Source of the DNA: BD2-11 clade cluster bacterium bin43
Lineage (GTDB): Bacteria > Gemmatimonadota > Gemmatimonadetes > Longimicrobiales > Gaopeijiaceae
DNA: 64,000 nt
NCBI GenBank assembly: GCA_002238605.1
Contig: MPMR01000021.1
Location: 1-64,000 of the forward strand
Reading direction: 5' to 3'
How positions within the stretch are numbered: the stretch's first letter is position 1; every line of letters begins with the position of its first letter. The position numbers and the translations under genes were made by a program. Shown here piece by piece: positions 1-64,000 of the stretch. Under the pieces are notes generated by a model. That model saw only the letters and a program-made list of their open reading frames with translations. It was not told the DNA's origin and made no database searches.

Positions 1-226
1 GTCGGACATAGTGCGCCCGGTGTTCGAGGTGCGCTCCCCGCTTGCTGGACGGAACAAGCCGCTCGACCAAAGCACCCGTCAGCGCTTCGCGGCTCCACCC
101 GAACATCCGCACCGCCTGCTCATTGGCGTCGAGGATGAGACCCTCGGAATCCACAATCAGCGTGGCGTCCGGAGAAGCCTCGAACACCGCCCGGTAGTGT
201 TCGTCGTGGGAAAGCAGGCTGCACCT
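1..226 (-). CDS. PAS-domain sensor protein, fragment cut by left edge
   Basis: The minus strand reads an uninterrupted PAS domain running off the left edge: the frame contains HYRAVFEASPDATLIVDSEG, followed by LILDANEQAVRMFGWSREAL, which is the classic PAS core (hydrophobic strand, then N-E/R-A...G-W/Y). PAS domains sense ligands or redox state in histidine kinases, diguanylate cyclases and regulators; which output this one has lies outside the window. An in-frame TAG at 227-229 limits the N-terminus, and no ATG or GTG follows it in frame; only a CTG at 215-217 is available. The 5' end is therefore either started from an unusual codon or damaged by a frameshift. The domain call is strong, the gene boundary weak. 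Confidence 0.7.
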
Positions 227-572
227 CTAGCAGTCCAGGCGGCACACGGCACGAAATCACGCGAGCGTCAGAATAACAGGCGGCTCGGCCGTGCGCACGT
301 TGGGCGTTGGCCGATCCGTCGGTCACCTGCAAACCTGGAACCTGAGCGCCAGGCGGTGCAGGGCTCGCGGGTCGGGTTGCGGGGATTTTCCCGTCATGGC
401 TTTGAGGGTGATTCCCGTCACGGATTACGGGGTTTTCCCTCTATGAAGGGCCGACCTGCGTTGCCGATATTGGAGTATGGTTCTGACGGCGCCGGATGCG
501 GCCGATGGACCCCCGGGTCTCGCACGACCAAAGAAGCGCTTGAGAGAGGACACGGTAGAGGAGGGTAGTACC
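227..572. other. Non-coding gap
   Basis: About 345 bases with no convincing gene. It contains short imperfect repeats of a GATTTTCCCGTCA / GATTCCCGTCACGG type near 385-455. I see no clear promoter, terminator or RNA gene. It probably includes the control region of the downstream small gene. Confidence 0.4.
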
Positions 573-866
573 ATGCTGGGGAACGGACCTGTGCAGAGCG
601 ACGCGCAGACCAACACCAGGCGTCAGGCATCAGACATGTGGGTAGGGACGCGCACGATGTGCGGCGAGACCTGCATGGTGGTTGGAATCACCGTTGGCGA
701 AAGGACCTCTGTTTTTCTTGCGGCACCGGCGGTGGTCGAGAGGTTGGCCGATCAGATCGCGACGATGCTTGAGATGCCCGTCGCGGCCGGCCCCTACGAA
801 CCGCCGCCGCGTCGGTTCTCGGAGAACGGAACGGCTAGGAGAAGGGTGGCAGGAGCTAGGTTGTGA
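573..866 (+). CDS. Small hypothetical protein (97 aa)
   Basis: The frame opens further upstream (477), but the ATG at 573 has a purine-rich GAGGAGGG ribosome site seven bases before it, so I choose that start. The product begins MLGNGPVQSDAQTN and has a central hydrophobic stretch (MVVGITVGERTSVFLAAPAVV) followed by a predicted helix (ERLADQIATMLEM) and a basic tail. There is no recognisable domain or signal peptide. The gene stands alone between a PAS fragment and a frameshifted lipoprotein gene. Function unknown; real-gene status is moderate, resting on the ribosome site. Confidence 0.45.
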   Translation: MLGNGPVQSDAQTNTRRQASDMWVGTRTMCGETCMVVGITVGERTSVFLAAPAVVERLADQIATMLEMPVAAGPYEPPPRRFSENGTARRRVAGARL

Positions 867-1131
867 GCCGGCGCGCTTGCGCTGCCGTTGACATTGGCTT
901 CACGGCGCTCTGGCGAGGGGTGGCTCCTGCCCCCCCTCGAACCCCCCATGAGAACTGTTTCCGCCGGTTTCGCGGACACGGGCTCCTCCCGCTTCCCAGT
1001 GGCGGTGTGAGGACTGCTTGCCGCCACGGTCACACCCGACCCCCGAGCGTTGGCGAAGTCCGACCTTGCGACGGAACGCCGTGCAGGCCGACTTTGGTAT
1101 CCCGACCACCCCCCAACGAGCGCGGCACGAA

Positions 1132-2366
1132 ATGCTCATCCCCCCGCATCCACGTCCCGTCGACCCCCGCCAAGGTCGCGCTCCTCGTCGCGGCGGCATT
1201 GGCAGCCGCCTGTGACCAGCGGAACTCTACCTCTGCCCCCGGCGACCTCTCCACCACGTTCGATACCGTTGGTGGCATCGTCTACGTCACCAACATCGGC
1301 ACACCGACCGGATGGCAACTTACCCCAGTCGTCTCGATTGGACCCAAATCGCTGACCGAACGGGAGACTCCCGACGAGTTCGGCCAGGTCAGCGCCGTCG
1401 CCCTCGGGCCCGATGAGACCGTCTTCGTGGCGGACGCCATAAACCACGAGGTCCGCGTCTTCGGTCTCGATGGGAAGCATGTGCGCACCTTCGCCCGGGA
1501 AGGCGCGGGACCGGGCGAGTTCAGAAGCCTCTATTCTCTGGCTTGGGTCGGGGACCGGCTCCTTACCTACGACCCGCGCCTGGGTCGCATCGGCGAGTTC
1601 TCCGCTGAAGGCGAATGGCTGGGTCAGCGCCAGACGGCAGGAGGCTTGAGCAGCTCGCCCGCCCTGCTTCGCTTCTATCCGGTGGGGCCGGACGAGGTTT
1701 TCCGACTCGCGCTGAGTCGCGATCTCGGGAGCGTCTGGGTTGCGCACTACAGCGCCGGCGACACCGGCGATACCGTGTCCTTCGTGAGCGCTGGAGTGGA
1801 TCTACCCGGGAGAGTCGAGCCGATGTTCTGCCAAGGCGATGGAGCCAACGGCTATTTCGGGACACCCTTTGCGTCAGGATTCCACCAGCACCCGGCGTCG
1901 GGCGGTGCGATGTACTCCGCGTGGGGATACCTCTACCGGATCGTTGCCAGCGGACCCGTCGGCGACACCTTGCGGGTGATCGAGCGGTCGGGGCTCGCTG
2001 CCGAACCCATCACCGACGAGGAATGGGCGGCGCGCAGCGCGGAATACGACGAATTCCGGCAGCGTTTCCCGGGAGCCACGTGCAATCCGCGTTCCTTCTC
2101 GCGTCCCGACCGCAAACCCTACATCGAAGCAATCTTTGTGGCCCCGGACGGCAGGCTGTGGGTCGAGGTGGTCCGCACCGCCGGCAACCGCTGGGAGTTC
2201 TTCGATCCGGAGGGGAGGGCTGCTCGGCAGCGTACCCGCCGTTCCCTTCAAGGAGCGCACCGTCCCCGTCTTCCGAGGCGATCATCTCGCGACAATCCGT
2301 CAGGACGACCTCGACTTGGACCACGTGGACGTGTGGCGGCTGGAACGGCGGCCAGCGCGAAGATAG
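1132..2366 (+). pseudogene. 6-bladed beta-propeller lipoprotein gene with two single-base frameshifts
   Basis: The product is recognisable across three frames. It starts at ATG 1132 (MLIP...), moves by one base within a run of six C at about 1141-1146, then reads a lipoprotein signal (VALLVAAALAAAC) and a long NHL/6-bladed propeller body with repeats such as VFVADAINHEVRVFGLDGKH and GAGPGEFRSL. At 2217-2219 one extra G in GAGGGGAGGG throws off the frame; removing it restores DPEGRLLGSV and a C-terminus ending VWRLERRPARR with a stop at 2366, typical of this family. Both lesions are one extra base in a homopolymer, so either sequencing or assembly error or early decay would explain them. The intact protein would be an outer-membrane or periplasmic lipoprotein of unknown ligand. 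It is a distant paralogue of the propellers at 42.6 and 61.5 kb. Confidence 0.75.
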
Positions 2367-2614
2367 AGCCGCCCGAAACTCTGTCGCGTGCGAGCGGAGG
2401 CGACTTGTGGAGGGTGCAGGTCGTCCGGCGGGATTCCGGGCGGCGTCTCCCCCGCGCCAACTGCTCCGCAGCGGCGCGGAATGCCGGGGGGTTCGAGGGG
2501 GACTAAGCGTCCCCCTGGCCCGCCCGCAGTGTTCAACACTGCGTCGGCTGGCTCCTGACCGATAACGGGTCACGAGCCAGCTCCCGGCAAGGGGACCGAC
2601 CGTGGCTTCCGAGC

Positions 2615-2911
2615 TCATTCCCCCGTGGTCTTGGCGATGGCGGCTCCATCCGGGCTTGGTCGCCCGGTGACGTGCTCCGAGGTCTCGATCGTCATCGGTC
2701 CCATGGTCGCGCGGATGGCCTCGCGGATGACGTGCTCGCGAACGAAAACGAGCTCATGTCCCGGGTCCATGATCTCCGCCGGTTGTTCCGGCCTGACCGA
2801 CTCGTGCTCCGGGGCCGGGCTCTCGATGCCTTCCCGCACCGCGTCCCCGAAGCCCATGAGGCCAAAGGCCGCCGACAGGATTCTTGTCAGCCTGCTCATT
2901 GCGCTGGACAT
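2615..2911 (-). CDS. Hypothetical small protein
   Basis: Follows the secreted protein gene at 2947-3483 on the same strand with a 35-base gap, so the two are probably co-transcribed. The start is chosen at the second of two adjacent ATGs because GGGAGG lies six bases upstream. The N-terminus (MSSAMSRLTRILSAAFGLMG) could be an amphipathic or weak membrane helix. The rest is acidic and soluble (ESPAPEHESVRPEQPAEIMD, then a helix containing ELVFVREHVIREAIRA). No family recognised. Confidence 0.5.
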   Translation of the reverse strand: MSSAMSRLTRILSAAFGLMGFGDAVREGIESPAPEHESVRPEQPAEIMDPGHELVFVREHVIREAIRATMGPMTIETSEHVTGRPSPDGAAIAKTTGE

Positions 2912-2946
2912 CATGTACCTCCCTGTGGTTGGTTTGCGAAAGCGTC

Positions 2947-3483
2947 TCATGGTTGCCGGCACGCCTCCCCGTTCACACGCAGGTAATCATCAATGAAGCC
3001 GTCCATCATCTCGGAGACGCTCCCCAGCACGAATGAGGGGTCTCGGCCGTGGATCCCTGTCGTCGTGCTGGACCAAGTAACGGCGAGGCCATCGAGGTCG
3101 GCATTGGCGTTGTAGACAATCTGACCCATCTGGATCCTGAGGTTGAAGGCTCGCTCGACAACATGCACAACCACTGAAAGGAAGGGGGCTTGAAGCAGGC
3201 GTCGACGTGCTGCAACCGCGCCGAAGGGGTCGTCCCCCATCATCGCTGATACTTCTGCGGCCGTTGGCCCGGAGTAGTAAATTCGGGCACCCCGCAAGCG
3301 GCTGCGCACAGCCCGCTCAACACGTTGTTCCGACAGCCCCAGGTCGTCGGTGTCGTCCTGTACACCGACGAGGCCGAGGCGTACGGGGCTACAGTTGGCG
3401 AACAGCCTGAACCGATCGCTTGCGTCCTGTGGTGGTAATGCAGGCGTCAACGTTAGGACGAGAAAGGCGACAACGAAACGCAC
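2947..3483 (-). CDS. Secreted hypothetical protein (178 aa)
   Basis: GTG start at 3483 with AGGAGG eight bases upstream. The N-terminus MRFVVAFLVLTLTPALP is a clear Sec signal peptide, giving a mature periplasmic protein of about 160 residues. The body mixes beta strands and helices (PVRLGLVGVQDDTDDLGLSE, FLSVVVHVVERAFNLRIQMG) and ends with an alpha-helical DGFIDDYLRVNGEAC segment. Two cysteines (NCSP and EAC) may pair. I do not recognise the family. It is probably the first gene of a two-gene unit with 2615-2911. Confidence 0.65.
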   Translation of the reverse strand: MRFVVAFLVLTLTPALPPQDASDRFRLFANCSPVRLGLVGVQDDTDDLGLSEQRVERAVRSRLRGARIYYSGPTAAEVSAMMGDDPFGAVAARRRLLQAPFLSVVVHVVERAFNLRIQMGQIVYNANADLDGLAVTWSSTTTGIHGRDPSFVLGSVSEMMDGFIDDYLRVNGEACRQP

Positions 3484-3513
3484 GGCACTGCCTCCTGTGG
3501 ATCAGTCGCGAAA

Positions 3514-3648
3514 ATGCCGATCATCGCAACCAAGGTCATCGATGCCGAGATCCGGCGGCGGCTCGAAGAGGAGAAAGCCTTGGAGCGCCGGGCCGAGATC
3601 CTGACCTCCATCCCAGGCATCTCGGACGTCACTGGGGAGGAGGGCTAA
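3514..3648 (+). mobile_element. IS110-family transposase remnant
   Basis: A 44-residue reading frame contains a charged helix (EIRRRLEEEKALERRAEIL) followed by LTSIPGISDVTGEEG. This matches the linker and helix-hairpin-helix start of IS110/IS1111 transposases, which typically read ...AELLTSIPGIGPVTA. The RuvC-like N-terminal domain and the serine-containing C-terminal domain are absent, and no flanking repeats are seen, so this is a decayed scrap rather than an active element. It suggests past insertion in this accessory region. Confidence 0.55.
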
Positions 3649-3654
3649 AGCGGT

Positions 3655-3831
3655 TCATCTCCGCTTCTTGGTCAACAGCCCAATCAGCCATCCCACGAGG
3701 ACCACCGCTGCGGCGAGCGCGAGGAACACCCTCCACGACCAGCCGGTGAGTTCCGCGATGGCGATCCCGATGAGGATGGTGAGCACCGTCGGCATCCAAG
3801 ATGAGGCCCACAAGCGGCTCGGCAGCAGCAT
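3655..3831 (-). CDS. Small two-helix membrane protein (58 aa)
   Basis: ATG at 3831 with AGGAGG five bases upstream. The product has two hydrophobic segments: VLTILIGIAIAELTGW at about residues 16-31 and FLALAAAVVLVGWLIGLL at about 36-53. They are joined by a tight SWRV turn, and the protein ends with the positive tail TKKRR, which predicts a cytoplasmic C-terminus. No named family. It lies next to another small membrane protein gene on the same strand (3995-4300). Confidence 0.6.
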   Translation of the reverse strand: MLLPSRLWASSWMPTVLTILIGIAIAELTGWSWRVFLALAAAVVLVGWLIGLLTKKRR

Positions 3832-3994
3832 CTATCCTCCTCTTCTTCTAGGATCCGCTCGTTGTCCCGCCTCTAATGCTTCCTGCAAATCCGGCACTGG
3901 ATCCGGCCACCGCAGACGCCTGGGCGCAGTTGTTCGGCCTAGGAGCCTTTCTCAGTGTCGGCTTCTGCACCGAGTACCGCGACGCTTGAACTCG

Positions 3995-4300
3995 TCAGCG
4001 CTCAGAATCCTTGTTCTCTTGCCCGTTGCAGCGATGGCGGGCCTGCGGAAACGCGCGTCGAAACAGCCAGAGGGGGAGGACAATCCAGAAAAGGGCAAGC
4101 CCAGCGACGAAACCCACGGCACCGTACAGATTCGACCCGCCCCTCCACACCAACGCCACGCCTCCCAGCGCCACCATGACGGCGGCAGCTCCCCACACGG
4201 CTTCCTTAGCACCACCATCGCGCATCCGGTCTCGAACTATTGCGAGGGGCCACCCTCCCCCCAACACCACCGCGATGGCGAGTGTTTCCCAAGGGTTCAT
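3995..4300 (-). CDS. Small integral membrane protein (101 aa)
   Basis: Predicted membrane segments are WETLAIAVVLGGGWPLAIV near the N-terminus, AVWGAAAVMVALGGVALVW in the middle, and GAVGFVAGLALFWIVLPLWL towards the end, followed by a basic, hydrophilic tail (FRRAFPQARHRCNGQENK). The start is set at ATG 4300; a GTG at 4327 in the same frame is the alternative, and neither has a strong ribosome site. No family recognised. Possibly grouped with the two-helix protein at 3655-3831, 164 bases downstream. Confidence 0.55.
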   Translation of the reverse strand: MNPWETLAIAVVLGGGWPLAIVRDRMRDGGAKEAVWGAAAVMVALGGVALVWRGGSNLYGAVGFVAGLALFWIVLPLWLFRRAFPQARHRCNGQENKDSER

Positions 4301-5175
4301 GGCTTGCTCATCCGATTCCCCCGGCACGGGTCAAACGGCGATGTTCCTTCATGTAAGGCTATGAAGCCAACGGAAACGTGCGCAAGGTGTAAGCTGCGGG
4401 AATCGGACCCTCGTTCGGATGGCGGGTCTCCCGGCGTCCGAACGAGGGTGGGCAAGCGACGCGCGGCAGCGCGCCGGCTGGCTGGCACGGCCGCGCGGTC
4501 GGCGCAGCTCGCTTCCGTCGCCCGGCCGATGGTTCCCGCGGCAGCGACCACCGGGTCCGGCGCATCATGTTCGGCAGGAACCGCGCGCCCAGCGCTCATT
4601 GATGGTTCGAACTCCTCCGCAAACCTCTCCTGCGGTCTCATGGATGCCGTCGAAGAAGGGGGATACCCATGGGGATGGCACGTTCCGGTGATACGGCATA
4701 TACTGTTGTCGCCATGTCACTTACAAGGGACCACTGCCCGGACGATCCCGACGATTTGCCCGTTTGGGATGATCATTGAGCCGAATTGCCCCCAATGTTG
4801 GTTGACTGGGCTCTGAAGACCTGGGCGATTCGCAACGAGGATGAACTCCCGGCTGCGGGATGGGCACATGAACCGGTACCGGATCATCGACTCTGCGGCG
4901 GCGCGGCTTCACGATGCCGAGGTCGAGCTATCCGCAGGCGTCGAATGCTAGGTCTTCCCCGGAAATGGATCCAGATGCGACCGGGATTCCCGCCTTTCGA
5001 GGCTGCATTCCGGCAGTTTCAACACGCTGGAATCAGATCTCACTCCAGCGGCAAGGGTGGCAGATCGTGCAGTCCCTATTGAACTTAGGTGTCCTCTTGC
5101 CTTGATTGACGTTACCGGGATCCTGCCATTTTGGCAGAGTCCTGGCCACGCGACGCGCACCGGGCGCGATGGCTG
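4301..5175. other. Long region without a confident gene
   Basis: About 875 bases between a small membrane protein gene and an SDR gene. I see only very short candidate frames: 4669-4779 (+, 36 aa, ending with an acidic HCPDDPDDLPVWDDH tail) and 4841-4951 (+, 36 aa, with the segment MNRYRIIDSAAARLHDAEVE). Neither has convincing family support. The first tail resembles C-termini of small regulatory or antitoxin-like proteins, but this is only an impression. The region also holds the perfect inverted repeat at 4407-4449. Codon use and composition look less coding-like than in the neighbours. Confidence 0.4.
4407..4449. repeat. 13-bp perfect inverted repeat with nested stem
   Basis: The left arm ACCCTCGTTCGGA (4407-4419) is perfectly complementary to the right arm at 4437-4449. 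The 17-base spacer itself contains CGGG-TCT-CCCG, so the whole can fold as one long hairpin. No T-run follows on either strand, so it is not a canonical intrinsic terminator. It could be an operator, a processed RNA stem or a mobile-element relic. Confidence 0.6.
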
Positions 5176-5940
5176 CTACCCCGCCAGCACCGCTCCGCCG
5201 TTCACGTTGAGGATCTCACCCGTGACGTGCCGGCCCAGCTCGGAGCAGAGGAAGACCACGGGGCCCGCCACGTCCTCGGCGGTGGCGATGCGCCCGATCG
5301 GAATGGAGGCGGCGATGCGCTCCCGGCCGCCGTTGCGGAAGGCGGTAGCCGACATCTCGGTGTCCACCCAACCCGGCGCGACGCAGTTGACCGTGATGCC
5401 CCGGGGCGCGAGCTCGATGCAGAAGCTCTTTACGAACGAGCCCATCGCACCCTTGGCCGCCGCGTAGTCGGCGTGGAACGCCTCCCCTCGCTGTCCGGCC
5501 GTGCTGCCGATGAGTACGAGCCTGCCGTCCGCGCGCAGAACGCGAGCGGCGCTCCGGCAGGTGTAGAAGACCGAGTGAAGGTCGGCCGCCATGGTCTCGT
5601 GCCAGCGCTCGTCGCTGATGTCGGACACGGGCGTGTCGGCGGTGGGCCAGATCCCGTGGTTGCCGACAAAGATGTCGAGACCGTCGAACTCCCGCGACGC
5701 GCGCGCGAATAGGCCGTCGACGGCTTCCGGCCGGGACAGATCGCCGCCCGCAGCCCAGGCGCCCACGCCGTGGCGGCGCGCCTCGTCCGCCACGGCCTCC
5801 GCTTCGTCGCGGCGGCTCCGGTAAGCGATGCCCACGGATGCCCCGGCCCGCGCCAACTGCAGCGCGACCGCCCTTCCGACGCCGCGGGAGGCCCCCGTGA
5901 CCAGGGCGTTCCGGCCACGCAGATCGATCAGATCGTTCAT
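5176..5940 (-). CDS. SDR-family NAD(P)-dependent oxidoreductase (FabG-like)
   Basis: Classical short-chain dehydrogenase/reductase of 254 residues, the usual family length. It has the cofactor motif TGASRGVG at residues 15-22, catalytic Ser146 (LIGSTAG), Tyr159 and Lys163 (YAAAK), and the C-terminal VNGG signature. The usual NNAG motif reads GNHG. The start at ATG 5940 is supported by GGAG upstream; longer readings add an unrelated N-terminus. The likely reaction is reversible oxidation or reduction of a carbonyl or hydroxyl group, possibly 3-oxoacyl-ACP, but the substrate cannot be read from sequence. It is followed by no co-oriented gene within 800 bases, and the TonB receptor gene upstream is separated by 192 bases. 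Confidence 0.9.
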   Translation of the reverse strand: MNDLIDLRGRNALVTGASRGVGRAVALQLARAGASVGIAYRSRRDEAEAVADEARRHGVGAWAAGGDLSRPEAVDGLFARASREFDGLDIFVGNHGIWPTADTPVSDISDERWHETMAADLHSVFYTCRSAARVLRADGRLVLIGSTAGQRGEAFHADYAAAKGAMGSFVKSFCIELAPRGITVNCVAPGWVDTEMSATAFRNGGRERIAASIPIGRIATAEDVAGPVVFLCSELGRHVTGEILNVNGGAVLAG

Positions 5941-6132
5941 CCGACTCCATCCTTTCGTCCGGGTCTCCGAATCCCGCGGGGGGCTCCACCCGGGCACGCG
6001 CGTATATTGCTCGGTTTGCTGCTGAGTGGCCGGACCCGGATGCCAGGCCGGACCCGGCGGACAAAGCGGACGAATTATCGTGATATGGCTCCGTCTTCGG
6101 TAGTCTCGCGCCGAGTGATGTCGCGTCGGCCG

Positions 6133-8883
6133 CTACTCCCACCGATACCCGAATCGCAGGTAGTAGAACCCGCCGTTCGACCCGAACGGAGAATTGGGAC
6201 CGTATCGATTGCCCGAAAAGACCGCGTTGGGGTTCTCCTGCGGATAGTTGTTGAGGGCGTTCTGTCCGCCGATCGTCACGGTCGCCGCCTCGCTCAGCGA
6301 ATACGCGGCCTCCAGGTCGACCAGATGGTTGCCGGCGTAGGAGGTATCGTCCCGGGAATCGAACCAGCCGTCGTAGTAGCTCAGTCGCGCCAGCAGGCGC
6401 ACGCCGCCGAGGGCATGCTTGCCGGTTATCAGCCAGCGGTACCTCGGGAGCCCTTCCTGCAGCTGCCGGATGCGGGTGTCGTTCACCACATCGGGATCGT
6501 ATCGGGTGACGCGCGTATCGGTGTGATTGAAGGCCAGGCTGAGCTCCGTATCGCTGGAGGAGGCCGGGGTCCAGGTGGCGACGATGTCGATGCCCTGCGT
6601 GCGCGTCCGGAAGTCGTTGGTGAAGAAACGGAAGTTCTGCAGGTTCGTCGCGCTGGATATGCCTTCCGCGACCAGCTGGGCCTTCTGCGCCTCGGTAAGC
6701 TCGAAGCTCTGGGTGAGTGCCAGGCGGTCGGAAACGCGGACGTGGAAATAGTCCGCGGTGAGCTGGAAAGGGCCCGCCCCAATGACGGCCCCCAGCGCCA
6801 GGTTGCGCGACTTCTCCGCGTCCAGGGGCTCGCCGCCGGCCAGCTGGGCGACCCTCGAAGTCGAGGGGATGGTGCCATTGTTGACCAGGTCGCGCAGCTC
6901 GCGGTTGAACTGGGTCGACACGTTGAAGGCGTTCTGCTGGCCAGGGGTGGGCGCGCGGAAGCCGGTGCTCAGGCTGCCGCGTAGCGCGAGTCCCTCCACG
7001 AACGCGTAACGGGCGGCGAGCTTGCCGTTCAGGGTGGCCCCGAAGTCCTCGAAGTTCTCGAAGCGAAGCGCTCCTCCCAGGTTCCAGCGGCCCGCCCCCG
7101 GGTCCATCACCTCCGCGTCGCCGTAGAACGCGTAGTTGGCGCGCTGCCAGGCACCGGCCGCGATCGGGCTGAAGCCGGGGAAGCCGTTGGAACCCGCGCT
7201 GAACCCCTGGGCCGCATACGGCCCGATGACCCACGACTCCTCCTGCCCGAGGCCGATTGTGAAGCGCTCGTCGCGCCACTCGGCGCCGCCGGCGAGGTTG
7301 ACCATGTCGCTTGCGGCGTATCCCAGATCGACGTTGACGTTGATTTCCTCCTGCCGGTAGAGGCCGGGGTCGAACTCGTCCGGCGTCTCGGGGCCCAGCG
7401 AGGCATTGACGGTGTTGAAGATGAAGAAATCGACCTCGTTGGCGCCGTAGCCGGCGCTGGCGTCCCAGAGCAGTCCGCCCGCGGTCTGGCCCTTCACCCC
7501 GGCGACCACGGAGGCATCGGACACGTCGGCGCCGAACTGGGGCGTGAACCCGCCGGGAAACATCTTCTGGAAGGTGAAGCAGTTCGGGTCGGCCATGACC
7601 TGGGCGAGCGCGGCCTGGTCGGGCAACCCGTCGTTCACGCGGACGATGGGACATCCCGCCGATCCGTCGAGCACTTCGTCCTGCGCGTCGAGCGCATCGC
7701 CGATGAGAAGCGTTTCGCCCCCGTCGATGCTGAAAACGGCCGCGCGCGTGTTCGGGTTGCGGAAGAAGAAGCCGCCCGTGACCCGTTCGCGGGCGTAGTT
7801 GGCGTGGGTGTAGAGCTGGGTGCCGCCGTGCAGCAGATGGCCGAAGTTGCCCCACAGCTTGAGGTCGTCCTCGATCTTCGGGGAACCCCAGATCTGGGCG
7901 GGATCGCGCACGTGCCTGTTCCCCACCGACGTCAGCAGGGCGGCGTCGGAGCGCTGCACGCTGCGGCTGGTCGCGTCCGAGTTCCCGTACTCCGCGCTCA
8001 GGTTCGCGAAACCGAACGCGCCCAGCGGCAGGCCGACATTGCCGGACACCGTGTACGACTCGCCTCCTCCGTCCGCGAATCCGCCGCCGCGCACCTCGAG
8101 AGCGCCACCGGAACGATCGTTCCTGAGCTGAAAGTTCATGACCCCGGCGATGGCGTCCGAGCCGTACTGGGCCGAGGCGCCATCGCGCAGCACCTCCGCC
8201 TGGCGCAGGGCGATGGCAGGGATACTCGAGAGATCCGGCCCCTGGGCGCCATCGGAGACCCCGTTGCCGATCCAGAGGATGGCCGCCGCGCGGTGGCGTC
8301 GCTTCCCGTTCACCAGCACGAGCGTGTGGTCGGGGGCCAGCCCGCGCAGGTTGGACGGACGGATGATCTTTGCCGCGTCGCCGGTGGCCTGCGGGTTGAT
8401 GTTGTAGGAGGGCACCACGGTCCTCAGCAGGTCGGCCACGTCGGTGTCGCCCTGGTCGACGAAATCGGACGGCGGGATGGCGTCGATGGGCACCATGGAC
8501 TCGGCGACGGTGCGCGGCCGGGCCCGGGTGCCGATGGCGACCACGCCCTCCAGGGCGATGGCCTCCTGCGCCAGCACCATGTCGAGGTGCGTCGTGAGCC
8601 CTTCGGTGATCACCGCCTCCCGACGTTCCGTGTGGTATCCGATGAGACGGATCTCCACTCCGCGGGTGCCGGCCGGGATGCCCTCGAGCCGGTAGTGGCC
8701 CTCCACGTCGGTGATGCCTCCGGTCCCGAACTCCGGCAGCGAGATCTGGACGGCGGTCAGGGCACGCCCGGTCGCCGCGTCGCGAACATGGCCCTCCAGA
8801 GCCCCCTGGGCCGAGAGCGCTCCCGCGGACCAGAGGACGAGGGCCGGAACATGGAGACTGTGCTTCAGGATTCGCCTGATCAT
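6133..8883 (-). CDS. TonB-dependent outer-membrane receptor
   Basis: About 916 residues. A signal peptide (LHVPALVLWSAGALSAQ) precedes a carboxypeptidase-regulatory-like beta-sandwich (GALEGHVRDAATGRALTAVQ) of about 90 residues. A plug domain follows (DVADLLRTVVPSYNIN, LRGLAPDHTLVLVNGKRRH, EVLRDGASAQYGSDAIAGVM), then a long beta-barrel ending in an aromatic strand (FYYLRFGYRWE). It imports a large or scarce substrate across the outer membrane using TonB energy. The plug wording (GASAQYGSDAIAGVMN) is that of siderophore/cobalamin-type and Gemmatimonadota/Proteobacteria receptors, and no SusD partner follows, so glycan uptake by a SusCD pair is not supported. The start at ATG 8883 lies after GGGAG; frames opening further upstream carry no signal peptide. 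Confidence 0.9.
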   Translation of the reverse strand: MIRRILKHSLHVPALVLWSAGALSAQGALEGHVRDAATGRALTAVQISLPEFGTGGITDVEGHYRLEGIPAGTRGVEIRLIGYHTERREAVITEGLTTHLDMVLAQEAIALEGVVAIGTRARPRTVAESMVPIDAIPPSDFVDQGDTDVADLLRTVVPSYNINPQATGDAAKIIRPSNLRGLAPDHTLVLVNGKRRHRAAAILWIGNGVSDGAQGPDLSSIPAIALRQAEVLRDGASAQYGSDAIAGVMNFQLRNDRSGGALEVRGGGFADGGGESYTVSGNVGLPLGAFGFANLSAEYGNSDATSRSVQRSDAALLTSVGNRHVRDPAQIWGSPKIEDDLKLWGNFGHLLHGGTQLYTHANYARERVTGGFFFRNPNTRAAVFSIDGGETLLIGDALDAQDEVLDGSAGCPIVRVNDGLPDQAALAQVMADPNCFTFQKMFPGGFTPQFGADVSDASVVAGVKGQTAGGLLWDASAGYGANEVDFFIFNTVNASLGPETPDEFDPGLYRQEEINVNVDLGYAASDMVNLAGGAEWRDERFTIGLGQEESWVIGPYAAQGFSAGSNGFPGFSPIAAGAWQRANYAFYGDAEVMDPGAGRWNLGGALRFENFEDFGATLNGKLAARYAFVEGLALRGSLSTGFRAPTPGQQNAFNVSTQFNRELRDLVNNGTIPSTSRVAQLAGGEPLDAEKSRNLALGAVIGAGPFQLTADYFHVRVSDRLALTQSFELTEAQKAQLVAEGISSATNLQNFRFFTNDFRTRTQGIDIVATWTPASSSDTELSLAFNHTDTRVTRYDPDVVNDTRIRQLQEGLPRYRWLITGKHALGGVRLLARLSYYDGWFDSRDDTSYAGNHLVDLEAAYSLSEAATVTIGGQNALNNYPQENPNAVFSGNRYGPNSPFGSNGGFYYLRFGYRWE

Positions 8884-9327
8884 GGAGCGAAGCTCCCGCT
8901 TTCTGATGTCGCTTCTGAACGGGTCGTTGCCGCCGCGGTCACAGGTCCCCGACAGCCGGGACCGACGGCCGGAACCGACGGCCGGGTCGGCGGAGTCGAA
9001 GCATCGGTCCCCCGTTGGGCTCATGTCCGGCCCTGCCGGGCGTTTTACTTGCGCAAACCCCGCCAGGATCCCATTGTGACGGATTGCTTTACCATTTTGT
9101 CCCTGCCGTTCAGTGTTGCGGGGCCCCTTCCCGCGATGGCGGGAAAGCCTTCCCCGACCGCCCGGCCCGTTGTTCCCCCCAGCCGTGGTCCCCGCCGAGG
9201 AGCAGCTATCGACTGATCCGATACCGAACCAGGCAACGGCCCCTCCGGGGACGTACGGCACGCTCCGCGTGCACGGCGAGCCCGGTCGAGCGTTCTTCCA
9301 GCAGGTTCACTCCAGGAAGGAGGCAAT
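8884..9327. other. Divergent intergenic region
   Basis: 444 bases between a minus-strand TonB receptor gene and a plus-strand membrane protein gene, so it should hold promoters for both. The stretch is GC-rich with several short repeats such as GGGACCGACGGCCGG. One relatively AT-rich patch at about 9040-9110 could carry the receptor promoter, but I cannot define a confident -35/-10 pair. No gene or RNA is recognised. Confidence 0.35.
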
Positions 9328-9675
9328 GTGGACAAGAATTTTGCAATTGGAACCGTGGCGGTCGCCGTCGCGCTGCTTGTTCTCGGCTACGTCGAGGGCG
9401 CGGTAGGTGTCGGAGAAGCGGCCAACCTTGACCTCAACGGAATCCTTGGCCTCCTCTTTGCCGGAGCATTCTACACTCTTGTCCTTGGCTGGAGGGGCGT
9501 GGGCAACGCCCAGGACGGCTTCAAGGGCGGAGCAGTGCTCGGCGCTGTGATGAGCTTGATGAGCAATGGCATCATGAGCGGCGATGCAGTGATGGCACTC
9601 GTGGTTGCGGCGGTTGTGACGGGTATAGTCGGTGCCGTGCTGGGTGTTCTCGCAGCCAGAGGAAGCTCCGGCTGA
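9328..9675 (+). CDS. Small integral membrane protein (115 aa)
   Basis: GTG start with AAGGAGG five bases upstream. Four hydrophobic segments are visible: IGTVAVAVALLVLGYVEG, LDLNGILGLLFAGAFYTLVL, GFKGGAVLGAVMSLM and AVMALVVAAVVTGIVGAVLG. They are rich in Gly and Ala, with almost no soluble portion. The overall form resembles small DUF-type polytopic proteins, but I cannot assign one. It stands alone, and a GC-rich 11-bp inverted repeat (9695-9705 with 9735-9745) lies just downstream and could help terminate transcription. Confidence 0.6.
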   Translation: MDKNFAIGTVAVAVALLVLGYVEGAVGVGEAANLDLNGILGLLFAGAFYTLVLGWRGVGNAQDGFKGGAVLGAVMSLMSNGIMSGDAVMALVVAAVVTGIVGAVLGVLAARGSSG

Positions 9676-9892
9676 TCTCAATCCCTTAGGACGACGGCGG
9701 CCGCGGCCCGCAGGGGCCGCCCATACGCTCGGGGCGCGGCCGCCGATCCATCTTCCCCCGCCATCCCATGTGTTCGGGGGCCCTCTCCTTCCCGGCCTTT
9801 CGGTCCTTCGGCTTGCCTCGATGACCCGCCTCGGGTAGCGTGCGCCATCTTCGGATTCGCGTGCGCCGATTCTCAAGGACAGGAGTCGCATC

Positions 9893-11344
9893 ATGTCTCT
9901 CTCGCCCCGGGTTGCGGCCGTCGCCCTGGCCGCGTTTTCCGCCCTGGCCGCCGCAGGATGCGGCCCCGTCTCGCAGGCTTCGCCGGCAGCAACCGGTTCC
10001 GACGGACCCTCCCATCCAGGGGTCGACGCCGTGTTCGCCGACCTGGACCGGGACGGCCCGGGGGCGGCGGTGGGAGTCCTGCTCGGGGGCGAAGTGGTTC
10101 ATCGCGCGGGATACGGCATCGCGCACCTCGATCACGGCGTCCCCATTACACCCGAGACAGTGTTCGACATCGCCTCCATCTCCAAGCAGTTCGGGGCGAT
10201 GGCCGCGCTCCTCCTCGAGAGCGACGGCATGCTGGACCTCGACGAGGACGTGCGCGCCTACGTCCCTGAACTCCCCGACTTCGGAGTCCGGATCACGCCG
10301 CGGCATCTCATCCATCACACCAGCGGGATTCGCGACTGGGTGCACGTCATGTCGCTCGCAGGGCTGGAGAGGAGCGACGTCATCTCCTTCGACAGGATCC
10401 TGCGCATGCTCTTCGAGCAGCAGGCGGTCAACTTCGATCCCGGCGCCGAGTACGCGTACTCCAACACCGGCTACAACCTGCTCGCCCGGGTCATCGAGGC
10501 GCAGTCGGGGATGAGCTTCCGGGAGTTCACCCGGCAGCGCATCTTCGAGCCCCTGGGAATGAATCGCACGCACTTCTCGGACGATCATCTGGAGGTGGTG
10601 CCGGGTCGGGCCGAGTCGTATGCGCCCGACGGAGCCGCGGGCTTCGTGCGCCAGCCCAACCAGCTGACCGCGCTGGCTTCCAGTTCGCTCAACACCACCA
10701 TCGACGACTTCATCCTGTGGATGCGCAACTACGAGACCGGCGAAGTCGGCGGCGAGGAGTTGGTGAGGACCATGCGCGAGCAGGGCGTGCTCACGGACGG
10801 CGAGACGCTGGCCTACGCGCACGGGCTCACGATCGGCCGATACCGCGGGCTGCCCAACTTCGGGCACGGCGGCTCGTGGGCCGGATACCGCACCAACTTC
10901 GTGCGCTTCCCAGAGCAGGATCTGTCGATCGCCGTGTTCTGCAACGTGTCGGATTGCGACCCGTCCGAGCGCGCACTGCGGGTCGCGGAGGTGTTCGCCG
11001 GGGAGCTGATGGGCCCGCCACCCGAGGCGGTTGGCACCGCCGAAATCACGGACGCCCCGCCGGCCACGCCGACGGAAGCCCAACTGCGCGAATACGCCGG
11101 GCGCTACCGGAGCCCGGAGATCGACATGACCTACGAGATCGCGGTTGACGGCGGCAGCCTGGTCGCCCGCCACTGGCGCACCGAACCGGCGGTGCTGGCG
11201 CCGACCGGCGAGGACGCCTTCTCCGGCGACCCGCGCCGCTTCCCGGAGCTCCGCTTCCGGCGGGACGGGTCGGGCCGGGTGGTGGCGTTCACGGTCACCG
11301 GGGGGCGCGTGCGCGACCTGATCTTCGAGCGGGTGGGGGGATAG
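9893..11344 (+). CDS. Serine hydrolase lipoprotein, beta-lactamase/class C fold
   Basis: 483 residues with a lipoprotein signal (lipobox LAAAGC, Cys23), so it is anchored in a membrane facing the periplasm. The penicillin-binding/AmpC-type catalytic motifs are all present: SISK at residues 95-98 (nucleophile Ser95, Lys98), YSN at 189-191, and HGG near residue 323 in the KTG position. The C-terminal roughly 100 residues form the DUF3471-like beta domain often attached to this family. Such enzymes act as D-amino-acid peptidases or esterases rather than true beta-lactamases. AGGAG precedes ATG 9893. No operon partner. Confidence 0.9.
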   Translation: MSLSPRVAAVALAAFSALAAAGCGPVSQASPAATGSDGPSHPGVDAVFADLDRDGPGAAVGVLLGGEVVHRAGYGIAHLDHGVPITPETVFDIASISKQFGAMAALLLESDGMLDLDEDVRAYVPELPDFGVRITPRHLIHHTSGIRDWVHVMSLAGLERSDVISFDRILRMLFEQQAVNFDPGAEYAYSNTGYNLLARVIEAQSGMSFREFTRQRIFEPLGMNRTHFSDDHLEVVPGRAESYAPDGAAGFVRQPNQLTALASSSLNTTIDDFILWMRNYETGEVGGEELVRTMREQGVLTDGETLAYAHGLTIGRYRGLPNFGHGGSWAGYRTNFVRFPEQDLSIAVFCNVSDCDPSERALRVAEVFAGELMGPPPEAVGTAEITDAPPATPTEAQLREYAGRYRSPEIDMTYEIAVDGGSLVARHWRTEPAVLAPTGEDAFSGDPRRFPELRFRRDGSGRVVAFTVTGGRVRDLIFERVGG

Positions 11345-11378
11345 GTCGAGTGGCTCTCCCCCGAAGCGGGCGCTTCCG

Positions 11379-12134
11379 CTAAGCCAGCCCGCCGTCCACG
11401 AGCAGGCTTTCGCCGGTGACGTAGGACGACGCGTCCGAGATCAGGAAGGCCACCGCCTCGGCCACCTCGCGGGTGCGCGCGGGCCGGCCGGCGGGGATGG
11501 TGGCGCGCGCGGCCTCGTCGACCGGGTAGCTGTCCACGTAGCCGGGCAGGACGTCGTTCATGCGGATGCCGTCGGCGGCGTGGCGCGTGGCGTACATGCG
11601 GGTGAAGGCGCCCAGCCCCGCCCGGATCGCCGAAGAGATCGGGAAGGCGGCGGTCGGCTGCTTCGCCCCGAAGGTGGAGATGTTCACGATGGAGCCCCCG
11701 CCCCCGGCCTTCAGGATGGGCGTGACCAGGCGGCTCATGCGCACGACGTTGAGGAACAGCAGATCCAGACCGTCGTGCCACGCGCGGTCGTCGAGGGCGA
11801 GCAGGTCGCCGCGCGCGGCGTGCCCGGTGTTGTTGACCACCCCGTCCAGGCGACCGAAGCGGTCGAGCGCGCCGTCCACCAGGCGGGCCAGGTCGTCCGG
11901 TTCGGTTACCGACCCCCGGATGCCCCATCCCCCCAGCCGCCCCGCCAGCTGGCGCGCCTCCGCCGACCGTGACATGAGCGCCACCCGGTAGCCGCGCTCG
12001 GTGAGCACCTCGGCGCACGCCGCCCCCATCCCCCGGCCGGCCGCGGTGACCAGCGCGACGGGCGCACCGGCGGACCCGACGGGCACATCGCTGGACCCGA
12101 CGGGCGCACCGGTGGAGCTCCCGGGCGCGCTCAC
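11379..12134 (-). CDS. Divergent SDR-family protein lacking the YxxxK motif
   Basis: 251 residues with a Rossmann cofactor motif (VTAAGRGMG), an NNTG motif and NISTFGA at the Ser position. Where classical SDRs have Tyr-x-x-x-Lys, this protein reads FPISSAIRAGL, so both the catalytic Tyr and Lys are missing. A subset of SDRs with S...R instead of Y...K is known, and this protein fits it; it may use another acid/base or serve a non-catalytic role. The C-terminus (LISDASSYVTGESLLVDGGLA) is typical. The GTG start at 12134 is a choice: it is the first in-frame start before the Rossmann strand, with no clear ribosome site. Convergent with the serine hydrolase gene. Confidence 0.85.
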   Translation of the reverse strand: MSAPGSSTGAPVGSSDVPVGSAGAPVALVTAAGRGMGAACAEVLTERGYRVALMSRSAEARQLAGRLGGWGIRGSVTEPDDLARLVDGALDRFGRLDGVVNNTGHAARGDLLALDDRAWHDGLDLLFLNVVRMSRLVTPILKAGGGGSIVNISTFGAKQPTAAFPISSAIRAGLGAFTRMYATRHAADGIRMNDVLPGYVDSYPVDEAARATIPAGRPARTREVAEAVAFLISDASSYVTGESLLVDGGLA

Positions 12135-12290
12135 GGGACGCGCACCCGCGAGAAGGCCCGCCCGACCCGCGCCCGGCCACGCAGACTCGGCCGGTGGGCC
12201 GGCGACCCGGGTGAACGCGCGAATCCTCCGCCGGGTAGGAGCGTATCGGGAGTTGGATTCCCATCCCGCCACCCACAACCGGACGGAACG

Positions 12291-12656
12291 GTGCGCAAGC
12301 TCCTTCTCGCACTCGGCATCAACGCGGCCGCGCTCTGGGCCGCGGCGGAACTGGTCGCGGGCATCCAGCTCGGCGACCGGTTCGAGGAGGTCGTGGTGGT
12401 CGCGGCGATCTTCGCGCTGGTAAACGCCTTCATCAGGCCGGTGGTGAAGTTCTTCGCCTTCCCCGTCATCCTCCTCACCCTGGGACTCTTCACCCTCGTC
12501 ATCAACGCAGGCATGCTCATGCTCGCCGACTGGCTGGCGGACGGTCTGGTCGTGGCCGGATTCACGTCGGCTCTCCTGGGCAGCCTGGTCATCTCGTTCG
12601 TGAGCGTGCTGCTGGGGTCCGTCCTGGACGTGAAGGGGAAGCGGAAGCGGAAATAG
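12291..12656 (+). CDS. Phage holin family IV-like membrane protein (PF04020 type)
   Basis: 121 residues with four predicted transmembrane helices and the signature hydrophilic hinge ALVNAFIRPVVKFFAFPVIL found in the mycobacterial-type four-TM holin-like family. These proteins are widespread chromosomal membrane proteins; despite the name, lysis function is not established for most. The C-terminus is strongly basic (KGKRKRK), predicting it faces the cytoplasm. The GTG start gives MRKLLLALGINAAALW, the normal start of the family. Confidence 0.85.
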   Translation: MRKLLLALGINAAALWAAAELVAGIQLGDRFEEVVVVAAIFALVNAFIRPVVKFFAFPVILLTLGLFTLVINAGMLMLADWLADGLVVAGFTSALLGSLVISFVSVLLGSVLDVKGKRKRK

Positions 12657-12744
12657 CGGCGGTCGGCAAGGCTCGCGCACGTTCGTGCCGAACGCGACGA
12701 TTCCGCCATCGGTGCGTCGAACCAGCTTCGGCCGGACATCCCGA

Positions 12745-13305
12745 TCACGGTACGACCGGATAGTACCACACCCGCTGGATGAGCCCGTCGCGCACGTGGT
12801 AGACGGCGAGCGAGGCCTGCGACCGCGCCTCCCCGTCCGGGGCCGTCCAGGATGCCCGTTCGCGCACCGCGACGAAGTCCCCGGTGACCATCGTGTCTTC
12901 GATCTCCGACCGCACCGTGGGCTGCGCCTCGAAGTAGGTCGCCATGTAGTCGCGCAGCATCTCCCGGCCGCGAACCTCGACCGAGGTGATGCTCCCCTGC
13001 ACGTTCACCCACTCGACGGCGGGCGACACCCACGCCAACAGATCCTCGGCGTCGTGCCGGTTGAAGGCATCCATGTGCCCCTGCACCACCGTCAGGGGCC
13101 CGTCAACCTCGGCATCGCCCTCCGAATCGGACGGCGCCCCGCACGCGGCGCCGGCTCCACCCGCCACAAGGGCCGCGCCGACCGCGAACAACATCGCCCG
13201 GGCCCTTCCGGGCACGCGGTCCCCGATCGGCCTCTGCCCGCGCAATCCGGGATCCCGGTTCCGATGATGCCGATTTCGTCCGGGTTCCGCCGCGCTCCCG
13301 CTCAT
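12745..13305 (-). CDS. SnoaL/NTF2-like lipoprotein
   Basis: The C-terminal roughly 120 residues form an NTF2/SnoaL-like domain (VVQGHMDAFNRHDAEDLLAW, ending LAVYHVRDGLIQRVWYYPVV), a cone-shaped fold used by isomerases and small-molecule-binding proteins. It is preceded by a lipoprotein signal (AMLFAVGAALVAGGAGAAC). The ATG at 13305 overlaps the stop of the HAD gene in ATGA, implying translational coupling, but gives a long basic N-terminus before the signal; the ATG at 13194 is the alternative. Last gene of a minus-strand cluster starting at the aminotransferase. Substrate unknown. Confidence 0.75.
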   Translation of the reverse strand: MSGSAAEPGRNRHHRNRDPGLRGQRPIGDRVPGRARAMLFAVGAALVAGGAGAACGAPSDSEGDAEVDGPLTVVQGHMDAFNRHDAEDLLAWVSPAVEWVNVQGSITSVEVRGREMLRDYMATYFEAQPTVRSEIEDTMVTGDFVAVRERASWTAPDGEARSQASLAVYHVRDGLIQRVWYYPVVP

Positions 13306-14006
13306 CCGTCGTCCTCTCCCAGAACCATCTCCGCCAGCGACCGCAGATCCGGCACCTCCAGATCGGGACGGGCGCTCACCGGCATGGTAGCCCCCGATCC
13401 GCCATGGGGGGAGACCCGGTTCACATGCACCGTGGCGAATCCGAGGCGTTTTGCCGGGGCGACGTCGTGGAACAGGCTCTGGGCGACGTGCAGGATGGCA
13501 TCGGTCGGCAGGGCGAGGCGCCTGAGCGCCAGCTCGAAGTTGCGCGCATCGGGCTTGTAACTGCCCACCTGCTGGGCCGTGACGACTTCGTCGAATTCGA
13601 CCCCCAGGCGGCCCTGCGAGAAGGCGAACAGGTCGTCGTCCACGTTCGAGATCACCGCCAGGCGATAGCGCGACGCGAGGATGCGCAGCGCATCAACGGT
13701 GTCGTCGAAGGGAGACCAGCGCGCGACCGACTCGGGAAGCGAAGCGCGTTCTCCGGGGCTGGGGACGAACCCCAGCGCGCGACCGAACTCGTCCACCACC
13801 CGGGAGAGCACATCCCGGTAGGTGCGGTATGGACCGGCCTGGATGGACGACTCGAAACGAGCGAAGTGCTCCAGGATCTCGGCGGGAGTCAGTTCGCGGC
13901 CGTGCGCGACCAGCACCCGCTGGACGGCCTCCAGAATCCCGCTCTCCCAGTCGATGAGCGTCCCGTAGCAATCGAAGGTGAGGACCTCGAAGGAGGAGAG
14001 TTTCAT
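13302..14006 (-). CDS. HAD-superfamily hydrolase, haloacid dehalogenase type II-like
   Basis: About 234 residues. HAD motif I is FDCYGTLIDWE with the nucleophilic Asp near the N-terminus, motif II ISN (VISNVDDDLF), motif III Lys in GSYKPD, and motif IV HVAQSLFHDV. The Y-G-T-L-I-D-W and SLFHDV wording is typical of L-2-haloacid dehalogenase-type HADs, which hydrolyse C-halogen bonds or phosphoesters. Start ATG 14006 or GTG 14015; the upstream membrane protein stops at 14020, so the genes are tightly packed. The downstream gene overlaps by four bases. Confidence 0.85.
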   Translation of the reverse strand: MKLSSFEVLTFDCYGTLIDWESGILEAVQRVLVAHGRELTPAEILEHFARFESSIQAGPYRTYRDVLSRVVDEFGRALGFVPSPGERASLPESVARWSPFDDTVDALRILASRYRLAVISNVDDDLFAFSQGRLGVEFDEVVTAQQVGSYKPDARNFELALRRLALPTDAILHVAQSLFHDVAPAKRLGFATVHVNRVSPHGGSGATMPVSARPDLEVPDLRSLAEMVLGEDDG

Positions 14007-14019
14007 CGCTTGCACCGCC

Positions 14020-14247
14020 TCATCGCTTTCTCTGCGCGCGCCGTTGCCGCGAGCGCGCCACGGCCTCCCCTACCAGCGGCCCGGCCAACCCGCCGATGGT
14101 GCCGCCCAGGACCATCATGAACCCCAGCGGCCCGAGGGTCGGGACCAGGCCCACCCCCGAGCTGATCGCCTGGTAGACGCTCGCCACCCCGAAGGCGAGC
14201 GCGCCCGTCAGGAACCCGATCAGGGTGCGTCGCACGATTCGGTTCAT
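14020..14247 (-). CDS. Small membrane protein (75 aa)
   Basis: Two hydrophobic segments (LIGFLTGALAFGVASVYQAI and LGPLGFMMVLGGTIGGLAGPLV) with a basic C-terminus (RSRQRRAQRKR), predicting both termini in the cytoplasm. Its ATG overlaps the stop codon of the cytochrome c gene (ATGA at 14244-14247), so translation is coupled. It may help anchor or assemble the neighbouring cytochrome/sulfite dehydrogenase system, but that is inferred from position only. Confidence 0.65.
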   Translation of the reverse strand: MNRIVRRTLIGFLTGALAFGVASVYQAISSGVGLVPTLGPLGFMMVLGGTIGGLAGPLVGEAVARSRQRRAQRKR

Positions 14248-14627
14248 CGACCCTCTCCCGTTGTGGTCTGTTCAAGGACTGCGCCGCCCTCGCCCGATCC
14301 GTCGGCCAGCCCGCGCGTCTCGAGCAGATAGCGCGCGGTCGCCTGGTACTCCGCATCGGTCATGGTTCCGGGGGCCTCGTAGGGCATCGCCAGCCGCAGG
14401 TACCGAGTCAGCGTCGCCTCGTCGGAGCGGGACGCCAGCGTCTCGGCGGTGATCGCGGCCCCGACCTGCCCCTCCACGTCGTGGCAGAAGGCGCACCGCT
14501 GGGCGTACACGAGGGCGCCGTCGACCTCCGGGGCATCGCTGCAGCCCACCAGCAGTGCGGCGGCGGAGAGGGCAGCGCCGGCCAGGACAGGTGGCACGAT
14601 CGTTCGCCGCCGAGCCGTCATCGCCAT
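14244..14627 (-). CDS. Monoheme cytochrome c lipoprotein (SorB-like partner)
   Basis: About 127 residues from ATG 14627. Lipobox LLVGC with Cys29, then one heme site CAFCH at residues 45-49, and a Met-containing AMPYEAPGTM region that can supply the sixth ligand. The size and fold are those of class I c-type cytochromes. It lies downstream of a molybdenum sulfite-oxidase-like gene (139-base gap) and would accept its electrons, as SorB does for SorA in bacterial sulfite dehydrogenases. Membrane anchored by lipid, facing the periplasm. Confidence 0.85.
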   Translation of the reverse strand: MAMTARRRTIVPPVLAGAALSAAALLVGCSDAPEVDGALVYAQRCAFCHDVEGQVGAAITAETLASRSDEATLTRYLRLAMPYEAPGTMTDAEYQATARYLLETRGLADGSGEGGAVLEQTTTGEGR

Positions 14628-14766
14628 CCGGCCATCACGTCCAGCCGGCCCATCGCCGCCGGCATCCACACTTCCCTGCCCGTCACCGGCAGCGGCACGC
14701 GATCCCCAACCAACCGGTCACCTCGACTCGGTGCGGTTGATCGCATCCGCCGCGCTCCCCCGAACC

Positions 14767-16020
14767 TCAACTCACCTCGACCGGGTGCGGAAGCGCCAGG
14801 TTGAGCAGATAGCCCTTCTGGTTCCAGACTCCTTCCATGGGCTGGGTGTTCCCGGCCGCGTCGGTCGCGCGGGTCCGCAGCGTGTAGGCGCCGGGCGCGG
14901 CCTGCCACTCGAACTCGAAGCGCATCCAGGCGTAGCGCAGGCGAGGTCCCATCAGGCGGGCGGGCGACCAGCTGGCCCCGTCGTCCGCGCTCCATTCCAC
15001 CGACTCGATGGGGCCGTCGTTCGAGTAGGCGAAGCCGCGGATCCGTTGCTGTCCGGCGGTTACGCTCGCCGGCCACGGGAGCGCCAGCGCGCTCTTCACG
15101 GGCAGCGTCGTGACCGGGGCTCCGTCGGCGGGCGCGTACCGCTCGGCCGGCCAGTCCGGGCCGATCAGGACGTACGAGCTGGTGTTGGCCCGCACCCAGA
15201 CCGGCTCGGTGGACACCTGGATCTCCCCCACCCACTTGATGCTGTTGCTCCCGGCCCAGCCGGGGACAACCCCGCGCACGGGGAATCCGTGGTCGGGGGG
15301 CAGCGGCTCGGCGTTCATCGACAGCGCGAGCAGGGTGTCCGGGTCCATCGCCTTGGCGACATCCATGGGCCGGCTGAAGCCTCCGTCGTCGAGGCCCACG
15401 AGGTTCACCGCCACCGCCTCCGGCCGCAGTCCGGCCGCCTCGAGCACCGCCGCCAGCGACGGCCCCGACCACGCCGCGCATCCGACCGCCCCCGTGCCCC
15501 ACTGCGTGCCCTCGGCCGCCTGTCCCGTCACGCGCGCGTAGAAGCCGCGCCAGTTGCCTGCGCACTCCAGGTACGCGACCACCGACTGGCTCGGCAGGGC
15601 GCGCAGGTCGTCGAGGCCGAGCTCGATGCTCCGTTCGATGCCGTCGCCCGTGACCCGCAGCCGGTAGTCCTCCGCCGCGATCGCCGGGGTCGGGGCGTGG
15701 TTGCGCACGAAGAAGAGGTCGTTGGGGGTGATCAGCCCGTCCAGCAGCTCCAGCCGGCTCTCGAGGTTGGTGGCGTGGCGGATGAAGGGATCGGGATCCT
15801 TGACCCATGCTGTATCGATTTCCGGATCGACGGCACGGGTCTCGGAGCGGCACCCCGGCAGTAGGGCCGATGCCCCGCCCGCGGCCAGGAGCGCCCCGAA
15901 CTGGCGGCGGGAGAGCGTTGCGTCCGCCAGAACGGACCACGGCTGCGCGCCCGCCTCCCCCCGGGTTGCCGCCGATTCACCTTTGATCGCGGCGTCCCGC
16001 AACCCCGGTCCAACGCTCAC
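14767..16020 (-). CDS. Molybdopterin sulfite oxidase/dehydrogenase family protein
   Basis: 417 residues. A twin-arginine signal (SRRQFGALLAAGG at 37-49) runs into a lipobox (LLPGC, Cys57), so the folded molybdoenzyme is exported by Tat and lipidated. The Mo-binding domain holds the invariant cysteine Cys153 in AYLECAGNWRG, plus HGFPVRGVVPGWAGSNSIKW, and the C-terminal part is the Mo-co dimerisation domain (YTLRTRATDAAGNTQP). Family reaction: oxidation of sulfite to sulfate with electrons passed to cytochrome c, fitting the cytochrome gene downstream. The GTG start at 16020 overlaps the stop of the upstream OsmC-like gene in GTGA, so translation is coupled. Other substrates (methionine sulfoxide, other S-oxides) are possible. 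Confidence 0.88.
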   Translation of the reverse strand: MSVGPGLRDAAIKGESAATRGEAGAQPWSVLADATLSRRQFGALLAAGGASALLPGCRSETRAVDPEIDTAWVKDPDPFIRHATNLESRLELLDGLITPNDLFFVRNHAPTPAIAAEDYRLRVTGDGIERSIELGLDDLRALPSQSVVAYLECAGNWRGFYARVTGQAAEGTQWGTGAVGCAAWSGPSLAAVLEAAGLRPEAVAVNLVGLDDGGFSRPMDVAKAMDPDTLLALSMNAEPLPPDHGFPVRGVVPGWAGSNSIKWVGEIQVSTEPVWVRANTSSYVLIGPDWPAERYAPADGAPVTTLPVKSALALPWPASVTAGQQRIRGFAYSNDGPIESVEWSADDGASWSPARLMGPRLRYAWMRFEFEWQAAPGAYTLRTRATDAAGNTQPMEGVWNQKGYLLNLALPHPVEVS

Positions 16021-16475
16021 GACACGATCTCGATTTCGAGTTCGGTGGAGAACTCGACGCACCCGACCATGGTTCGGTAGACCGGACAATACGGATGGTG
16101 AACATCGTGCGCCCGCCGCGCCTGCTCTTCCTTTCCGGCCTCCATTCTCAGGTGGTAGCGCACATGAACGGTGCGAATCACGAGCACCCCGTCCTCCTTG
16201 TCGATGCCTCCCTCGACTTCCGAGGTCAGGCGATCCTGCCCTGCCGGTATCCCGCGCGCCTCCAGCGCGCCGCCAAGGGTGCCCGTGAGTCAGCCGCCGG
16301 CCGCCGCCACGATGTAGTCGAGGGTGGTGGCCACCGGGGTCTTGGGCTCGACGCCGTAGTGGCTGGCGATCTCGCTGTGCACCCCGAACAGGACCGGGTC
16401 GCGGGTGGCGGGAAGATGCGCGTGGCGCAGCGGACCCTTCTTGCGCTCGATGCGAACTCTGGAGGTGTAGACCAC
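16017..16475 (-). CDS. OsmC-like selenoprotein (in-frame TGA read as selenocysteine)
   Basis: Read as one frame the product has 152 residues. Residue 62 is TGA (16290-16292) within ATTLDYIVAAAGG-U-LTGTLGGALEARGI, exactly where OsmC-family thiol peroxidases have their catalytic cysteine; the partner cysteine is Cys130 in HHPYCPVYRT. Homology continues uninterrupted after the TGA to a stop at 16017-16019 that overlaps the GTG of the sulfite dehydrogenase gene. A SECIS-like hairpin lies 25 bases after the TGA. GTG start at 16475 follows AGGAG. OsmC proteins reduce organic hydroperoxides in the cytoplasm; a selenol would be more reactive. The alternative is a simple nonsense mutation of a Cys codon, but the hairpin, the intact downstream frame and the translational coupling argue against it. 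Confidence 0.8.
16254..16270 (-). promoter_or_regulatory. Candidate SECIS hairpin of the OsmC-like selenoprotein
   Basis: On the minus strand a six-base-pair stem GCGCGC/GCGCGC closes a five-base loop TGGAG (16260-16264). The loop begins 25 bases after the TGA, within the 16-37 base range known for bacterial SECIS elements, and its second base is G, as expected for SelB binding. The stem also encodes protein (GALEARG), so part of its GC content is constrained by coding. The evidence is weaker than for the formate dehydrogenase hairpin. Confidence 0.55.
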
Positions 16476-16586
16476 GGCGTTTTCTCCTATGCCGGCAATT
16501 GTCCGGCGGCTGGCGGGTTGCGGGGCTGCGGACGGTTCAGGGGATTCCGGGCGGGCGGCCGTGCGACCTGGACGGCGTCGGCACGG

Positions 16587-17789
16587 CTACGCGGCGACCG
16601 CGCGCGGCCCGAGCTCGCCCATGGCGGCGTCGACCGCGGCGGCGGTGTCGACCGCGCATCCGCTCGCCCCCAGAGCATCCCCCACCGCGCGGATGGTACG
16701 CCTCAGCAGGTCCGGCCGGGTTGTTACATACCCCATGTGTCCCACCCGGAAGTACCGGTCGGCCATCGCGGGGTGGAGACCGGCCGCGACGATCACGCCC
16801 CGCTCGACGATGCGCCCCACCAGGGAGGCGTCGACCCCATCGGGATAGCGGACCGCGCTCAGGGTATTCGCGCAGTGGGCATCGCTGACGGGGACCATGC
16901 CGAGCCCCATGCGCGCCCAGGCCGCGCGCATCGCGCGACCCGTGCGGGCATGGCGCTCGATGCGGGCATCCACCCCCTCGATCCCGTCGAGCCGATCATC
17001 CAGGATCTCTCCCAGCGCCACCTCGGCCGCGACCACCAGGTTGGTGGCCGGGGTGGCGAAATAGCTCATCGCGCCCGCCTCATGGGTGTCCATGATGGGC
17101 AGCCAGACGTTCCAGTCGAGGTACAGGGGACAAGGGGTGCGGCGCTTCCGGCTCGCCTCCATCGCGCGCGGGCCGGCGACGAAGAGCGCGAGCCCGGGCG
17201 GGAGCCCCATCGCCTTCTGGGAGGCGGTGAAGTAGACGTCGGCGCCCCATTCGGACATCTCGAAGACCTCCGCTCCGGTGGCACAGACGCCATCGAAAAC
17301 GGACAACACCCCGCGCGAGCGCGCGAGCGCCGCCAGGCCGGCCGGATCGACGAGCACGCCCGTCGAGGTGTCGACATGGGTGGCGAACAGCGCCTTGGCC
17401 GCGCAGGCGTCCAGCGCCGCCTCCACCTCCTCCAGCCCCGGCCGCTCGCCCGGCGGACTGGCAACCGAATGGACCTTCACCCCCCGGTGTTCCAGCACCA
17501 GCCGCATGCGGTCGGCGAAGTAGCCCGTGTCCACGAGCAAGGCCTCGTCGCCCGGATCGAGCAGGTTCACCGCCGCCATGTCCATCGCCAGCGTGCCGCT
17601 GCCCGCGATCAGGAAGGGCTGGGCGCCCTCCCCGGCGCGCCACACCTCGCGCATCCGGCTCAGCGAGGTTCCGAGCGCCTTCACCGCGAAGGGCTGTCCG
17701 TGCCCGGGCGGCGGAATCGAAAAGGCGCGCAGGACTTCCGGGGAAACCTCGATGGGTCCGGGGATCATCAGCAGGGGACGTTCGCTCAT
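16587..17789 (-). CDS. Class V aminotransferase (serine-pyruvate/alanine-glyoxylate type)
   Basis: 400 residues from ATG 17789. The PLP-binding lysine is Lys192 in TASQKAMGLPPG; the cofactor-phosphate loop is GSGTLAMDMA and the cofactor Asp lies in VFDGVCATGAE. The opening MIPGPIEVSPEVL and the C-terminal FRVGHMGYVTTRPDLLRRTI are typical of the alanine-glyoxylate/serine-pyruvate aminotransferase family. It moves an amino group between alanine or serine and an oxo-acid in the cytoplasm. First gene of the minus-strand cluster, 111 bases upstream of the OsmC-like gene. Divergent from the Nramp-like gene. The amino donor and the link to sulfur metabolism are not shown by sequence. Confidence 0.85.
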   Translation of the reverse strand: MSERPLLMIPGPIEVSPEVLRAFSIPPPGHGQPFAVKALGTSLSRMREVWRAGEGAQPFLIAGSGTLAMDMAAVNLLDPGDEALLVDTGYFADRMRLVLEHRGVKVHSVASPPGERPGLEEVEAALDACAAKALFATHVDTSTGVLVDPAGLAALARSRGVLSVFDGVCATGAEVFEMSEWGADVYFTASQKAMGLPPGLALFVAGPRAMEASRKRRTPCPLYLDWNVWLPIMDTHEAGAMSYFATPATNLVVAAEVALGEILDDRLDGIEGVDARIERHARTGRAMRAAWARMGLGMVPVSDAHCANTLSAVRYPDGVDASLVGRIVERGVIVAAGLHPAMADRYFRVGHMGYVTTRPDLLRRTIRAVGDALGASGCAVDTAAAVDAAMGELGPRAVAA

Positions 17790-18033
17790 GGCACCTGGCA
17801 AACGGTTCGAGTCCGGAGGAGGCCGGGACAGACAATCTTGCCTCTCCCGGTGCCGAAGCTAACCAATCCGGCGGACCCCGGGAAAGCCGTTCGCGGTCCC
17901 GTATCGAGTGCGTACCGGCGCACCAGCCCGCGCCGTGATGCCGCCAACCTGCCATTCCCCCCGGGCTTTCTGTTCTTCCCCGCGCTGCCCATTATGCCCG
18001 GCGGACGCCCTCCATCATCCAGCGGAGAAACCC

Positions 18034-19515
18034 ATGGCCCAGAATCCCGGCCGCACCTCGGCGGAATCCTCCGAATTCGACCAGCTCGAGCTTCCGGACC
18101 GCTCGGTGCGCGGCCTGCTCCGCCACTTCGGGCCGGGGATCATCCTGATGATGACCGGGATCGGCACGAGCCACCTGGTCACGGCGCCCACCGCGGGGGG
18201 CCGGTTCGCGTACGCGCTGCTCTGGTGCCTTCCGGTGGCCTACATCTTCAAGTACTACGGCTTCGAGATGGCCTTCCGCTTCACCAACGCCACCGGCAAG
18301 AGCCTGATCGAGGCCTACGCCACGGCGCGCGGAAAGTGGCCGCTCTGGTACGTGCTGGTGACGACGCTGGTCCAGTGCGCGATCGGGCAGGCGGGGCGCC
18401 TGATCGCCGCGGCCGCGGTCGTGTACTACGTGGGTTCCGAGGTGCTCGGCTGGCCGGTCACCCTCACCGGGGCGGCGGTGGGGCTGGGAGTGGTGTCGGT
18501 GGGCATCCTGCTCATGGGACGCTACAAGGCCGTGGAAAACTCGGCCAAGATCCTCGCGGCCATCATGGTGGTGTCCACGCTGGCGGTCTATTTCTTCGAG
18601 CCCGCGCCCCTCTCCGAGATGGGCACCTTCTTCCTGGTTGAGATCCCCGACGGCTCCTGGCTGGTCATCGCCGCCTTCCTCGGCCTCCTCCCCACCGGCA
18701 TGGACGTCTCGCTCCAGGCCTCCGAGTGGGGGAAGGCCAAGAAGGCTGGAATGAGCAAGATCCGCGACCGCATGGAGGAGATCGGCATCGCGCGCTCCTT
18801 CAACCCCTTCTCGCCGCGCCTCCGCGACCTCACCGTCCACACCGACCGCCTGCCCGCGCACGCGCAGGAGTACTGCCGGCGCTGGTTCCAGATCGGCCTC
18901 TGGGATTTCCGCCTCGGGCACGTGGTGTCGTTCGTGATGGCCGCCGTTTTCATGCTGCTGGCGGCGGTGTGGCTCTACCCCAGCGCAGTGGAGGGCCAGG
19001 CGGTCATGGGCGAGATCGCGGGCATCTTCACCAACTCGGTGGGCCCGGGCCTGATGGGGCTGTTCATGTTCGGCGCCTTCGCGGCCACCTTCTCGACCGC
19101 CTTCAACTACTTCGACGGCTGGCCGCGCATCGTGGGCGCGTGCTGCCGCAACCTCTTCCGGGGCACGGCGCGCACGGCGGGCATCGACAGTAAGCACAAG
19201 AGCTGGTATTCGGAGTACAACCTGTACCGCGCCACCATGATCTACTCGCTGATCGGCTCGGTGGCCGTGATCGCCGGGCTGCCGCGGCCGGTCTTCCTGG
19301 TGCTGGTGGCCTCGGCGCTGGCGTTCTTCATCGCCCCGGTCATCTTCTTCCTCAACTTCTACTACTGCCTGGCCGTGATCCCGAAGGAAGACCGCGCCTT
19401 CTACCCGTCCACCTTCGCGCGCTGGTTCGGCTGGTTCAGCCTGATCGTCTTCACCGCCATGAGCGTGCTGCTGATCTTCGCGCGGGTGTTCGAGATTCCG
19501 CTCTTCGGGGCGTGA
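18034..19515 (+). CDS. Nramp-family-related transporter with atypical metal site
   Basis: 493 residues, about 11 transmembrane helices, ATG 18034 with GGAG upstream. The Nramp fold is recognisable (GPGIILMMTGIGTSHLVTAP in TM1 and AAFLGLLPTGMDVSLQ in TM6). The metal-coordinating motifs are changed, however: canonical DPGN in TM1 reads GIGTS, and the TM6 MPH/MPxN motif reads LPTGMD. Loss of the Asp and Asn ligands suggests it does not select Mn2+/Fe2+ in the standard way; related Nramp-like proteins transport Mg2+ or Al3+, or have unknown substrates. The insertion after TM6 (SKIRDRMEEIGIARSFNPFS) is hydrophilic and cytoplasmic. Followed closely by a small peptide gene and a symporter gene on the same strand. 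Confidence 0.8.
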   Translation: MAQNPGRTSAESSEFDQLELPDRSVRGLLRHFGPGIILMMTGIGTSHLVTAPTAGGRFAYALLWCLPVAYIFKYYGFEMAFRFTNATGKSLIEAYATARGKWPLWYVLVTTLVQCAIGQAGRLIAAAAVVYYVGSEVLGWPVTLTGAAVGLGVVSVGILLMGRYKAVENSAKILAAIMVVSTLAVYFFEPAPLSEMGTFFLVEIPDGSWLVIAAFLGLLPTGMDVSLQASEWGKAKKAGMSKIRDRMEEIGIARSFNPFSPRLRDLTVHTDRLPAHAQEYCRRWFQIGLWDFRLGHVVSFVMAAVFMLLAAVWLYPSAVEGQAVMGEIAGIFTNSVGPGLMGLFMFGAFAATFSTAFNYFDGWPRIVGACCRNLFRGTARTAGIDSKHKSWYSEYNLYRATMIYSLIGSVAVIAGLPRPVFLVLVASALAFFIAPVIFFLNFYYCLAVIPKEDRAFYPSTFARWFGWFSLIVFTAMSVLLIFARVFEIPLFGA

Positions 19516-19545
19516 CCTGACAGACGGCAGACGCAGGAGACGACG

Positions 19546-19641
19546 ATGACCCGCTTTCGCTCGACGCTGCTCAAGGTCCTTCTGGTCCAGGTGGTCACCC
19601 TGATTGCGCTCTGGCTCCTGCAAGCCACCTACCACAGCTAG
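19546..19641 (+). CDS. 31-residue single-helix peptide upstream of a symporter
   Basis: ATG 19546 has AGGAG eight bases upstream, and the stop (19641) is six bases before the symporter start. The product MTRFRSTLLKVLLVQVVTLI... is one hydrophobic helix (residues 9-25) with a basic N-terminus and a short polar tail ending YHS. Several transporter families (SSS, NSS, Kdp) have such tiny membrane subunits encoded directly upstream; placement and topology suggest this is an accessory subunit of the symporter. Too short to be confirmed by sequence alone. Confidence 0.65.
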   Translation: MTRFRSTLLKVLLVQVVTLIALWLLQATYHS

Positions 19642-19647
19642 CCGCCC

Positions 19648-21327
19648 ATGCATCCCATCAACTGGCTCATTGTTGTTGTGTACGTCGGCTACGTTCTGGT
19701 CGACGGCGTCCGGCGGGCGCGCGGCACCAGGGAGGTCGAAGGCTACTTCCTGGCGAACCGCTCGCTGCCCTGGTGGGCGGTCGGGCTTTCGGTGATGGCA
19801 ACGCAGCTGTCGGCGGTGACCATGATCGGCACGACGGGACAGGGCGCCACCGACGGGCTGCGGTTCGTGCAGTTCTACTTCGGGCTGCCGCTCGCGATGG
19901 TTCTTCTGGGCGTCACGCTGGTGCCGTTCCTGCGCGGAGCCGGGGTCTTCACCGCGTACGAGTATCTGGAGCGCCGTTTCGGGCCGCGGACGCGCGCGCT
20001 GACCGCGTTCCTTTTCCTGATGTCGCGCGGGATGTCGTGCGGCGTGATCATCGCGGCGCCGGCAGTCGTCTTCTCGGCAGTGTTCGGGTGGCCGCTCCTC
20101 TGGTGCGTCGCGCTGATCGGCGTTCCGACCGTCGCGTACACGATGCTGGGCGGCATTCAGGCGGTCACCTGGGCCGACGTCAAGCAGATGATCCTGATCG
20201 TGATCGCGCTGCTGGCCGTGGTGGTGGTCCTGGTCGTACGGATGCCGGTCTCGCCGGGCGAGGCGCTGCACATCGCGGGCGCGACGGGTCGCCTGCAGGT
20301 CTTCGACTTCTCGTTCACCGTCACCGAGACGTACACCTTCTGGTCGGGGCTGATCGGCGGCACCTTCCTGATGCTGTCCTACTTCGGCACGGACCAGTCC
20401 CAGGTCCAGCGCTACCTGGCCGCGAAATCGATCGGCGCCGCGCGCACCTCGCTCCTGATGAGCGCGTACTGGAAGATCCCGCTGCAGGCGCTCGTGCTCC
20501 TGGTCGGCGTGATGGTGTTCGTCTACTACCAGTTCCAGCCGCCGCCGCTGCTGTACAACCCGGCCCACGAGAACGCGGTTGCGGAGGTGCGCGGGACGGA
20601 GTACGCCGCCCTTCAGGGCCGCTACGGGGAAGCGTTGGCGCTGAGGGAGGACGCCGCACGCCGCGCGGCCGGACTGGCCGGCACTGCTGACCGGGACGCC
20701 ACCGGCCAGGTCGCCCTCGACGAGTTCCTGGGCCGCGAAGCGACCGTCCAGGAGATCCGCGCCGAGGCGCTCGCCATGGCCGAGGAGGTCACCGGCGAGG
20801 CCTCCCGCGACGTCAACTACATCATCCCCCGCTTCGTCCTCGGCGAGCTGCCGATCGGGCTCGCGGGCCTCTTCATCGCGGCGATCATCGCGGCCGCCAT
20901 GTCGAGCATCTCATCAGAGCTGAACTCCCTCTCGACCACCAGCATCATCGACTTCTACCGGCGGTGGTTCCGCCCGGGGGCGAGCGACGCCCACTACCTG
21001 GCGGTCTCGAAGGCCGCGACCGCGTTCTGGGGGGTGTTCGCCTGCTTCGTCGCGCTCTACGCGGTCAGCCTGGGCTCGCTGATCGAGGTGGTGAACCGGT
21101 TCGGGTCATTCTTCTACGGCTCGATCCTGGGCGTCTTCCTGCTGGCGATGGTGCCCCGGGCCAGAGCGGCCGGCGCGTTCGTCGGACTGCTCGTGGGGAT
21201 GGGGGTGGTGGCCGCCGTGACCTTCGGCGCACCCGACGTTTCGTTCCTGTGGCACAACGTGATCGGCGCGCTGACCGTGGTGGGGGTGGGGGTGGCGTTG
21301 TCGCTGCGCGGGACGACCCGGGCCTAG
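19648..21327 (+). CDS. Sodium/solute symporter (SSS/SLC5 family)
   Basis: 559 residues with 13 or so transmembrane helices and SSS signatures (VEGYFLANRSLPWWAVGLSV, GGIQAVTWADVKQ, YFGTDQSQVQRYLAAKS, SSELNSLSTTSIIDFYRRWF). It co-transports a solute with Na+ across the inner membrane. A hydrophilic insertion at about residues 300-385 (rich in Ala, Arg and Glu; a charged helix or coiled coil) separates the middle helices, as in SSS members from this type of organism. The six-base gap after the 31-residue peptide gene suggests a two-subunit carrier. The 3' end overlaps the convergent POT gene by four bases. Substrate not determinable. Confidence 0.88.
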   Translation: MHPINWLIVVVYVGYVLVDGVRRARGTREVEGYFLANRSLPWWAVGLSVMATQLSAVTMIGTTGQGATDGLRFVQFYFGLPLAMVLLGVTLVPFLRGAGVFTAYEYLERRFGPRTRALTAFLFLMSRGMSCGVIIAAPAVVFSAVFGWPLLWCVALIGVPTVAYTMLGGIQAVTWADVKQMILIVIALLAVVVVLVVRMPVSPGEALHIAGATGRLQVFDFSFTVTETYTFWSGLIGGTFLMLSYFGTDQSQVQRYLAAKSIGAARTSLLMSAYWKIPLQALVLLVGVMVFVYYQFQPPPLLYNPAHENAVAEVRGTEYAALQGRYGEALALREDAARRAAGLAGTADRDATGQVALDEFLGREATVQEIRAEALAMAEEVTGEASRDVNYIIPRFVLGELPIGLAGLFIAAIIAAAMSSISSELNSLSTTSIIDFYRRWFRPGASDAHYLAVSKAATAFWGVFACFVALYAVSLGSLIEVVNRFGSFFYGSILGVFLLAMVPRARAAGAFVGLLVGMGVVAAVTFGAPDVSFLWHNVIGALTVVGVGVALSLRGTTRA

Positions 21328-22874
21328 CTCTTCCCCCCCGTCAAACGCTTGACCCGGGGCGCCGCCAGCAGCCCCACGATACCGACAATGCCGATGGTCA
21401 TCGCGACGTTCTGGAAGAGCGGTCCCGGTGCGAGATCCACCAGCCGCCCGGCCACCAGCCCGGCGAACAGGTTGCCCAGCGCCGCGCCCACGAACCACAC
21501 CCCCATCATCTGACCGACCCGCTTCACCGGCGACAGCTTGGTGATGGCCGAGAGGCCGATCGGCGAGATGCACAGCTCGCCCACGGTATGGAAGAAATAG
21601 GTCACGACCAGCCACGCCGGGCTCACCAGGTTGTCGGTTGTGGCGTTGGCCGCGCCCCAGGCCAGCACGAAGAACCCCATCGCCAGCCCCACCAGTCCCA
21701 GCCCCGCCTTCATGGGAATCGACGGGTTGCGGTTGCGCCGCTCCAGCCAGACCCAGAGGGCGCCGAAGACGGGAGCCAGCATGATGATGAAAGCGGAGTT
21801 CACCGACTGCAGAAAGCCCGCCGGCATGAGCCAGCCGAGGATGTTGCGGTCGGTGTAGTCGCGGCCGAAGAGGTTGAGGGAGGATCCGGCCTGCTCGAAG
21901 CCGGACCAGAACACCGCGATCAGCAGGAAGAGCCAGAAGATCACCCCCAGGCGCCGGTTCTCCTCCCGGGTGTGGCCTCCCATGGTCCACAGATATACGA
22001 AATAGCCGGCGATGATGATCAGCACGCTGTAGCCCAGCACCGTCGCGATCTGGGCCAGCGTGGCCGGAATCACCCCGGTCGAGACGAGGTAGCCGAACGC
22101 GACGACCCCGACGACCACGGCGAAGAACGTCCCGAAGAACTTGCGCGACTTCGCCGCCAGTTGCGCGGGGCGATCCTCGGTCTTCAGCAGGCCCGCGTCG
22201 CCCAGCAACCGGGCCCGGTTCCGGTACTGGATGAGGCCGGCCACCATGCCCACGCCGGCCGCACCGAAGCCCCAGTGCCAGTTGTAGCCCTCGGCGAGGA
22301 AGCTCGTGATGAGGGGTCCCAGCAACGCCCCCACGTTGATCCCCATGTAGAAGATGGAGAACCCCGCGTCCCGCCGCGCGCCGCCCTCGGGATAAAGCTC
22401 GCCGACGATGGTGCTGACGTTGGGTTTGAGCAGCCCCGTCCCGAGCACGACGAAGGCGAGGCCCAGGAAGAAGGCGAACGTGGAGGGCACCGCCATCGTG
22501 AAGTGGCCCAGGGCGATGATCCAGCCCCCGACCCATACCGCCTTGCGCTGCCCCCAGAGGTTGTCGGCCACCCAGCCGCCGGGAAGCGCCATGATGTAGA
22601 CGAGGCTCGTGTACAGGCCGTAGATGGCGGCGGCGGTTCCCGCGTCGAGCGCCATGCCGGGGTTGACGACCTCGGACCCGTCGCCCCTGATGATCACGTG
22701 CGTCGTCGCCGTGGTCATGTAGAGGATGAGCAGGGCGCGCATTCCATAGTAGGAGAAGCGCTCCCACATCTCGGTGAAGAAGAGGGTGGAGAGCCCGGCG
22801 GGATGTCCGAACCAGGTTCCGTGGCGCTCCAGGATCTCGGCGTTCGAGGCGGATCTCGTGGTGGCGTCGTTCAT
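21324..22874 (-). CDS. POT/PTR2 family proton-dependent peptide transporter
   Basis: 516 residues, 12-14 transmembrane helices. The proton-coupling motif ExxERFSYYG is present as EMWERFSYYGMRALLILY near residue 35-52. Other family marks are GGWVADNLWGQRKAVWVGG (MFS loop 2-3) and LLKPNVSTIVGELY (the PTR2 signature region), ending with VGELCISPIGLS. It imports di- and tripeptides, or related acids in some members, with protons. It lies 22 bases downstream of the CoA-transferase gene on the same strand, so it is probably co-transcribed with the ThDP enzyme and CoA transferase; a carboxylate or peptide-like substrate for that pathway is possible but unproven. Confidence 0.9.
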   Translation of the reverse strand: MNDATTRSASNAEILERHGTWFGHPAGLSTLFFTEMWERFSYYGMRALLILYMTTATTHVIIRGDGSEVVNPGMALDAGTAAAIYGLYTSLVYIMALPGGWVADNLWGQRKAVWVGGWIIALGHFTMAVPSTFAFFLGLAFVVLGTGLLKPNVSTIVGELYPEGGARRDAGFSIFYMGINVGALLGPLITSFLAEGYNWHWGFGAAGVGMVAGLIQYRNRARLLGDAGLLKTEDRPAQLAAKSRKFFGTFFAVVVGVVAFGYLVSTGVIPATLAQIATVLGYSVLIIIAGYFVYLWTMGGHTREENRRLGVIFWLFLLIAVFWSGFEQAGSSLNLFGRDYTDRNILGWLMPAGFLQSVNSAFIIMLAPVFGALWVWLERRNRNPSIPMKAGLGLVGLAMGFFVLAWGAANATTDNLVSPAWLVVTYFFHTVGELCISPIGLSAITKLSPVKRVGQMMGVWFVGAALGNLFAGLVAGRLVDLAPGPLFQNVAMTIGIVGIVGLLAAPRVKRLTGGKS

Positions 22875-22896
22875 GGTCCCGGACTCCTCGGTCGGC

Positions 22897-24141
22897 TCAG
22901 CGCTTGAATGTGAAGGCCCCGGCGTCCTTCATTTCGGCGATCTCGTTCCCGTCGTACCCGAGCACATCCCCGAGTATCTCGTCGGTGTGTTCGCCCAGCA
23001 GCGGCGAGCGCGTGAGCACCGCGGGCGAGTCGGAGAGCTTGATCGGGCAGCCGAGGTTCCAGTACGGCCCGCGCTCCGGATGGTCCAGCTCCACATACAT
23101 CTCGCGCCCGCGCACGTGGTCGTCGTCCGCCAGGTCCGCGGTGCTCATCACGGGACCGCAGGGCACGTTCAGCTCGTTCAGGATCGCCATCAGCTCACGC
23201 TTGGTGAACCCGCTCGCGAAGTCGTTCAGGATCTCCCACATCTCGCCCTGGTTCTGCCGCCGCACGCCGATGTCGCGGAAGCGCGGATCGTTCACCAGCT
23301 CCTCGCCCCCGACGCGGGTGGCCAGCGCTTCCCAGACGTGCTCCTGCACGACGATGTAGAGGTAGTCGTTGATGCCGCCCGGCTTGCACCGGATGCAGTT
23401 GCCCAGCTGTCCGCCTCCGGAGTCGTTGCCGGCGCGCGGAGCAAAATCCTCGAACTCCTGGATCGAGAATTCGGGGAGTGGACCCCGCGTGATGCGCTGG
23501 TGATCGCGCCACTTCACCCGCACCAGGTTCATCACGCAGTCCATCATGGCGCACTCCACGTACTGCCCCTTGCCGGTCTGCTCGCGATGCAGCAGCGCCG
23601 CAAGAATGCCGAGCGCCAGGTGAACCCCGGTGCCCGAGTCGCCGATCTGGGCTCCGGTCACGACCGGGGAGCCGTCGAACATGCCCGTCGTGCTCATCGA
23701 GCCGCCCATCGCCTGGGCGATGTTTTCGTAGGCCTTGAAGGCCGCATAGGGGCCCTCGGTGCCGAAGCCCTTGATGGAGGCCATCACCATGCGCGGGTTG
23801 ATCTCGTGCACGCGCTCCCATCCGAAGCCGAGCCTGTCGAGAACGCCCGGCCCGAAGTTCTCCATGAGGACGTCGCATTCCTGCACCAGCCGGGTGAAGA
23901 CCTCCTTCCCGCGCTTGTTCTTGAGGTTCACCGTGATCGAGCGCTTGTTGCAGTTGAGCATGGTGAAGTAGAGGCTGTCGGCGTCCGGGATGTCGCGCAG
24001 CTGCTTGCGGGTGGCGTCCCCGAAGGGCGACTCCAGCTTGATGACGTCGGCTCCCATGAACCCCAGCAACTGGCTGGAGGTGGGGCCCGCCTGGACGTGG
24101 GTCATGTCCAGGATGCGGATGCCGTTGAGTGCTTTGCTCAT
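22897..24141 (-). CDS. frc: Family III CoA-transferase, formyl-CoA:oxalate CoA-transferase-like
   Basis: 414 residues, close to the usual 415-430. The N-terminus (LNGIRILDMTHVQAGPTSSQ) and the segments SLYFTMLNCNKRSITVNLK and MENFGPGVLDRLGFGW follow formyl-CoA transferase closely. The catalytic Asp is Asp168 in QIGDSGTG, matching Asp169 of the Oxalobacter enzyme; CGPVMS and RSPLLGEHTDEIL complete the family pattern. The enzyme would exchange CoA between formyl-CoA and oxalate through an aspartyl-CoA anhydride. The gene follows a ThDP decarboxylase/lyase gene, the usual partner (frc-oxc). The glycine loop region (GNDSGGGQLGNCIR) fits the GGGGQ loop of Frc. Related acyl-CoA transferases cannot be fully excluded. 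Confidence 0.82.
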   Translation of the reverse strand: MSKALNGIRILDMTHVQAGPTSSQLLGFMGADVIKLESPFGDATRKQLRDIPDADSLYFTMLNCNKRSITVNLKNKRGKEVFTRLVQECDVLMENFGPGVLDRLGFGWERVHEINPRMVMASIKGFGTEGPYAAFKAYENIAQAMGGSMSTTGMFDGSPVVTGAQIGDSGTGVHLALGILAALLHREQTGKGQYVECAMMDCVMNLVRVKWRDHQRITRGPLPEFSIQEFEDFAPRAGNDSGGGQLGNCIRCKPGGINDYLYIVVQEHVWEALATRVGGEELVNDPRFRDIGVRRQNQGEMWEILNDFASGFTKRELMAILNELNVPCGPVMSTADLADDDHVRGREMYVELDHPERGPYWNLGCPIKLSDSPAVLTRSPLLGEHTDEILGDVLGYDGNEIAEMKDAGAFTFKR

Positions 24142-24222
24142 GGAATGGTGGCTCCGATTACGCGTTCAGGGTTGATGGATGGCGCGCGGATCCCGGACAC
24201 CTGTTTCCGGCTCCGCTCGTTG

Positions 24223-24281
24223 CCGGCCCCGGTCACGGGTTGCCGATGCTCGCCCGGCCGAGGGTTTCCGGCCCCGGTCAC
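24223..24281. repeat. 14-bp direct repeat in the frc upstream gap
   Basis: CCGGCCCCGGTCAC occurs at 24223-24236 and again at 24268-24281, where it overlaps the stop of the ThDP-enzyme gene. The 45-base period and the partial GTTGCCG between copies suggest a small duplication. Function unknown. Confidence 0.4.
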
Positions 24282-26023
24282 TTGTACATGGTCTGGCGCT
24301 TGGTGCCCGGCGCCCATTCGCTCGGATCCACCCAGATGTTGATCACGGCCGACTTGCCGCTGCTCTTCACCGACTCGCGCGCCCGCTGCAGCGCCGGCTG
24401 GATCTGGCCGGGGTCGCGCACCTCCTCGCCGTACCCGCCCAGCATCTCCGCGAACTTCGAGAAGGGCACGTCGCCCAGCAGGTTGCCGACGTTGCCGCGC
24501 TCCTGCCCGTACTTGGCCAGCTGCCCGTAGCGGATCTGGTTCATCGCCGAGTTGTTGCCGATGACGGCGATGTAGGGCGCGCCGAAGCGGTTGCAGGTCT
24601 CCATGTCGAAGGCGGTCATGCCGAATGAGCCGTCGCCGTAGTAGACCAGCACCTCCTTGTTCGGATGCGCGAGCTTGGCCGCCATGGCGAAGCCGGTGCC
24701 CACGCCCAGCCCGCCCAGGGCGCCCGGATCCATCCAGTTGCCGGGTGCGCGCGGCTTCACCGCCTGCGCGCTGATGGTGACGACGTCGCCGCCGTCGCCG
24801 ATGTAGACGGTGTCCTCGGTGAGGAACTCGTTGAGCTCCCACGCCACCCGGTAGGGATGGATGGGGTTGGCGTCCGACAGGAAGAGCGGCATCAGCTTCT
24901 CGGTCTTCTGCTCTTCGATGGCGCGCAGGTGCTTCATCCAGCCCAGGCGGCGCGCGGGGCCGTCCCCGAGGTTGGCGCTGGCCTCGGCAAGGACCGCCTC
25001 CATGATGGCCCCGGGATGTCCCACCAGCCCGAGGTCGACGTCACGGTTCTTCCCCACGGTGCGGTAGTCGAGGTCGATCTGCACGACCGTCGCCCCGGCG
25101 GGCAGGCGCTTGCCGTAGCCCATGCGGAAGTCGAAGGGGGTGCCCACGATCACGATCACGTCGGCGTTGCCGAAGCCGGCGCCGCGGGTGCGGTGGAAGT
25201 AGTGGGGGTCGTCGGGGCCCAGCAGGCCGCGCGAAGCGCCGTTGGTGAAGGTCGGGATGTTCAGCGTGCGGACCAGATCCCAGGCCTCCTGGTGGGCCCG
25301 GCAGCCCCACACCTGCTGGCCGAAGAGGATGGCGGGCCGCTCGGACTTGACCAGCAGGTCCGCCAGCCGCTCGATGTCGCGCGGATCGCCGACGGACCGC
25401 GTCGAGGCCCGGTAGCGGCCCGGCTCGGGGATGGTCGCGCTGGCGAGCGGAACCTCGCGGTCCAGAATGTCGCGCGGGATCTCGACGTAGCTGGGTCCCG
25501 GCGTACCGGCGAAGCACTCGCGCGCGGCCATCGACACCATGTCCGCGATGCGCTCGGTGGAACGAACGCCCGCCGCGAACTTGGTGATCGGGCGCGCGAT
25601 GTTCACGTGCGGCAGATCCTGCAGCGACCCCATCTTGTGCTGGGTGAGCGCGCCCTGCCCGCCGATGTGCAGCACCGGGCTCTCTGACCGGAACGCGGTC
25701 GCGATCCCGGTAAGCGCGTTGGTGAAGCCCGGGCCCGCCGTGGTGATCACGCACCCGAGGCCGCCGGTCTGGCGCGCGTACCCGTCCGCGGCGTGGGCGG
25801 CGACCTGCTCGTGACGCACGTCGATGATGCGGATCCCCTCGTCGATGCACCCGTCGTAGGTGTCGATGATGTGCCCGCCGCACAGCGTGAAGACGGTGTC
25901 GACGCCCTCGTTGGCCAGTGCCCGGGCCGCCAGGTGCCCGCCCGAGATGACGTCTTCGTCGCGGCTCTTGCGCGCGAGCGTGTCTTCGGCAGTCCTGGAT
26001 TTCAATGCGGTTGCGGTCGTCAT
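24278..26023 (-). CDS. ThDP-dependent oxalyl-CoA decarboxylase / 2-hydroxyacyl-CoA lyase-like enzyme
   Basis: 581 residues in the three-domain pyruvate-oxidase fold. The N-terminal PYR domain has the cofactor-activating Glu72 (DVRHEQVAAHAADGYAR) and ITTAGPGFTNALTGI. A central domain with a degenerate Rossmann fold follows (FGQQVWGCRAHQEAWDL, VIVGTPFDFRMGYG), then the C-terminal PP domain with the ThDP/Mg motif GDGSFGMTAFDMETCNRFGA...NN. ATG 26023 has GGAGG nine bases upstream. The sequence lies between acetolactate synthases, oxalyl-CoA decarboxylase and 2-hydroxyacyl-CoA lyases; the frc-like gene immediately downstream favours an acyl-CoA substrate such as oxalyl-CoA. It does not share the distinct Oxalobacter C-terminal SGRIKSLN sequence, so the exact substrate is uncertain. 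Confidence 0.75.
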   Translation of the reverse strand: MTTATALKSRTAEDTLARKSRDEDVISGGHLAARALANEGVDTVFTLCGGHIIDTYDGCIDEGIRIIDVRHEQVAAHAADGYARQTGGLGCVITTAGPGFTNALTGIATAFRSESPVLHIGGQGALTQHKMGSLQDLPHVNIARPITKFAAGVRSTERIADMVSMAARECFAGTPGPSYVEIPRDILDREVPLASATIPEPGRYRASTRSVGDPRDIERLADLLVKSERPAILFGQQVWGCRAHQEAWDLVRTLNIPTFTNGASRGLLGPDDPHYFHRTRGAGFGNADVIVIVGTPFDFRMGYGKRLPAGATVVQIDLDYRTVGKNRDVDLGLVGHPGAIMEAVLAEASANLGDGPARRLGWMKHLRAIEEQKTEKLMPLFLSDANPIHPYRVAWELNEFLTEDTVYIGDGGDVVTISAQAVKPRAPGNWMDPGALGGLGVGTGFAMAAKLAHPNKEVLVYYGDGSFGMTAFDMETCNRFGAPYIAVIGNNSAMNQIRYGQLAKYGQERGNVGNLLGDVPFSKFAEMLGGYGEEVRDPGQIQPALQRARESVKSSGKSAVINIWVDPSEWAPGTKRQTMYK

Positions 26024-26399
26024 GAACAGATCCTCCGTGATGGCTTTCGAATCGAGCCGCGCGGGCCTCCCCGCGAGTCCGAGCAAAGCTAGGGAGCAGC
26101 CTGCGGCCTGCCAAGGAAGGCGAAGACGGGTTGACGACTCTCGGGAAACGGCGTCCTCAGCCGCTGGTGCCGGGAACGTGTGTGACCAGCAGGTCGGGGC
26201 AGGATCTACGCCTTCTTCGCGCCGGTAAGCCACAGCGCCTCCAAGATCCGGCCTGGGCCGGGTTCAGCCGGCATCTCGGATACGAGGACGACCTGCTGAG
26301 CGCGCTGGAGATCATGGAGAGTATCCTGACGACGACGGCGATTTGTGCCATGTATCCCCAAATGGTATGTTTGTATAGACCAAATGGGGAGGTTTGTAC
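26024..26399. other. Divergent control region before the toxin-antitoxin pair
   Basis: 376 bases between the minus-strand ThDP gene and the plus-strand antitoxin gene. The open frame across it on the plus strand has no ribosome site or family. The right end (26340-26399) is notably AT-rich and holds the palindrome and TATAGA hexamer described separately. Confidence 0.4.
26356..26389 (+). promoter_or_regulatory. Operator-like imperfect palindrome with -10 hexamer
   Basis: CCCCAAATGGT (26356-26366) and ACCAAATGGGG (26379-26389) form an 11-bp dyad with 9 matching pairs, centred on a 12-base spacer that contains TATAGA (26374-26379), a plausible -10 box. The dyad ends two bases before the GG of the ribosome site for the antitoxin ATG 26400. 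The arrangement fits autorepression by the antitoxin or the complex, as is usual for toxin-antitoxin operons. Confidence 0.5.
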
Positions 26400-26819
26400 A
26401 TGAGATATCCGACGCCGGAGTCCCGGTCAGCCCTCGACCGTCTTCTCGTTCGCGAGGGAGCGGTCGCCATGGTTCGGAGCGGCCTGCCGTTGGCGATGCT
26501 GGACGAGGTGGCTGCCGCCGCGGGGATCGGCCGCCTCACGCTCGCACGGGTCATCGACCTGCCTTCCACAACCCTGGCCCGGAGGCGCAAGGCGGGCCAG
26601 CTCACTCCAGAGGAGTCGGATCGACTGGTGCGGGTGGCCCGCCTGGTCGCGATGGCCCACGACCTGATGCGGGGCGATGGCGACGCCGCCCGCCGGTGGC
26701 TCGGGGATCCCCACGAGCTGCTCGAGGGCGAGTCACCGCTCGAACGGGCTTCCACAGAAGTGGGGAGCCGCGAAGTGGAGGATCTGATCGGGCGGCTTCG
26801 CCACGGGATCTTCAGCTGA
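26400..26819 (+). CDS. Xre/MbcA/ParS-type antitoxin (DUF2384)
   Basis: 139 residues from ATG 26400 (GGGGAGG eight bases upstream). The N-terminal part (ALDRLLVREGAVAMVRSGLP then a helical DNA-binding segment IGRLTLARVIDLPSTTLARR) precedes the toxin-binding DUF2384 region LTPEESDRLVRVARLVAMAHDLM...ARRWLGDPHELLEG, with the typical A-x-x-W-L-x-x-P motif. It neutralises the RES toxin encoded eight bases downstream and probably represses the operon through the upstream palindrome. The W-L-G-D-P-H wording replaces the common W-L-x-x-P-N. Confidence 0.9.
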   Translation: MRYPTPESRSALDRLLVREGAVAMVRSGLPLAMLDEVAAAAGIGRLTLARVIDLPSTTLARRRKAGQLTPEESDRLVRVARLVAMAHDLMRGDGDAARRWLGDPHELLEGESPLERASTEVGSREVEDLIGRLRHGIFS

Positions 26820-26826
26820 GCAGCCC

Positions 26827-27990
26827 GTGGACGAATCCCCCTCCGACATTCGCGGATTCTTCCACGGACCGTTCAGTGTGGCGGACCTGATCCATGGCTG
26901 GCGGCTGGCCGCGCCCGAACACTCCCGCACCGTCGAAGACATGCTCTCCGGGGATGGAGCTCTTCGGTATGGCGGGCGCTGGAACAGCCCGGGGCGGCGG
27001 GCGGTCTACCTGGCAGGCAGTCTTGCGCTGGCGAGCCTGGAGTTGCTCGTTCACCTCAGGGTGCCGGATATCCTGAGGGCATACCGGAAGCTCCGTGTCG
27101 GCATCCCGCCGAATCTCGTCAAGGCAGTGGATCGTCGGGAGCTGCCCGCCGACTGGGCCCGCACCAGCCTCCATCCCGCCACACAGAGGATCGGTGATCA
27201 CTGGTTGGACTCGCTCGAGTCGGCCGTCCTCGCGGTGCCGAGCGCGGTGATCATCGACGAGGTGAATTATATCGTCAATCCCATGCATCGAGACTTCGCG
27301 AGACTCCAGCCGGACCTAATCCTCCCGCACCCTCAGCACCAGCTTGCCGAAGTGGCCGCTCGCCTCCATCTGCCGGTGCGCCTCGGCCGCCTCCCGCAAT
27401 GCATAGACCGCGTCGATCACCGGCACGATGCGGCGCGCGGCGAAGTGGGGCACCACCACCCGCTCGAACTCGGCCATGATGTCTGCCTTCTCGGCGACCG
27501 GACGCGAGCGCAGCACCGAGCCGATGACCGTGTGCCGCTTTACCATCAGCAGGGCCAGGTTGAGCTCGGCCTTGAGCCCGCCCATCAGACCGATCACGAC
27601 CAGGCGGCCGCCGGGCGCCATGGCCTTCAGGTTGCCCTTCAGGTAGGCCGCGCCGATGTGGTCGAGCACCACATCCACCCCCCGCCCCCCCGTGAAGGCG
27701 CGCACCGCCGGGGCGAACTCCTCGGCCGTGTAGTCCACCACGTGATGCACCCCCATCGCGCGCACGCGCTCCACCTTGCCCGGCGAGCAGGTCACGACCA
27801 TGCGGGTGTCGGGCACCAGCGTGCGGCACAGGTGGATGGCGGCCGTGTTCACCCCGCCCCCGCCGCCGTGCAGCAGCACCGCATCCCCGTCGCCGAGCCC
27901 GCCCAGCATGAACAGGTTGAGGTACGCGGTCACGTAGGTCTCGCAAACGCACGCCGCCTCCTCCCACGACAGCGCCTCGGGGACCCGTAG
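26827..27990 (+). CDS. RES-domain toxin, with abnormal read-through C-terminus
   Basis: The first roughly 160 residues are a RES domain: ALRYGGRWNSPGRRAVYLAG with the GGRWN motif, SLALASLELLVHLRVP with the conserved Glu, and VPSAVIIDEVNYIVNPMHRDF near the end. RES toxins degrade or modify NAD+ and so stop growth; the antitoxin gene lies immediately upstream. Family members normally stop after an FDPRL-like motif. Here that motif is missing, no stop occurs, and the frame runs about 225 residues further, antisense to the quinone oxidoreductase gene. The 3' end was probably lost by deletion or rearrangement next to 27310, or a frameshift uses the TAA at 27317-27319. The catalytic core looks intact, so activity is possible. 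GTG start at 26827. Confidence 0.8.
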   Translation: MDESPSDIRGFFHGPFSVADLIHGWRLAAPEHSRTVEDMLSGDGALRYGGRWNSPGRRAVYLAGSLALASLELLVHLRVPDILRAYRKLRVGIPPNLVKAVDRRELPADWARTSLHPATQRIGDHWLDSLESAVLAVPSAVIIDEVNYIVNPMHRDFARLQPDLILPHPQHQLAEVAARLHLPVRLGRLPQCIDRVDHRHDAARGEVGHHHPLELGHDVCLLGDRTRAQHRADDRVPLYHQQGQVELGLEPAHQTDHDQAAAGRHGLQVALQVGRADVVEHHIHPPPPREGAHRRGELLGRVVHHVMHPHRAHALHLARRAGHDHAGVGHQRAAQVDGGRVHPAPAAVQQHRIPVAEPAQHEQVEVRGHVGLANARRLLPRQRLGDP

Positions 27991-28305
27991 CAGATGGCCC
28001 TCGTAGGCGCACGCGAACTCCGCGTATCCTCCGCCGGCCACCAGCGTCATCACCCGGTCGCCGGGACCGACGCGCGCGACCCCGGGGCCCGTCTCGAGCA
28101 CCACGCCCGCCACCTCGAGCCCCAGGACCTCCGACTCGCCGGGCGGCGGAGGGTACTTCCCGTTGCGCTGGCTGATGTCGGCGTGATTAACGGTGGTCGC
28201 CACCACCTCGATGAGCACCTGGCCCGGGCCGGGCACGGGTCTGGGGGCATCGCCCCAGCGCAACACCCCCGCATCCCCGAAACCGTCCATCAATACGGCC
28301 TTCAT
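27316..28305 (-). CDS. NAD(P)H:quinone oxidoreductase, PIG3-like zinc-free MDR
   Basis: 329 residues, the usual length for the medium-chain quinone oxidoreductase family. The N-terminus MKAVLMDGFGDAGVLRWGD and the segment TTVNHADISQRNGKYPPPPG are typical of the PIG3/Qor2 group. The nucleotide-binding motif is VLLHGGGGGVNTAAIHLCR (a Gly-rich variant of AxxGGVG), followed by TCSPGKVERVRAMGVHHVVD. No structural zinc cysteines are present. It would reduce quinones or enones with NADPH. ATG 28305 has GGAG upstream. Its 3' half is overlapped on the other strand by the read-through tail of the RES gene. Confidence 0.88.
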   Translation of the reverse strand: MKAVLMDGFGDAGVLRWGDAPRPVPGPGQVLIEVVATTVNHADISQRNGKYPPPPGESEVLGLEVAGVVLETGPGVARVGPGDRVMTLVAGGGYAEFACAYEGHLLRVPEALSWEEAACVCETYVTAYLNLFMLGGLGDGDAVLLHGGGGGVNTAAIHLCRTLVPDTRMVVTCSPGKVERVRAMGVHHVVDYTAEEFAPAVRAFTGGRGVDVVLDHIGAAYLKGNLKAMAPGGRLVVIGLMGGLKAELNLALLMVKRHTVIGSVLRSRPVAEKADIMAEFERVVVPHFAARRIVPVIDAVYALREAAEAHRQMEASGHFGKLVLRVRED

Positions 28306-28514
28306 GGCGTCTCCGTGGGCAAGTTCAGTCGCCGTGGGCGCTCCGCGCGGAGCCGCCCCGCGAGCCGCCGTCCGACTTGACCGGACCTCCGGCGCGCATC
28401 ATCCTATCCGAAGCCGCCCTGCCGTGCGAGCCCCGGTGTTTCCGCGTCGCGTGTCGGAGGATGCCGCCGCCCGACGCACCCGCTGTACAGCATTCCCTCT
28501 GGTGGAGGAACTCG

Positions 28515-29162
28515 ATGAAGCTCTTCATGCCCCTGACCGCCGTCTTCGCCCTGCTCCTCGTCCCCGCCTGCGCCCAGGAGGCTGCTGAACAGGCCTCCTC
28601 CGACATGGAGATGGCCGAAGAATCGATGGCCATGGATTCCATGGCGCAGGAACCCGACTGCTTCGTGCGCGGAGACCTGGAAGGTCGCCTCAGTTCCCTC
28701 GAGTCCGCCACGACGTCGTTCGGCGACGTGATGGTCAAGGTCTGCTACGGCGCGCCGCTGCGCAGGGACCCCAACAACCCCGAAGTGACCCGGGAGATCA
28801 TGGGCGCGCTGGTTCCCTACGACGCCCCCTGGCGCATGGGTGCCAACGAAGCCACCGCGATCTACCTGAGCGCGGCCGCGAGCGTGGGCGGCGTCGCCCT
28901 GGACGCCGGCGCGTACTCCATCTACGCCACGCCCGCCATGGGTGACTGGACCGTCCACATCAACTCCGTCAACGAGCGCTGGGGCATCCCCATCGGCCCC
29001 GACGTGACGGCCAACGACGTGGGCAGCTTCCCGGTGACGCCGGGCATGGTGGGCGAGGCCGTCGATCAGCTTCGCTACACCTTCGTGGACGCCGACGGCG
29101 GCGCCGACCTGGTGATGGAATGGGAGCAGACCAGCATCAGCATCCCGTTCCGTTCGAGCTGA
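28515..29162 (+). CDS. DUF2911 lipoprotein
   Basis: 215 residues. GGAGGAA precedes ATG 28515. Lipoprotein signal KLFMPLTAVFALLLVPAC, then a Met/Glu/Asp-rich linker (MEMAEESMAMDSMAQEPD) and a DUF2911 beta-sandwich (VMVKVCYGAPLRRD, VPYDAPWRMGANEATAIYLS, LDAGAYSIYATP, WTVHINSVNERWGIPI). The DUF2911 family is common in Bacteroidota and Gemmatimonadota and has no known function. Here the G-R-x-x-x-R motif reads GAPLRRD. A second, shorter DUF2911 protein lies at 43995-44612. The Met-rich linker might bind copper, but this is speculation. Confidence 0.88.
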   Translation: MKLFMPLTAVFALLLVPACAQEAAEQASSDMEMAEESMAMDSMAQEPDCFVRGDLEGRLSSLESATTSFGDVMVKVCYGAPLRRDPNNPEVTREIMGALVPYDAPWRMGANEATAIYLSAAASVGGVALDAGAYSIYATPAMGDWTVHINSVNERWGIPIGPDVTANDVGSFPVTPGMVGEAVDQLRYTFVDADGGADLVMEWEQTSISIPFRSS

Positions 29163-29211
29163 CCGGAGCCGGTCGACCCTATCCGGGAGGCCGCAGCCCC
29201 GCGGCCTCCCC

Positions 29212-29739
29212 TCAAGCCACCCGGTCCCGCCCCTTCGGGAGCCAGTCCGCATACCGCCGGTACGCCGGTTCCGCCTGTCCGTACCGGCGGTAGCACTGCT
29301 CCGCCAGCCACTGCATCCACTCGTTGAACTTCTCGTCGCCGCTCCGGTCGCGGATTTCGTGCGTCCAGTCCTCGAGCCGCTCCCAGGAACCAAGGACCGC
29401 CCCGCCCATGAACTCCCATACCAGCTCCAGCGAGACCATGTGGCGGTGGGCCATGAGCCCGACGGACTCGAAGGTCAGCGAGACCAGCATGGCTGCGTCC
29501 TCGTACTCGCTGCCGCGCTCCCGGATTTCGGAGCCGTCCAGCCCCGGCGGAAGGGTGAAGACCAGGCGAAGGGCGCGCGCCATCGGCGGGGACTGCAGGG
29601 AGCGCGCGAGTTCGATGGCCGCGGTTGCGCGCCGCTGGATGCTGTACTGCTGAATCTGCAGGTAGCCGAAAAGGAAACCTGCGATCACGACGAGGACACC
29701 GACGATCTCCGCGAGATTCCCCAGGGATTCGAGGTTCAT
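29212..29739 (-). CDS. Hypothetical membrane-anchored protein (175 aa)
   Basis: One N-terminal membrane helix (NLAEIVGVLVVIAGFLFGYLQI) is followed by a cytoplasmic helical domain rich in charged residues and aromatics (SVGLMAHRHMVSLELVWEFM, SWERLEDWTHEIRDRSGDEKFNEW). The layout (helix, QQYSIQRRATAAIELARSLQ, then helices with a WxxLxxWxxxxR pattern) resembles DUF4760-type proteins of unknown function. Convergent with the DUF2911 gene; weak ribosome site. Confidence 0.6.
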   Translation of the reverse strand: MNLESLGNLAEIVGVLVVIAGFLFGYLQIQQYSIQRRATAAIELARSLQSPPMARALRLVFTLPPGLDGSEIRERGSEYEDAAMLVSLTFESVGLMAHRHMVSLELVWEFMGGAVLGSWERLEDWTHEIRDRSGDEKFNEWMQWLAEQCYRRYGQAEPAYRRYADWLPKGRDRVA

Positions 29740-29896
29740 CGTTCCGTCGGCACAGTCAGAGACAGGAGGAGCAGGAGCGGAGCAATACTAGCGTTTCGAC
29801 GAGTCCCTGAACACCTGACCGCCGGAAGCAGCGCAACTTCCACGGACATGCTACATTGCGGGCATCCACACCGCACTCGACGAGGAGAGCTGATCG

Positions 29897-30844
29897 ATGC
29901 CGACGTCCAACCGGGGGTTCACCGGCCGTGTCCTGCTGCTCGTGTTGATCGCCTTCCTTCCGGCGGTCGGCATCTACCTGTACGCGAACGCTGAGATCCG
30001 CTCCCTCCAGCAGGCGAATCAGGAGCAGGAGCTCCTGCGCGCCACGAGGGAGACGTCGGTGGAGTACAACCGGCTCCTCGAAGAGAGCCGCGTACTGCTG
30101 GCAACGCTCGCCGCGTTCCCACAGGTCAACGGGATGCAGCAGCCGGAATGCACCGATGTCCTGGGGCGCGTCTTCGATCAGGCCAATCACCTCAACGGGA
30201 TCTGGGTGATCGGGCTCGACGGGTACGTCGGCTGCGGTTCCGTGCAGCCGGACGGGCTGCTCTATCTGGGCGACCGCACCTATTACATCCGCGCCATGAA
30301 CGAAAACCGCCACGTCATCGGCAGCTACCAGATCGGACGCGTCACCGGTCGCCCGGGCGTCGCGTCGGCGATCCCGATTCCCGATGACAGCGGGATGCCC
30401 GCGGGTGTTCTGATCGCGAGCATCGATCTGCGCGCTCTGAGCGACGTCGCTCAGGACATGGAGCTGCCGCAGTCGTCCACCTTCACGGTGCTCGACCGGG
30501 AAGGCCGCGTGCTGGTTCGCCATCCCGCCGCGCAGAGCGAGGGCGACACGATCGGCGCGATGCGGACGGAGGGATTCCCCGACGCGGTCGACGAGCCCGG
30601 CATCGTGCACGGCTCCGACCTCGACGGGAGCATGTCGGTGTTCGCGGTCGCGCCGCTTACGGGCGAAGGGGCGACCCCGGAAGGATACATCGCCATCGGG
30701 CGTCCGGAAGGGCAGATCAACTCGGAGGCGTCCGACGTGGTGAACCGGACTCTCGGGCTCGTGGCCCTCGCCGGACTCGCCCTGCTCACCGCAGCGTGGA
30801 TCTTCGGCCGCTACCTCATCGCGAAACCGGCGTCCGGGGGCTGA
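29897..30844 (+). CDS. Cache-domain sensor without an output domain
   Basis: 315 residues. An N-terminal TM helix (GRVLLLVLIAFLPAVGIYLY) is followed by a coiled segment (EIRSLQQANQEQELLRATRE) and a double Cache ectodomain (FPQVNGM, LGDRTYYIRAMNENRHVIGS, AIPIPDDSGMPAGVLIASID, STFTVLDREGRVLVRHPAAQ). The second TM is LGLVALAGLALLTAAWIFG. This is the standard sensor half of dCache histidine kinases and cyclases, but the frame stops at FGRYLIAKPASGG before any HAMP or catalytic domain, and the following DNA does not continue one in any frame. It is either a genuine sensor-only protein or a truncated gene. Confidence 0.8.
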   Translation: MPTSNRGFTGRVLLLVLIAFLPAVGIYLYANAEIRSLQQANQEQELLRATRETSVEYNRLLEESRVLLATLAAFPQVNGMQQPECTDVLGRVFDQANHLNGIWVIGLDGYVGCGSVQPDGLLYLGDRTYYIRAMNENRHVIGSYQIGRVTGRPGVASAIPIPDDSGMPAGVLIASIDLRALSDVAQDMELPQSSTFTVLDREGRVLVRHPAAQSEGDTIGAMRTEGFPDAVDEPGIVHGSDLDGSMSVFAVAPLTGEGATPEGYIAIGRPEGQINSEASDVVNRTLGLVALAGLALLTAAWIFGRYLIAKPASGG

Positions 30845-31213
30845 TTCGGGATGCACGCCTCGTCGGACGGGCTTCGATCGCCCGGCTCGGCACCGAAGCT
30901 TCGAATGGATTCTCGTCGGCGCCCCGCCGCCCCTGCCGGGCCGCGGGGCGTTTCGCGTAGCTGCCCCGGGAGTTCTACATTCCCGTTACGGGAGTTCTAC
31001 ATTCCCGTTGCCCGACCGTGATCGTTCGAGGTGCCGTCGCTGCGGGATTTGCGTGATATTCTTCCTGGGCCGAAACGGAGTTGGCCGGCGCGGTCGGCGC
31101 TAGGCTGGCGTCCGCTGTTGCCCGTCCAGTGTCGACAACACGAACCCGCAGGGACGGGATTCGATTGGGGCAGGATTCCCCAGAATGAACATCTTGCAAT
31201 AGGAGGATCGCCG
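30845..31213. other. Intergenic region upstream of a TonB receptor gene
   Basis: 369 bases with no gene supported. It contains the two-copy 22-bp hairpin repeat at 30967-31010, and closer to the receptor gene an AT-richer patch (31035-31070). Promoter elements are not clear enough to state. Confidence 0.4.
30967..31010. repeat. Tandem 22-bp repeat, each copy a small hairpin
   Basis: Two adjacent copies of CGGGAGTTCTACATTCCCGT plus two bases (30967-30988 and 30989-31010), differing only in the last base. Within each copy CGGGA pairs with TCCCG across a GTTCTACAT loop. The tandem arrangement, about 200 bases before a TonB receptor start, suggests a double operator or an RNA structure, or a repeat that can vary in copy number. 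Confidence 0.65.
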
Positions 31214-34030
31214 ATGTTTGCCAGAATTCGTTTGAATGCAGTTCTCGCCGTGCTGGTCGCCGTCTGCGCCAGCGATCTGGCGGCACAGCAGGCCGCCACC
31301 ATCACCGGGCGTGTGACCGGGGAGGGGGGCGCCGGCGTAGCCAGCGCGCAGGTGGTGGTTACGCACGAGTTGACCGGGGTCCAGACCGGAGCGCTGTCGG
31401 CGAACGACGGCGCGTTCGTGGTCGAAGGAGTTCGTCCTGGCGGACCCTACACCGTCGAAGTGGTCATGATCGGCTACGGCCGCCAGTCCGCGACCGGCGT
31501 CTCGCTGGAGGCGGGCCAGTCGTTGTCGCTGGACTTCAGCCTGAGCCAGGAGGCGATCGCCTTCGACGCCCTGGAGGTCTTCGCCACCCGGGCCCAGGAC
31601 CGGCAAACCCCGGTGGCGTTCACCGACGTCAGCAAGACCCAGATCCAGAACCAGTTGGGTTCCCGCGATCTGCCGATGGTCCTTAACGTGACCCCCAGCG
31701 TCTACGCGACCCAGCAGGGCGGCGGCGCCGGGGATGCCCGTATCAACGTGCGTGGCTTCAACCAGCGCAACACCGCCGTCATGATCAACGGCGTGCCCGT
31801 CAACGACATGGAGAACGGGTGGGTCTACTGGTCCAACTGGGACGGCCTGGGCGACGCCGCAACCAGCATCCAGCTGCAGCGCGGCCTTTCGGCGGTCAAC
31901 CTGGCCACGCCGTCGATCGGGGGCACGATCAACGTCATCACCGACCCCGCAGCCGAAGGCGGCGGTCTCATGTACAAGCAGGAGTTCGGGCTCGGCAGCT
32001 TGGACGAGAACGGCGGCTGGGGGCTGGGCAACAACATGCTGAAGGAGACCCTCGTGGTGAACACGGGGCCGATGGGCGCGTTCGCGGCCACGGGTTCCGT
32101 CGTGCGCAAGACCGGTAGCGGGATGTATACGGGCTTCGTGGGAGGCGATGCCACGTGGACCGACGCCTGGGCCTACTACTTGGCCACGTCGTTCCAATTG
32201 AACCCCAGCAACCGGCTCGAGGCCTACGCGGTGGGTGCGCCGCAGCGACACGGCCAGAACATCTACAAGCTCAATCTGGCGAGCCTCGACGCGGATTTCG
32301 CGCGTTCACTGGATGGATTCGATGCAGGGGCGTTCGACAAGTTCCCCGAGGTGGGCAGGGGCCGGAGTCCCAACGTGGCCCCGGTCAGCGCCGGCTACGG
32401 CGGAACCCAGTACAACAGCACGGGCCCGGACGCGGGGCGGAGAGGCCGCTTCAACGACAGCTATCTCAACGAGCGGGAGAACTACTTTCACAAGCCGCAG
32501 GTCAACCTGAACTGGTACTCCTACTTCGGGGAGGGACTGAGCCTAACCACCGTGGGGTACTTCTCCGGCGGCAACGGAGGAGGTACGGGCACCATCGGAT
32601 CGACGAGGTGGAACTACGATTTCGGCCAGCGCATCCCTGACTGGGACGCCACCATCGCGAGGAACCAGGCTAACGCCACAGGATCCCGGGGCATTCTTCG
32701 CAACTCGGTAAACAACCAACGGACCTGGGGCGCCATCTCCAAGCTGCGGAAGAGCTTCGAAGGGGGCGTCACCGGCGAGATCGGACTCGACTGGCGCACG
32801 GCCAACATCGCGCACTACCGGGAAGTGCGCGACCTGCTGGGCGGAGCCTACTACGATTGTACCGCCGACCCTCGCTGCACCGCCTCCGAGTTCTGGACGG
32901 AAACCGATCGGAACCGGGGCCTGGGCGACAAGATCCATTACCACAACGAGAACACGGTGGACTGGCTTGGCACCTACCTACAGGCCGAGAAGAGCACCAC
33001 CGCGGGGTCTCTATACGGTATGATCGGCTGGGCCCAGAACTCCTACACTTTCGTGGACTTCTTCAAGTCTGCCCCCGCTGCGGGGGGTTATCTCGAACTT
33101 GAGAGCGGTAATCTCGCCGGCTATCAGATCAAGGGTGGCGCTGTTCGCAATCTTAACGACGAGTGGTCTTTGTTCGCGAACGCGGGAATCGTTTCCAAAG
33201 TGCCGATCTTCGACGGCGTGATCGACGACAACAGCGGCACGCTTCACGAAGATCCGCAGAACGAGGACTTCCGCTCGTTCGAGGTAGGGACACAGTTTCG
33301 CTCAAGCAGCCGGGCAGTCTCGCTGGACATCAACCTCTACCATACCACTTGGAGGAATCGGACGGAGAGGGGCTTCGTCCGCGACTTGGGTGGAGTCGAG
33401 GGTGTGGATGGGCTGGTCACCCTGCTAGGGGTGGACGCGCGGCACATGGGCATCGAAGCTCAGGCGGCCTATCAGCCGAGCAACCTCCTCCGCTTCGACG
33501 CGGCGGTCTCAATCGGCAAATGGAAGTATCTGGAGGACGCTACCGGTTTCTATCGCCCCGACGACCGATCCACGGAGTCAGTGTACGTGGACTTCTACAT
33601 CGAGGGTCTCAAGGTGGCCGACGCGCCTCAGCGGCAGATGGCCGTCAGCGCGTCGGTCTTTCCGGCAGACGGTGCCTACCTGTCGTTGGTAAGCAAGTTC
33701 TTCGGCGACCACTATGCGGCGTTCAACCACCTGAATCGCAGTAATCCGGCCGAGAAGGGAATCCAGTCCTGGCAACCCCCGGGTTACTCGGTCTTCGACC
33801 TGCACGCCTCGTATTCGCTCGGCAGCGTACTTCCGGTGGCGAACGGCGGCGACCTGCGCCTCTTCGCCAACGTCTACAACCTCCTCGACACGGTCTACAT
33901 CCAGGATGCCACCGACGCCTCCCAGTACAACAGCTACTACGAGGACGGCGACGTTCACGACGCGGACTCCGCGGAGGTCTTCCTGGGTTACCCGCGCAAC
34001 CTGAACCTGGGGTTCCAGATCGTCTTCTAG
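31214..34030 (+). CDS. TonB-dependent outer-membrane receptor
   Basis: 938 residues from ATG 31214 (AGGAGG eight bases upstream). Signal peptide (RLNAVLAVLVAVCASDLAAQ), carboxypeptidase-regulatory-like domain (ATITGRVTGEGGAGVASAQV), plug (GSRDLPMVLNVTPSVYATQQ, RINVRGFNQRNTAVMINGVP, GLSAVNLATPSIGGTINVIT) and a beta-barrel ending with FQIVF. The wording VRGFNQRNTAVMINGVPVND is found in a receptor group in Bacteroidota/Gemmatimonadota, but there is no SusD-like neighbour. Substrate unknown. It is followed by a hairpin shared with the convergent tRNA gene. An unusually large hydrophilic loop (GTGTIGSTRWNYDFG...) suggests long extracellular loops. Confidence 0.92.
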   Translation: MFARIRLNAVLAVLVAVCASDLAAQQAATITGRVTGEGGAGVASAQVVVTHELTGVQTGALSANDGAFVVEGVRPGGPYTVEVVMIGYGRQSATGVSLEAGQSLSLDFSLSQEAIAFDALEVFATRAQDRQTPVAFTDVSKTQIQNQLGSRDLPMVLNVTPSVYATQQGGGAGDARINVRGFNQRNTAVMINGVPVNDMENGWVYWSNWDGLGDAATSIQLQRGLSAVNLATPSIGGTINVITDPAAEGGGLMYKQEFGLGSLDENGGWGLGNNMLKETLVVNTGPMGAFAATGSVVRKTGSGMYTGFVGGDATWTDAWAYYLATSFQLNPSNRLEAYAVGAPQRHGQNIYKLNLASLDADFARSLDGFDAGAFDKFPEVGRGRSPNVAPVSAGYGGTQYNSTGPDAGRRGRFNDSYLNERENYFHKPQVNLNWYSYFGEGLSLTTVGYFSGGNGGGTGTIGSTRWNYDFGQRIPDWDATIARNQANATGSRGILRNSVNNQRTWGAISKLRKSFEGGVTGEIGLDWRTANIAHYREVRDLLGGAYYDCTADPRCTASEFWTETDRNRGLGDKIHYHNENTVDWLGTYLQAEKSTTAGSLYGMIGWAQNSYTFVDFFKSAPAAGGYLELESGNLAGYQIKGGAVRNLNDEWSLFANAGIVSKVPIFDGVIDDNSGTLHEDPQNEDFRSFEVGTQFRSSSRAVSLDINLYHTTWRNRTERGFVRDLGGVEGVDGLVTLLGVDARHMGIEAQAAYQPSNLLRFDAAVSIGKWKYLEDATGFYRPDDRSTESVYVDFYIEGLKVADAPQRQMAVSASVFPADGAYLSLVSKFFGDHYAAFNHLNRSNPAEKGIQSWQPPGYSVFDLHASYSLGSVLPVANGGDLRLFANVYNLLDTVYIQDATDASQYNSYYEDGDVHDADSAEVFLGYPRNLNLGFQIVF

Positions 34031-34070
34031 CCGCCGCAGTCGGTTCCCGGCTTCCCGGGGCCGACGAGCG

Positions 34071-34107
34071 AAAAACATCGGCCCCGCCGGAGCGCACCGG
34101 CGGGGCC
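34071..34107 (-). terminator. Intrinsic terminator of the tRNA gene (probably bidirectional)
   Basis: An 11-bp perfect stem (34080-34090 with 34097-34107, GGCCCCGCCGG / CCGGCGGGGCC) with a 6-base loop is followed on the minus strand by TTTTT (34071-34075). It lies 30 bases past the 3' end of the tRNA. On the plus strand the same hairpin lies 50 bases after the TonB receptor stop but has only a weak T-run. Confidence 0.8.
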
Positions 34108-34136
34108 GTGTTCCTGCAGGGAAGGCGGACGGACGA

Positions 34137-34210
34137 TGGGCCCAGCAGGACTCGAACCTGCGACCGTCGGATTATGAGTCCGCTGCTCTGACCAGCTGAG
34201 CTATGGGCCC
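34137..34210 (-). tRNA. tRNA with CAU anticodon (Met elongator or Ile2)
   Basis: The minus strand folds as a complete 74-base cloverleaf: 7-bp acceptor stem GGGCCCA/TGGGCCC, D-arm GCTC...GAGC, anticodon loop CTCATAA (anticodon CAT), and T-arm with GGTTCGAGTCC. Discriminator base A73; CCA is not encoded. The CTCATAA loop occurs both in elongator tRNA-Met and in tRNA-Ile2, whose C34 is modified to lysidine. The G/C-rich acceptor beginning GGGCCC is slightly more like Ile2, but I leave this open. It is not tRNA-Sec. Confidence 0.95.
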
Positions 34211-34532
34211 GTCCGGCACCTGCTCGCCCGTCCGCGCCTCCCGCGCCACAAAGGTACGCAATCGAAACCCCCGCGTACAACCGGGGTCGGGGCGTACGAG
34301 CAAAAGGGCAGGCGCCGCCGGATTTGTTTGACAGATCAAGGCTCTTATGGCGGACAACGCAGGTGCCGCCGACCAAGGGGAGTCGCCGGCGGGCACGCGA
34401 GCGAGATGTCCGCCGAGTGCATATGTTTACGGCGCCCCGGGGCGGGGGATTTCCCTTTGCGCGGTCTCTTGCCCACTTTGTTCTCCCCCAGAGCCCGAAG
34501 CGAACACCCACCATGAGCGACCGGAACGCCGA
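34211..34532. other. Intergenic region between the tRNA and formate dehydrogenase genes
   Basis: 322 bases. Contains the likely tRNA promoter on the minus strand, a TTGACA hexamer on the plus strand at 34328-34333 without a clear -10 at the right distance, and a 7-codon frame (34513-34536, MSDRNAE) whose TGA overlaps the ATG of the formate dehydrogenase beta-subunit gene. Confidence 0.45.
34251..34280 (-). promoter_or_regulatory. Possible sigma70-type promoter of the tRNA gene
   Basis: On the minus strand TTGTAC (34275-34280) and TACCTT (34251-34256) are separated by 18 bases, a usable -35/-10 pair. Transcription would begin about 33 bases before the tRNA 5' end. Confidence 0.35.
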
Positions 34533-36236
34533 ATGACCGACCAGGAGATCCTGGCGCGGTGGAAGGAGGAGCCTGCTCCGCTCCTTCCGGTGCTGCACGC
34601 CTTTCACGCGCGCGACGGCTACCTCTCGGAGGACGCCATCCGCGCGGTGTCGAAGGGGCTTCGCATTCCGCTCGCCGACCTGTACGGCACCATCACCTTC
34701 TACCACCACTTCGCGCGGGTGCCCGGCGGGCTGGGTTGCCCCCGCGTCTGCACCGGACCCGTGTGCGTGCAGGAGGGCGCCCTCGACATCCTCGCCGAAC
34801 TCGCGCCGGAGGGGGCCACGGGGATGCCGTGCTCGGGACGCTGCGACGATCCCGTCCCGGTCCTGCGCGGCCACTTGACGCTGGCCGGGCGCTCGGCCGC
34901 CGACCTGGTGGCCCGGCCCGCTCCCCTTCCCCCGCCCGCCCCCGAGGGCGCGGCCGAGTGCGTCTTCCGCACCATCCGCGAGCCCGGCCACGCCACCCTG
35001 GCCGGGTACCGCCGCGACGGCGGCTACGAGGGTCTCGCGCGCGCGGTGCGGGAAATGACCCCCGTGCAGGTGGTGGAGGCAATCGACCGGAGCGGGCTGG
35101 CCGGGCGTGGCGGGGCCGGCTTCCCCACGGGCCGCAAGTGGCGCGCGGTCGCCGAAGCGGACGGAACCCCCAAGTCCATCGTCTGCAACGCCGACGAGGG
35201 CGAGCCCGGCTGCTTCAAGGACCGGGCCCTCATGGACTACGATCCGCACGCGGTCATCGAGGGCATGATCGCCTCCGGATATGCGACCGGGGCGCACCGC
35301 GGCTTCATCTATCTGCGCTACGAGTATCCCGAGACCGAGGACATCCTCGCCGAAGCCATCCGCGAGGCGGCGGAAGCGGGCATCCTGGGACCGTCCGTCA
35401 TGGGCAGCGGCTTCGCCTTCGACCTGCACATCCGCCGCGGGGCCGGCGCCTACATCTGCGGGGAGGAGACATCGCTCCTGAACTCGATGGAGGGGAAGCA
35501 TCCCTTCCCGCGCAACCGCCCGCCCTTCCCCGTCACCCACGGCTTCGAGAACCTGCCGACGGTGGTCAACAACGTCGAGACGCTGGCCTCCGTCCCGCAT
35601 ATCCTCGCGCTTGGCGCCGAGTGGTATGCCGGGCTCGGGATGAACGGACACGCCGGCACCAAGGTGATCTCCCTTTCCGGAGACATCCTCCGGCCGGGGA
35701 ACTACGAGGTCCCCATGGGCCTGCCGCTGGAGCGGCTCCTCTACGACTGGGCCGGCGGCCCCCTCGAGGGTCGCACCATCCAGGCGGTCACGATGGCCGG
35801 GCTCTCCGGGGGCTTCCTGGCGGGCGACGACCTCTTCGTCACGCTGGACGAGCCCGCCATCCGCGCGCGCAAGTCGTTTCTGGGCGCCGGCGGCATCATG
35901 GTGTTCGACGACTCGCGCGACATGGTCGAGGTGGCGCATGCCGCGATGGAGTTCTTCGCGCACGAATCCTGCGGCAAATGCTTCCCCTGCCGCATCGGCA
36001 CCCAGCGCCTGACCGAGCGGCTCGCCGGCGAGGCGGGCCCCGACGCGGTGGTGGCGTGGGTGGACGAAGTTGCGGACATTGGGTATACGATGAAGGAAAC
36101 CAGCGCGTGCGGGCTGGGAACCGCGGCTCCGCTGATCACCGAGAGCCTGATGCGCTATTTTCCGGACGCGGTTTCGCGTCACGTCACCGGCCATGGCGCC
36201 CTCCCCATGGCGGGACCGCGTGGGACGGAACCTTAG
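34533..36236 (+). CDS. fdsB: NAD-dependent formate dehydrogenase beta subunit (fused NuoE-NuoF type)
   Basis: 567 residues. Residues 1 to about 130 are a NuoE-like thioredoxin-fold [2Fe-2S] domain with ligands in CTGPVC and PCSGRC. The rest is NuoF-like: FMN loop GRGGAGFPTGRKW, NADH-binding NADEGEPGCFKDR and GAGAYICGEETSLLNSMEGK, and the [4Fe-4S] motif ESCGKCFPCR with a fourth Cys in SACGLG. This fusion is the diaphorase unit of NAD-linked formate dehydrogenases (FdsB/FdhB) and hydrogenases (HoxF). It passes electrons from the catalytic subunit, encoded 30 bases downstream, to NAD+. The start is placed at ATG 34533, where the fold begins; it overlaps a 7-codon upstream frame. Cytoplasmic. Confidence 0.92.
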   Translation: MTDQEILARWKEEPAPLLPVLHAFHARDGYLSEDAIRAVSKGLRIPLADLYGTITFYHHFARVPGGLGCPRVCTGPVCVQEGALDILAELAPEGATGMPCSGRCDDPVPVLRGHLTLAGRSAADLVARPAPLPPPAPEGAAECVFRTIREPGHATLAGYRRDGGYEGLARAVREMTPVQVVEAIDRSGLAGRGGAGFPTGRKWRAVAEADGTPKSIVCNADEGEPGCFKDRALMDYDPHAVIEGMIASGYATGAHRGFIYLRYEYPETEDILAEAIREAAEAGILGPSVMGSGFAFDLHIRRGAGAYICGEETSLLNSMEGKHPFPRNRPPFPVTHGFENLPTVVNNVETLASVPHILALGAEWYAGLGMNGHAGTKVISLSGDILRPGNYEVPMGLPLERLLYDWAGGPLEGRTIQAVTMAGLSGGFLAGDDLFVTLDEPAIRARKSFLGAGGIMVFDDSRDMVEVAHAAMEFFAHESCGKCFPCRIGTQRLTERLAGEAGPDAVVAWVDEVADIGYTMKETSACGLGTAAPLITESLMRYFPDAVSRHVTGHGALPMAGPRGTEP

Positions 36237-36266
36237 GGTCCGGGCTGGAACTCGAAACAGGACGAC

Positions 36267-38978
36267 ATGATGAGCACGAACGGGACCCGACCCACCATCG
36301 TCCTCGACGGGGAAAAGGTCGCTTTCACCCCGGGGGAGACCGTCTACGAGGCCGCTACGCGGCACGGCAAGGACATCCCGACGCTCTGCTACGACCCCAG
36401 GCTGGAGCCCTTCGGCGGCTGCCGCCTGTGCGTGGTGGAGATCGAGGGCGCCCGCACCCCGGTCGCGTCCTGCACCGCCCAATGCCAGTCGGGGATGGAT
36501 GTGCGCACCCGGAGCGCGCGCGTGGAGGTGCATCGGCGCACGCTGATGGAGATGCTGGCCTCGGAGAACCGGGAAGTGGAGGTGGACGAGCTCACCAGCC
36601 TGGCATCGCAGGAGATGACCGAGCTGGTGGACCGCTACGAGGCGCGCACCGGGCGCTTCGAGGGCAGGCAGTCGGGCGCGAGCCGCCCCGACGATCCCAA
36701 CCCCTTCATCATGCGGGACTACGACAACTGCATCTCCTGCTACAGGTGCGTGCGCGTGTGCGCGGAGCAGGAGGGCGACTACGCCATCTCGGTGAAGGGA
36801 CGCGGCTTCGACACGCAGATCACGGTCGAGTTCGACGGGCATCTCAAGGAGTCGGCCTGCACCTTCTGCGGGCAGTGCGTCCAGACCTGCCCGACCGGGG
36901 CGCTGGGTGACCTCAAGGCGCTCGCCCACCGGGAAGTCGAGGGCGAGACGAAGAAGACCCGCACCGTCTGCCCCTACTGCGGGGTCGGGTGTTCGGTGGA
37001 CCTCCTCACGCGCGGCAACCAGCTCATCGGCGTGCAGCCCGCCATGGACGGCCCGGCCAACCTCGGCGCGCTCTGCGTGAAGGGCCAGTTCGCCTTCGAC
37101 TTCATCCAGCACCCCGACCGGCTGGCCCACCCGCTGGTGCGCGGCGAGGACGGCGAGCTGCACGAAGCCGGCTGGGACGAGGCGCTCGACCGCGCGGCGG
37201 AGGGCTTCCTGCGCGTTCGCGAGCGGTACGGGCGCCACAGCGTCTACGGGGTGGCCTCCGGGCGGGCGCCGCACGAGGCCGCATACACCATGCAGAAGTT
37301 CATCCGGGGGGGGTTCGGCACGAACTACATCGACAACTGCAGCCGTGCCTGACACGCTCCCACAGTCGCCGGTCTGGCGGCAACAATCGGTCGCGGCGCG
37401 ATGTCGAACCCGCTCGAAGACATGGAAAAGCCCGATGTGATCTTCTGCATCGGAACCAACATGACCGAGTGCCACCCCGTGGCCGCGACCCGCCTCAAGC
37501 GCGCCATCGCCAACGGGGCGAAGCTCATCACCGCCGACCCGCGGCGCATCGCCCTCGCCGAGCTGGCCGATGTCTACCTGCCGCTCCGGGTCGGCTCGGA
37601 CGTATCGCTCCTGCTGGCCATGGCCCACGTCATCCACCGCGAGGGCCTGACCGACCAGGGCTTCGTCGAAGGACGCACCACCGAGGCGGAGGCCTTCCTC
37701 AAGCACATCGAGGAGTTCACGCCCGAGTGGGCTGAACCCATCACCGAAGTGCCCGCGGCCGACATCGAGCGTGCCGCCCTCCTGTACGGGAAAGCGGAGC
37801 GCGGAGCCATCTACTACACGCTCGGCATTACCGAGCACATCTGCGGGGTGGACAACGTCCAGAGCCTGTGCAACCTGGCGCTCATGACCGGCAACATCGG
37901 CCGCGAGGGCACCGGCGTAAACCCGATGCGCGGGCAGAACAACATCCAGGGCGCCGGCGACTGCGGCGCGCTGCCCAACAACTATCCCGGCTTCCAGTCC
38001 GTGCTGGATCCCGCGTATCAGGAGAAGTTCGCCCCGGTCTACGGGCGCAAGGTGGACCTCGAACTGGGCCCGACCAAGCCGCGCGCGCTGGAGGCGTGCG
38101 GCGACGGCATCCATGCGATGATCATCAACGGCGAGAACACCGTCGTGTCGGACCCCGAGCGCCACCACTGCGAGGAGGCCCTGAAGAGCCTCGACCAACT
38201 GGTGGTGATCGACATCTTCCTCACCGAGACCGCCGAGTTGGCGGACGTGGTCTTCCCGGCCACCGCCTGGGGCGAGACCGACGGCGTCCAGACCAACACC
38301 GAGCGTCGCGTGCAGCGGCTGCGCAAGGCGGTGGATCCCCCGGGCGAGGCCATGCCCGACTGGTGGATCGTGTCGCAGATCGCGCGCCGCATGGGCACAC
38401 CCGGCTTCGACTTCCGGAGCGCGAAGGACGTCTTCAACGAGCTGTGCGAGCTCTCCCCCATCTACGCGGGGCTGGATTGGGACCGCATCGACGCGGGAGA
38501 GTATCAGTGGCCCGTTCCCCACAGGGACCATCCGGGCACGCCCATCCTGCACCAGGGGGTTTTCGAGAACGGGCGCGGCATCTTCAAGCTGATCCGCTAC
38601 CGGGATCCCGCCGAAGTCATCAGCGACGAATTCCCCGTCTGGCTGACAACGGGCCGGCGCCTCCCCAACTACCACACCCGCACCCAGACCGGGCGCGCCG
38701 CGGGCATCGACTACCTGGCGCCCGGCGAGCGCCTGGAAATCCACCCGGAGGACGTGGAGGACTGGGGGCTCGAGGATGGCGGCTGGGCCAAGATGACCAG
38801 CCCGCGGGGCTGCATGATGGTGAAGGTCGAGGCCAACGCCCGTTCGCCGCGCGGGACCGTCTTCACATCCTTCAGCTTCAACGACGCCCCGGTCAACGTG
38901 CTCACGGGCGGGGGCTACGACCCGATCACGGACACGGCCGAGCTGAAGGTATGCCCGGTGAGGGTGGAACGGCCGTAA
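36267..38978 (+). CDS. fdhA: Formate dehydrogenase alpha subunit, selenocysteine-containing
   Basis: A conventional caller would stop at TGA 37350, but the same frame continues to 38978, giving 903 residues with Sec at residue 362. The context is DNCSRA-U-HAPTVAGL, which in homologues reads DNCSRVC/U-H-x-PTVAGL; the residue ligates Mo/W. Domain order: N-terminal [2Fe-2S] (CYDPRLEPFGGCRLCVVEIE...SCTAQC), two [4Fe-4S] ferredoxin clusters (CISCYRCVRVC, CTFCGQCVQTCPTG), a [4Fe-4S] at CPYCGVGCSVDLL, then the bis-MGD catalytic domain (QNNIQGAGDCGALPNNYPGF, FLTETAELADVVFPA) and the C-terminal MGD-binding barrel (LTTGRRLPNYHTRTQTGR). It oxidises formate to CO2 and passes electrons to the FdsB-like subunit. 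The His/Cys cluster usual after the first domain appears absent (NREVEVDEL). Needs SelB and Moco. Confidence 0.92.
37353..37381 (+). promoter_or_regulatory. SECIS hairpin of the formate dehydrogenase gene
   Basis: Eighteen bases after the TGA, GTCGCC (37365-37370) pairs with GGCGGC (37376-37381), including one G-U pair, around the loop GGTCT (37371-37375). The E. coli fdhF SECIS has the same GGTCT loop at the same 18-base distance. This is the expected SelB-binding element for selenocysteine insertion. Confidence 0.88.
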
Positions 38979-39066
38979 CGCCCCGGACGCCGGATCGGCG
39001 CACCGGATCCCTGGATCCCGGGTCGCGCCCTGGCCGCCGCCAGTGGGCGTCCAGGCTCAGGCCAGG

Positions 39067-39702
39067 CTAGTCCGATCCGAAGATCCGGTCTCCCGCGTCG
39101 CCCAGTCCCGGCAGGATGTATCCGTGCTCGTTCAGCCGGCGGTCCAGAGCGGCCGTAAGGACGGGTACGTCGGGATGCGCGCGCTCAAGGGCCTGCGCGC
39201 CCTCCGGGCAGGCCACGAGCACCGCCAGGCGGATGTCGCGGGCGCCGTGTTCCTTGAGCAGGGTTATGGTCGCCGACGACGACCCGCCCGTGCCCAGCAT
39301 CGGGTCGACCACGACGAAGCGGCGCCCTTCGGCGCGCGGGACATTGAAGTAGTACTGGACCGGCTGGAGCGTCTCTTCGTCGCGGTAGAGCCCCACGTGC
39401 CCGATGCGCGCGCCCGGAAGGACGATGGTGAAGCCCTCGAGCATCCCCAGCCCGGCGCGCAGGATCGGCACCAGCACCACGTCCTGCTCGCGCACGCGAA
39501 GGCCGGTGGTTGTCTCCAGCGGGGTCTCGACCTCCACTTCCTCGGTGGGCAGATCGCGCAGGACCTCATAGGCCATGAGGGCGCCGATCTCGCGGATCAG
39601 GTCCCGGAAGTCATGGTGTCCCGTGCCGTGGTGGCGCAGGCGGGTGACCTTGTCGGCGAGCAGCGGGTGATCGAGTACCGTGAGGTTGGGCAGCTCGCTC
39701 AT
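39067..39702 (-). CDS. upp: Uracil phosphoribosyltransferase
   Basis: 211 residues, the normal family length. PRPP-binding motif VVDPMLGTGGSSSATI, the ILRAGLGMLEGF segment after TGLRVREQDVVLVP, and the C-terminal uracil-binding GLGDAGDRIFG are all present. It converts uracil and PRPP to UMP in pyrimidine salvage, in the cytoplasm. ATG 39702 has GGAGG upstream. Sixteen bases downstream of a TM2-domain gene on the same strand, probably co-transcribed. Confidence 0.97.
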   Translation of the reverse strand: MSELPNLTVLDHPLLADKVTRLRHHGTGHHDFRDLIREIGALMAYEVLRDLPTEEVEVETPLETTTGLRVREQDVVLVPILRAGLGMLEGFTIVLPGARIGHVGLYRDEETLQPVQYYFNVPRAEGRRFVVVDPMLGTGGSSSATITLLKEHGARDIRLAVLVACPEGAQALERAHPDVPVLTAALDRRLNEHGYILPGLGDAGDRIFGSD

Positions 39703-39718
39703 GGCGCCTCCGGGAACG

Positions 39719-40288
39719 CTACTCCCCGGACAGCTCCGGAAAGCGGTAGACGATGACGCCGCTGCCGGGGGCGTTGTCGACGTCGACGTAGCCCTGGTCG
39801 ACCATGTCGCGCAGGCACTTCTCGACCTCTTCGAAGGACTTCCCGGAGGCCATCACCCCTTGGGTGACCGTGAGTTCGCCGCCCTTCTTCTCCGCGGCCT
39901 TGAGCAGCACGAGCTTCAGGTCCGCGGGTTCCGGAAGGGTCGCGGGCGGCGCGGAACCGGAGGTGGCGCGGGCAGCCAGCCGCGGGTGCGGAAGGTAGCC
40001 CTTGCGCACGTTGGAATCGCGTATCAGCGCCTTCATGCGGAACAGGTCCACCAATTGGCCGACGCCCGCGAGGCCGAAGGTCAACAGCCAGAGGATTCCC
40101 GTTCCCCACTTGCCCATGTAGATGCGATGGGCCCCGCAGACCCCGGCGAGGCACAGGCACCAGAGGCCGTACCCCAGGACATCCTTGTATACGGATTCGT
40201 AGGCCGCCGGCGCGTCCGGGAGGCTGAGGTTGACGTTCACCGAGATGTCTCTCGGGTCTCGGGCGCCATGCGTTGAGTTCTGTTCCAT
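39719..40288 (-). CDS. TM2-domain membrane protein with C-terminal winged-helix-like region
   Basis: 189 residues. The TM2 domain (LCLAGVCGAHRIYMGKWGTG followed by ILWLLTFGLAGVGQLVDLFR) spans about residues 43-88 with two helices and the conserved G-x-H-R-x-Y-x-G-x-x-x-G. The C-terminal part (LKLVLLKAAEKKGGELTVTQ, SFEEVEKCLRDMVDQGYVDV) looks like a small winged helix that reads out a regulatory state. TM2 proteins are of unknown function. Shared transcription with upp is likely. Confidence 0.85.
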   Translation of the reverse strand: MEQNSTHGARDPRDISVNVNLSLPDAPAAYESVYKDVLGYGLWCLCLAGVCGAHRIYMGKWGTGILWLLTFGLAGVGQLVDLFRMKALIRDSNVRKGYLPHPRLAARATSGSAPPATLPEPADLKLVLLKAAEKKGGELTVTQGVMASGKSFEEVEKCLRDMVDQGYVDVDNAPGSGVIVYRFPELSGE

Positions 40289-40603
40289 CAGCGCTGCTGC
40301 GATGTGCGTGTGGGCGTGCAGGAAGGGATCGCGGCCCTGATGAACTGCAACCTCACAGAGAGCGTGCCCCGGCGGCCATTCAATGTCTCGCGATCACCGG
40401 CTCCGGTCCAGCCCCGGTGACCGGGAAGCTCCGCACACGTCCCGGGACGGGACCGGCGCTTCCCTGCTGCCTACGCACCTGGCGCGGGCAGGTGTCGGGA
40501 TCGTCCGGGGAAGGTAGTATGAGGTTGCCCTCGAGGTTCCCGGACGACGGTCCGCGGCGCGGATCCCCGGGAAGCAATCCGCGCAAACCGCCTCTCGCCG
40601 CCC
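40289..40603. other. Divergent intergenic region
   Basis: 315 bases between the TM2 gene (minus) and the DUF2784 gene (plus). An imperfect inverted repeat (CGTCCGGGGAA near 40510 with TTCCCGGACG near 40539) surrounds a GTAGTATG sequence and might be an operator. No gene seen. Confidence 0.35.
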
Positions 40604-40990
40604 ATGACCCAACCAGCCCTCTATCAGCTCCTCGATGTGCTGTTCGTCGCCTTCCACACGTCGCTGGTCTGCTTCAACATGCTCGGGTGGGCGTGGAGAA
40701 GGACGCGTCGGCTCCACCTGTTGACCATCGGCGCGACGCTGCTGTTCTGGTTCGGCGCCGGGATGGCGTACGGGTGGGGATACTGTCCGCTGACGGACTG
40801 GCACTGGGACGTGAAGCGGGCGCTGGGAGAGACCGGCCTGCCCGCATCGTGGATCAAGTACCACCTGGACGCGGTTACGGGCATCGACTGGAATGCGACG
40901 CTCGTCGACGCGGTGGTGATGGCCAGCGGGCTGGTTGCGCTCGGACTCTCGGTGGCGCTGAACCTGCGCGACCGGCGCACGCCCGGATAA
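40604..40990 (+). CDS. DUF2784 family membrane protein
   Basis: 128 residues with the family signature FHTSLVCFNMLGWAWRRTRR, a second segment ATLLFWFGAGMAYGWGYCPL, then TDWHWDVKRALGETGLPASW and a last TM helix (VVMASGLVALGLSVAL). This arrangement of H, W-x-x-R-x-R, G-Y-C-P-L-T-D-W-x-W is diagnostic of DUF2784. Function is unknown. Ribosome site is weak. Confidence 0.9.
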   Translation: MTQPALYQLLDVLFVAFHTSLVCFNMLGWAWRRTRRLHLLTIGATLLFWFGAGMAYGWGYCPLTDWHWDVKRALGETGLPASWIKYHLDAVTGIDWNATLVDAVVMASGLVALGLSVALNLRDRRTPG

Positions 40991-41153
40991 CGCGAAGCCG
41001 CCCGGGTGCCGGAGCCTCCTCGTGCGGGAAGTGCCGGAGCCTCCCTGTTTTGCTACGATAGTGCATGGAGCGGGAAGCGCGAACCTGGGCATCCCCTCGC
41101 ACAGCCCAGGTCGGCATACAGGATTCGGACAGGACCACAGACAGGAAGCAGAC

Positions 41154-42623
41154 ATGAACGCTCGCGCCCTCATCATCATCACCGCAGTAATGGTCGCCGG
41201 GTTGGTGCACGCACCGGTTCAGGCGCAGGACGGCAAGGACATGGTCGCCGCCTTCATCGACGAGAACGCGGGCTCCTACGCGAGCATCGCCCAGGAGATC
41301 TGGGACCTCGCCGAACTGGGCTATCTGGAGACGGAGAGCTCGGCCCTGCTGGCAAGCACGCTGGACGCCGCCGGCTTCGAGGTGGAGATGGGAGTCGCGG
41401 GCATTCCCACCGCCTTCGTCGCCAGCTACCGCAACGGCGACGGCCCGGTGGTGGGCATTCTGGCGGAATACGACGCGCTCCCGGGCATCAACCAGGACCG
41501 GAGCCCCGAGCGCACCCTCATCCCCGGCAAGCCCCAGGGACACGCGTGCGGGCACCACCTGTTCGGAACGGGTTCCGCCGCCGCGGGCATTGCCGTGCGC
41601 CAGTGGATGGAGGCGACGGGCCAGACCGGAGAGGTGCGCGTCTACGGGACGCCGGCCGAGGAAGGCGGGGCGGGCAAGGTGTACATGGTGCGGGAGGGGC
41701 TCTTCGACGACGTCGACATCATGCTCCACTGGCATCCCGGGGACAGGAACTCCGCGGGCGCGTCGAGCAGCCTGGCCAACAAGTCCGCCAAGTTCCGCTT
41801 CTCGGGCGTGTCCGCGCACGCCGCCGGGGCTCCCGAGCGCGGTCGGTCGGCGCTGGACGGCGTGGAGGCCATGAACCACATGGTCAACCTGCTGCGCGAG
41901 CACGTCCCGCAGGAGACGCGCATCCACTACGTGATCACCTACGGAGGGGCCGCGCCCAACGTCGTCCCCGACTTCGCCGAGGTTTTCTACTACGTGCGCA
42001 ACCCCGACCCCGCCAACGTGCACGCCATCTTCGAGCGGGTGGTGCAGGCGGCGGAGGGCGCCGCACAGGGGACGGGCACCGAGATGCAGTACGAGATCAT
42101 CCACGGGCTCTACAACATCCTCATCAACGTGGCGCTGCAGGAGGCGATGCACGCCAACCTGGAGCGGGTCGGGGGCGTCCACTACAGCGAGCAGGACCGC
42201 CGCTTCGCCGAGGCGCTGGCCAGGCACCTGCCCGACGACGCGCTTCCCATCAAGTCGGCGGCGGAGATCCAGCCCTTCTTCGTGACCGAGGAGGGCACCG
42301 GGGGCTCCACCGACGTGGCCGACGTGAGCTGGGCGGTGCCCACCGGCGGGGTGCGAACCGCCACCTGGGTGCCCGGCACCTCCGCGCACTCGTGGCACGC
42401 CATCGCGGCGGGCGGCACGCCCATCGGAGAGAAGGGCATGGTGGTGGCGGCCAAGGCGCTGGCGATGACCGCGATCGACGTGTTCACCCAGCCCGACCTG
42501 GTGGAGGCGGCGAAGACGGAACACGCCGGCCGCATCCCGGAGGGCTGGGTCTATGAGCCGCTGCTGGGCGACCGCGACCCGCCGCTCGACTACCGGCTGC
42601 CGCCGGGCGGAACCGACAAGTAG
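41154..42623 (+). CDS. Secreted M20-family amidohydrolase (AbgB-like)
   Basis: 489 residues with a signal peptide (ALIIITAVMVAGLVHAPVQAQ). The M20/AbgB catalytic features are present: GILAEYDALPG with the metal-binding Asp, GHACGHHLFGTGSAAAG with His ligands, GTPAEEGGAGK with the general-base Glu, and the lid domain starting SAKFRFSGVSAHAAGAPERG. The overall wording matches aminobenzoyl-glutamate hydrolase subunit B. It hydrolyses an amide bond of an N-acylated amino acid, here in the periplasm. AGGAAG nine bases before ATG 41154. No AbgA/AbgT partner is seen, so the substrate may differ from folate fragments. Confidence 0.9.
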   Translation: MNARALIIITAVMVAGLVHAPVQAQDGKDMVAAFIDENAGSYASIAQEIWDLAELGYLETESSALLASTLDAAGFEVEMGVAGIPTAFVASYRNGDGPVVGILAEYDALPGINQDRSPERTLIPGKPQGHACGHHLFGTGSAAAGIAVRQWMEATGQTGEVRVYGTPAEEGGAGKVYMVREGLFDDVDIMLHWHPGDRNSAGASSSLANKSAKFRFSGVSAHAAGAPERGRSALDGVEAMNHMVNLLREHVPQETRIHYVITYGGAAPNVVPDFAEVFYYVRNPDPANVHAIFERVVQAAEGAAQGTGTEMQYEIIHGLYNILINVALQEAMHANLERVGGVHYSEQDRRFAEALARHLPDDALPIKSAAEIQPFFVTEEGTGGSTDVADVSWAVPTGGVRTATWVPGTSAHSWHAIAAGGTPIGEKGMVVAAKALAMTAIDVFTQPDLVEAAKTEHAGRIPEGWVYEPLLGDRDPPLDYRLPPGGTDK

Positions 42624-42647
42624 CGCGGGCCGCGCGGACGTCGTCGG

Positions 42648-43793
42648 CTAACCCCCCACCGCGAACTTCTGCACGCGCCGGCCCGTGGAGGCCTCGCCCA
42701 CGTAGATGTTGCCCCGTGAGTCCACCGACATGCCGTGCGGCCGGAGGAACTGGCCGACCTGCCGTCCACCGCGGCCGAACTCGCCCACGACCTCCAGGTC
42801 CGAGCGGCGCAGGATCCACACCTTGTGGTTGGTGCCGTCGGCCAGGTAGAGCCACTGCTGCGCGGCGTCCGGCGATAGCGCGATGACGAACGCCGACCCG
42901 GAGGCGCGCGTCAGCGGGGCGATGGTCTTCTCGGTCACGTAGCTTCCGTCGCGCCGGAACACCTGGATGCGGTTGCCGCGCCGGTCGGCGACGTAGAGCA
43001 GGCCGTCGGCCGAACCGGCCAGGCCGTGCACGGTGGAGAACTGAGGCGGCGGGGGGCTGTCCGCGGTGCGGGCGGCGTAGTCGTAGGCGGCCTCGTCGTC
43101 CGGGGCTTCCCCATAGGCGCCCCAATGCCGCAGATACGCGCCCGTGTCCCCGTCGAAGACGATCACCCGCCGGTTGCGGTACCCGTCCGCGATGAACACC
43201 TCGTTGGTTTCCGGGTCGACCCAGATCCCGGCCGGCCCGCCCAGGAGCGCGGTGTCCGCGCTTCCCCCGTTCACGTCGTATTCGCCCAGCGTCATGAGGT
43301 GCTGCCCGTCACGCGTGAACTTCATGACCCGATGGTGCCGGTAACTGCCGATCCAGACGTTGCCGTTGTGGTCGATGAAGAGCCCGTGCGAGTTGCGCGG
43401 GAACTCGGAGACGTCCTGGGTGGCGGGATCGCCCCACCCCTGAACCACGTTGCCCTCCGGGTCGATCTCGAGCACGACGGGCGCGGGAACGCAGCACTGG
43501 CCGATCGGTGGGTCCTGCACGGCCGCGGTCTCTTCCGGGGTCAGCGTCTCGGGGAGATGCGTGATCCAGACGTGATCCCGGTCATCGACGAAGACCGACG
43601 TGATCGCGCCGAGGATCCAGTCGTTGGGGAACTCGCGCGGCCAGGAGGGATCGACCGCGAAGGAGGGTGGGCCGTTTCCGGAGGCGGCCGGACCGGCGGC
43701 GGCGGATTCCGCGCCCGGAGCGCCCGACTCGGAACAGGCCAGGGACAGCACCACGAGCGCGATGACGGACGGGCGCAGGGGAGATCGAGCCAT
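42648..43793 (-). CDS. NHL-repeat 6-bladed beta-propeller lipoprotein
   Basis: 381 residues. Lipoprotein signal PSVIALVVLSLAC, then blades with repeating motifs HGLFIDHNGNVWIGSYRHHR, VFIADGYRNRRVIVFDGDTG, LLYVADRRGNRIQVFRRDGS, LYLADGTNHKVWILRRSDLE and HGMSVDSRGNIYVGEASTGR. The repeats are of the peptidyl-alpha-hydroxyglycine lyase/NHL type. Likely periplasmic binding or enzyme scaffold. GGAGG before ATG 43793. Another NHL protein of similar design is at 61499-62602. Confidence 0.88.
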   Translation of the reverse strand: MARSPLRPSVIALVVLSLACSESGAPGAESAAAGPAASGNGPPSFAVDPSWPREFPNDWILGAITSVFVDDRDHVWITHLPETLTPEETAAVQDPPIGQCCVPAPVVLEIDPEGNVVQGWGDPATQDVSEFPRNSHGLFIDHNGNVWIGSYRHHRVMKFTRDGQHLMTLGEYDVNGGSADTALLGGPAGIWVDPETNEVFIADGYRNRRVIVFDGDTGAYLRHWGAYGEAPDDEAAYDYAARTADSPPPPQFSTVHGLAGSADGLLYVADRRGNRIQVFRRDGSYVTEKTIAPLTRASGSAFVIALSPDAAQQWLYLADGTNHKVWILRRSDLEVVGEFGRGGRQVGQFLRPHGMSVDSRGNIYVGEASTGRRVQKFAVGG

Positions 43794-43994
43794 GGTTCCT
43801 CCAGTGAGCTGCGGGTCTTGCGTGCGTACGAGCCTGGCCGGCTTCGCGGCACGATGCCGGACTCAGGACAACGTACAGGATGAGAGGATGTCCCGCCCCA
43901 TTGGCGCATCTTCGGATCTTCTCCCCTTTCTCCCATCGAACGGCTCGTTTAGGATTGAGCGCGCGTTCTTCACCCCAAACCCCGGAGGAAACCG

Positions 43995-44612
43995 ATGAAG
44001 ATGCTTCGGCCGCTGTGCTGTCTCGCCCTGGCGCTCGCATTCGCCACCACCGTTCAGGCTCAGGACAGGCCGCTGAGCCCCCGCGGAGAGGCCGCCACCC
44101 ACGTGGGCGGCGCATACAACGCGGAGGGCAGCTTCGAGAATGGCTCGTGGGTCGTCGTCACCTACGGCCGCCCCATCCTGCGCGGCCGGGACCTGTTCGG
44201 CTCGGGCGACGAGTACGGCCAGTCGTTCCTGCGGGGCGCGCCGGTGTGGCGCATCGGGGCCGACCAGTCGACCCGCTTCATGACCGAGACGGACCTGATG
44301 TTCGGCGGCGAGCGCCTTCCCGCCGGCGAATACAGCATCTTCGCGGAGCTCACCGAAGACGAGTGGACCCTCATCTTCGCCACCTGGGGCGTGAAGAACG
44401 ACTTCCGCGAGGAGAACCCCGACGCGCTGTGGGGGTCCTACGGCTACACGCCGGAGCGCGACGTACTGCGCACCACGATGGACGTGTCGACGATTGCGAT
44501 GTCCTCCGATCAGCTCACCATCATGTTCACGGATATGACCCAGGAAGGCGGGGTGTTCACGATCTGGTGGGACGATCAGGTGGCGACGGTGCCGTTCGCA
44601 GTCGCGCGGTAG
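43995..44612 (+). CDS. Secreted DUF2911 protein
   Basis: 205 residues. Signal peptide (CCLALALAFATTVQAQ) and a DUF2911 beta-sandwich: GSWVVVTYGRPILRGRDLFG with the family G-R-P-x-x-x-G-R, YGQSFLRGAPVWRIGADQST, LPAGEYSIFAELTEDEWTLI and LTIMFTDMTQEGGVFTIWWD. It keeps the canonical GRPxxxGR motif, unlike the lipoprotein paralogue at 28.5 kb. GGAGG upstream of ATG 43995. Function unknown; periplasmic or exposed. Confidence 0.9.
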   Translation: MKMLRPLCCLALALAFATTVQAQDRPLSPRGEAATHVGGAYNAEGSFENGSWVVVTYGRPILRGRDLFGSGDEYGQSFLRGAPVWRIGADQSTRFMTETDLMFGGERLPAGEYSIFAELTEDEWTLIFATWGVKNDFREENPDALWGSYGYTPERDVLRTTMDVSTIAMSSDQLTIMFTDMTQEGGVFTIWWDDQVATVPFAVAR

Positions 44613-44774
44613 GGATCGCCGGGCGCGCAGCCGCCCGGAATCGAAAAGGAGACTGAGTTACGGGCGTCCTGACGGCCGTGCCCTTGTTCACGGCTTGCGC
44701 CGACTGCCTTCACCGGACCAGCTTTTCGACATTACGTCGGACAGCTTCCGTGCAAACAGGCAGGTGACGCGGCC

Positions 44775-46316
44775 ATGAACGCTCAGCAGACGCTTGCGCC
44801 CGTTGGGGCGCTGTCCTCCCTGCTCCTCGCCGCAGCGTGCTCGCTCGCGCCGGCGCCATCGGTGCCGGAGCCGGTCGCCGAGCTTCCCGACAGTTTCGAG
44901 GGCGGCGAGGAAGCAGGCGCGCATGAGGCCAGGGAGTGGTGGACCACCTACCAGGATCCGGCGCTCAACACCGTCATCGACTCGGTGCTGGCCGCCAACT
45001 TCGACCTGGCTGAAGCGGTGGCCAGGGTGCAGCAGGCGCGGGCTCAGGCGGGGATCGCGCGCGCCTCCCTGCTGCCCTCCATCCAGGCCGGCGCAACCGT
45101 CAGCGACACGGACAACCCGTCCAACGCGGGCTTCGGCCAGCAGTTCCGCGAAATCGCGGGGGACCGCCTGCCCGGGTTCGAGTTCCCCGAGCGCCTCGGA
45201 ATCGAAACCTGGTCGCTGGGCGTCGACTTCGCCTACGAGCTGGACTTCTGGGGACGCGCCCGCAACGACTCGCGGGCGGCCGGGCAGGAGTACCTGGCGT
45301 CGGAGTCGGATTACCACGCGGCGCGCATCGGCGTGCTGTCCGAGACCATCTCGACCTACTTCGAGATCGCCGATCTGCGCCGGCGCACGGCCCTCGCGCG
45401 CGAGACCGTCGATGTTCTGCTGGAACGGGAGGAACTCGCCGAGACCCGCTACGACCGCGGGCTGGTGACATCCTTCGAGCTCTACCAGGTTCGTCAGGAA
45501 CTGCGGAACACGCAGGCCGCGCTGCCTCAGCTGGAGAGCCAGCTGGTCAACGCCGAGGGGCGACTGGCCGTCCTGTTGGGCGGCTTCCGCGCGAAGCTCG
45601 ACGCGATCCTTCCCGATTCGCTGGCGCCGCTGCCGTCGGGCGATCCCGTCTCCGCGGGGGTGCCGGCCGACCTCCTGGTTCAGCGGCCGGACGTGCGCTC
45701 GGCGGGCCTGCGGCTCGAGGCCGCCCGCTTCACCATCGGCGCGCGCCGGGCCGAAATGCTTCCTTCCCTCTCGTTTTCCGGCACCATAGGAGTGCAGTCG
45801 GCGGACGCCGACGGGCTCTTCAACGTCGACCAGTGGTTTCGCAACCTGCTCGGCAACCTCACCGCCCCGATCTTCCAGGGGGGCCGCATCCGCAGCAACA
45901 TCGCCGTCGCACACGCCCGCTTCGGCCAGGCGGCCGCCGCGTACGGCCGCACCGTGGTGACGGCGGTTCACGAAGTGGAAGCGGCGCTGGCGGCGCTCGG
46001 CAACGAAGGGCGGCGCCACGACTTCCTCACGTCCCAGCGCGAGGAGGCTCTCGCTTCGGTCGAGCTGCAGTCGCGCCGCTACGCCGCCGGAGTGGGGGGC
46101 TACATCGACTACCTCGATGCGTTACGGGCGCTGCTCGGCGTCGAATCGACCCTCGCCGGCGCGCGGCGCGATCTCGCCCTGGCGCGCCTGGCGGTACACC
46201 GCTCGCTGGGCGGCGACTGGACAGTGCCGCCCGAGGAGCTCGAGGGCCCGCGCATGGTGCCCGCCGCCGATTCCGAAGAACAAGCCGACCCGCCAACCAA
46301 CCCAGGGGCAGAATAG
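44775..46316 (+). CDS. RND efflux outer-membrane factor (NodT/OprM-like lipoprotein)
   Basis: 513 residues. Lipobox LLLAAAC, then two outer-membrane-factor repeats, each with beta-barrel strands and long coiled helices: WWTTYQDPALNTVIDSVLAA, then NFDLAEAVARVQQARAQAGI, then SLLPSIQAGATVSDTDNP. LVQRPDVRSAGLRLEAARF is the family signature for the second repeat start. It forms the trimeric outer-membrane exit duct of a tripartite efflux pump. The adaptor and pump genes follow directly (stop at 46316, next ATG 46317). Substrate unknown. Confidence 0.95.
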   Translation: MNAQQTLAPVGALSSLLLAAACSLAPAPSVPEPVAELPDSFEGGEEAGAHEAREWWTTYQDPALNTVIDSVLAANFDLAEAVARVQQARAQAGIARASLLPSIQAGATVSDTDNPSNAGFGQQFREIAGDRLPGFEFPERLGIETWSLGVDFAYELDFWGRARNDSRAAGQEYLASESDYHAARIGVLSETISTYFEIADLRRRTALARETVDVLLEREELAETRYDRGLVTSFELYQVRQELRNTQAALPQLESQLVNAEGRLAVLLGGFRAKLDAILPDSLAPLPSGDPVSAGVPADLLVQRPDVRSAGLRLEAARFTIGARRAEMLPSLSFSGTIGVQSADADGLFNVDQWFRNLLGNLTAPIFQGGRIRSNIAVAHARFGQAAAAYGRTVVTAVHEVEAALAALGNEGRRHDFLTSQREEALASVELQSRRYAAGVGGYIDYLDALRALLGVESTLAGARRDLALARLAVHRSLGGDWTVPPEELEGPRMVPAADSEEQADPPTNPGAE

Positions 46317-47549
46317 ATGAGTCGCCGCCGCAGTTTTCTGATCGCCGCAGGCATCCTCGGGGGCGCCGTCGTCCTGGCAGCCATCATGATCGCGCTGCGT
46401 CCCGAACCCCCGCTGCGGGAGCCGGGCTCGCAGGCGCCGTTCGTCACGACCGCCCCGGCCACCGCCCGAGAGGGCGCCATCCCGGTCTACAGCGCGGGCA
46501 CAGTGCGTCCGCGCGCCGAGATCGACGTGGCCGCGCAGATCAATGGCAAGGTCGCGTCGGTCGCGCCCGCCTTCCAGAGCGGGGGGCGCATGAGCGCGGG
46601 AGCGGTCCTCTTCCGTATCGACGACGCGGACTACCTGAACCGGGTGCAGCAGGCGCGCGCCAACGTCGCCGCGCAGTTGGTCGCCCTCCTGCAGGCCGAG
46701 GAGGAGGCCCGTATCGCGCGCGCCGAGTATGAGGGATTCCTGCGCAGGCGGGGAGACGGCGCTCCCCCGGGCGAGGCGAGCCCGCTTACGCTCCGGGAGC
46801 CGCAGCTGGCCGCCGCGCGGGCCGCGCTGGCGCGGGACAGCGCGTCGCTGGCCGACGCGGAGCTGGCGCTTTCGCGGACGGAGGTGCGCGCGCCCTTCAG
46901 CGGCATCGTCCGTAACGAGGCGGTGGACGTCGGGCAGTTCGTGGCCGCCGGGCAGGGCGTGGGCCGGCTCTACGCCGACGACGCCGTGGAGGTGGTGGTT
47001 CCCCTGTCGGACGCAGATGCGGCGCTCATCCCGGACCTGTGGATGCTGGATGCGGGCGACGGCGATGCCAGCGTCGAGGCCACGGTGATCGCGGAGTACG
47101 GGGAGCGCACCTACGCGTGGTCGGGATACGTGGACCGCGCCGAGGCGGCCCTGGACGAGCAGACACGCACGATCGACGTGGTGGTGCGCGTCCCCGACCC
47201 GTTCGGGGGCGGCCGGGTTACCACCTCCGGGGGCGACGGCGCGGAAGCGGAGGACGGCGCGGGCGGTCCACCCCTCCTGGTCGGTCAGTTCGTGGAGGTG
47301 CGCATCGCCGGAGCAGCCCCGGAGGGATACTTCACCGTGCCGCGTTCCGCGCTGCGGACCGGCAACGAGATCTGGGCGCTGCGCCAGGACACCCTGGTCA
47401 CCATCGTCCCGGTGGGCGTCCTGCAGCGCGCCGACGAACTCGTGTACGTCACCGGCTCGTTGGATAACGGACAGGCGGTGGTCCTTGGCGGCCTCCAGTT
47501 CGCGACCGAGGGCATGGTGGTCCGGACGGGCGCCGACGGCCCCGGATGA
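46317..47549 (+). CDS. RND efflux periplasmic adaptor (membrane fusion protein)
   Basis: 410 residues. An N-terminal TM anchor (FLIAAGILGGAVVLAAIMIAL), then lipoyl/barrel-sandwich (VYSAGTVRPRAEIDVAAQING), an alpha-helical hairpin (QARANVAAQLVALLQAEEEA ... LAAARAALARDSASLADAEL) and a second half TEVRAPFSGIVRNEAVDVGQ. It bridges the pump and outer-membrane duct. The hairpin is of ordinary length. Starts directly after the outer-membrane factor stop and ends overlapping the pump ATG (ATGA). Confidence 0.93.
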   Translation: MSRRRSFLIAAGILGGAVVLAAIMIALRPEPPLREPGSQAPFVTTAPATAREGAIPVYSAGTVRPRAEIDVAAQINGKVASVAPAFQSGGRMSAGAVLFRIDDADYLNRVQQARANVAAQLVALLQAEEEARIARAEYEGFLRRRGDGAPPGEASPLTLREPQLAAARAALARDSASLADAELALSRTEVRAPFSGIVRNEAVDVGQFVAAGQGVGRLYADDAVEVVVPLSDADAALIPDLWMLDAGDGDASVEATVIAEYGERTYAWSGYVDRAEAALDEQTRTIDVVVRVPDPFGGGRVTTSGGDGAEAEDGAGGPPLLVGQFVEVRIAGAAPEGYFTVPRSALRTGNEIWALRQDTLVTIVPVGVLQRADELVYVTGSLDNGQAVVLGGLQFATEGMVVRTGADGPG

Positions 47550-50500
47550 ACCGCCCCGACGAGCCTTCGCCGGACGGGCACTCGTCGAACGACCCTTCGC
47601 AGGAGGCGCGCGGCCCCATCGCCTACATGGCCCGCAACGGGGTCGCCGCCAACCTGCTCATGTTCTTCATTCTGGCCGCCGGTTTCTTCTCCCTGGGCGA
47701 CCTTGTCCAGGAGGTCTTTCCGGAGATTTCCCTGGACCAGGTCGTCATTTCGGTCCCCTATCCCGGCGCTACGCCCGAGGAGATCGAAGAGTCGATCCTG
47801 CGCAAGATCGAGGAACGGATCGAGGCCGTCGACGACATCAAGGAGGTCCGTTCGACGGCCGCCGAAGGGCGGGGCTCGGTGGCGGTCGCACTCGAACTGG
47901 GCGCGGATATCGGACGGGCGCTCGATGACATCAAGGCGCAGATCGACCGGATCCAGACCTTCCCCGCCGGCGCGGAGCGCCCCGAGGTCAGCGAGCTGAC
48001 CAATCGCCAGAGCGTCATCCGCCTGGTGCTGTTCGGCGACGCAGGCGAGCGCACGCTCAAGGAGCTGGCCTACCGCACCGAAGACGGGCTCTCGGCGCTT
48101 CCCGTGGTCTCCTACGTCGAGACGACCGGCATTCGCGACTACGAGATCTCCGTCGAGGTTCCCCAGCATCAGCTGCGGGCGCTGGGCCTGACCCTCGGGG
48201 ACATCGCCAACGCGGTGCGGGGCGGGTCCCTCGACCTGTCCGCGGGGAGCATCGACACGCGCGACGAGGAAGTACGCATCCGCACCACGGGGCAGAACTA
48301 CACCCAGCACGACTTCGAGGAGATCATCGTCCTCAGCCGGGCCGACGGCACCGTGGTGCGTCTGGGGGACATCGCCGAGGTGCGCGACGGCTTCCGCGAC
48401 GTGGACCTGATCACCCGCTACGAGGGTGCGCCCGCGGTCTATGTGGAGGTCTTCCGGACCTCCGACGAAAAGGTGCTCGACATCGTCGAGGCCGTCGAGG
48501 AGCACCTGCAGGAGGAGGTCATCCCCGCGCTGCCCGCGGGTGTGGGACTCGAGGTCTGGAACAACACCGGACGGATCTTCGAGAGCCGCCTCGGGCTGCT
48601 GGTGAAGAACGGCCTCATCGGCCTGGCGCTCGTGCTCCTCTCCCTCACCCTGTTCCTGGATCTGCGGCTCGCCTTCTGGGTGGCGGTCGGAATCGCGGTG
48701 TCCTTCGTCGGCACCTTCGCCGTGATGAACTGGCTGGGCGTGTCGATCAACATGATGACGCTCTTCGCCTTCATTCTCGCCGTCGGGATCGTCGTCGACG
48801 ACGCCGTGGTGGTGGGCGAGAACATCTACGCCGAGCGGGAGAGGGGCTGGCGCGGGGTGGACGCGTCCATCCGCGGGACCCGCCGCATTACCGGACCCGT
48901 CATCTTCGCGGTTCTGACCACGGTGGTGGCCTTCTGCCCCCTCTTCTTCGTCCCGAGCACAATGGGGAGGCTCATGACCATGCTCCCCATCGTCGTGATC
49001 TCCGTCCTCCTGTTCTCGCTCGTCGAATCGCTGCTGGTTCTGCCGAACCACCTCTCTCACCTGCCGCGCCATGTAACGCGCCGTCATCGAACCCGGGACC
49101 ACCTCGTCGCTCGCATCCAGGGGAGCGTGGACCGGACGCTGAAGAGCTTCGTGCGGGGACCCCTCGACCGGTCCCTGAGGGTCGCCACTGCGCAGCCCGG
49201 GCTGGTCATCGCCACCGGCGTCGCGCTCATCATTCTCTCCGTGGCCATGGTGCCGGCGGGCATTATCAGGGTGAACTTCATGCCCACGGTGGAGGCGGAC
49301 CTGGTCACGGCGACGCTTGAGATGCCCGAGGGCACGCCTGCGGGGCGCACCTCCGAAGTGACGGATTACATGGAGGCGGCCGGGCACCGGGCCATCGCGC
49401 GGCTGTCGCCCGAAGATCCGGGATCGCTGCTGGAAGGCGTGAACGTGACTGTGGGCCAGGAGGCCCAACAGATGCGGCCCATGGGAGCCGGGCCCGAAGC
49501 CGATCCGCGCGCCAACCTGGCGGCGGTGGAATTCAAGCTCGTGACCGCCCAGTTCCGTGACGTGTCCGCGGCCGACTTCCAGCAGGCGTGGCGGGATGAG
49601 CTGGGTCCCCTGCCCGAAGCCAGGGCACTCACCATCACGGCCGAGCTGCTCGACTTCGGACTTCCGGTTCACGTCGAGCTCTCCCACCCGGATCCCGAGC
49701 GTCTGGCATCGGTCGCCGACACCCTGATGGAGCGGCTGCGGGCTTTCGAAGGCGTGTTCGACGTGCGGGCGGATCAGGATCAGGGGCTCAGGGAGATCCA
49801 GCTCGATCTGCGCCCGGAAGCCCGCACCATGGGTCTGACCCTCGATGTCGTGGCCCGCCAGGTGCGCTCCGCCTTCTTCGGCAACGAGGCATTGCGCGTA
49901 CAGCGGGGCCGCGAGGAGGTGCGCGTGTACGTCCGCCTGCCCGAGGAGGAACGCAACACCATCGCGGACGTGGAGGAGTACCTGGTGCGCACGCCCATGG
50001 GAAGCGAAGTGCCGCTGGGTCGAGTCGCCTCCGTGCGCCTGGGAAGCTCGCCCACCACCATCCGGCGCACGGATGGCGAACGCGTCATCACGGTCACCGC
50101 CGACGTCGACCGCGAGGTGGTCACCGGGCCCGAGGTGACGGACCAGCTTGACGCCTCCGTTCTCCCGGAGCTGGCAGCCCGCGAACCGGGCCTGTCCCAC
50201 AGTTTCGGCGGCGAGCAGCAGGAGCAAGTGGATTCGTTCGGCGCCCTCGCCAGCGGGTTCGCCCTGGCCCTGCTGGCCATCTACGCCCTGCTCGCGATCC
50301 CCTTCGGCTCGTACACCAAGCCCCTGATCATCATGGCCGCGATCCCCTTCGGAATCATCGGCGCGATTGCGGGTCATCTGCTTCTGGGGCTGCCGATGAG
50401 CATGATGTCGTTGTTCGGCGTGATCGGGCTGAGCGGCGTGGTCGTGAACGATTCCCTCGTGATGATCGACTTCATCAACGATCGCCTCCGGCGGGGAATG

Positions 50501-50758
50501 CCCGGCAGGGAGGCGATCATCGACGGCGCCAAGGCGCGCTTCCGCCCGATCCTGCTTACCTCCGTGACGACCTTCCTGGGCGTGGCGCCGCTCGTCTTCG
50601 AGCGCAGCCTGCAGGCGCAGTTCCTGGTTCCGATGGCGGCTTCGCTGGGATTCGGCATTCTGTTTGCGACGGCAGTGCTGATGATGATCGTGCCCGCGCT
50701 GACCATGGTGCACCACCGGGTGACCGACCGGGGATCGGTCGCTTCTCCTGCCGTCTAG
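47546..50758 (+). CDS. RND-family efflux permease (AcrB/HAE1-type)
   Basis: 1070 residues with 12 predicted TM helices and two large periplasmic loops. The proton-relay pair is present in TM4 (ILAVGIVVDDAVVVGENIYA). Other signatures are VFPEISLDQVVISVPYPGAT, SIRGTRRITGPVIFAVLTTV and the C-terminal VVNDSLVMIDFINDRLRRGM. The pump drives drug or metabolite export using the proton gradient. The gene ends two bases before the convergent M1 peptidase gene. The PYPGATPEEIEE opening is closest to HAE1 drug exporters, not CusA-type metal pumps. Confidence 0.95.
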   Translation: MNRPDEPSPDGHSSNDPSQEARGPIAYMARNGVAANLLMFFILAAGFFSLGDLVQEVFPEISLDQVVISVPYPGATPEEIEESILRKIEERIEAVDDIKEVRSTAAEGRGSVAVALELGADIGRALDDIKAQIDRIQTFPAGAERPEVSELTNRQSVIRLVLFGDAGERTLKELAYRTEDGLSALPVVSYVETTGIRDYEISVEVPQHQLRALGLTLGDIANAVRGGSLDLSAGSIDTRDEEVRIRTTGQNYTQHDFEEIIVLSRADGTVVRLGDIAEVRDGFRDVDLITRYEGAPAVYVEVFRTSDEKVLDIVEAVEEHLQEEVIPALPAGVGLEVWNNTGRIFESRLGLLVKNGLIGLALVLLSLTLFLDLRLAFWVAVGIAVSFVGTFAVMNWLGVSINMMTLFAFILAVGIVVDDAVVVGENIYAERERGWRGVDASIRGTRRITGPVIFAVLTTVVAFCPLFFVPSTMGRLMTMLPIVVISVLLFSLVESLLVLPNHLSHLPRHVTRRHRTRDHLVARIQGSVDRTLKSFVRGPLDRSLRVATAQPGLVIATGVALIILSVAMVPAGIIRVNFMPTVEADLVTATLEMPEGTPAGRTSEVTDYMEAAGHRAIARLSPEDPGSLLEGVNVTVGQEAQQMRPMGAGPEADPRANLAAVEFKLVTAQFRDVSAADFQQAWRDELGPLPEARALTITAELLDFGLPVHVELSHPDPERLASVADTLMERLRAFEGVFDVRADQDQGLREIQLDLRPEARTMGLTLDVVARQVRSAFFGNEALRVQRGREEVRVYVRLPEEERNTIADVEEYLVRTPMGSEVPLGRVASVRLGSSPTTIRRTDGERVITVTADVDREVVTGPEVTDQLDASVLPELAAREPGLSHSFGGEQQEQVDSFGALASGFALALLAIYALLAIPFGSYTKPLIIMAAIPFGIIGAIAGHLLLGLPMSMMSLFGVIGLSGVVVNDSLVMIDFINDRLRRGMPGREAIIDGAKARFRPILLTSVTTFLGVAPLVFERSLQAQFLVPMAASLGFGILFATAVLMMIVPALTMVHHRVTDRGSVASPAV

Positions 50759-50759
50759 T

Positions 50760-52442
50760 CTAGGGCCCCTCCCGCGCGCGCTCGAACTCCGCGGCAAACA
50801 GCGCCCAGGCCTCCGGATCCAGGCGGACATCGGAGGGTGGCGCGTCGACCGGGATGACAAAGCTGTGGGAGGCCGCGTCCACCTCGACGGTCACCACCTG
50901 GGCGGGAAGCCGATCACGCCCCGTGTAGACCCCGATTTCGAGGGGCATCCGGAACAGTCCCGTCTCCTGCACCTGGCGCAGGTCCACGCGCACCGTGCCG
51001 GCATCGGCGTCGTATCCCCATGAGCCCGCGAAGACCGGATTGCCCCCGTGCCGGAGCCACTGGTCGAAGAAGGGCTGCAGGTCGTCGCCGGAGGCCTCCT
51101 CCATGGCCCTCATGAGGTCGTCGGTGGAGGCGGTGCCGTTCAGGTGGCGGGCATAATAGGTGCGGATGCCCCTCTGGAAGGCCTCGTCGCCGACCCGCTT
51201 CCTGAGCATGTGCAGCACCCAGGCGCCCTTCTGGTAGGTCGCGACGCTGGTCACCCGCGACATGTCCTCGAGGCCGTCGTGGACAATGCGATAGTCGGGA
51301 TTCTCCGCGTACCAGGCGTTGACGCGCTCCGCGGCCTGCCGGAGGCCGGTGACGAAGTCGTCCCTGCCGTAGGCGTGCTCGCGGAAGAGCAGCGTGAAGT
51401 AGGTGGCAAATCCCTCGCTCAGCCACACGTCGTCCCACTCGGACTCGGTGACCGCGTTGCCGAACCACTGGTGCGCGATCTCGTGGATGACGACGTTGCG
51501 CCAGCGCACCGGCCTGTCGCCCGTGACCGCGTTCTCGCTGTACATCAGGGCGGTCGCGGCTTCCATGCCCCCGCCGGTTGCCGGCGAGGTGATGTTGGCA
51601 AGCTTCTCGTAGGCGAAGGGGCCCACGTAGTCGTCGAAGAAGGCGAGCACACGGAGGGTGGGGACGGCGAAGTCGTGGAAGCCGGCATCGCGGTCGCGCG
51701 CGTACACCCAGGTCTGGACCGGCCGGCCGTCGAACTCCCCCAGGTTCTGAACGGCGAAGCGCGCCACGCCGACCACGAAGAGCCAGGGGGAGATGGGCGC
51801 CGACTGCCTCCAGTGGGTGCGGCGCATGTCCCCGGCGAGGTCCGTTTCTTCGACGACAACCCCGTTGGACACCACCTGGTAGTGCGCCGGCGCTGTGATG
51901 ACGAATTCACACGCCGCTTTTTCCGCGACATGGTCCACCGTGGGCAGCCAGTTGCGCGCCCGGTTGGGCCAGTTGTCGCTGAAGAATGTGCGCTCGCCGT
52001 ACTTGTTGAGCCCTATGCGGAGGCCGGACGCGGGGGCGCCCCGGTAGCTCACCGTCACCGAATCCCGCTCGCCGGGGCGGCCTGCCCGGGGCAACCGAAC
52101 CGTGAGGAGATCGTCCTCGTGGCGGTACTCGGCGGGACGCCCCGCCGCCCGGACGCCGGTCACCTCCATCCCCTGGCCGTCGGGCCTCACGCCGATCAGG
52201 TCGAGCGGAAGCTCCACGACACCGTCCGCCGTGAAACGGAACCTCACCGTGGTCCGTCCGGTGATCTGGTCGATGTCGTCGCGGAGCGTCAGCTCGAAGC
52301 GGTACGCCTCGATGTCGATGCCGGGGCGTGGGCGCTCGACGACGACCCCGCCATGTGGCTGCTCGGCGACGTGGACCCCGGGCGCCGTCGTGAGCAGGAG
52401 GAGAGCCGGTATCCATGGGAGTGCGAGGAAACTGCGGTGCAT
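50760..52442 (-). CDS. M1-family metallo-aminopeptidase, secreted
   Basis: 560 residues from ATG 52442 (GGAGG six bases upstream). Signal peptide (SFLALPWIPALLLLTTAPGV), then a saddle-shaped N-terminal beta domain (ETDLAGDMRRTHWRQSAPIS) and a thermolysin-like catalytic domain: HEIAH at residues 320-324 with Glu343 as the third zinc ligand (WLSEGFATYF). The substrate-binding exopeptidase motif reads GGGMEAATALM in place of GAMEN; the conserved Glu is kept. It removes N-terminal residues from peptides in the periplasm. A large hairpin lies upstream at 52520-52554. Confidence 0.93.
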   Translation of the reverse strand: MHRSFLALPWIPALLLLTTAPGVHVAEQPHGGVVVERPRPGIDIEAYRFELTLRDDIDQITGRTTVRFRFTADGVVELPLDLIGVRPDGQGMEVTGVRAAGRPAEYRHEDDLLTVRLPRAGRPGERDSVTVSYRGAPASGLRIGLNKYGERTFFSDNWPNRARNWLPTVDHVAEKAACEFVITAPAHYQVVSNGVVVEETDLAGDMRRTHWRQSAPISPWLFVVGVARFAVQNLGEFDGRPVQTWVYARDRDAGFHDFAVPTLRVLAFFDDYVGPFAYEKLANITSPATGGGMEAATALMYSENAVTGDRPVRWRNVVIHEIAHQWFGNAVTESEWDDVWLSEGFATYFTLLFREHAYGRDDFVTGLRQAAERVNAWYAENPDYRIVHDGLEDMSRVTSVATYQKGAWVLHMLRKRVGDEAFQRGIRTYYARHLNGTASTDDLMRAMEEASGDDLQPFFDQWLRHGGNPVFAGSWGYDADAGTVRVDLRQVQETGLFRMPLEIGVYTGRDRLPAQVVTVEVDAASHSFVIPVDAPPSDVRLDPEAWALFAAEFERAREGP

Positions 52443-52519
52443 TGGGCCTCCAGCGAAACGGACCAGAGAGGAACGCGCGGTCGTACCGCGACCGTGGAAG
52501 ACAAACTTGTGGCGAGGCG

Positions 52520-52554
52520 GGCGTCCCTGCCAGGGATCGCCCCTGAGGGACGCC
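52520..52554. repeat. Nested hairpin upstream of the M1 peptidase
   Basis: GGCGTCCCT (52520-52528) pairs with AGGGACGCC (52546-52554). The spacer contains CAGGG and CCCTG, which also pair, so a 14-bp hairpin with a tiny internal loop can form. It lies about 80-110 bases upstream of the M1 start codon and may be part of its 5' leader or a terminator for another unit. No T-run seen. Confidence 0.5.
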
Positions 52555-52713
52555 GGTCTCGACGAGGCGATGAATCCGACGCGGAGTCCCGGAAGTCCGA
52601 CCCATCCATCGAAAAGACGCAGGCCCCGGCATCTGCCGAAGTCCCCGGAATTGAAGAAAACACGATTGGGTTTGACGCAGCGTCGCCGGCGGTGCATATA
52701 TTAGTCTATCCAG

Positions 52714-52826
52714 TTGGGAGACAATACAGCCGTACAAGACGTGACGTGCGAGAAGCCGTGGGGCTCATTTTAAGTACAGCAGCCGGGCGCTGGAAAGTGC
52801 GATGGCGTTTTGGGAATATACAGCCG
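52714..52826. repeat. Imperfect direct repeat upstream of the CxxC protein gene
   Basis: TTGGGAGACAATACAGCCG (52714-52732) and TTGGGAATATACAGCCG (52810-52826) match apart from a short internal change. Their centres are about 95 bases apart, and the second copy ends 11 bases before the ATG. Possible paired regulator sites. Confidence 0.4.
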
Positions 52827-52837
52827 GATAAATCAGC

Positions 52838-53053
52838 ATGAAGGATCACCGTAGACAACGAGGGAACGTGGCGTCCGCATCGGACACTCTGTGCGCGGTG
52901 TGCGGCAAACCCGTTCCGGTTGCGCGCGGAGGCGCCACCTGCCGCGCCAAGTGCGCCCGGGCCGACCGGGACCGGGAAATGCGCCGGGAGCGTGCCAGAG
53001 CCTCGGCACGAGCCTGGCTCTACGCCCGGCAGCGCAGGACCGATTCGGCGTAA
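52838..53053 (+). CDS. Small zinc-ribbon-like basic protein (71 aa)
   Basis: The product contains TLCAVCGKPVPVARGGATCR followed by AKCARADRDREM, that is CxxC, 12 residues, CxxxC, a four-cysteine zinc-binding arrangement. A strongly basic helix follows (RRERARASARAWLYARQRR). This suggests a small nucleic-acid-associated zinc protein. The ATG lacks a clear ribosome site; an AT-rich promoter-like region and a direct repeat lie upstream. Located between two convergent and divergent genes of unrelated function. Confidence 0.6.
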   Translation: MKDHRRQRGNVASASDTLCAVCGKPVPVARGGATCRAKCARADRDREMRRERARASARAWLYARQRRTDSA

Positions 53054-53128
53054 CCTCCCACGGACGCTGCTGCAAGAGCCCCTTCGCGCCTCGTTCCCAA
53101 ACCGCTCTGCTGCGCGAGTATGTGGAGC

Positions 53129-54244
53129 CTATCCCGACCCCGCCTCCCTTCCGAACATCCTTCTCAGCGCATGCCCGTCGGCCGAGCACACGCCCCGCTC
53201 GGTTACCAGCCCCGTGACCAGCCGCCGAGGCGTTACGTCGAACGCATAGTTGGCGGCCCGAGTACGCTCGGGGGTGATCCGGACCGTGCGCTCCACTCCC
53301 GCTTCATCAACGCCGCGCACCAGCGTCACTTCGTCCGCATCCCGCTCCTCTATGGGGATATCGGCTCCGTCTTCGGTCTTCCAGTCGATGCTGGGCGAGG
53401 GCACCGCAACATAGAAGGGGACGCCGTTGTCGCGGGCGGCGAGCGCCAGGGGATAGGTTCCCACCTTGTTGGCGACGTCGCCGGAAGCGGCCGTGCGATC
53501 GGTGCCCACGATCACGACATCGACTTTCCCGCGACTCAGCAGGTAGCCGGAGGCGCTGTCGGAGACGAGCGTGTGCGGCACCCCGTGCTGGCCGAGTTCC
53601 CAGGCGGTGAGACCGGCTCCCTGCAGGCGCGGACGCGTCTCGCGCACCCAGACGTGCAGGTCGAGCCCCTCGTCGTGTGCCCGGTACATGGGCGCGGTGG
53701 CGGTGCCCCAGTCGACGGTCGCCAGCCAGCCCGCATTGCAATGCGTGAGCACGTTAAGGGGCCGGCCGGGTGCGCGCGCGCCACCGTCCGCGGCCCGGTG
53801 GATCTCCCGGAAGATGTCCAGTCCGATGTCGCCGATGCTCCGGTTGATGCGCACATCGTCTTCGCAGAGCGAGTCGGCGAACCCATAGGCGGCTCGAGCG
53901 CGCCGTGGAGGAGGCAGCGACCGAAGCAGGGCTCCGGAGTTCTCGAGCGCCCAGCGCAGGTTGACGGCCGTCGGGCGGGTCGCCATCAGCCGGCTCACGG
54001 AGGCGGCGAGCGATGCGTTCGAGGGATCGGCGCGCATGGCGAGCGCGACCCCGTACGCGGCGGTCGCGCCGATGAGGGGCGCGCCCCGCACCACCATGCC
54101 GGAGATGGCGTGGGCGGCGTCCGCGGCGCTGGTGAGCCGGCGGACTCGGAACCGGTGCGGCAGCAGGGTCTGGTCGATGACCTGGACATCCGTGCCCTCG
54201 CCCTCCGTGAAGATGCTGCGATAGGGAATGCCCCCGACCTTCAC
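53129..54244 (-). CDS. mtnA: S-methyl-5-thioribose-1-phosphate isomerase
   Basis: 371 residues. Catalytic Cys169 (LTHCNAGW) and Asp249 (GTDRTAASGDVANKVGTY) match the Cys/Asp pair of characterised MtnA. The N-terminus has SGMVVRGAPLIGATAAYGVA and the C-terminus FYVAVPSPSIDW and FDVTPRRLVTGLVTERG. It isomerises methylthioribose-1-phosphate to methylthioribulose-1-phosphate. The GTG start overlaps the cupin stop (GTGA). Last gene of the S9-RLP-cupin-mtnA unit. Confidence 0.96.
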   Translation of the reverse strand: MKVGGIPYRSIFTEGEGTDVQVIDQTLLPHRFRVRRLTSAADAAHAISGMVVRGAPLIGATAAYGVALAMRADPSNASLAASVSRLMATRPTAVNLRWALENSGALLRSLPPPRRARAAYGFADSLCEDDVRINRSIGDIGLDIFREIHRAADGGARAPGRPLNVLTHCNAGWLATVDWGTATAPMYRAHDEGLDLHVWVRETRPRLQGAGLTAWELGQHGVPHTLVSDSASGYLLSRGKVDVVIVGTDRTAASGDVANKVGTYPLALAARDNGVPFYVAVPSPSIDWKTEDGADIPIEERDADEVTLVRGVDEAGVERTVRITPERTRAANYAFDVTPRRLVTGLVTERGVCSADGHALRRMFGREAGSG

Positions 54245-54717
54245 GGCGCCCCCCGGTCCCGTGGCTCGGTCGCGCCCGGGGAGGCGGAACCTGCGGGACC
54301 GTCCTCGTCCACCACAACCGGACGGTCCCGCACGCGGTCCACGACGCAGAGAAAGCCGAGCGCCTCTCCGGCGTCGGCGGAGAAGCGGTGGACATCGTGC
54401 GGAGCCACGTACACGACGTCGAGCGCCGAGACCGGCTCCGTGGCCTCGCCCAGGCGCACCGCGCCCCTCCCCTTCACGATCACGACCGCGTGCCCGTGCT
54501 CATGCCGCTCAAGCGACGAATAGCCTCCGGGCGCCACCTCGAAGTACCGCAATTCGAAGCCCAGGCCGGCCTCGCTGCTTGCCTGACCGACCCCGAGCAG
54601 CGTGTGGCGGGTCACGTCGCGGAACCGGGCAAGCCCGTCTTCCCCGTGCCTGTAGCGTCGGGGCTCGATTCCGGTCCAGTCGCCGGCGCCTCCGCGAATC
54701 ACCCGAGACCTGCTCAC
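54241..54717 (-). CDS. Cupin protein, probable methylthioxylulose-5-phosphate methylsulfurylase-like
   Basis: 158 residues. The cupin motifs are visible: LRYFEVAPGGYSSLERHEHGHAV with the metal-binding H-x-H-G, then VVYVAPHDVHRF with the second His set. Placed between a RuBisCO-like protein and MtnA, it matches the cupin that releases methanethiol from 1-methylthio-xylulose-5-phosphate in the MTA-isoprenoid shunt of Rhodospirillum. That assignment comes mainly from context. The GTG start at 54717 overlaps the RLP stop by GTGA. Confidence 0.8.
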   Translation of the reverse strand: MSRSRVIRGGAGDWTGIEPRRYRHGEDGLARFRDVTRHTLLGVGQASSEAGLGFELRYFEVAPGGYSSLERHEHGHAVVIVKGRGAVRLGEATEPVSALDVVYVAPHDVHRFSADAGEALGFLCVVDRVRDRPVVVDEDGPAGSASPGATEPRDRGAP

Positions 54718-55880
54718 CGGTTTCCTTCCTCCTGTCGAACTGCCGCTTCCACCAGGCGCCGCGCCGCGCCCTCCAGATCCCGCTGCACCAGGAGGCTTCC
54801 GCCGATCAACAGCATGGTGTCCGGCCCGTAGCGGGCGAACCAATGGCCGGCCTCGGCGGCGTTCACGCCTCCGGCAGGCGCGGGAAGAGCTCGGCGAAGC
54901 GGCACCATGGGCTCCCGCAGGCGCCTGTTGACCGCGTGGCAGGTTTCCTCGGGCCACGAGAAGCGCCCGCCCGCGTTTACGTACACCACGATGTCGGCGC
55001 CCGCAACCCGGTAAAGGGTGCCGAGCAGCACATCCGGGGCAACCCCCTGCGCCCGCCCGGGCGCGGTCTGCGCGTGCGCGGGGTGGGCCATGACCGCCAG
55101 CGCGCGGGGGCCGGCGGCGACACAGCGGAGCGCATCCAGCCCCATCAGGCCCGGGCACAGCACTACGCCGCCGAGCCCCAGCGCCACGACCCGTTCGAGT
55201 CGCTCCTCGAGGGTATCCAGCGGGCCGGTGACGTTGGGGAAATAGGCGGTGTGTCCTCCCACCGCCGCGTTTGCGCCCGCGACGGCCTCCGCGATCACCC
55301 GCGTGCGCTCCGCGAACGGGGCCGAGCCCTGAACCGCCAGCCCGTGGTCGTCCTTCACCACGTCCACGCCCGCGCGTGCGAAGGCGGCCGCCTGATGGGC
55401 AAGCCCGCCCGAAGACAGCCCGATCGGCTTGATGGCAGCGCTCACCAGCGGCCGCGCCGGGGCATTTACCAGGGAGCGGATGCCCGTGATCCCGAAGCGC
55501 GGCCCGGGCAGCGAACGAAGCACGGCCGGCGCAGGCTCGAGCCCCACCAGCCGCACCCCGTCCATGAGCGACACGTTGCCGTACGCCACGTTCAGGACCT
55601 GGGTGAGCTCCGTCGTGGTGGCGTCCAGCGGGTAGGCGATCCTTGCCAGCCATCCCTCTCCGTGACTCGGCTCGATGCGCTCGATGCGGCCGAGCATCCG
55701 CGCCTGCAGCCGGTCGCCGCCGACGCCGGGCGGAGCCTCCACCGTCTGCTCGCGCGCGATGGCGCTCGCAAGGGACACGGCTTCACCCAGGTGCCCGCAG
55801 CTCAGTCGATAGCTGGCTCGAAGGCCGAACGCGCGCACCGGTGCGTCAATCCTCACCCGGCCAGACCGGGTCGCCGGCAC
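54714..55880 (-). CDS. RuBisCO-like protein (form IV)
   Basis: 388 residues, shorter than true RuBisCO large subunits but normal for form IV. Catalytic-loop counterparts: Lys151 (AAIKPIGLS), Lys176, Asp178 and His179 in GVDVVKDDHG (carbamylated Lys, Asp, and Glu-to-His change), and HTAYFPNVTGP. The His for Glu change means it cannot be a carboxylase of the standard kind and is typical of RLPs acting on methylthioribulose-1-phosphate. Expected reaction: isomerisation of methylthioribulose-1-phosphate to methylthioxylulose-5-phosphate, or enolisation. It starts three bases after the S9 peptidase stop and ends overlapping the cupin start. Confidence 0.9.
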   Translation of the reverse strand: MPATRSGRVRIDAPVRAFGLRASYRLSCGHLGEAVSLASAIAREQTVEAPPGVGGDRLQARMLGRIERIEPSHGEGWLARIAYPLDATTTELTQVLNVAYGNVSLMDGVRLVGLEPAPAVLRSLPGPRFGITGIRSLVNAPARPLVSAAIKPIGLSSGGLAHQAAAFARAGVDVVKDDHGLAVQGSAPFAERTRVIAEAVAGANAAVGGHTAYFPNVTGPLDTLEERLERVVALGLGGVVLCPGLMGLDALRCVAAGPRALAVMAHPAHAQTAPGRAQGVAPDVLLGTLYRVAGADIVVYVNAGGRFSWPEETCHAVNRRLREPMVPLRRALPAPAGGVNAAEAGHWFARYGPDTMLLIGGSLLVQRDLEGAARRLVEAAVRQEEGNR

Positions 55881-55883
55881 CCG

Positions 55884-57794
55884 TCATCGGTCCTCCGCCT
55901 TCAGCCATCGGGCGAACCACGCTTCCAGCCGCCGGTACATGTCCACCCGGTTCATCGGATCGCGGAAGCCGTGCGGTTCGCCGGGATAGGAGTGGCTCTC
56001 GAACACTTTCCCTTCCCTCTCGAGTATTTGCACGGCCAGCTCATACTGACGGAACGGGGCGCGTACGTCCTCCTCTCCGTGCATGATCAGGGTTGGCGTG
56101 ACGATGTCGGGCACGCGCGCCAGCGTATTGCTGACGGCGTAGACCTCGGGCCGCTCCTCGGGTGCGCCCCCGTGTCCGGTCCTGATGAAGATCCTGCCCA
56201 GCCGGTCCGCGTTGGTGTAGGCGTCGGCGAAGTCGTAGATGCCCGCCATGGGCACGGCGGCGTCGAAGGCGTCGGGCGCGCGGGCGATGGCCGCCATGCT
56301 CTGGATGCCCCCGTAGCTGTACCCGTAGATGCCGATCCTGCCGTTGGACCATGGCTGCGCCCGCAGGAAGTCGGCCGCCGCGGCGGCGTCGAGAGCCTGC
56401 CCGTTGGCCCAGTCCTCCACGCCCAAGTCCTGGAACTCCCGCCCGAAGCCGGAGCCGCCCCGGTAGTTGACGGCCAGCACCACAAACCCCAGTTGCGCCA
56501 GGTACTGCTCGGTGAGGCTCAGCCCCTTGAGGTAGGAATTGGTGCCGCCTCCATGGACCATGACCAGTGCGGGATAGGTCGCAGGGCCGCCTGATGCCGC
56601 CGTGCGGTTCTGTTCGGGGAAGCCCGGGGGGCGGAAGAGAAAGCCCTGGATGTAGAGGCCGTCCCAGCTCCGGTAGCTCACCTCCTCCGCCTCCACCAGC
56701 TCCTGCCAGCGGGTGGAGAAATGCGTGAGGCGGCGCGCCGCACCGCCCGCGGCCGGAACGTAGTCCACCTCCGTACCGCGAGTCGACGTCGAACGCAGGA
56801 AGACGAAGGCGGAGCCGTCCGCAGTCGCGTGGTAGGCGCGGAAGGACCCGCCCATGTTCGTCACCCGCGTGGCAACGCCGCCGGCCGCCGGCACCCGCCA
56901 CAACTCCACCTCGCCCCGCTCGTGATAGGGGAAGAAGAGTTCCGAGCCGTCGGCCGACCAGCTGACGGTGTGGTTGTGCAGCCAGTCGGTGGCGTGAACC
57001 TGCATGGGAACGATCTCCTCCGTGCCCGCTTCCGGGTCGAGGAGGTAGATGTAGGCGAGGTCCTCGTACCAGTACTCGTCCTTCGAGGTGCCGAGCAGGG
57101 CGATGCGGGATCCGTCCGGCGACCACACCGGCGTGGAGGACGCCATCAGACCGCTGGAGAGCTGCTGCTCGGCGCCCGTCGCGACCTCCACCACCCGGAT
57201 GTCGTCCGCCCAGTAGTCGCTCAGGTTCGAGTAGTAGGCGACGCGGGTCCCGTCCGGCGACCAGGCTGGAGCGAAGCGGAAGTCGTCCGCGGCCATGGAG
57301 GCGCGCGTGAGCTGGACCGCCGGGGCGGACCCGTCGGACGGCACGATCCAGATGTCCTGGTGGCCCGAGCGCCCGCTGTAGAAGGCGATGGTGCCTCCGT
57401 CCGGCGACGGCCGCGCGGCCCGTTCGTCGTCCGGGTCGTCGGTGATGCGGGTGGGCTCGCTCGATCCAACTTCCGCCCGCCACAGGTCCCCGCCGCGCAA
57501 GAAGACGATGCCGGACCCGTCGCCGAACCAGACCGGCGACGAGCCCTCCACCCACGGGGCAGGCGCGGGATCGCCATCCACCGCGACCAGAAAGATACCC
57601 GAGAAGTCCGCCGTGCCGGCACTGACCGCGACCCATGCCCCGTCGGGCGAGAGCGCGGCCTGACGGGCGCCCCGGTTGCGGGTGAAGATGTTCTCCCAGG
57701 TGAGAGGGAGTGCCCCGTCTTCGACCTCGGCGACGGGCGCCGCGCACGCAGGCAGCATCAGGACGAAGAGGAACGTGCGGGATCCGATGTTCAT
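55884..57794 (-). CDS. S9-family prolyl oligopeptidase-like serine peptidase, secreted
   Basis: 636 residues from ATG 57794. Signal peptide (FLFVLMLPACAAPV, possible lipoprotein at Cys16), a WD40/PD40-type beta-propeller (many S-P-D-G repeats: ALSPDGAWVAVSAG, ARPSPDGGTIAFYSGRSGHQ), then an alpha/beta-hydrolase domain with Ser493 (GYSYGG), Asp576 (HGEEDVR) and His608 (GEPHGF). It cleaves peptides in the periplasm. First gene of the four-gene overlapping unit with RLP, cupin and mtnA; why a peptidase is coupled to MTA metabolism is unclear and may reflect simple polycistronic packing. Confidence 0.93.
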   Translation of the reverse strand: MNIGSRTFLFVLMLPACAAPVAEVEDGALPLTWENIFTRNRGARQAALSPDGAWVAVSAGTADFSGIFLVAVDGDPAPAPWVEGSSPVWFGDGSGIVFLRGGDLWRAEVGSSEPTRITDDPDDERAARPSPDGGTIAFYSGRSGHQDIWIVPSDGSAPAVQLTRASMAADDFRFAPAWSPDGTRVAYYSNLSDYWADDIRVVEVATGAEQQLSSGLMASSTPVWSPDGSRIALLGTSKDEYWYEDLAYIYLLDPEAGTEEIVPMQVHATDWLHNHTVSWSADGSELFFPYHERGEVELWRVPAAGGVATRVTNMGGSFRAYHATADGSAFVFLRSTSTRGTEVDYVPAAGGAARRLTHFSTRWQELVEAEEVSYRSWDGLYIQGFLFRPPGFPEQNRTAASGGPATYPALVMVHGGGTNSYLKGLSLTEQYLAQLGFVVLAVNYRGGSGFGREFQDLGVEDWANGQALDAAAAADFLRAQPWSNGRIGIYGYSYGGIQSMAAIARAPDAFDAAVPMAGIYDFADAYTNADRLGRIFIRTGHGGAPEERPEVYAVSNTLARVPDIVTPTLIMHGEEDVRAPFRQYELAVQILEREGKVFESHSYPGEPHGFRDPMNRVDMYRRLEAWFARWLKAEDR

Positions 57795-57969
57795 GGGCGG
57801 TCTCCCGGGTTGGTTGCGCTGGGCGGGCAACCTACAATAGGGGCCCGCGAGCGGCCCGGCATCCGGCGGGGGCGCGAGGGAGACCGCTCTTCCCCGTACC
57901 GCCCCCGGCATTCACGGACCACCCTGCCCATTCGCGCGACCCCGAACCACCGCCACCCGGGAGAGATCG

Positions 57970-58791
57970 ATGAGCGAGCGCACCTCCGACGCGAACCGGG
58001 GGAGCGATTCCGCACCCCCCGAGGTCGCGCTTTCCATCCACATCGAGGCCAGCCCCGACACCGTCTGGAGCATCCTCACCGAGCCGGAGCGCTTCTCGGC
58101 CTGGATGGGCGGTCAGGTCTCCTTCGAGACCCGGGTCGGGAGCCCTTACCAGGCCCTGTTCCCGCAATACCGGATGGTGCTCGCCGGCGAAGTGCTCGAC
58201 TTCGATGACCTGCAACGCCGATTCGTGCTCTCCTGGGGCATCGAGTCGGGCCCGCAGGCGGACACAATGCCCGCCGCCTCGTCGCGGGTGGAGTTCCGGG
58301 TGACCGACGGCAAGGGCGGCGCGCACGTCGACGTGCGCCACAGTGGATTCCTCGCCGCCCGAACGGCGCGCGAGCACGAGGACGGCTGGCGCTTCCACCT
58401 GGGCCGCCTGGCCCTGTCCGCCAACAGAACGGATCTGGCGGCGGGGCTGGCGCGCGCGCTGCCCGCCTGGTGGTCCGCCTGGAACGAGCCGGACGAAGCG
58501 GCCCGCCTCAAGTCGCTGCGCGCCTGCTGCGCGCCCGATCTCGAGTTCCGCGATGACTGGGCGGTGTTGCGCGGCATCGAGCGCCTCAGCCTGCACATCG
58601 CCAACTGTCACAGCTTCATGCCCGGCTGGCGCATCGAGCCCACCGGCGATGTTCGCGTGTGCCGGGGCGAGGCGCTGGTGGGATGGCGCTCCTCGGCTCG
58701 GGGACAGGGTGCCCAGGAAGGCTTCAACCACGTGCGCGCCGACTACGACGGCACTCTGCGGCGGATCGCGGGATTCCAGGCCGCGGGGTGA
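57970..58791 (+). CDS. SRPBCC/AHSA1 domain fused to a SnoaL-like domain
   Basis: 273 residues. The first roughly 145 residues are an SRPBCC fold (EVALSIHIEASPDTVWSILT, FSAWMGGQVSFETRVGSPYQ, RVEFRVTDGKGGAHVDVRHS, HEDGWRFHLGRLALSAN). Residues about 165-273 look like an NTF2/SnoaL-like cone (LRACCAPDLEFRDDWAVLRG, IERLSLHIANCHSFMPGWRI). Both folds bind hydrophobic small molecules, so this is a dual ligand-binding protein. The fusion is unusual. Ribosome site GGGAGAG upstream of ATG 57970. Divergent from the S9 gene. Confidence 0.75.
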   Translation: MSERTSDANRGSDSAPPEVALSIHIEASPDTVWSILTEPERFSAWMGGQVSFETRVGSPYQALFPQYRMVLAGEVLDFDDLQRRFVLSWGIESGPQADTMPAASSRVEFRVTDGKGGAHVDVRHSGFLAARTAREHEDGWRFHLGRLALSANRTDLAAGLARALPAWWSAWNEPDEAARLKSLRACCAPDLEFRDDWAVLRGIERLSLHIANCHSFMPGWRIEPTGDVRVCRGEALVGWRSSARGQGAQEGFNHVRADYDGTLRRIAGFQAAG

Positions 58792-58924
58792 GCGGGAGTG
58801 GGGAGCCCGCCTCGTGTGCGCGTCCCCTGCGCACATCCTAGAATGAGGATCGGCACGCGGCGCCACGGCAGTTGACCGTCCCGGTACCGTGGCACGGCCG
58901 CAGAGGGCTCGCACGGAGGCGGAT

Positions 58925-59746
58925 ATGCGGCAGGGATCGATCTGCAGGACACCTAGCATTTTCGCCGCACTTGTCGCGGCCGCCGGTCTCGCGGCGGCAC
59001 CGCTGGCGGCCCAGGAAGCACTCGCCTTCTCCGACGGGGAACTCGAGCGCGGGCAACGGCTCTACCAGGCCCACTGCGGGCGCTGCCACGGCGTCCTCGG
59101 GATGGGCGGCGAGGGACCGGGGCTGGCGGTCAGCCGCCTGCCGCGCGCGCCGGACCACGCAGCCGTCATCGACGTCATCCGCAATGGAATCCCCGGCACC
59201 GGCATGCCGGGCCTGCGCGCCACCGTGCTCCCCGACGAGGAAGCCGCCCTGGTCGCCGCGCACGTCATCTCGCTACGCGAGGCGCAGCTCGTCGAGATCC
59301 CCGGCGACCCCGAGCGCGGCCGCCGGATCTTCGAGACCACGGGCGTGTGCTACTCGTGCCACATCGTTGAGGGGCGGGGGGTCGGGATCGGTCCCGAACT
59401 GACCGGCATCGGCATGCGCCGGGGTCCCGGGTACCTGCGCGCCTCCCTGGTCGATCCCTCGGCGGAGCTTCCGGTCTTCCGCTCGGGGGCGCGCAGCGGG
59501 TTCGCCCGGTACCTGCCCCTGCGCGCCGTTACCCGCGACGGCACGGTGTACGAGGGCATGCGCGCCAACGAAGACGCGTTCACGGTGCAACTCATCACCG
59601 GAACGGGTTCGATCGTGTCGCTGCGCAAGGCCGACCTGGCCGAGCTCGAGAAGCGTTTCGGGCACTCACTCATGCCGGCAACGGCAGGTCTTTCCAGCGA
59701 AGACATCGACAATCTCATCGCATACCTGGCCAGCCTCGGAGGATGA
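58925..59746 (+). CDS. Diheme cytochrome c, secreted
   Basis: 273 residues. Signal peptide (FAALVAAAGLAAAPLAAQ), then two class I cytochrome domains with heme sites CGRCH and CYSCH and axial Met candidates in GIPGTGMPGL and MPATAGLS. GGAGG seven bases before ATG 58925. The stop overlaps the PQQ dehydrogenase ATG (ATGA), so the cytochrome most likely accepts electrons from that enzyme. Periplasmic. Confidence 0.92.
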   Translation: MRQGSICRTPSIFAALVAAAGLAAAPLAAQEALAFSDGELERGQRLYQAHCGRCHGVLGMGGEGPGLAVSRLPRAPDHAAVIDVIRNGIPGTGMPGLRATVLPDEEAALVAAHVISLREAQLVEIPGDPERGRRIFETTGVCYSCHIVEGRGVGIGPELTGIGMRRGPGYLRASLVDPSAELPVFRSGARSGFARYLPLRAVTRDGTVYEGMRANEDAFTVQLITGTGSIVSLRKADLAELEKRFGHSLMPATAGLSSEDIDNLIAYLASLGG

Positions 59747-61464
59747 GCATGATCCGGTTCGCAGCTATTCGGCCGGCAAGGCGCCTTGCCGGCCCCGCAC
59801 TTCTCCGCTCTCGGTGCTCACGCGGATTCATCCACGGACTGCTGGTGTGCGCGGTCCTCGTCCCGGGATGCCGGGCGGACCCGGAAGGCAGCGCCACGGA
59901 AGACCCTGCCGCGGACGGCACTCCCGGCCAGACCCACGTTCCCTTCGAGCGCCTCGTCAACGCCGACGCCGAGCCCCACAACTGGCTGACCTACTCGGGC
60001 AACTACGCATCCCACCGCTTTTCGCAACTCGATCAGATCGACCGCTCCAACGTCGGCGACCTCAAGGTGCTGTGGGCCTATCAGATGGACGACGGAATCA
60101 TCGAGACCACGCCCCTCGCGGTGGACGGCATCCTGTACGTGACCGAGCCGCCGAGCACGGTGAGTGCCCTGGATGCGCGTTCCGGACGCCGTCTCTGGAC
60201 TTGGTCCCCGGAGATGGGGCCGGACGTGCTGAACATCGGCTTCCCGCGCGTCAACCGGGGGGTCGCGGTGCTTGACTCGACGGTGTTCGTGGGAACGCTG
60301 AACGCGCACCTGGTCGCCCTCGACGCCCGCTCGGGCGCCGTGCGCTGGGACGTCGAGGTCGGCGACAACGCCATCGGCTTCTCGCTCACCCTGGCGCCGC
60401 TGGTGGTGAAGGACAAGGTAATCGTGGGCGTGTCCGGGGCGGAGGCCGGCGTGCGCGGCTACCTCGACGCCTACGACGCCGAAACCGGCGAGCTTGCGTG
60501 GCGCACCTACACCATCCCCGCGCCCGGCGAGCCCGGGAGCGAGACCTGGGGCGGCAACAGCTGGGAGACCGGGGGCGGATCCACCTGGCTCACCGGCTCC
60601 TACGATCCCGAACTCGACCTGCTCTACTGGCCCATCGGCAACCCGGCGCCGGATTGGAACGGCGACGTCCGCCCCGGCGACAACCTCTACACGGACTGCC
60701 TGCTCGCCCTCGATCCCGACACCGGGGAGATGATCTGGTATTTCCAGTTCACCCCTCACGACACGCACGACTGGGACGCCAACCAGATCCAGGTGCTCCT
60801 GGACGCCGAATGGGAGGGCGAGCCGCGCAAGCTGGTGGTGACCGCCAACCGGAACGCCTTCTACTACGTCCTCGACCGCGAGACCGGGGAATTCCTCCTC
60901 GCCAGGGAGTACTCGAAACAGACCTGGGCGGAGGGCATCGACGAGAACGGGCGCCCGATCGTGATTCCGGGAACCGACCCCACCGAGGAGGGTGTGCTCG
61001 TCTGGCCCAGCCTGCAGGGTTCGGCCAACTGGTTCAGCCCCAGCTACAGCCCCCGGACCGGGCTCTTCTACCAGCCCACCCGCATCATGGGAGCGGTCTA
61101 CTTCAAGGCGGACGTAGAGTACGTGCCCGGACAGCCCTACACGGGCGGGGGCGAGCAGGCGCTGCGGGGCGAGGAGGCCAGCGGAGCCATCAAGGCGCTC
61201 GACGCCCTCACCGGCGAGCTCGTGTGGGAGTTCCCGCTGCTCTCCCCCCCGTGGTCAGGCGCGATGGCGACCGCAGGCGACCTCGTCTTCAGCGGGGACA
61301 ACGAAGGCAACATCTTCGCCCTGGACGCGCAAACCGGCGAGCCCCTGTGGAACTTCCAGTCGGGCGGCGCGGTGCGCAGCGGCCCGATGTCCTACGAGGT
61401 CGATGGCCGGCAGCGCATCGTGAGCTCGGCCGGCGGCACGCTCTTCGTGTTCGGGCTGGACTAG
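59743..61464 (+). CDS. PQQ-dependent dehydrogenase (alcohol dehydrogenase-like), lipoprotein
   Basis: 573 residues. Signal with lipobox-like VLVPGC, then an eight-bladed quinoprotein propeller with W-motifs (LKVLWAYQMDDGIIETTPLA, GELVWEFPLLSPPWSGAMAT, GEPLWNFQSGGAVRSG). The PQQ region has NIGFPRVNRGVAV, where family members usually have a Cys-Cys pair before VNRG; here the vicinal cysteines are absent. TPHDTHDWDANQ carries the catalytic Asp. It would oxidise alcohols or aldehydes with electrons to the diheme cytochrome encoded just upstream. Loss of the disulfide suggests a divergent subfamily. Confidence 0.88.
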   Translation: MSMIRFAAIRPARRLAGPALLRSRCSRGFIHGLLVCAVLVPGCRADPEGSATEDPAADGTPGQTHVPFERLVNADAEPHNWLTYSGNYASHRFSQLDQIDRSNVGDLKVLWAYQMDDGIIETTPLAVDGILYVTEPPSTVSALDARSGRRLWTWSPEMGPDVLNIGFPRVNRGVAVLDSTVFVGTLNAHLVALDARSGAVRWDVEVGDNAIGFSLTLAPLVVKDKVIVGVSGAEAGVRGYLDAYDAETGELAWRTYTIPAPGEPGSETWGGNSWETGGGSTWLTGSYDPELDLLYWPIGNPAPDWNGDVRPGDNLYTDCLLALDPDTGEMIWYFQFTPHDTHDWDANQIQVLLDAEWEGEPRKLVVTANRNAFYYVLDRETGEFLLAREYSKQTWAEGIDENGRPIVIPGTDPTEEGVLVWPSLQGSANWFSPSYSPRTGLFYQPTRIMGAVYFKADVEYVPGQPYTGGGEQALRGEEASGAIKALDALTGELVWEFPLLSPPWSGAMATAGDLVFSGDNEGNIFALDAQTGEPLWNFQSGGAVRSGPMSYEVDGRQRIVSSAGGTLFVFGLD

Positions 61465-61498
61465 CCGCACGCGCCCCCTCCAGGCGGCGTGATTCGCG

Positions 61499-62602
61499 TC
61501 AGCAGGCTCCTCCGGCCCGCAGGGGGCGCGAGGGCACGTAGCGCACCAGGCGCATGCGGTTGACCTCGCCCGCGTAGATGTTGCCGTCGAAATCGACGCC
61601 CAGGAACTCGATCCCCGGCCCCACGTTCACGTCGTGCTGGGGCACGAAGCAGGTCACCCAGGCCTGCTCGGTCCTCAGGTCGCCGATGCGGATGCCCTTC
61701 TCCCAGCCGAAGTTGCTGCGCCAGGGGTCCGGGGGTCCGGTGCGCAGGTCGCCCGACAGCCCGTCGCCGGCATACAGGATGTCGTTCCCGTCGATGAAGA
61801 GGCCGCTGGGCTTGCCGTAGTGGGTCCAGATGTACAGCAGATTCCCGTCGTCGTCGAAGACCTGGATGCGGCTGTTGCCGCGGTCGGCGACGTAGACGCG
61901 CCCGCGTGAGTCGATCTTGATGTCGTGCGGGTCGCTGAAGCCGCCCGGCTCGCGGCTCTCCGACCCGACGCCGTCCCCGACGGCCAGCACGAAGCTCCCC
62001 TCCCCCGTCAGTTTCACGATGCGGTTGTTGCCGCCCCGGTGCCCATCCGCTACCCAGATGTCCCCACCGGGCGAGATCGCCACCCCCGACGGCCCGTTGA
62101 AGTGCGTCTCGTCCTCCCCGTGCACTCCCGCCTCCCCGATTCGCATCACCACCTCGCCCTGCCGGGTGAGCCTGAAGACCTGGTGGCCCATCCCCATGCT
62201 CTCGCCCAGTGCGGCGCGCGCATCCCCGTGCGCCCCTCCTTCGCTCACCCACAGGAATCCCTCGTGGTCGAGCGCGAAGCCGTGCGGGAAGGCGAACAGT
62301 CCCGCCCCGAAGCTCTCCACCAGGTTGCCCTCCAGATCGAATTTCAGGATCGGGTCGATGTCGGTGCCGGCGCACTGGTTGGCGCCGCAGCGGTCGAGGA
62401 TCCACAGGTGCTCGCCATCCGGATCCGGGATGACGCCGCTCACGATCCCGAGCGTGCGCCCCTCCGGAAGCTGTTCCCAGCCCAGCGTGGCCCGGTACGG
62501 GTTCGGGGCGCTGGTCTGGGCGACGAGGGCGTCACCGACCCAGCTCGCGGACGCGACAAGAATCAGGGAAGGAATCCAGCCCGTTCGCTGTGCTTTACCC
62601 AT
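61499..62602 (-). CDS. NHL-repeat beta-propeller protein (peptidyl-hydroxyglycine lyase-like)
   Basis: 367 residues with a signal peptide (IPSLILVASASWVGDALVAQ). Blades read GVIPDPDGEHLWILDRCGAN, FPHGFALDHEGFLWVSEGGA, GPSGVAISPGGDIWVADGHR, DPHDIKIDSRGRVYVADRGN and FLGVDFDGNIYAGEVNRMR. The spacing and wording match the NHL group that includes alpha-amidating lyase. Two Cys (RCGANQC) may pair. GGAGGAA before ATG 62602. Convergent with the PQQ dehydrogenase. Confidence 0.88.
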   Translation of the reverse strand: MGKAQRTGWIPSLILVASASWVGDALVAQTSAPNPYRATLGWEQLPEGRTLGIVSGVIPDPDGEHLWILDRCGANQCAGTDIDPILKFDLEGNLVESFGAGLFAFPHGFALDHEGFLWVSEGGAHGDARAALGESMGMGHQVFRLTRQGEVVMRIGEAGVHGEDETHFNGPSGVAISPGGDIWVADGHRGGNNRIVKLTGEGSFVLAVGDGVGSESREPGGFSDPHDIKIDSRGRVYVADRGNSRIQVFDDDGNLLYIWTHYGKPSGLFIDGNDILYAGDGLSGDLRTGPPDPWRSNFGWEKGIRIGDLRTEQAWVTCFVPQHDVNVGPGIEFLGVDFDGNIYAGEVNRMRLVRYVPSRPLRAGGAC

Positions 62603-62778
62603 TTGGCGTTCCTCCGGTTTGCGTGGCCTGGGGCGTGATCCTCGGCCGCGTGGTCCACGGCGGCGATCCGGGGCAATGTACGCAGCCGGGCGAAAATGCG
62701 CCGGAACAGGGAAACCATTATCCCCGCGGGATCGTATCAGACAAGGTTGTCCCGCACCCGATCCCCTCCAGGACAGCG

Positions 62779-64000
62779 ATGCTTCCGCAAGCGACCGGCT
62801 GGACGCTCCTCCGCTGGACCCTCGTTCTCTCCACGTTCGTTGCGGCGCCCGCGTCCGCGCAGGGCACGGACCGCATCTGGGGCCGCGTGCACACCACCGA
62901 AGGCGAGGTGCATAGCGGGTTCATTCGCTGGGACGAGACCGCAGCCAGCTGGGCCGACATCCTCGAGGCGCGCAAGGAGCTTCCCGAGGAAAACTATTTC
63001 GCGTGGCTGGAGGCCCATGACCGGGAGCGAGCGACGCGAACCATCGAGCTCCGCGGCTATCGCATCACCTGGGACGAGGTCGATCCCGACTTTCCAATGG
63101 AAGTCCTCTCCAGAGTGCGTTTCGGCCACCTGGATTCGCTGGTCGTGCTCGACGGTGACCATGCGGAAGTGACGCTGCGCTCCGGCAGGCGCCTCCGGCT
63201 CGAGCCCCGCGGAGGCAGCCGCGGGAACTCTTCGCCCGATGTTCACGTCGAGGTGCCGCGCGAGACCGAGGTGGAGGTCGAGTGGGACGAACTGGAACGG
63301 GTGGTGTTCTCCACGCCTCCGCCGACCGCATACCCCGCCGCGCGCCGGCTTCACGGGACTGCCGAGGACGGGAACGGCAACCGGGTCGCCGGCTACCTCG
63401 CCTGGGATCTGGACGAGATTCTCGAGTCCGACGTGCTCAACGGCCGCGAGACGCGCCGCCCCAACGAACGGAGGATCCGCTTCGAGGAAATCCGCTCGCT
63501 TACGCGCACCGGCCGCGGCACCAGAGTAGAGCTGAGCGCCGGCGGCACGCTGGAGCTCGACGGCGCCAACGACGTCGCCAGGGGCAATCGCGGACTGCGG
63601 ATCGCGGATCCCCGGCTGGGCGTGGTGGTGATGCCATGGGAGCACCTGAAGGCGGTGCGCTTCCACGAGGCCGGAGACACGGTTGGCGGGGGCGGCGGGA
63701 CGAACGGCGGGATCCGCGGGACTTTCGGAGAGCGCAGCGGCTTCGACGGTGGACGCCTGCTCGCCGGCACGGTGGTCACCCATGAGGGCGAGGAACTTCA
63801 GGGCCGCCTTCGCTGGGACGCGGACGAGGCGGGCAGCTGGGACATCCTCAACGGAGAGGCCGAAGGGATCGAGTATGAGATTGAATTCAGCTTCGTCCGG
63901 CGGATCGAGCCGGGCGACGAAGACGGAGCCACAGTGACGCTCGCCGACGGGCGCAGGCTGGAGCTCGCCGGACCCCGGGATGTGAGCTCGGACAACAAGG
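62779..64000 (+). CDS. Secreted repeat protein, cut by the right edge
   Basis: At least 407 residues from ATG 62779; the frame is open at the window end. Signal peptide (LLRWTLVLSTFVAAPASAQ). The body repeats a strand-rich unit: GRVHTTEGEVHSGFIRWDET..SWADIL near residue 35, GYLAWDLDEILESDVLNGRE near 215, and GTVVTHEGEELQGRLRWDAD..SWDILNGE near 340, each followed by an IxFxxIRS-like strand. Such G-x-(V/T)-x-x-x-x-G-E..G-x-(I/L)-R-W-D repeats suggest a beta-sandwich or propeller-like periplasmic protein of unknown function. Family not recognised. Confidence 0.8.
   Translation, partial: MLPQATGWTLLRWTLVLSTFVAAPASAQGTDRIWGRVHTTEGEVHSGFIRWDETAASWADILEARKELPEENYFAWLEAHDRERATRTIELRGYRITWDEVDPDFPMEVLSRVRFGHLDSLVVLDGDHAEVTLRSGRRLRLEPRGGSRGNSSPDVHVEVPRETEVEVEWDELERVVFSTPPPTAYPAARRLHGTAEDGNGNRVAGYLAWDLDEILESDVLNGRETRRPNERRIRFEEIRSLTRTGRGTRVELSAGGTLELDGANDVARGNRGLRIADPRLGVVVMPWEHLKAVRFHEAGDTVGGGGGTNGGIRGTFGERSGFDGGRLLAGTVVTHEGEELQGRLRWDADEAGSWDILNGEAEGIEYEIEFSFVRRIEPGDEDGATVTLADGRRLELAGPRDVSSDNK

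What the first reader, a model, noticed from the sequence alone, without database searches (positions are those of the whole stretch)
16017..16475. OsmC-like selenoprotein hidden by an in-frame TGA
Seen: the frame reads VAAAGG-TGA-LTGTLGGALEARGI and continues with intact homology, including the HHPYCPVYRT second cysteine, to a stop that overlaps the next start by GTGA. A 6-bp GC stem with loop TGGAG begins within the SECIS distance range. Known: OsmC proteins have a catalytic Cys at this position, and OsmC-like selenoproteins have been reported in environmental surveys. Inference: Sec replaces the peroxidatic Cys. A gene caller would report a 61-residue fragment.
Basis: partly seen in the sequence, partly recalled or inferred. 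Interest (0 to 1): 0.85.

Follow-up and report, generated by a model that had tools for sequence, protein, structure and literature searches.

The report
OsmC selenoprotein behind in-frame TGA
This gene makes a small OsmC-type redox protein whose reactive cysteine is replaced by selenocysteine, encoded by a TGA codon that gene callers read as a stop; related genes with the same TGA occur in at least five bacterial phyla, and the group is not covered by the selenoprotein models checked here.

Summary
The genome, a Gemmatimonadota MAG, has tRNA-Sec, SelA, SelB and SelD. Homologues carry TGA at the same codon in 87 of 88 loci of a first set and 59 of 60 of a second; both exceptions are one Syntrophobacteraceae gene with TGT, nested among Sec rows. 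dN/dS is about 0.1 on both sides of the TGA. The hairpin alone is not significant (19% of synonymous recodings give one as long), but across relatives it is: compensatory changes, frozen third codon positions, loss in the Cys copy. Within the family the gene co-occurs with selA. A profile aligns Sec62 with the Cys of OsmC and Cys130 with its second Cys; the AlphaFold model (pLDDT 95) has the OsmC/Ohr fold. OsmC-like selenoproteins have been known since 2005. This clade is a distinct, almost Sec-only branch: far below the cut-off of NCBI's OsmC_like_Se model (17 bits against 95), motif U-x-x-G-T rather than the published UxxT. The genome also holds a second Sec-OsmC paralogue. Peroxidase activity is inferred, not shown.

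The parts
16017..16475 (-). OsmC-like selenoprotein gene, 152 codons (GTG start, TGA = Sec62, TGA stop)
   Evidence: (PF02566 E=2.8e-13)
16290..16292 (-). Sec codon TGA (codon 62), at the OsmC active-site Cys
16254..16270 (-). bacterial SECIS hairpin: stem GCGCGC/GCGCGC, loop TGGAG (16264-16260), 25 nt between TGA and loop
   Evidence: model criteria from PMC13188914
16086..16088 (-). Cys130 codon (HHPYCPVYRT), invariant second Cys, likely resolving residue
16484..16488 (-). AGGAG ribosome-binding site, 8 nt before the GTG start
   Evidence: read from the sequence
14767..16020 (-). downstream gene overlapping by GTGA: molybdopterin oxidoreductase of the sulfite-oxidase type (PF00174 + PF03404)
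   Evidence: linked to osmC only within the genus
14244..14669 (-). cytochrome c (Cytochrome_CBB3), next in the same direction; with the Mo enzyme resembles a SorAB-like pair
   Evidence: SorAB likeness is inference
16587..17801 (-). class-V aminotransferase upstream of osmC

Best explanation
A functional selenoprotein gene. SelB with Sec-tRNA reads UGA codon 62 as selenocysteine, directed by the hairpin 25 nt downstream, giving a 152-residue OsmC-fold protein. Sec62 sits in the central helix where OsmC/Ohr proteins carry their reactive Cys; Cys130 is placed to resolve it through a selenenyl-sulfide. Shown computationally: conserved Sec codon, purifying selection on both sides, covarying hairpin, complete Sec machinery, fold, and alignment of both redox residues. 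Inferred: that Sec is inserted in the cell (confidence about 0.96), and that the protein is a thiol-dependent (hydro)peroxide reductase or similar redox enzyme (about 0.65). It belongs to a nearly Sec-only branch of OsmC with two ancient paralogues in many Gemmatimonadota.
For: tRNA-Sec 74.8 bits (ARAGORN anticodon tca), SelB 316.8, SelA 522, SelD 300. TGA at codon 62 in 87/88 and 59/60 loci; 85 of 121 family genomes hold a homologue and every full-length match has exactly one TGA; all listed matches among 395 genomes of the phylum have one TGA. Co-occurrence with selA in the family: 80 both, 5 osmC only (all under 90% complete), 12 selA only, 24 neither; Fisher p 6e-12, inflated by kinship. 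Hairpin: 99.2% of cells paired, 24 cells changed on both sides against 6.8 in shuffles and 0-1 in slid controls; third-position entropy 0-0.8 bit in hairpin codons against about 1.3-1.9 in most codons around it; GCG>GTG at codon 8 matched by GCG>GCA at codon 11, with no one-sided cases at that pair. Hairpin absent in the Cys copy. dN/dS about 0.1 before and after TGA. Fold and residue match.
Against: No proteomic or biochemical evidence. Single-sequence hairpin not beyond chance. The genomes are mostly MAGs. In the family 12 genomes have selA without this gene, and 5 (incomplete) have the gene without selA. Peroxidase activity was not tested, and the Ohr Arg/Glu residues were not mapped.
Confidence: 0.93

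Rival explanations
1. Sequencing error or pseudogene: the TGA is a true premature stop in a dead osmC.
For: Formally possible for any single MAG; callers would report two fragments.
Against: Same TGA in many independent assemblies and several phyla; dN/dS about 0.1 downstream of it; second cysteine invariant.
Confidence: 0.01
2. TGA is reassigned (for example to Trp) in this organism, so no selenium is involved.
For: The frame is open under any code that reads TGA.
Against: The gene's own stop is TGA; the position aligns with Cys in OsmC and is TGT in the one non-TGA homologue; tRNA-Sec and SelA/B/D are present.
Confidence: 0.01
3. It belongs to the already catalogued OsmC-like selenoprotein family (Sargasso Sea, UxxT; or NCBIfam NF041052), so nothing about the family is new.
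For: Same Pfam family (PF02566) and Sec at the OsmC active site; the published representative could not be fetched; NF041052 is among the models that most members hit weakly.
Against: Window member 17.1 bits and six others 12.7-29 bits against a cut-off of 95; best E among 28 members 7.2e-9; G, not T, at U+3 in all 28 aligned members.
Confidence: 0.25
4. The protein is a selenoprotein but not a peroxide reductase; it acts in another thiol or persulfide chemistry, perhaps with the downstream sulfite-oxidase-like enzyme.
For: Overlap with a sulfite-oxidase-type gene and a cytochrome c conserved in the genus; sequence identity to solved OsmC/Ohr only 9-19%.
Against: The linkage is absent in every relative outside the genus that was examined; both redox residues of OsmC are kept.
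Confidence: 0.3

Closest known systems
OsmC-like selenoprotein (Zhang 2005, PMC1088965; GOS 2008, PMC2398784; review PMC13188914)
   Same: OsmC domain with Sec as a predicted redox residue and a bacterial SECIS downstream
   Different: Published motif UxxT and 3 (Sargasso) or 5 (GOS) sequences; here U-x-x-G-T, many genomes, almost no Cys forms
NCBIfam NF041052 OsmC_like_Se
   Same: OsmC-related (seleno)protein, aligned over the C-terminal two thirds
   Different: Window protein 17.1 bits, six others 12.7-29 bits, cut-off 95
OsmC / Ohr peroxiredoxins (1ukk, 2onf, 6ebg)
   Same: Fold (Foldseek prob 1.00, TM up to about 0.8) and the two aligned redox positions of OsmC
   Different: Sec in place of the first Cys; 9-19% identity; below the cut-offs of TIGR03561 and TIGR03562
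YhfA-type OsmC (1ml8; own-genome Cys copy at C4:16550-16846)
   Same: Same Pfam family, Cys at the equivalent place
   Different: Cys protein; own-genome copy reads AACMGIDI with no in-frame TGA

Membership tests
OsmC-like protein (Pfam PF02566) | Score above the gathering cut-off | tested here: met
   50.6 bits against 27.5; 28 of 28 aligned members match at E <= 0.001
OsmC/Ohr peroxidase | Two redox residues (first Cys in the central helix, second near the C-terminus) | tested here: met
   Sec62 and Cys130 align with both Cys of 1ukk; both invariant in A3
OsmC/Ohr peroxidase | Active-site Arg and Glu | not tested
   Local profile alignments start after the N-terminal third; R17, H33, Y40, D53 are conserved but were not mapped
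OsmC/Ohr peroxidase | Reduction of organic hydroperoxides | not testable with these tools
   needs an assay
Bacterial selenoprotein | In-frame TGA at a position that is Cys in homologues, homology on both sides | tested here: met
Bacterial selenoprotein | SelA, SelB, SelD and tRNA-Sec in the genome | tested here: met
Bacterial SECIS model (PMC13188914) | 4-16 bp stem, 3-9 nt loop, G in first two loop positions, 16-37 nt from UGA, MFE <= -7.5 | tested here: met
   6 bp, loop UGGAG, 25 nt, -11.2 kcal/mol for the hairpin alone
NCBIfam NF041052 OsmC_like_Se | Score above the curated cut-off (95 bits) | tested here: not met
   17.1 bits for the window protein; 12.7-29 for six others
OsmC-like selenoprotein, UxxT form | Thr at U+3 | tested here: not met
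   G at U+3 and T at U+4 in all 28; reference sequence not available for direct comparison

The most novel reading that the evidence does not exclude
A distinct, almost exclusively Sec-containing branch of OsmC (U-x-x-G-T), with two ancient paralogues, in at least five bacterial phyla, uncatalogued and truncated in annotations: a selenoprotein family in which Sec is close to obligatory rather than an occasional substitute for Cys.
Probability: 0.6. Interest if true: 0.6.

Novelty: new variant of a known kind. Interest (0 to 1): 0.5.

Why it matters
Standard gene calling cuts these genes in two, so a widespread redox protein would be missing from annotations. Most selenoprotein families have many Cys counterparts; here one Cys gene was found among the full-length matches seen, nested within Sec rows, in a genome that also keeps a Sec copy and selA. 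In genomes of the family without selA the gene is usually absent rather than replaced by a Cys form. That makes the branch a test case for why Sec is retained, and points to a role for selenium in Gemmatimonadota.

Tried and rejected
Rfam RF00031 in the genome: no hit, and its controls rang nowhere, so uninformative; Rfam on the locus: only a chance hit. Single-sequence folding and synonymous recoding: not significant, so the hairpin rests on comparison. Operon context as a clue to function: conserved within the genus only. The other ORF frames over the gene on the plus strand (up to 848 aa) were not pursued as genes. phmmer against PDB with the single protein found nothing; the profile did. 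Literature searches found no account of this branch in the open-access library; papers outside that library were not seen.

Full report
Observation. The feature lies on the minus strand. Reading 16475..16017 with TGA as Sec gives VVYTSRV...VAAAGG-U-LTGTLGGALEARGI...HHPYCPVYRT...EIVS followed by the stop TGA. The internal TGA is at 16292-16290. The stop overlaps the GTG of the next gene (16020). Plain ORF calling splits the gene into 61 and 56 aa pieces. The protein matches Pfam OsmC at 2.8e-13.

Sec machinery. The window is contig C55 of a 4.47-Mb genome, 97% complete. It holds tRNA-Sec (74.8 bits; ARAGORN anticodon tca), SelB (316.8 bits), SelA (522 bits) and SelD (300 bits), all over the curated cut-offs. 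Records titled Gemmatimonadetes hold most of the closest homologues; three of the near-identical ones bear Gammaproteobacteria titles and are probably mislabelled.

Conservation of the TGA. In the family, 85 of 121 genomes have a homologue; every full-length match has exactly one internal TGA. In 88 loci the codon is TGA in 87 and TGT in one, a Syntrophobacteraceae gene. In 60 further loci from the phyla of a Syntrophobacteraceae and an Acidimicrobiia genome it is TGA in 59, the exception being the same TGT gene. All matches listed among 395 genomes of the window's phylum have one TGA. These sets overlap in part. Within the genus dN/dS is about 0.1 both before and after the TGA, so the downstream part is translated and selected.

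Co-occurrence. In the family, 80 genomes have both the gene and selA, 5 the gene only, 12 selA only, and 24 neither (Fisher p 6e-12, not corrected for kinship). The five exceptions are all under 90% complete. In genomes with neither, the search found no Cys version of this branch. Seven of ten genomes reached through other loci have selA, including the one with the Cys copy, which also keeps a TGA copy.

SECIS. In this sequence alone the hairpin is weak: fold z-score +0.31, and 19% of synonymous recodings with local codon usage give a stem at least as long in the allowed range. Across 54 sequences 99.2% of cells pair; 24 cells are changed on both sides against 6.8 in shuffles; slid controls fall to 16-71% paired (RNAalifold finds the same helix). 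In 54 rows of the window's clade the third positions of hairpin codons 7-12 have 0-0.8 bit of entropy against about 1.3-1.9 for most codons around them, and the 13 rows with GTG at codon 8 are matched by 13 with GCA at codon 11, with no one-sided cases at that pair: a non-synonymous change coupled to a synonymous one. The Cys copy has lost the hairpin. The loop UGGAG, 25 nt from UGA, fits the published bacterial model. Loci from the Syntrophobacteraceae phylum have a different hairpin (for example CTGGCC...GGCCAG), also within the model.

Structure and mechanism. A profile of the clade finds solved OsmC proteins, aligning Sec62 with the Cys of 1ukk in AAHAGCFSMAL and Cys130 with its EGCPVSRAL Cys. 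The AlphaFold model (pLDDT 95.3) puts Sec62 inside a 23-residue helix, and Foldseek returns OsmC and Ohr structures. From established OsmC/Ohr chemistry (own knowledge) the likely cycle is attack of Sec62 on a peroxide, resolution by Cys130, and reduction by a thiol donor. That cycle is inferred.

Place among known families. OsmC-like selenoproteins were reported from the Sargasso Sea (3 sequences, UxxT; PMC1088965) and the GOS data (5; PMC2398784), and the 2026 review lists one entry, UxxT (PMC13188914). NCBIfam has NF041052, OsmC_like_Se. Members of the present clade fall far below its cut-off (17.1 bits for the window protein, 12.7-29 for six others, best E among 28 members 7.2e-9; cut-off 95 bits) and have G at U+3 and T at U+4 throughout. 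The published reference sequences could not be fetched, so separateness from them is likely but not proven. A quick tree gives the window's clade 100, the paralogue clade 100 and the Syntrophobacteraceae-phylum clade 99 SH-aLRT support; the Cys gene sits among Sec rows in the window's clade, so Cys is probably derived there.

Paralogues. The genome has a second Sec-OsmC (C40:43512-43967, about 36% identical) and one Cys OsmC of another type (C4:16550-16846). The two Sec clades occur together in many family genomes.

Neighbourhood. Downstream in the window are a sulfite-oxidase-type molybdoenzyme and a cytochrome c, upstream a class-V aminotransferase. This order is kept in the genus but found in no more distant relative examined, so it says little about the family's function.

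Noticed in passing
G000:C40:43512-43967 (L070): Second OsmC selenoprotein in the same genome, deeply diverged, with TGA at the same codon and the GCGCAC/GTGCGC version of the hairpin.
   Followed up: yes
window 14244-16020, minus strand: Sulfite-oxidase-type molybdoenzyme plus cytochrome c directly downstream of the selenoprotein gene, a SorAB-like arrangement conserved in the genus.
   Followed up: partly
L112-L138 and L169, most members: Relatives from the Syntrophobacteraceae phylum (L169 from the Acidimicrobiia phylum search) use a differently sequenced SECIS hairpin (for example CTGGCC...GGCCAG) at a shorter distance, and mostly motif UMMGT.
   Followed up: partly
L064 / L111: The only Cys (TGT) member found; its genome also has a TGA copy and selA, a natural Sec-to-Cys pair.
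   Followed up: partly
window 17908-19512, plus strand: Nramp-family transporter next to the locus.
   Followed up: no
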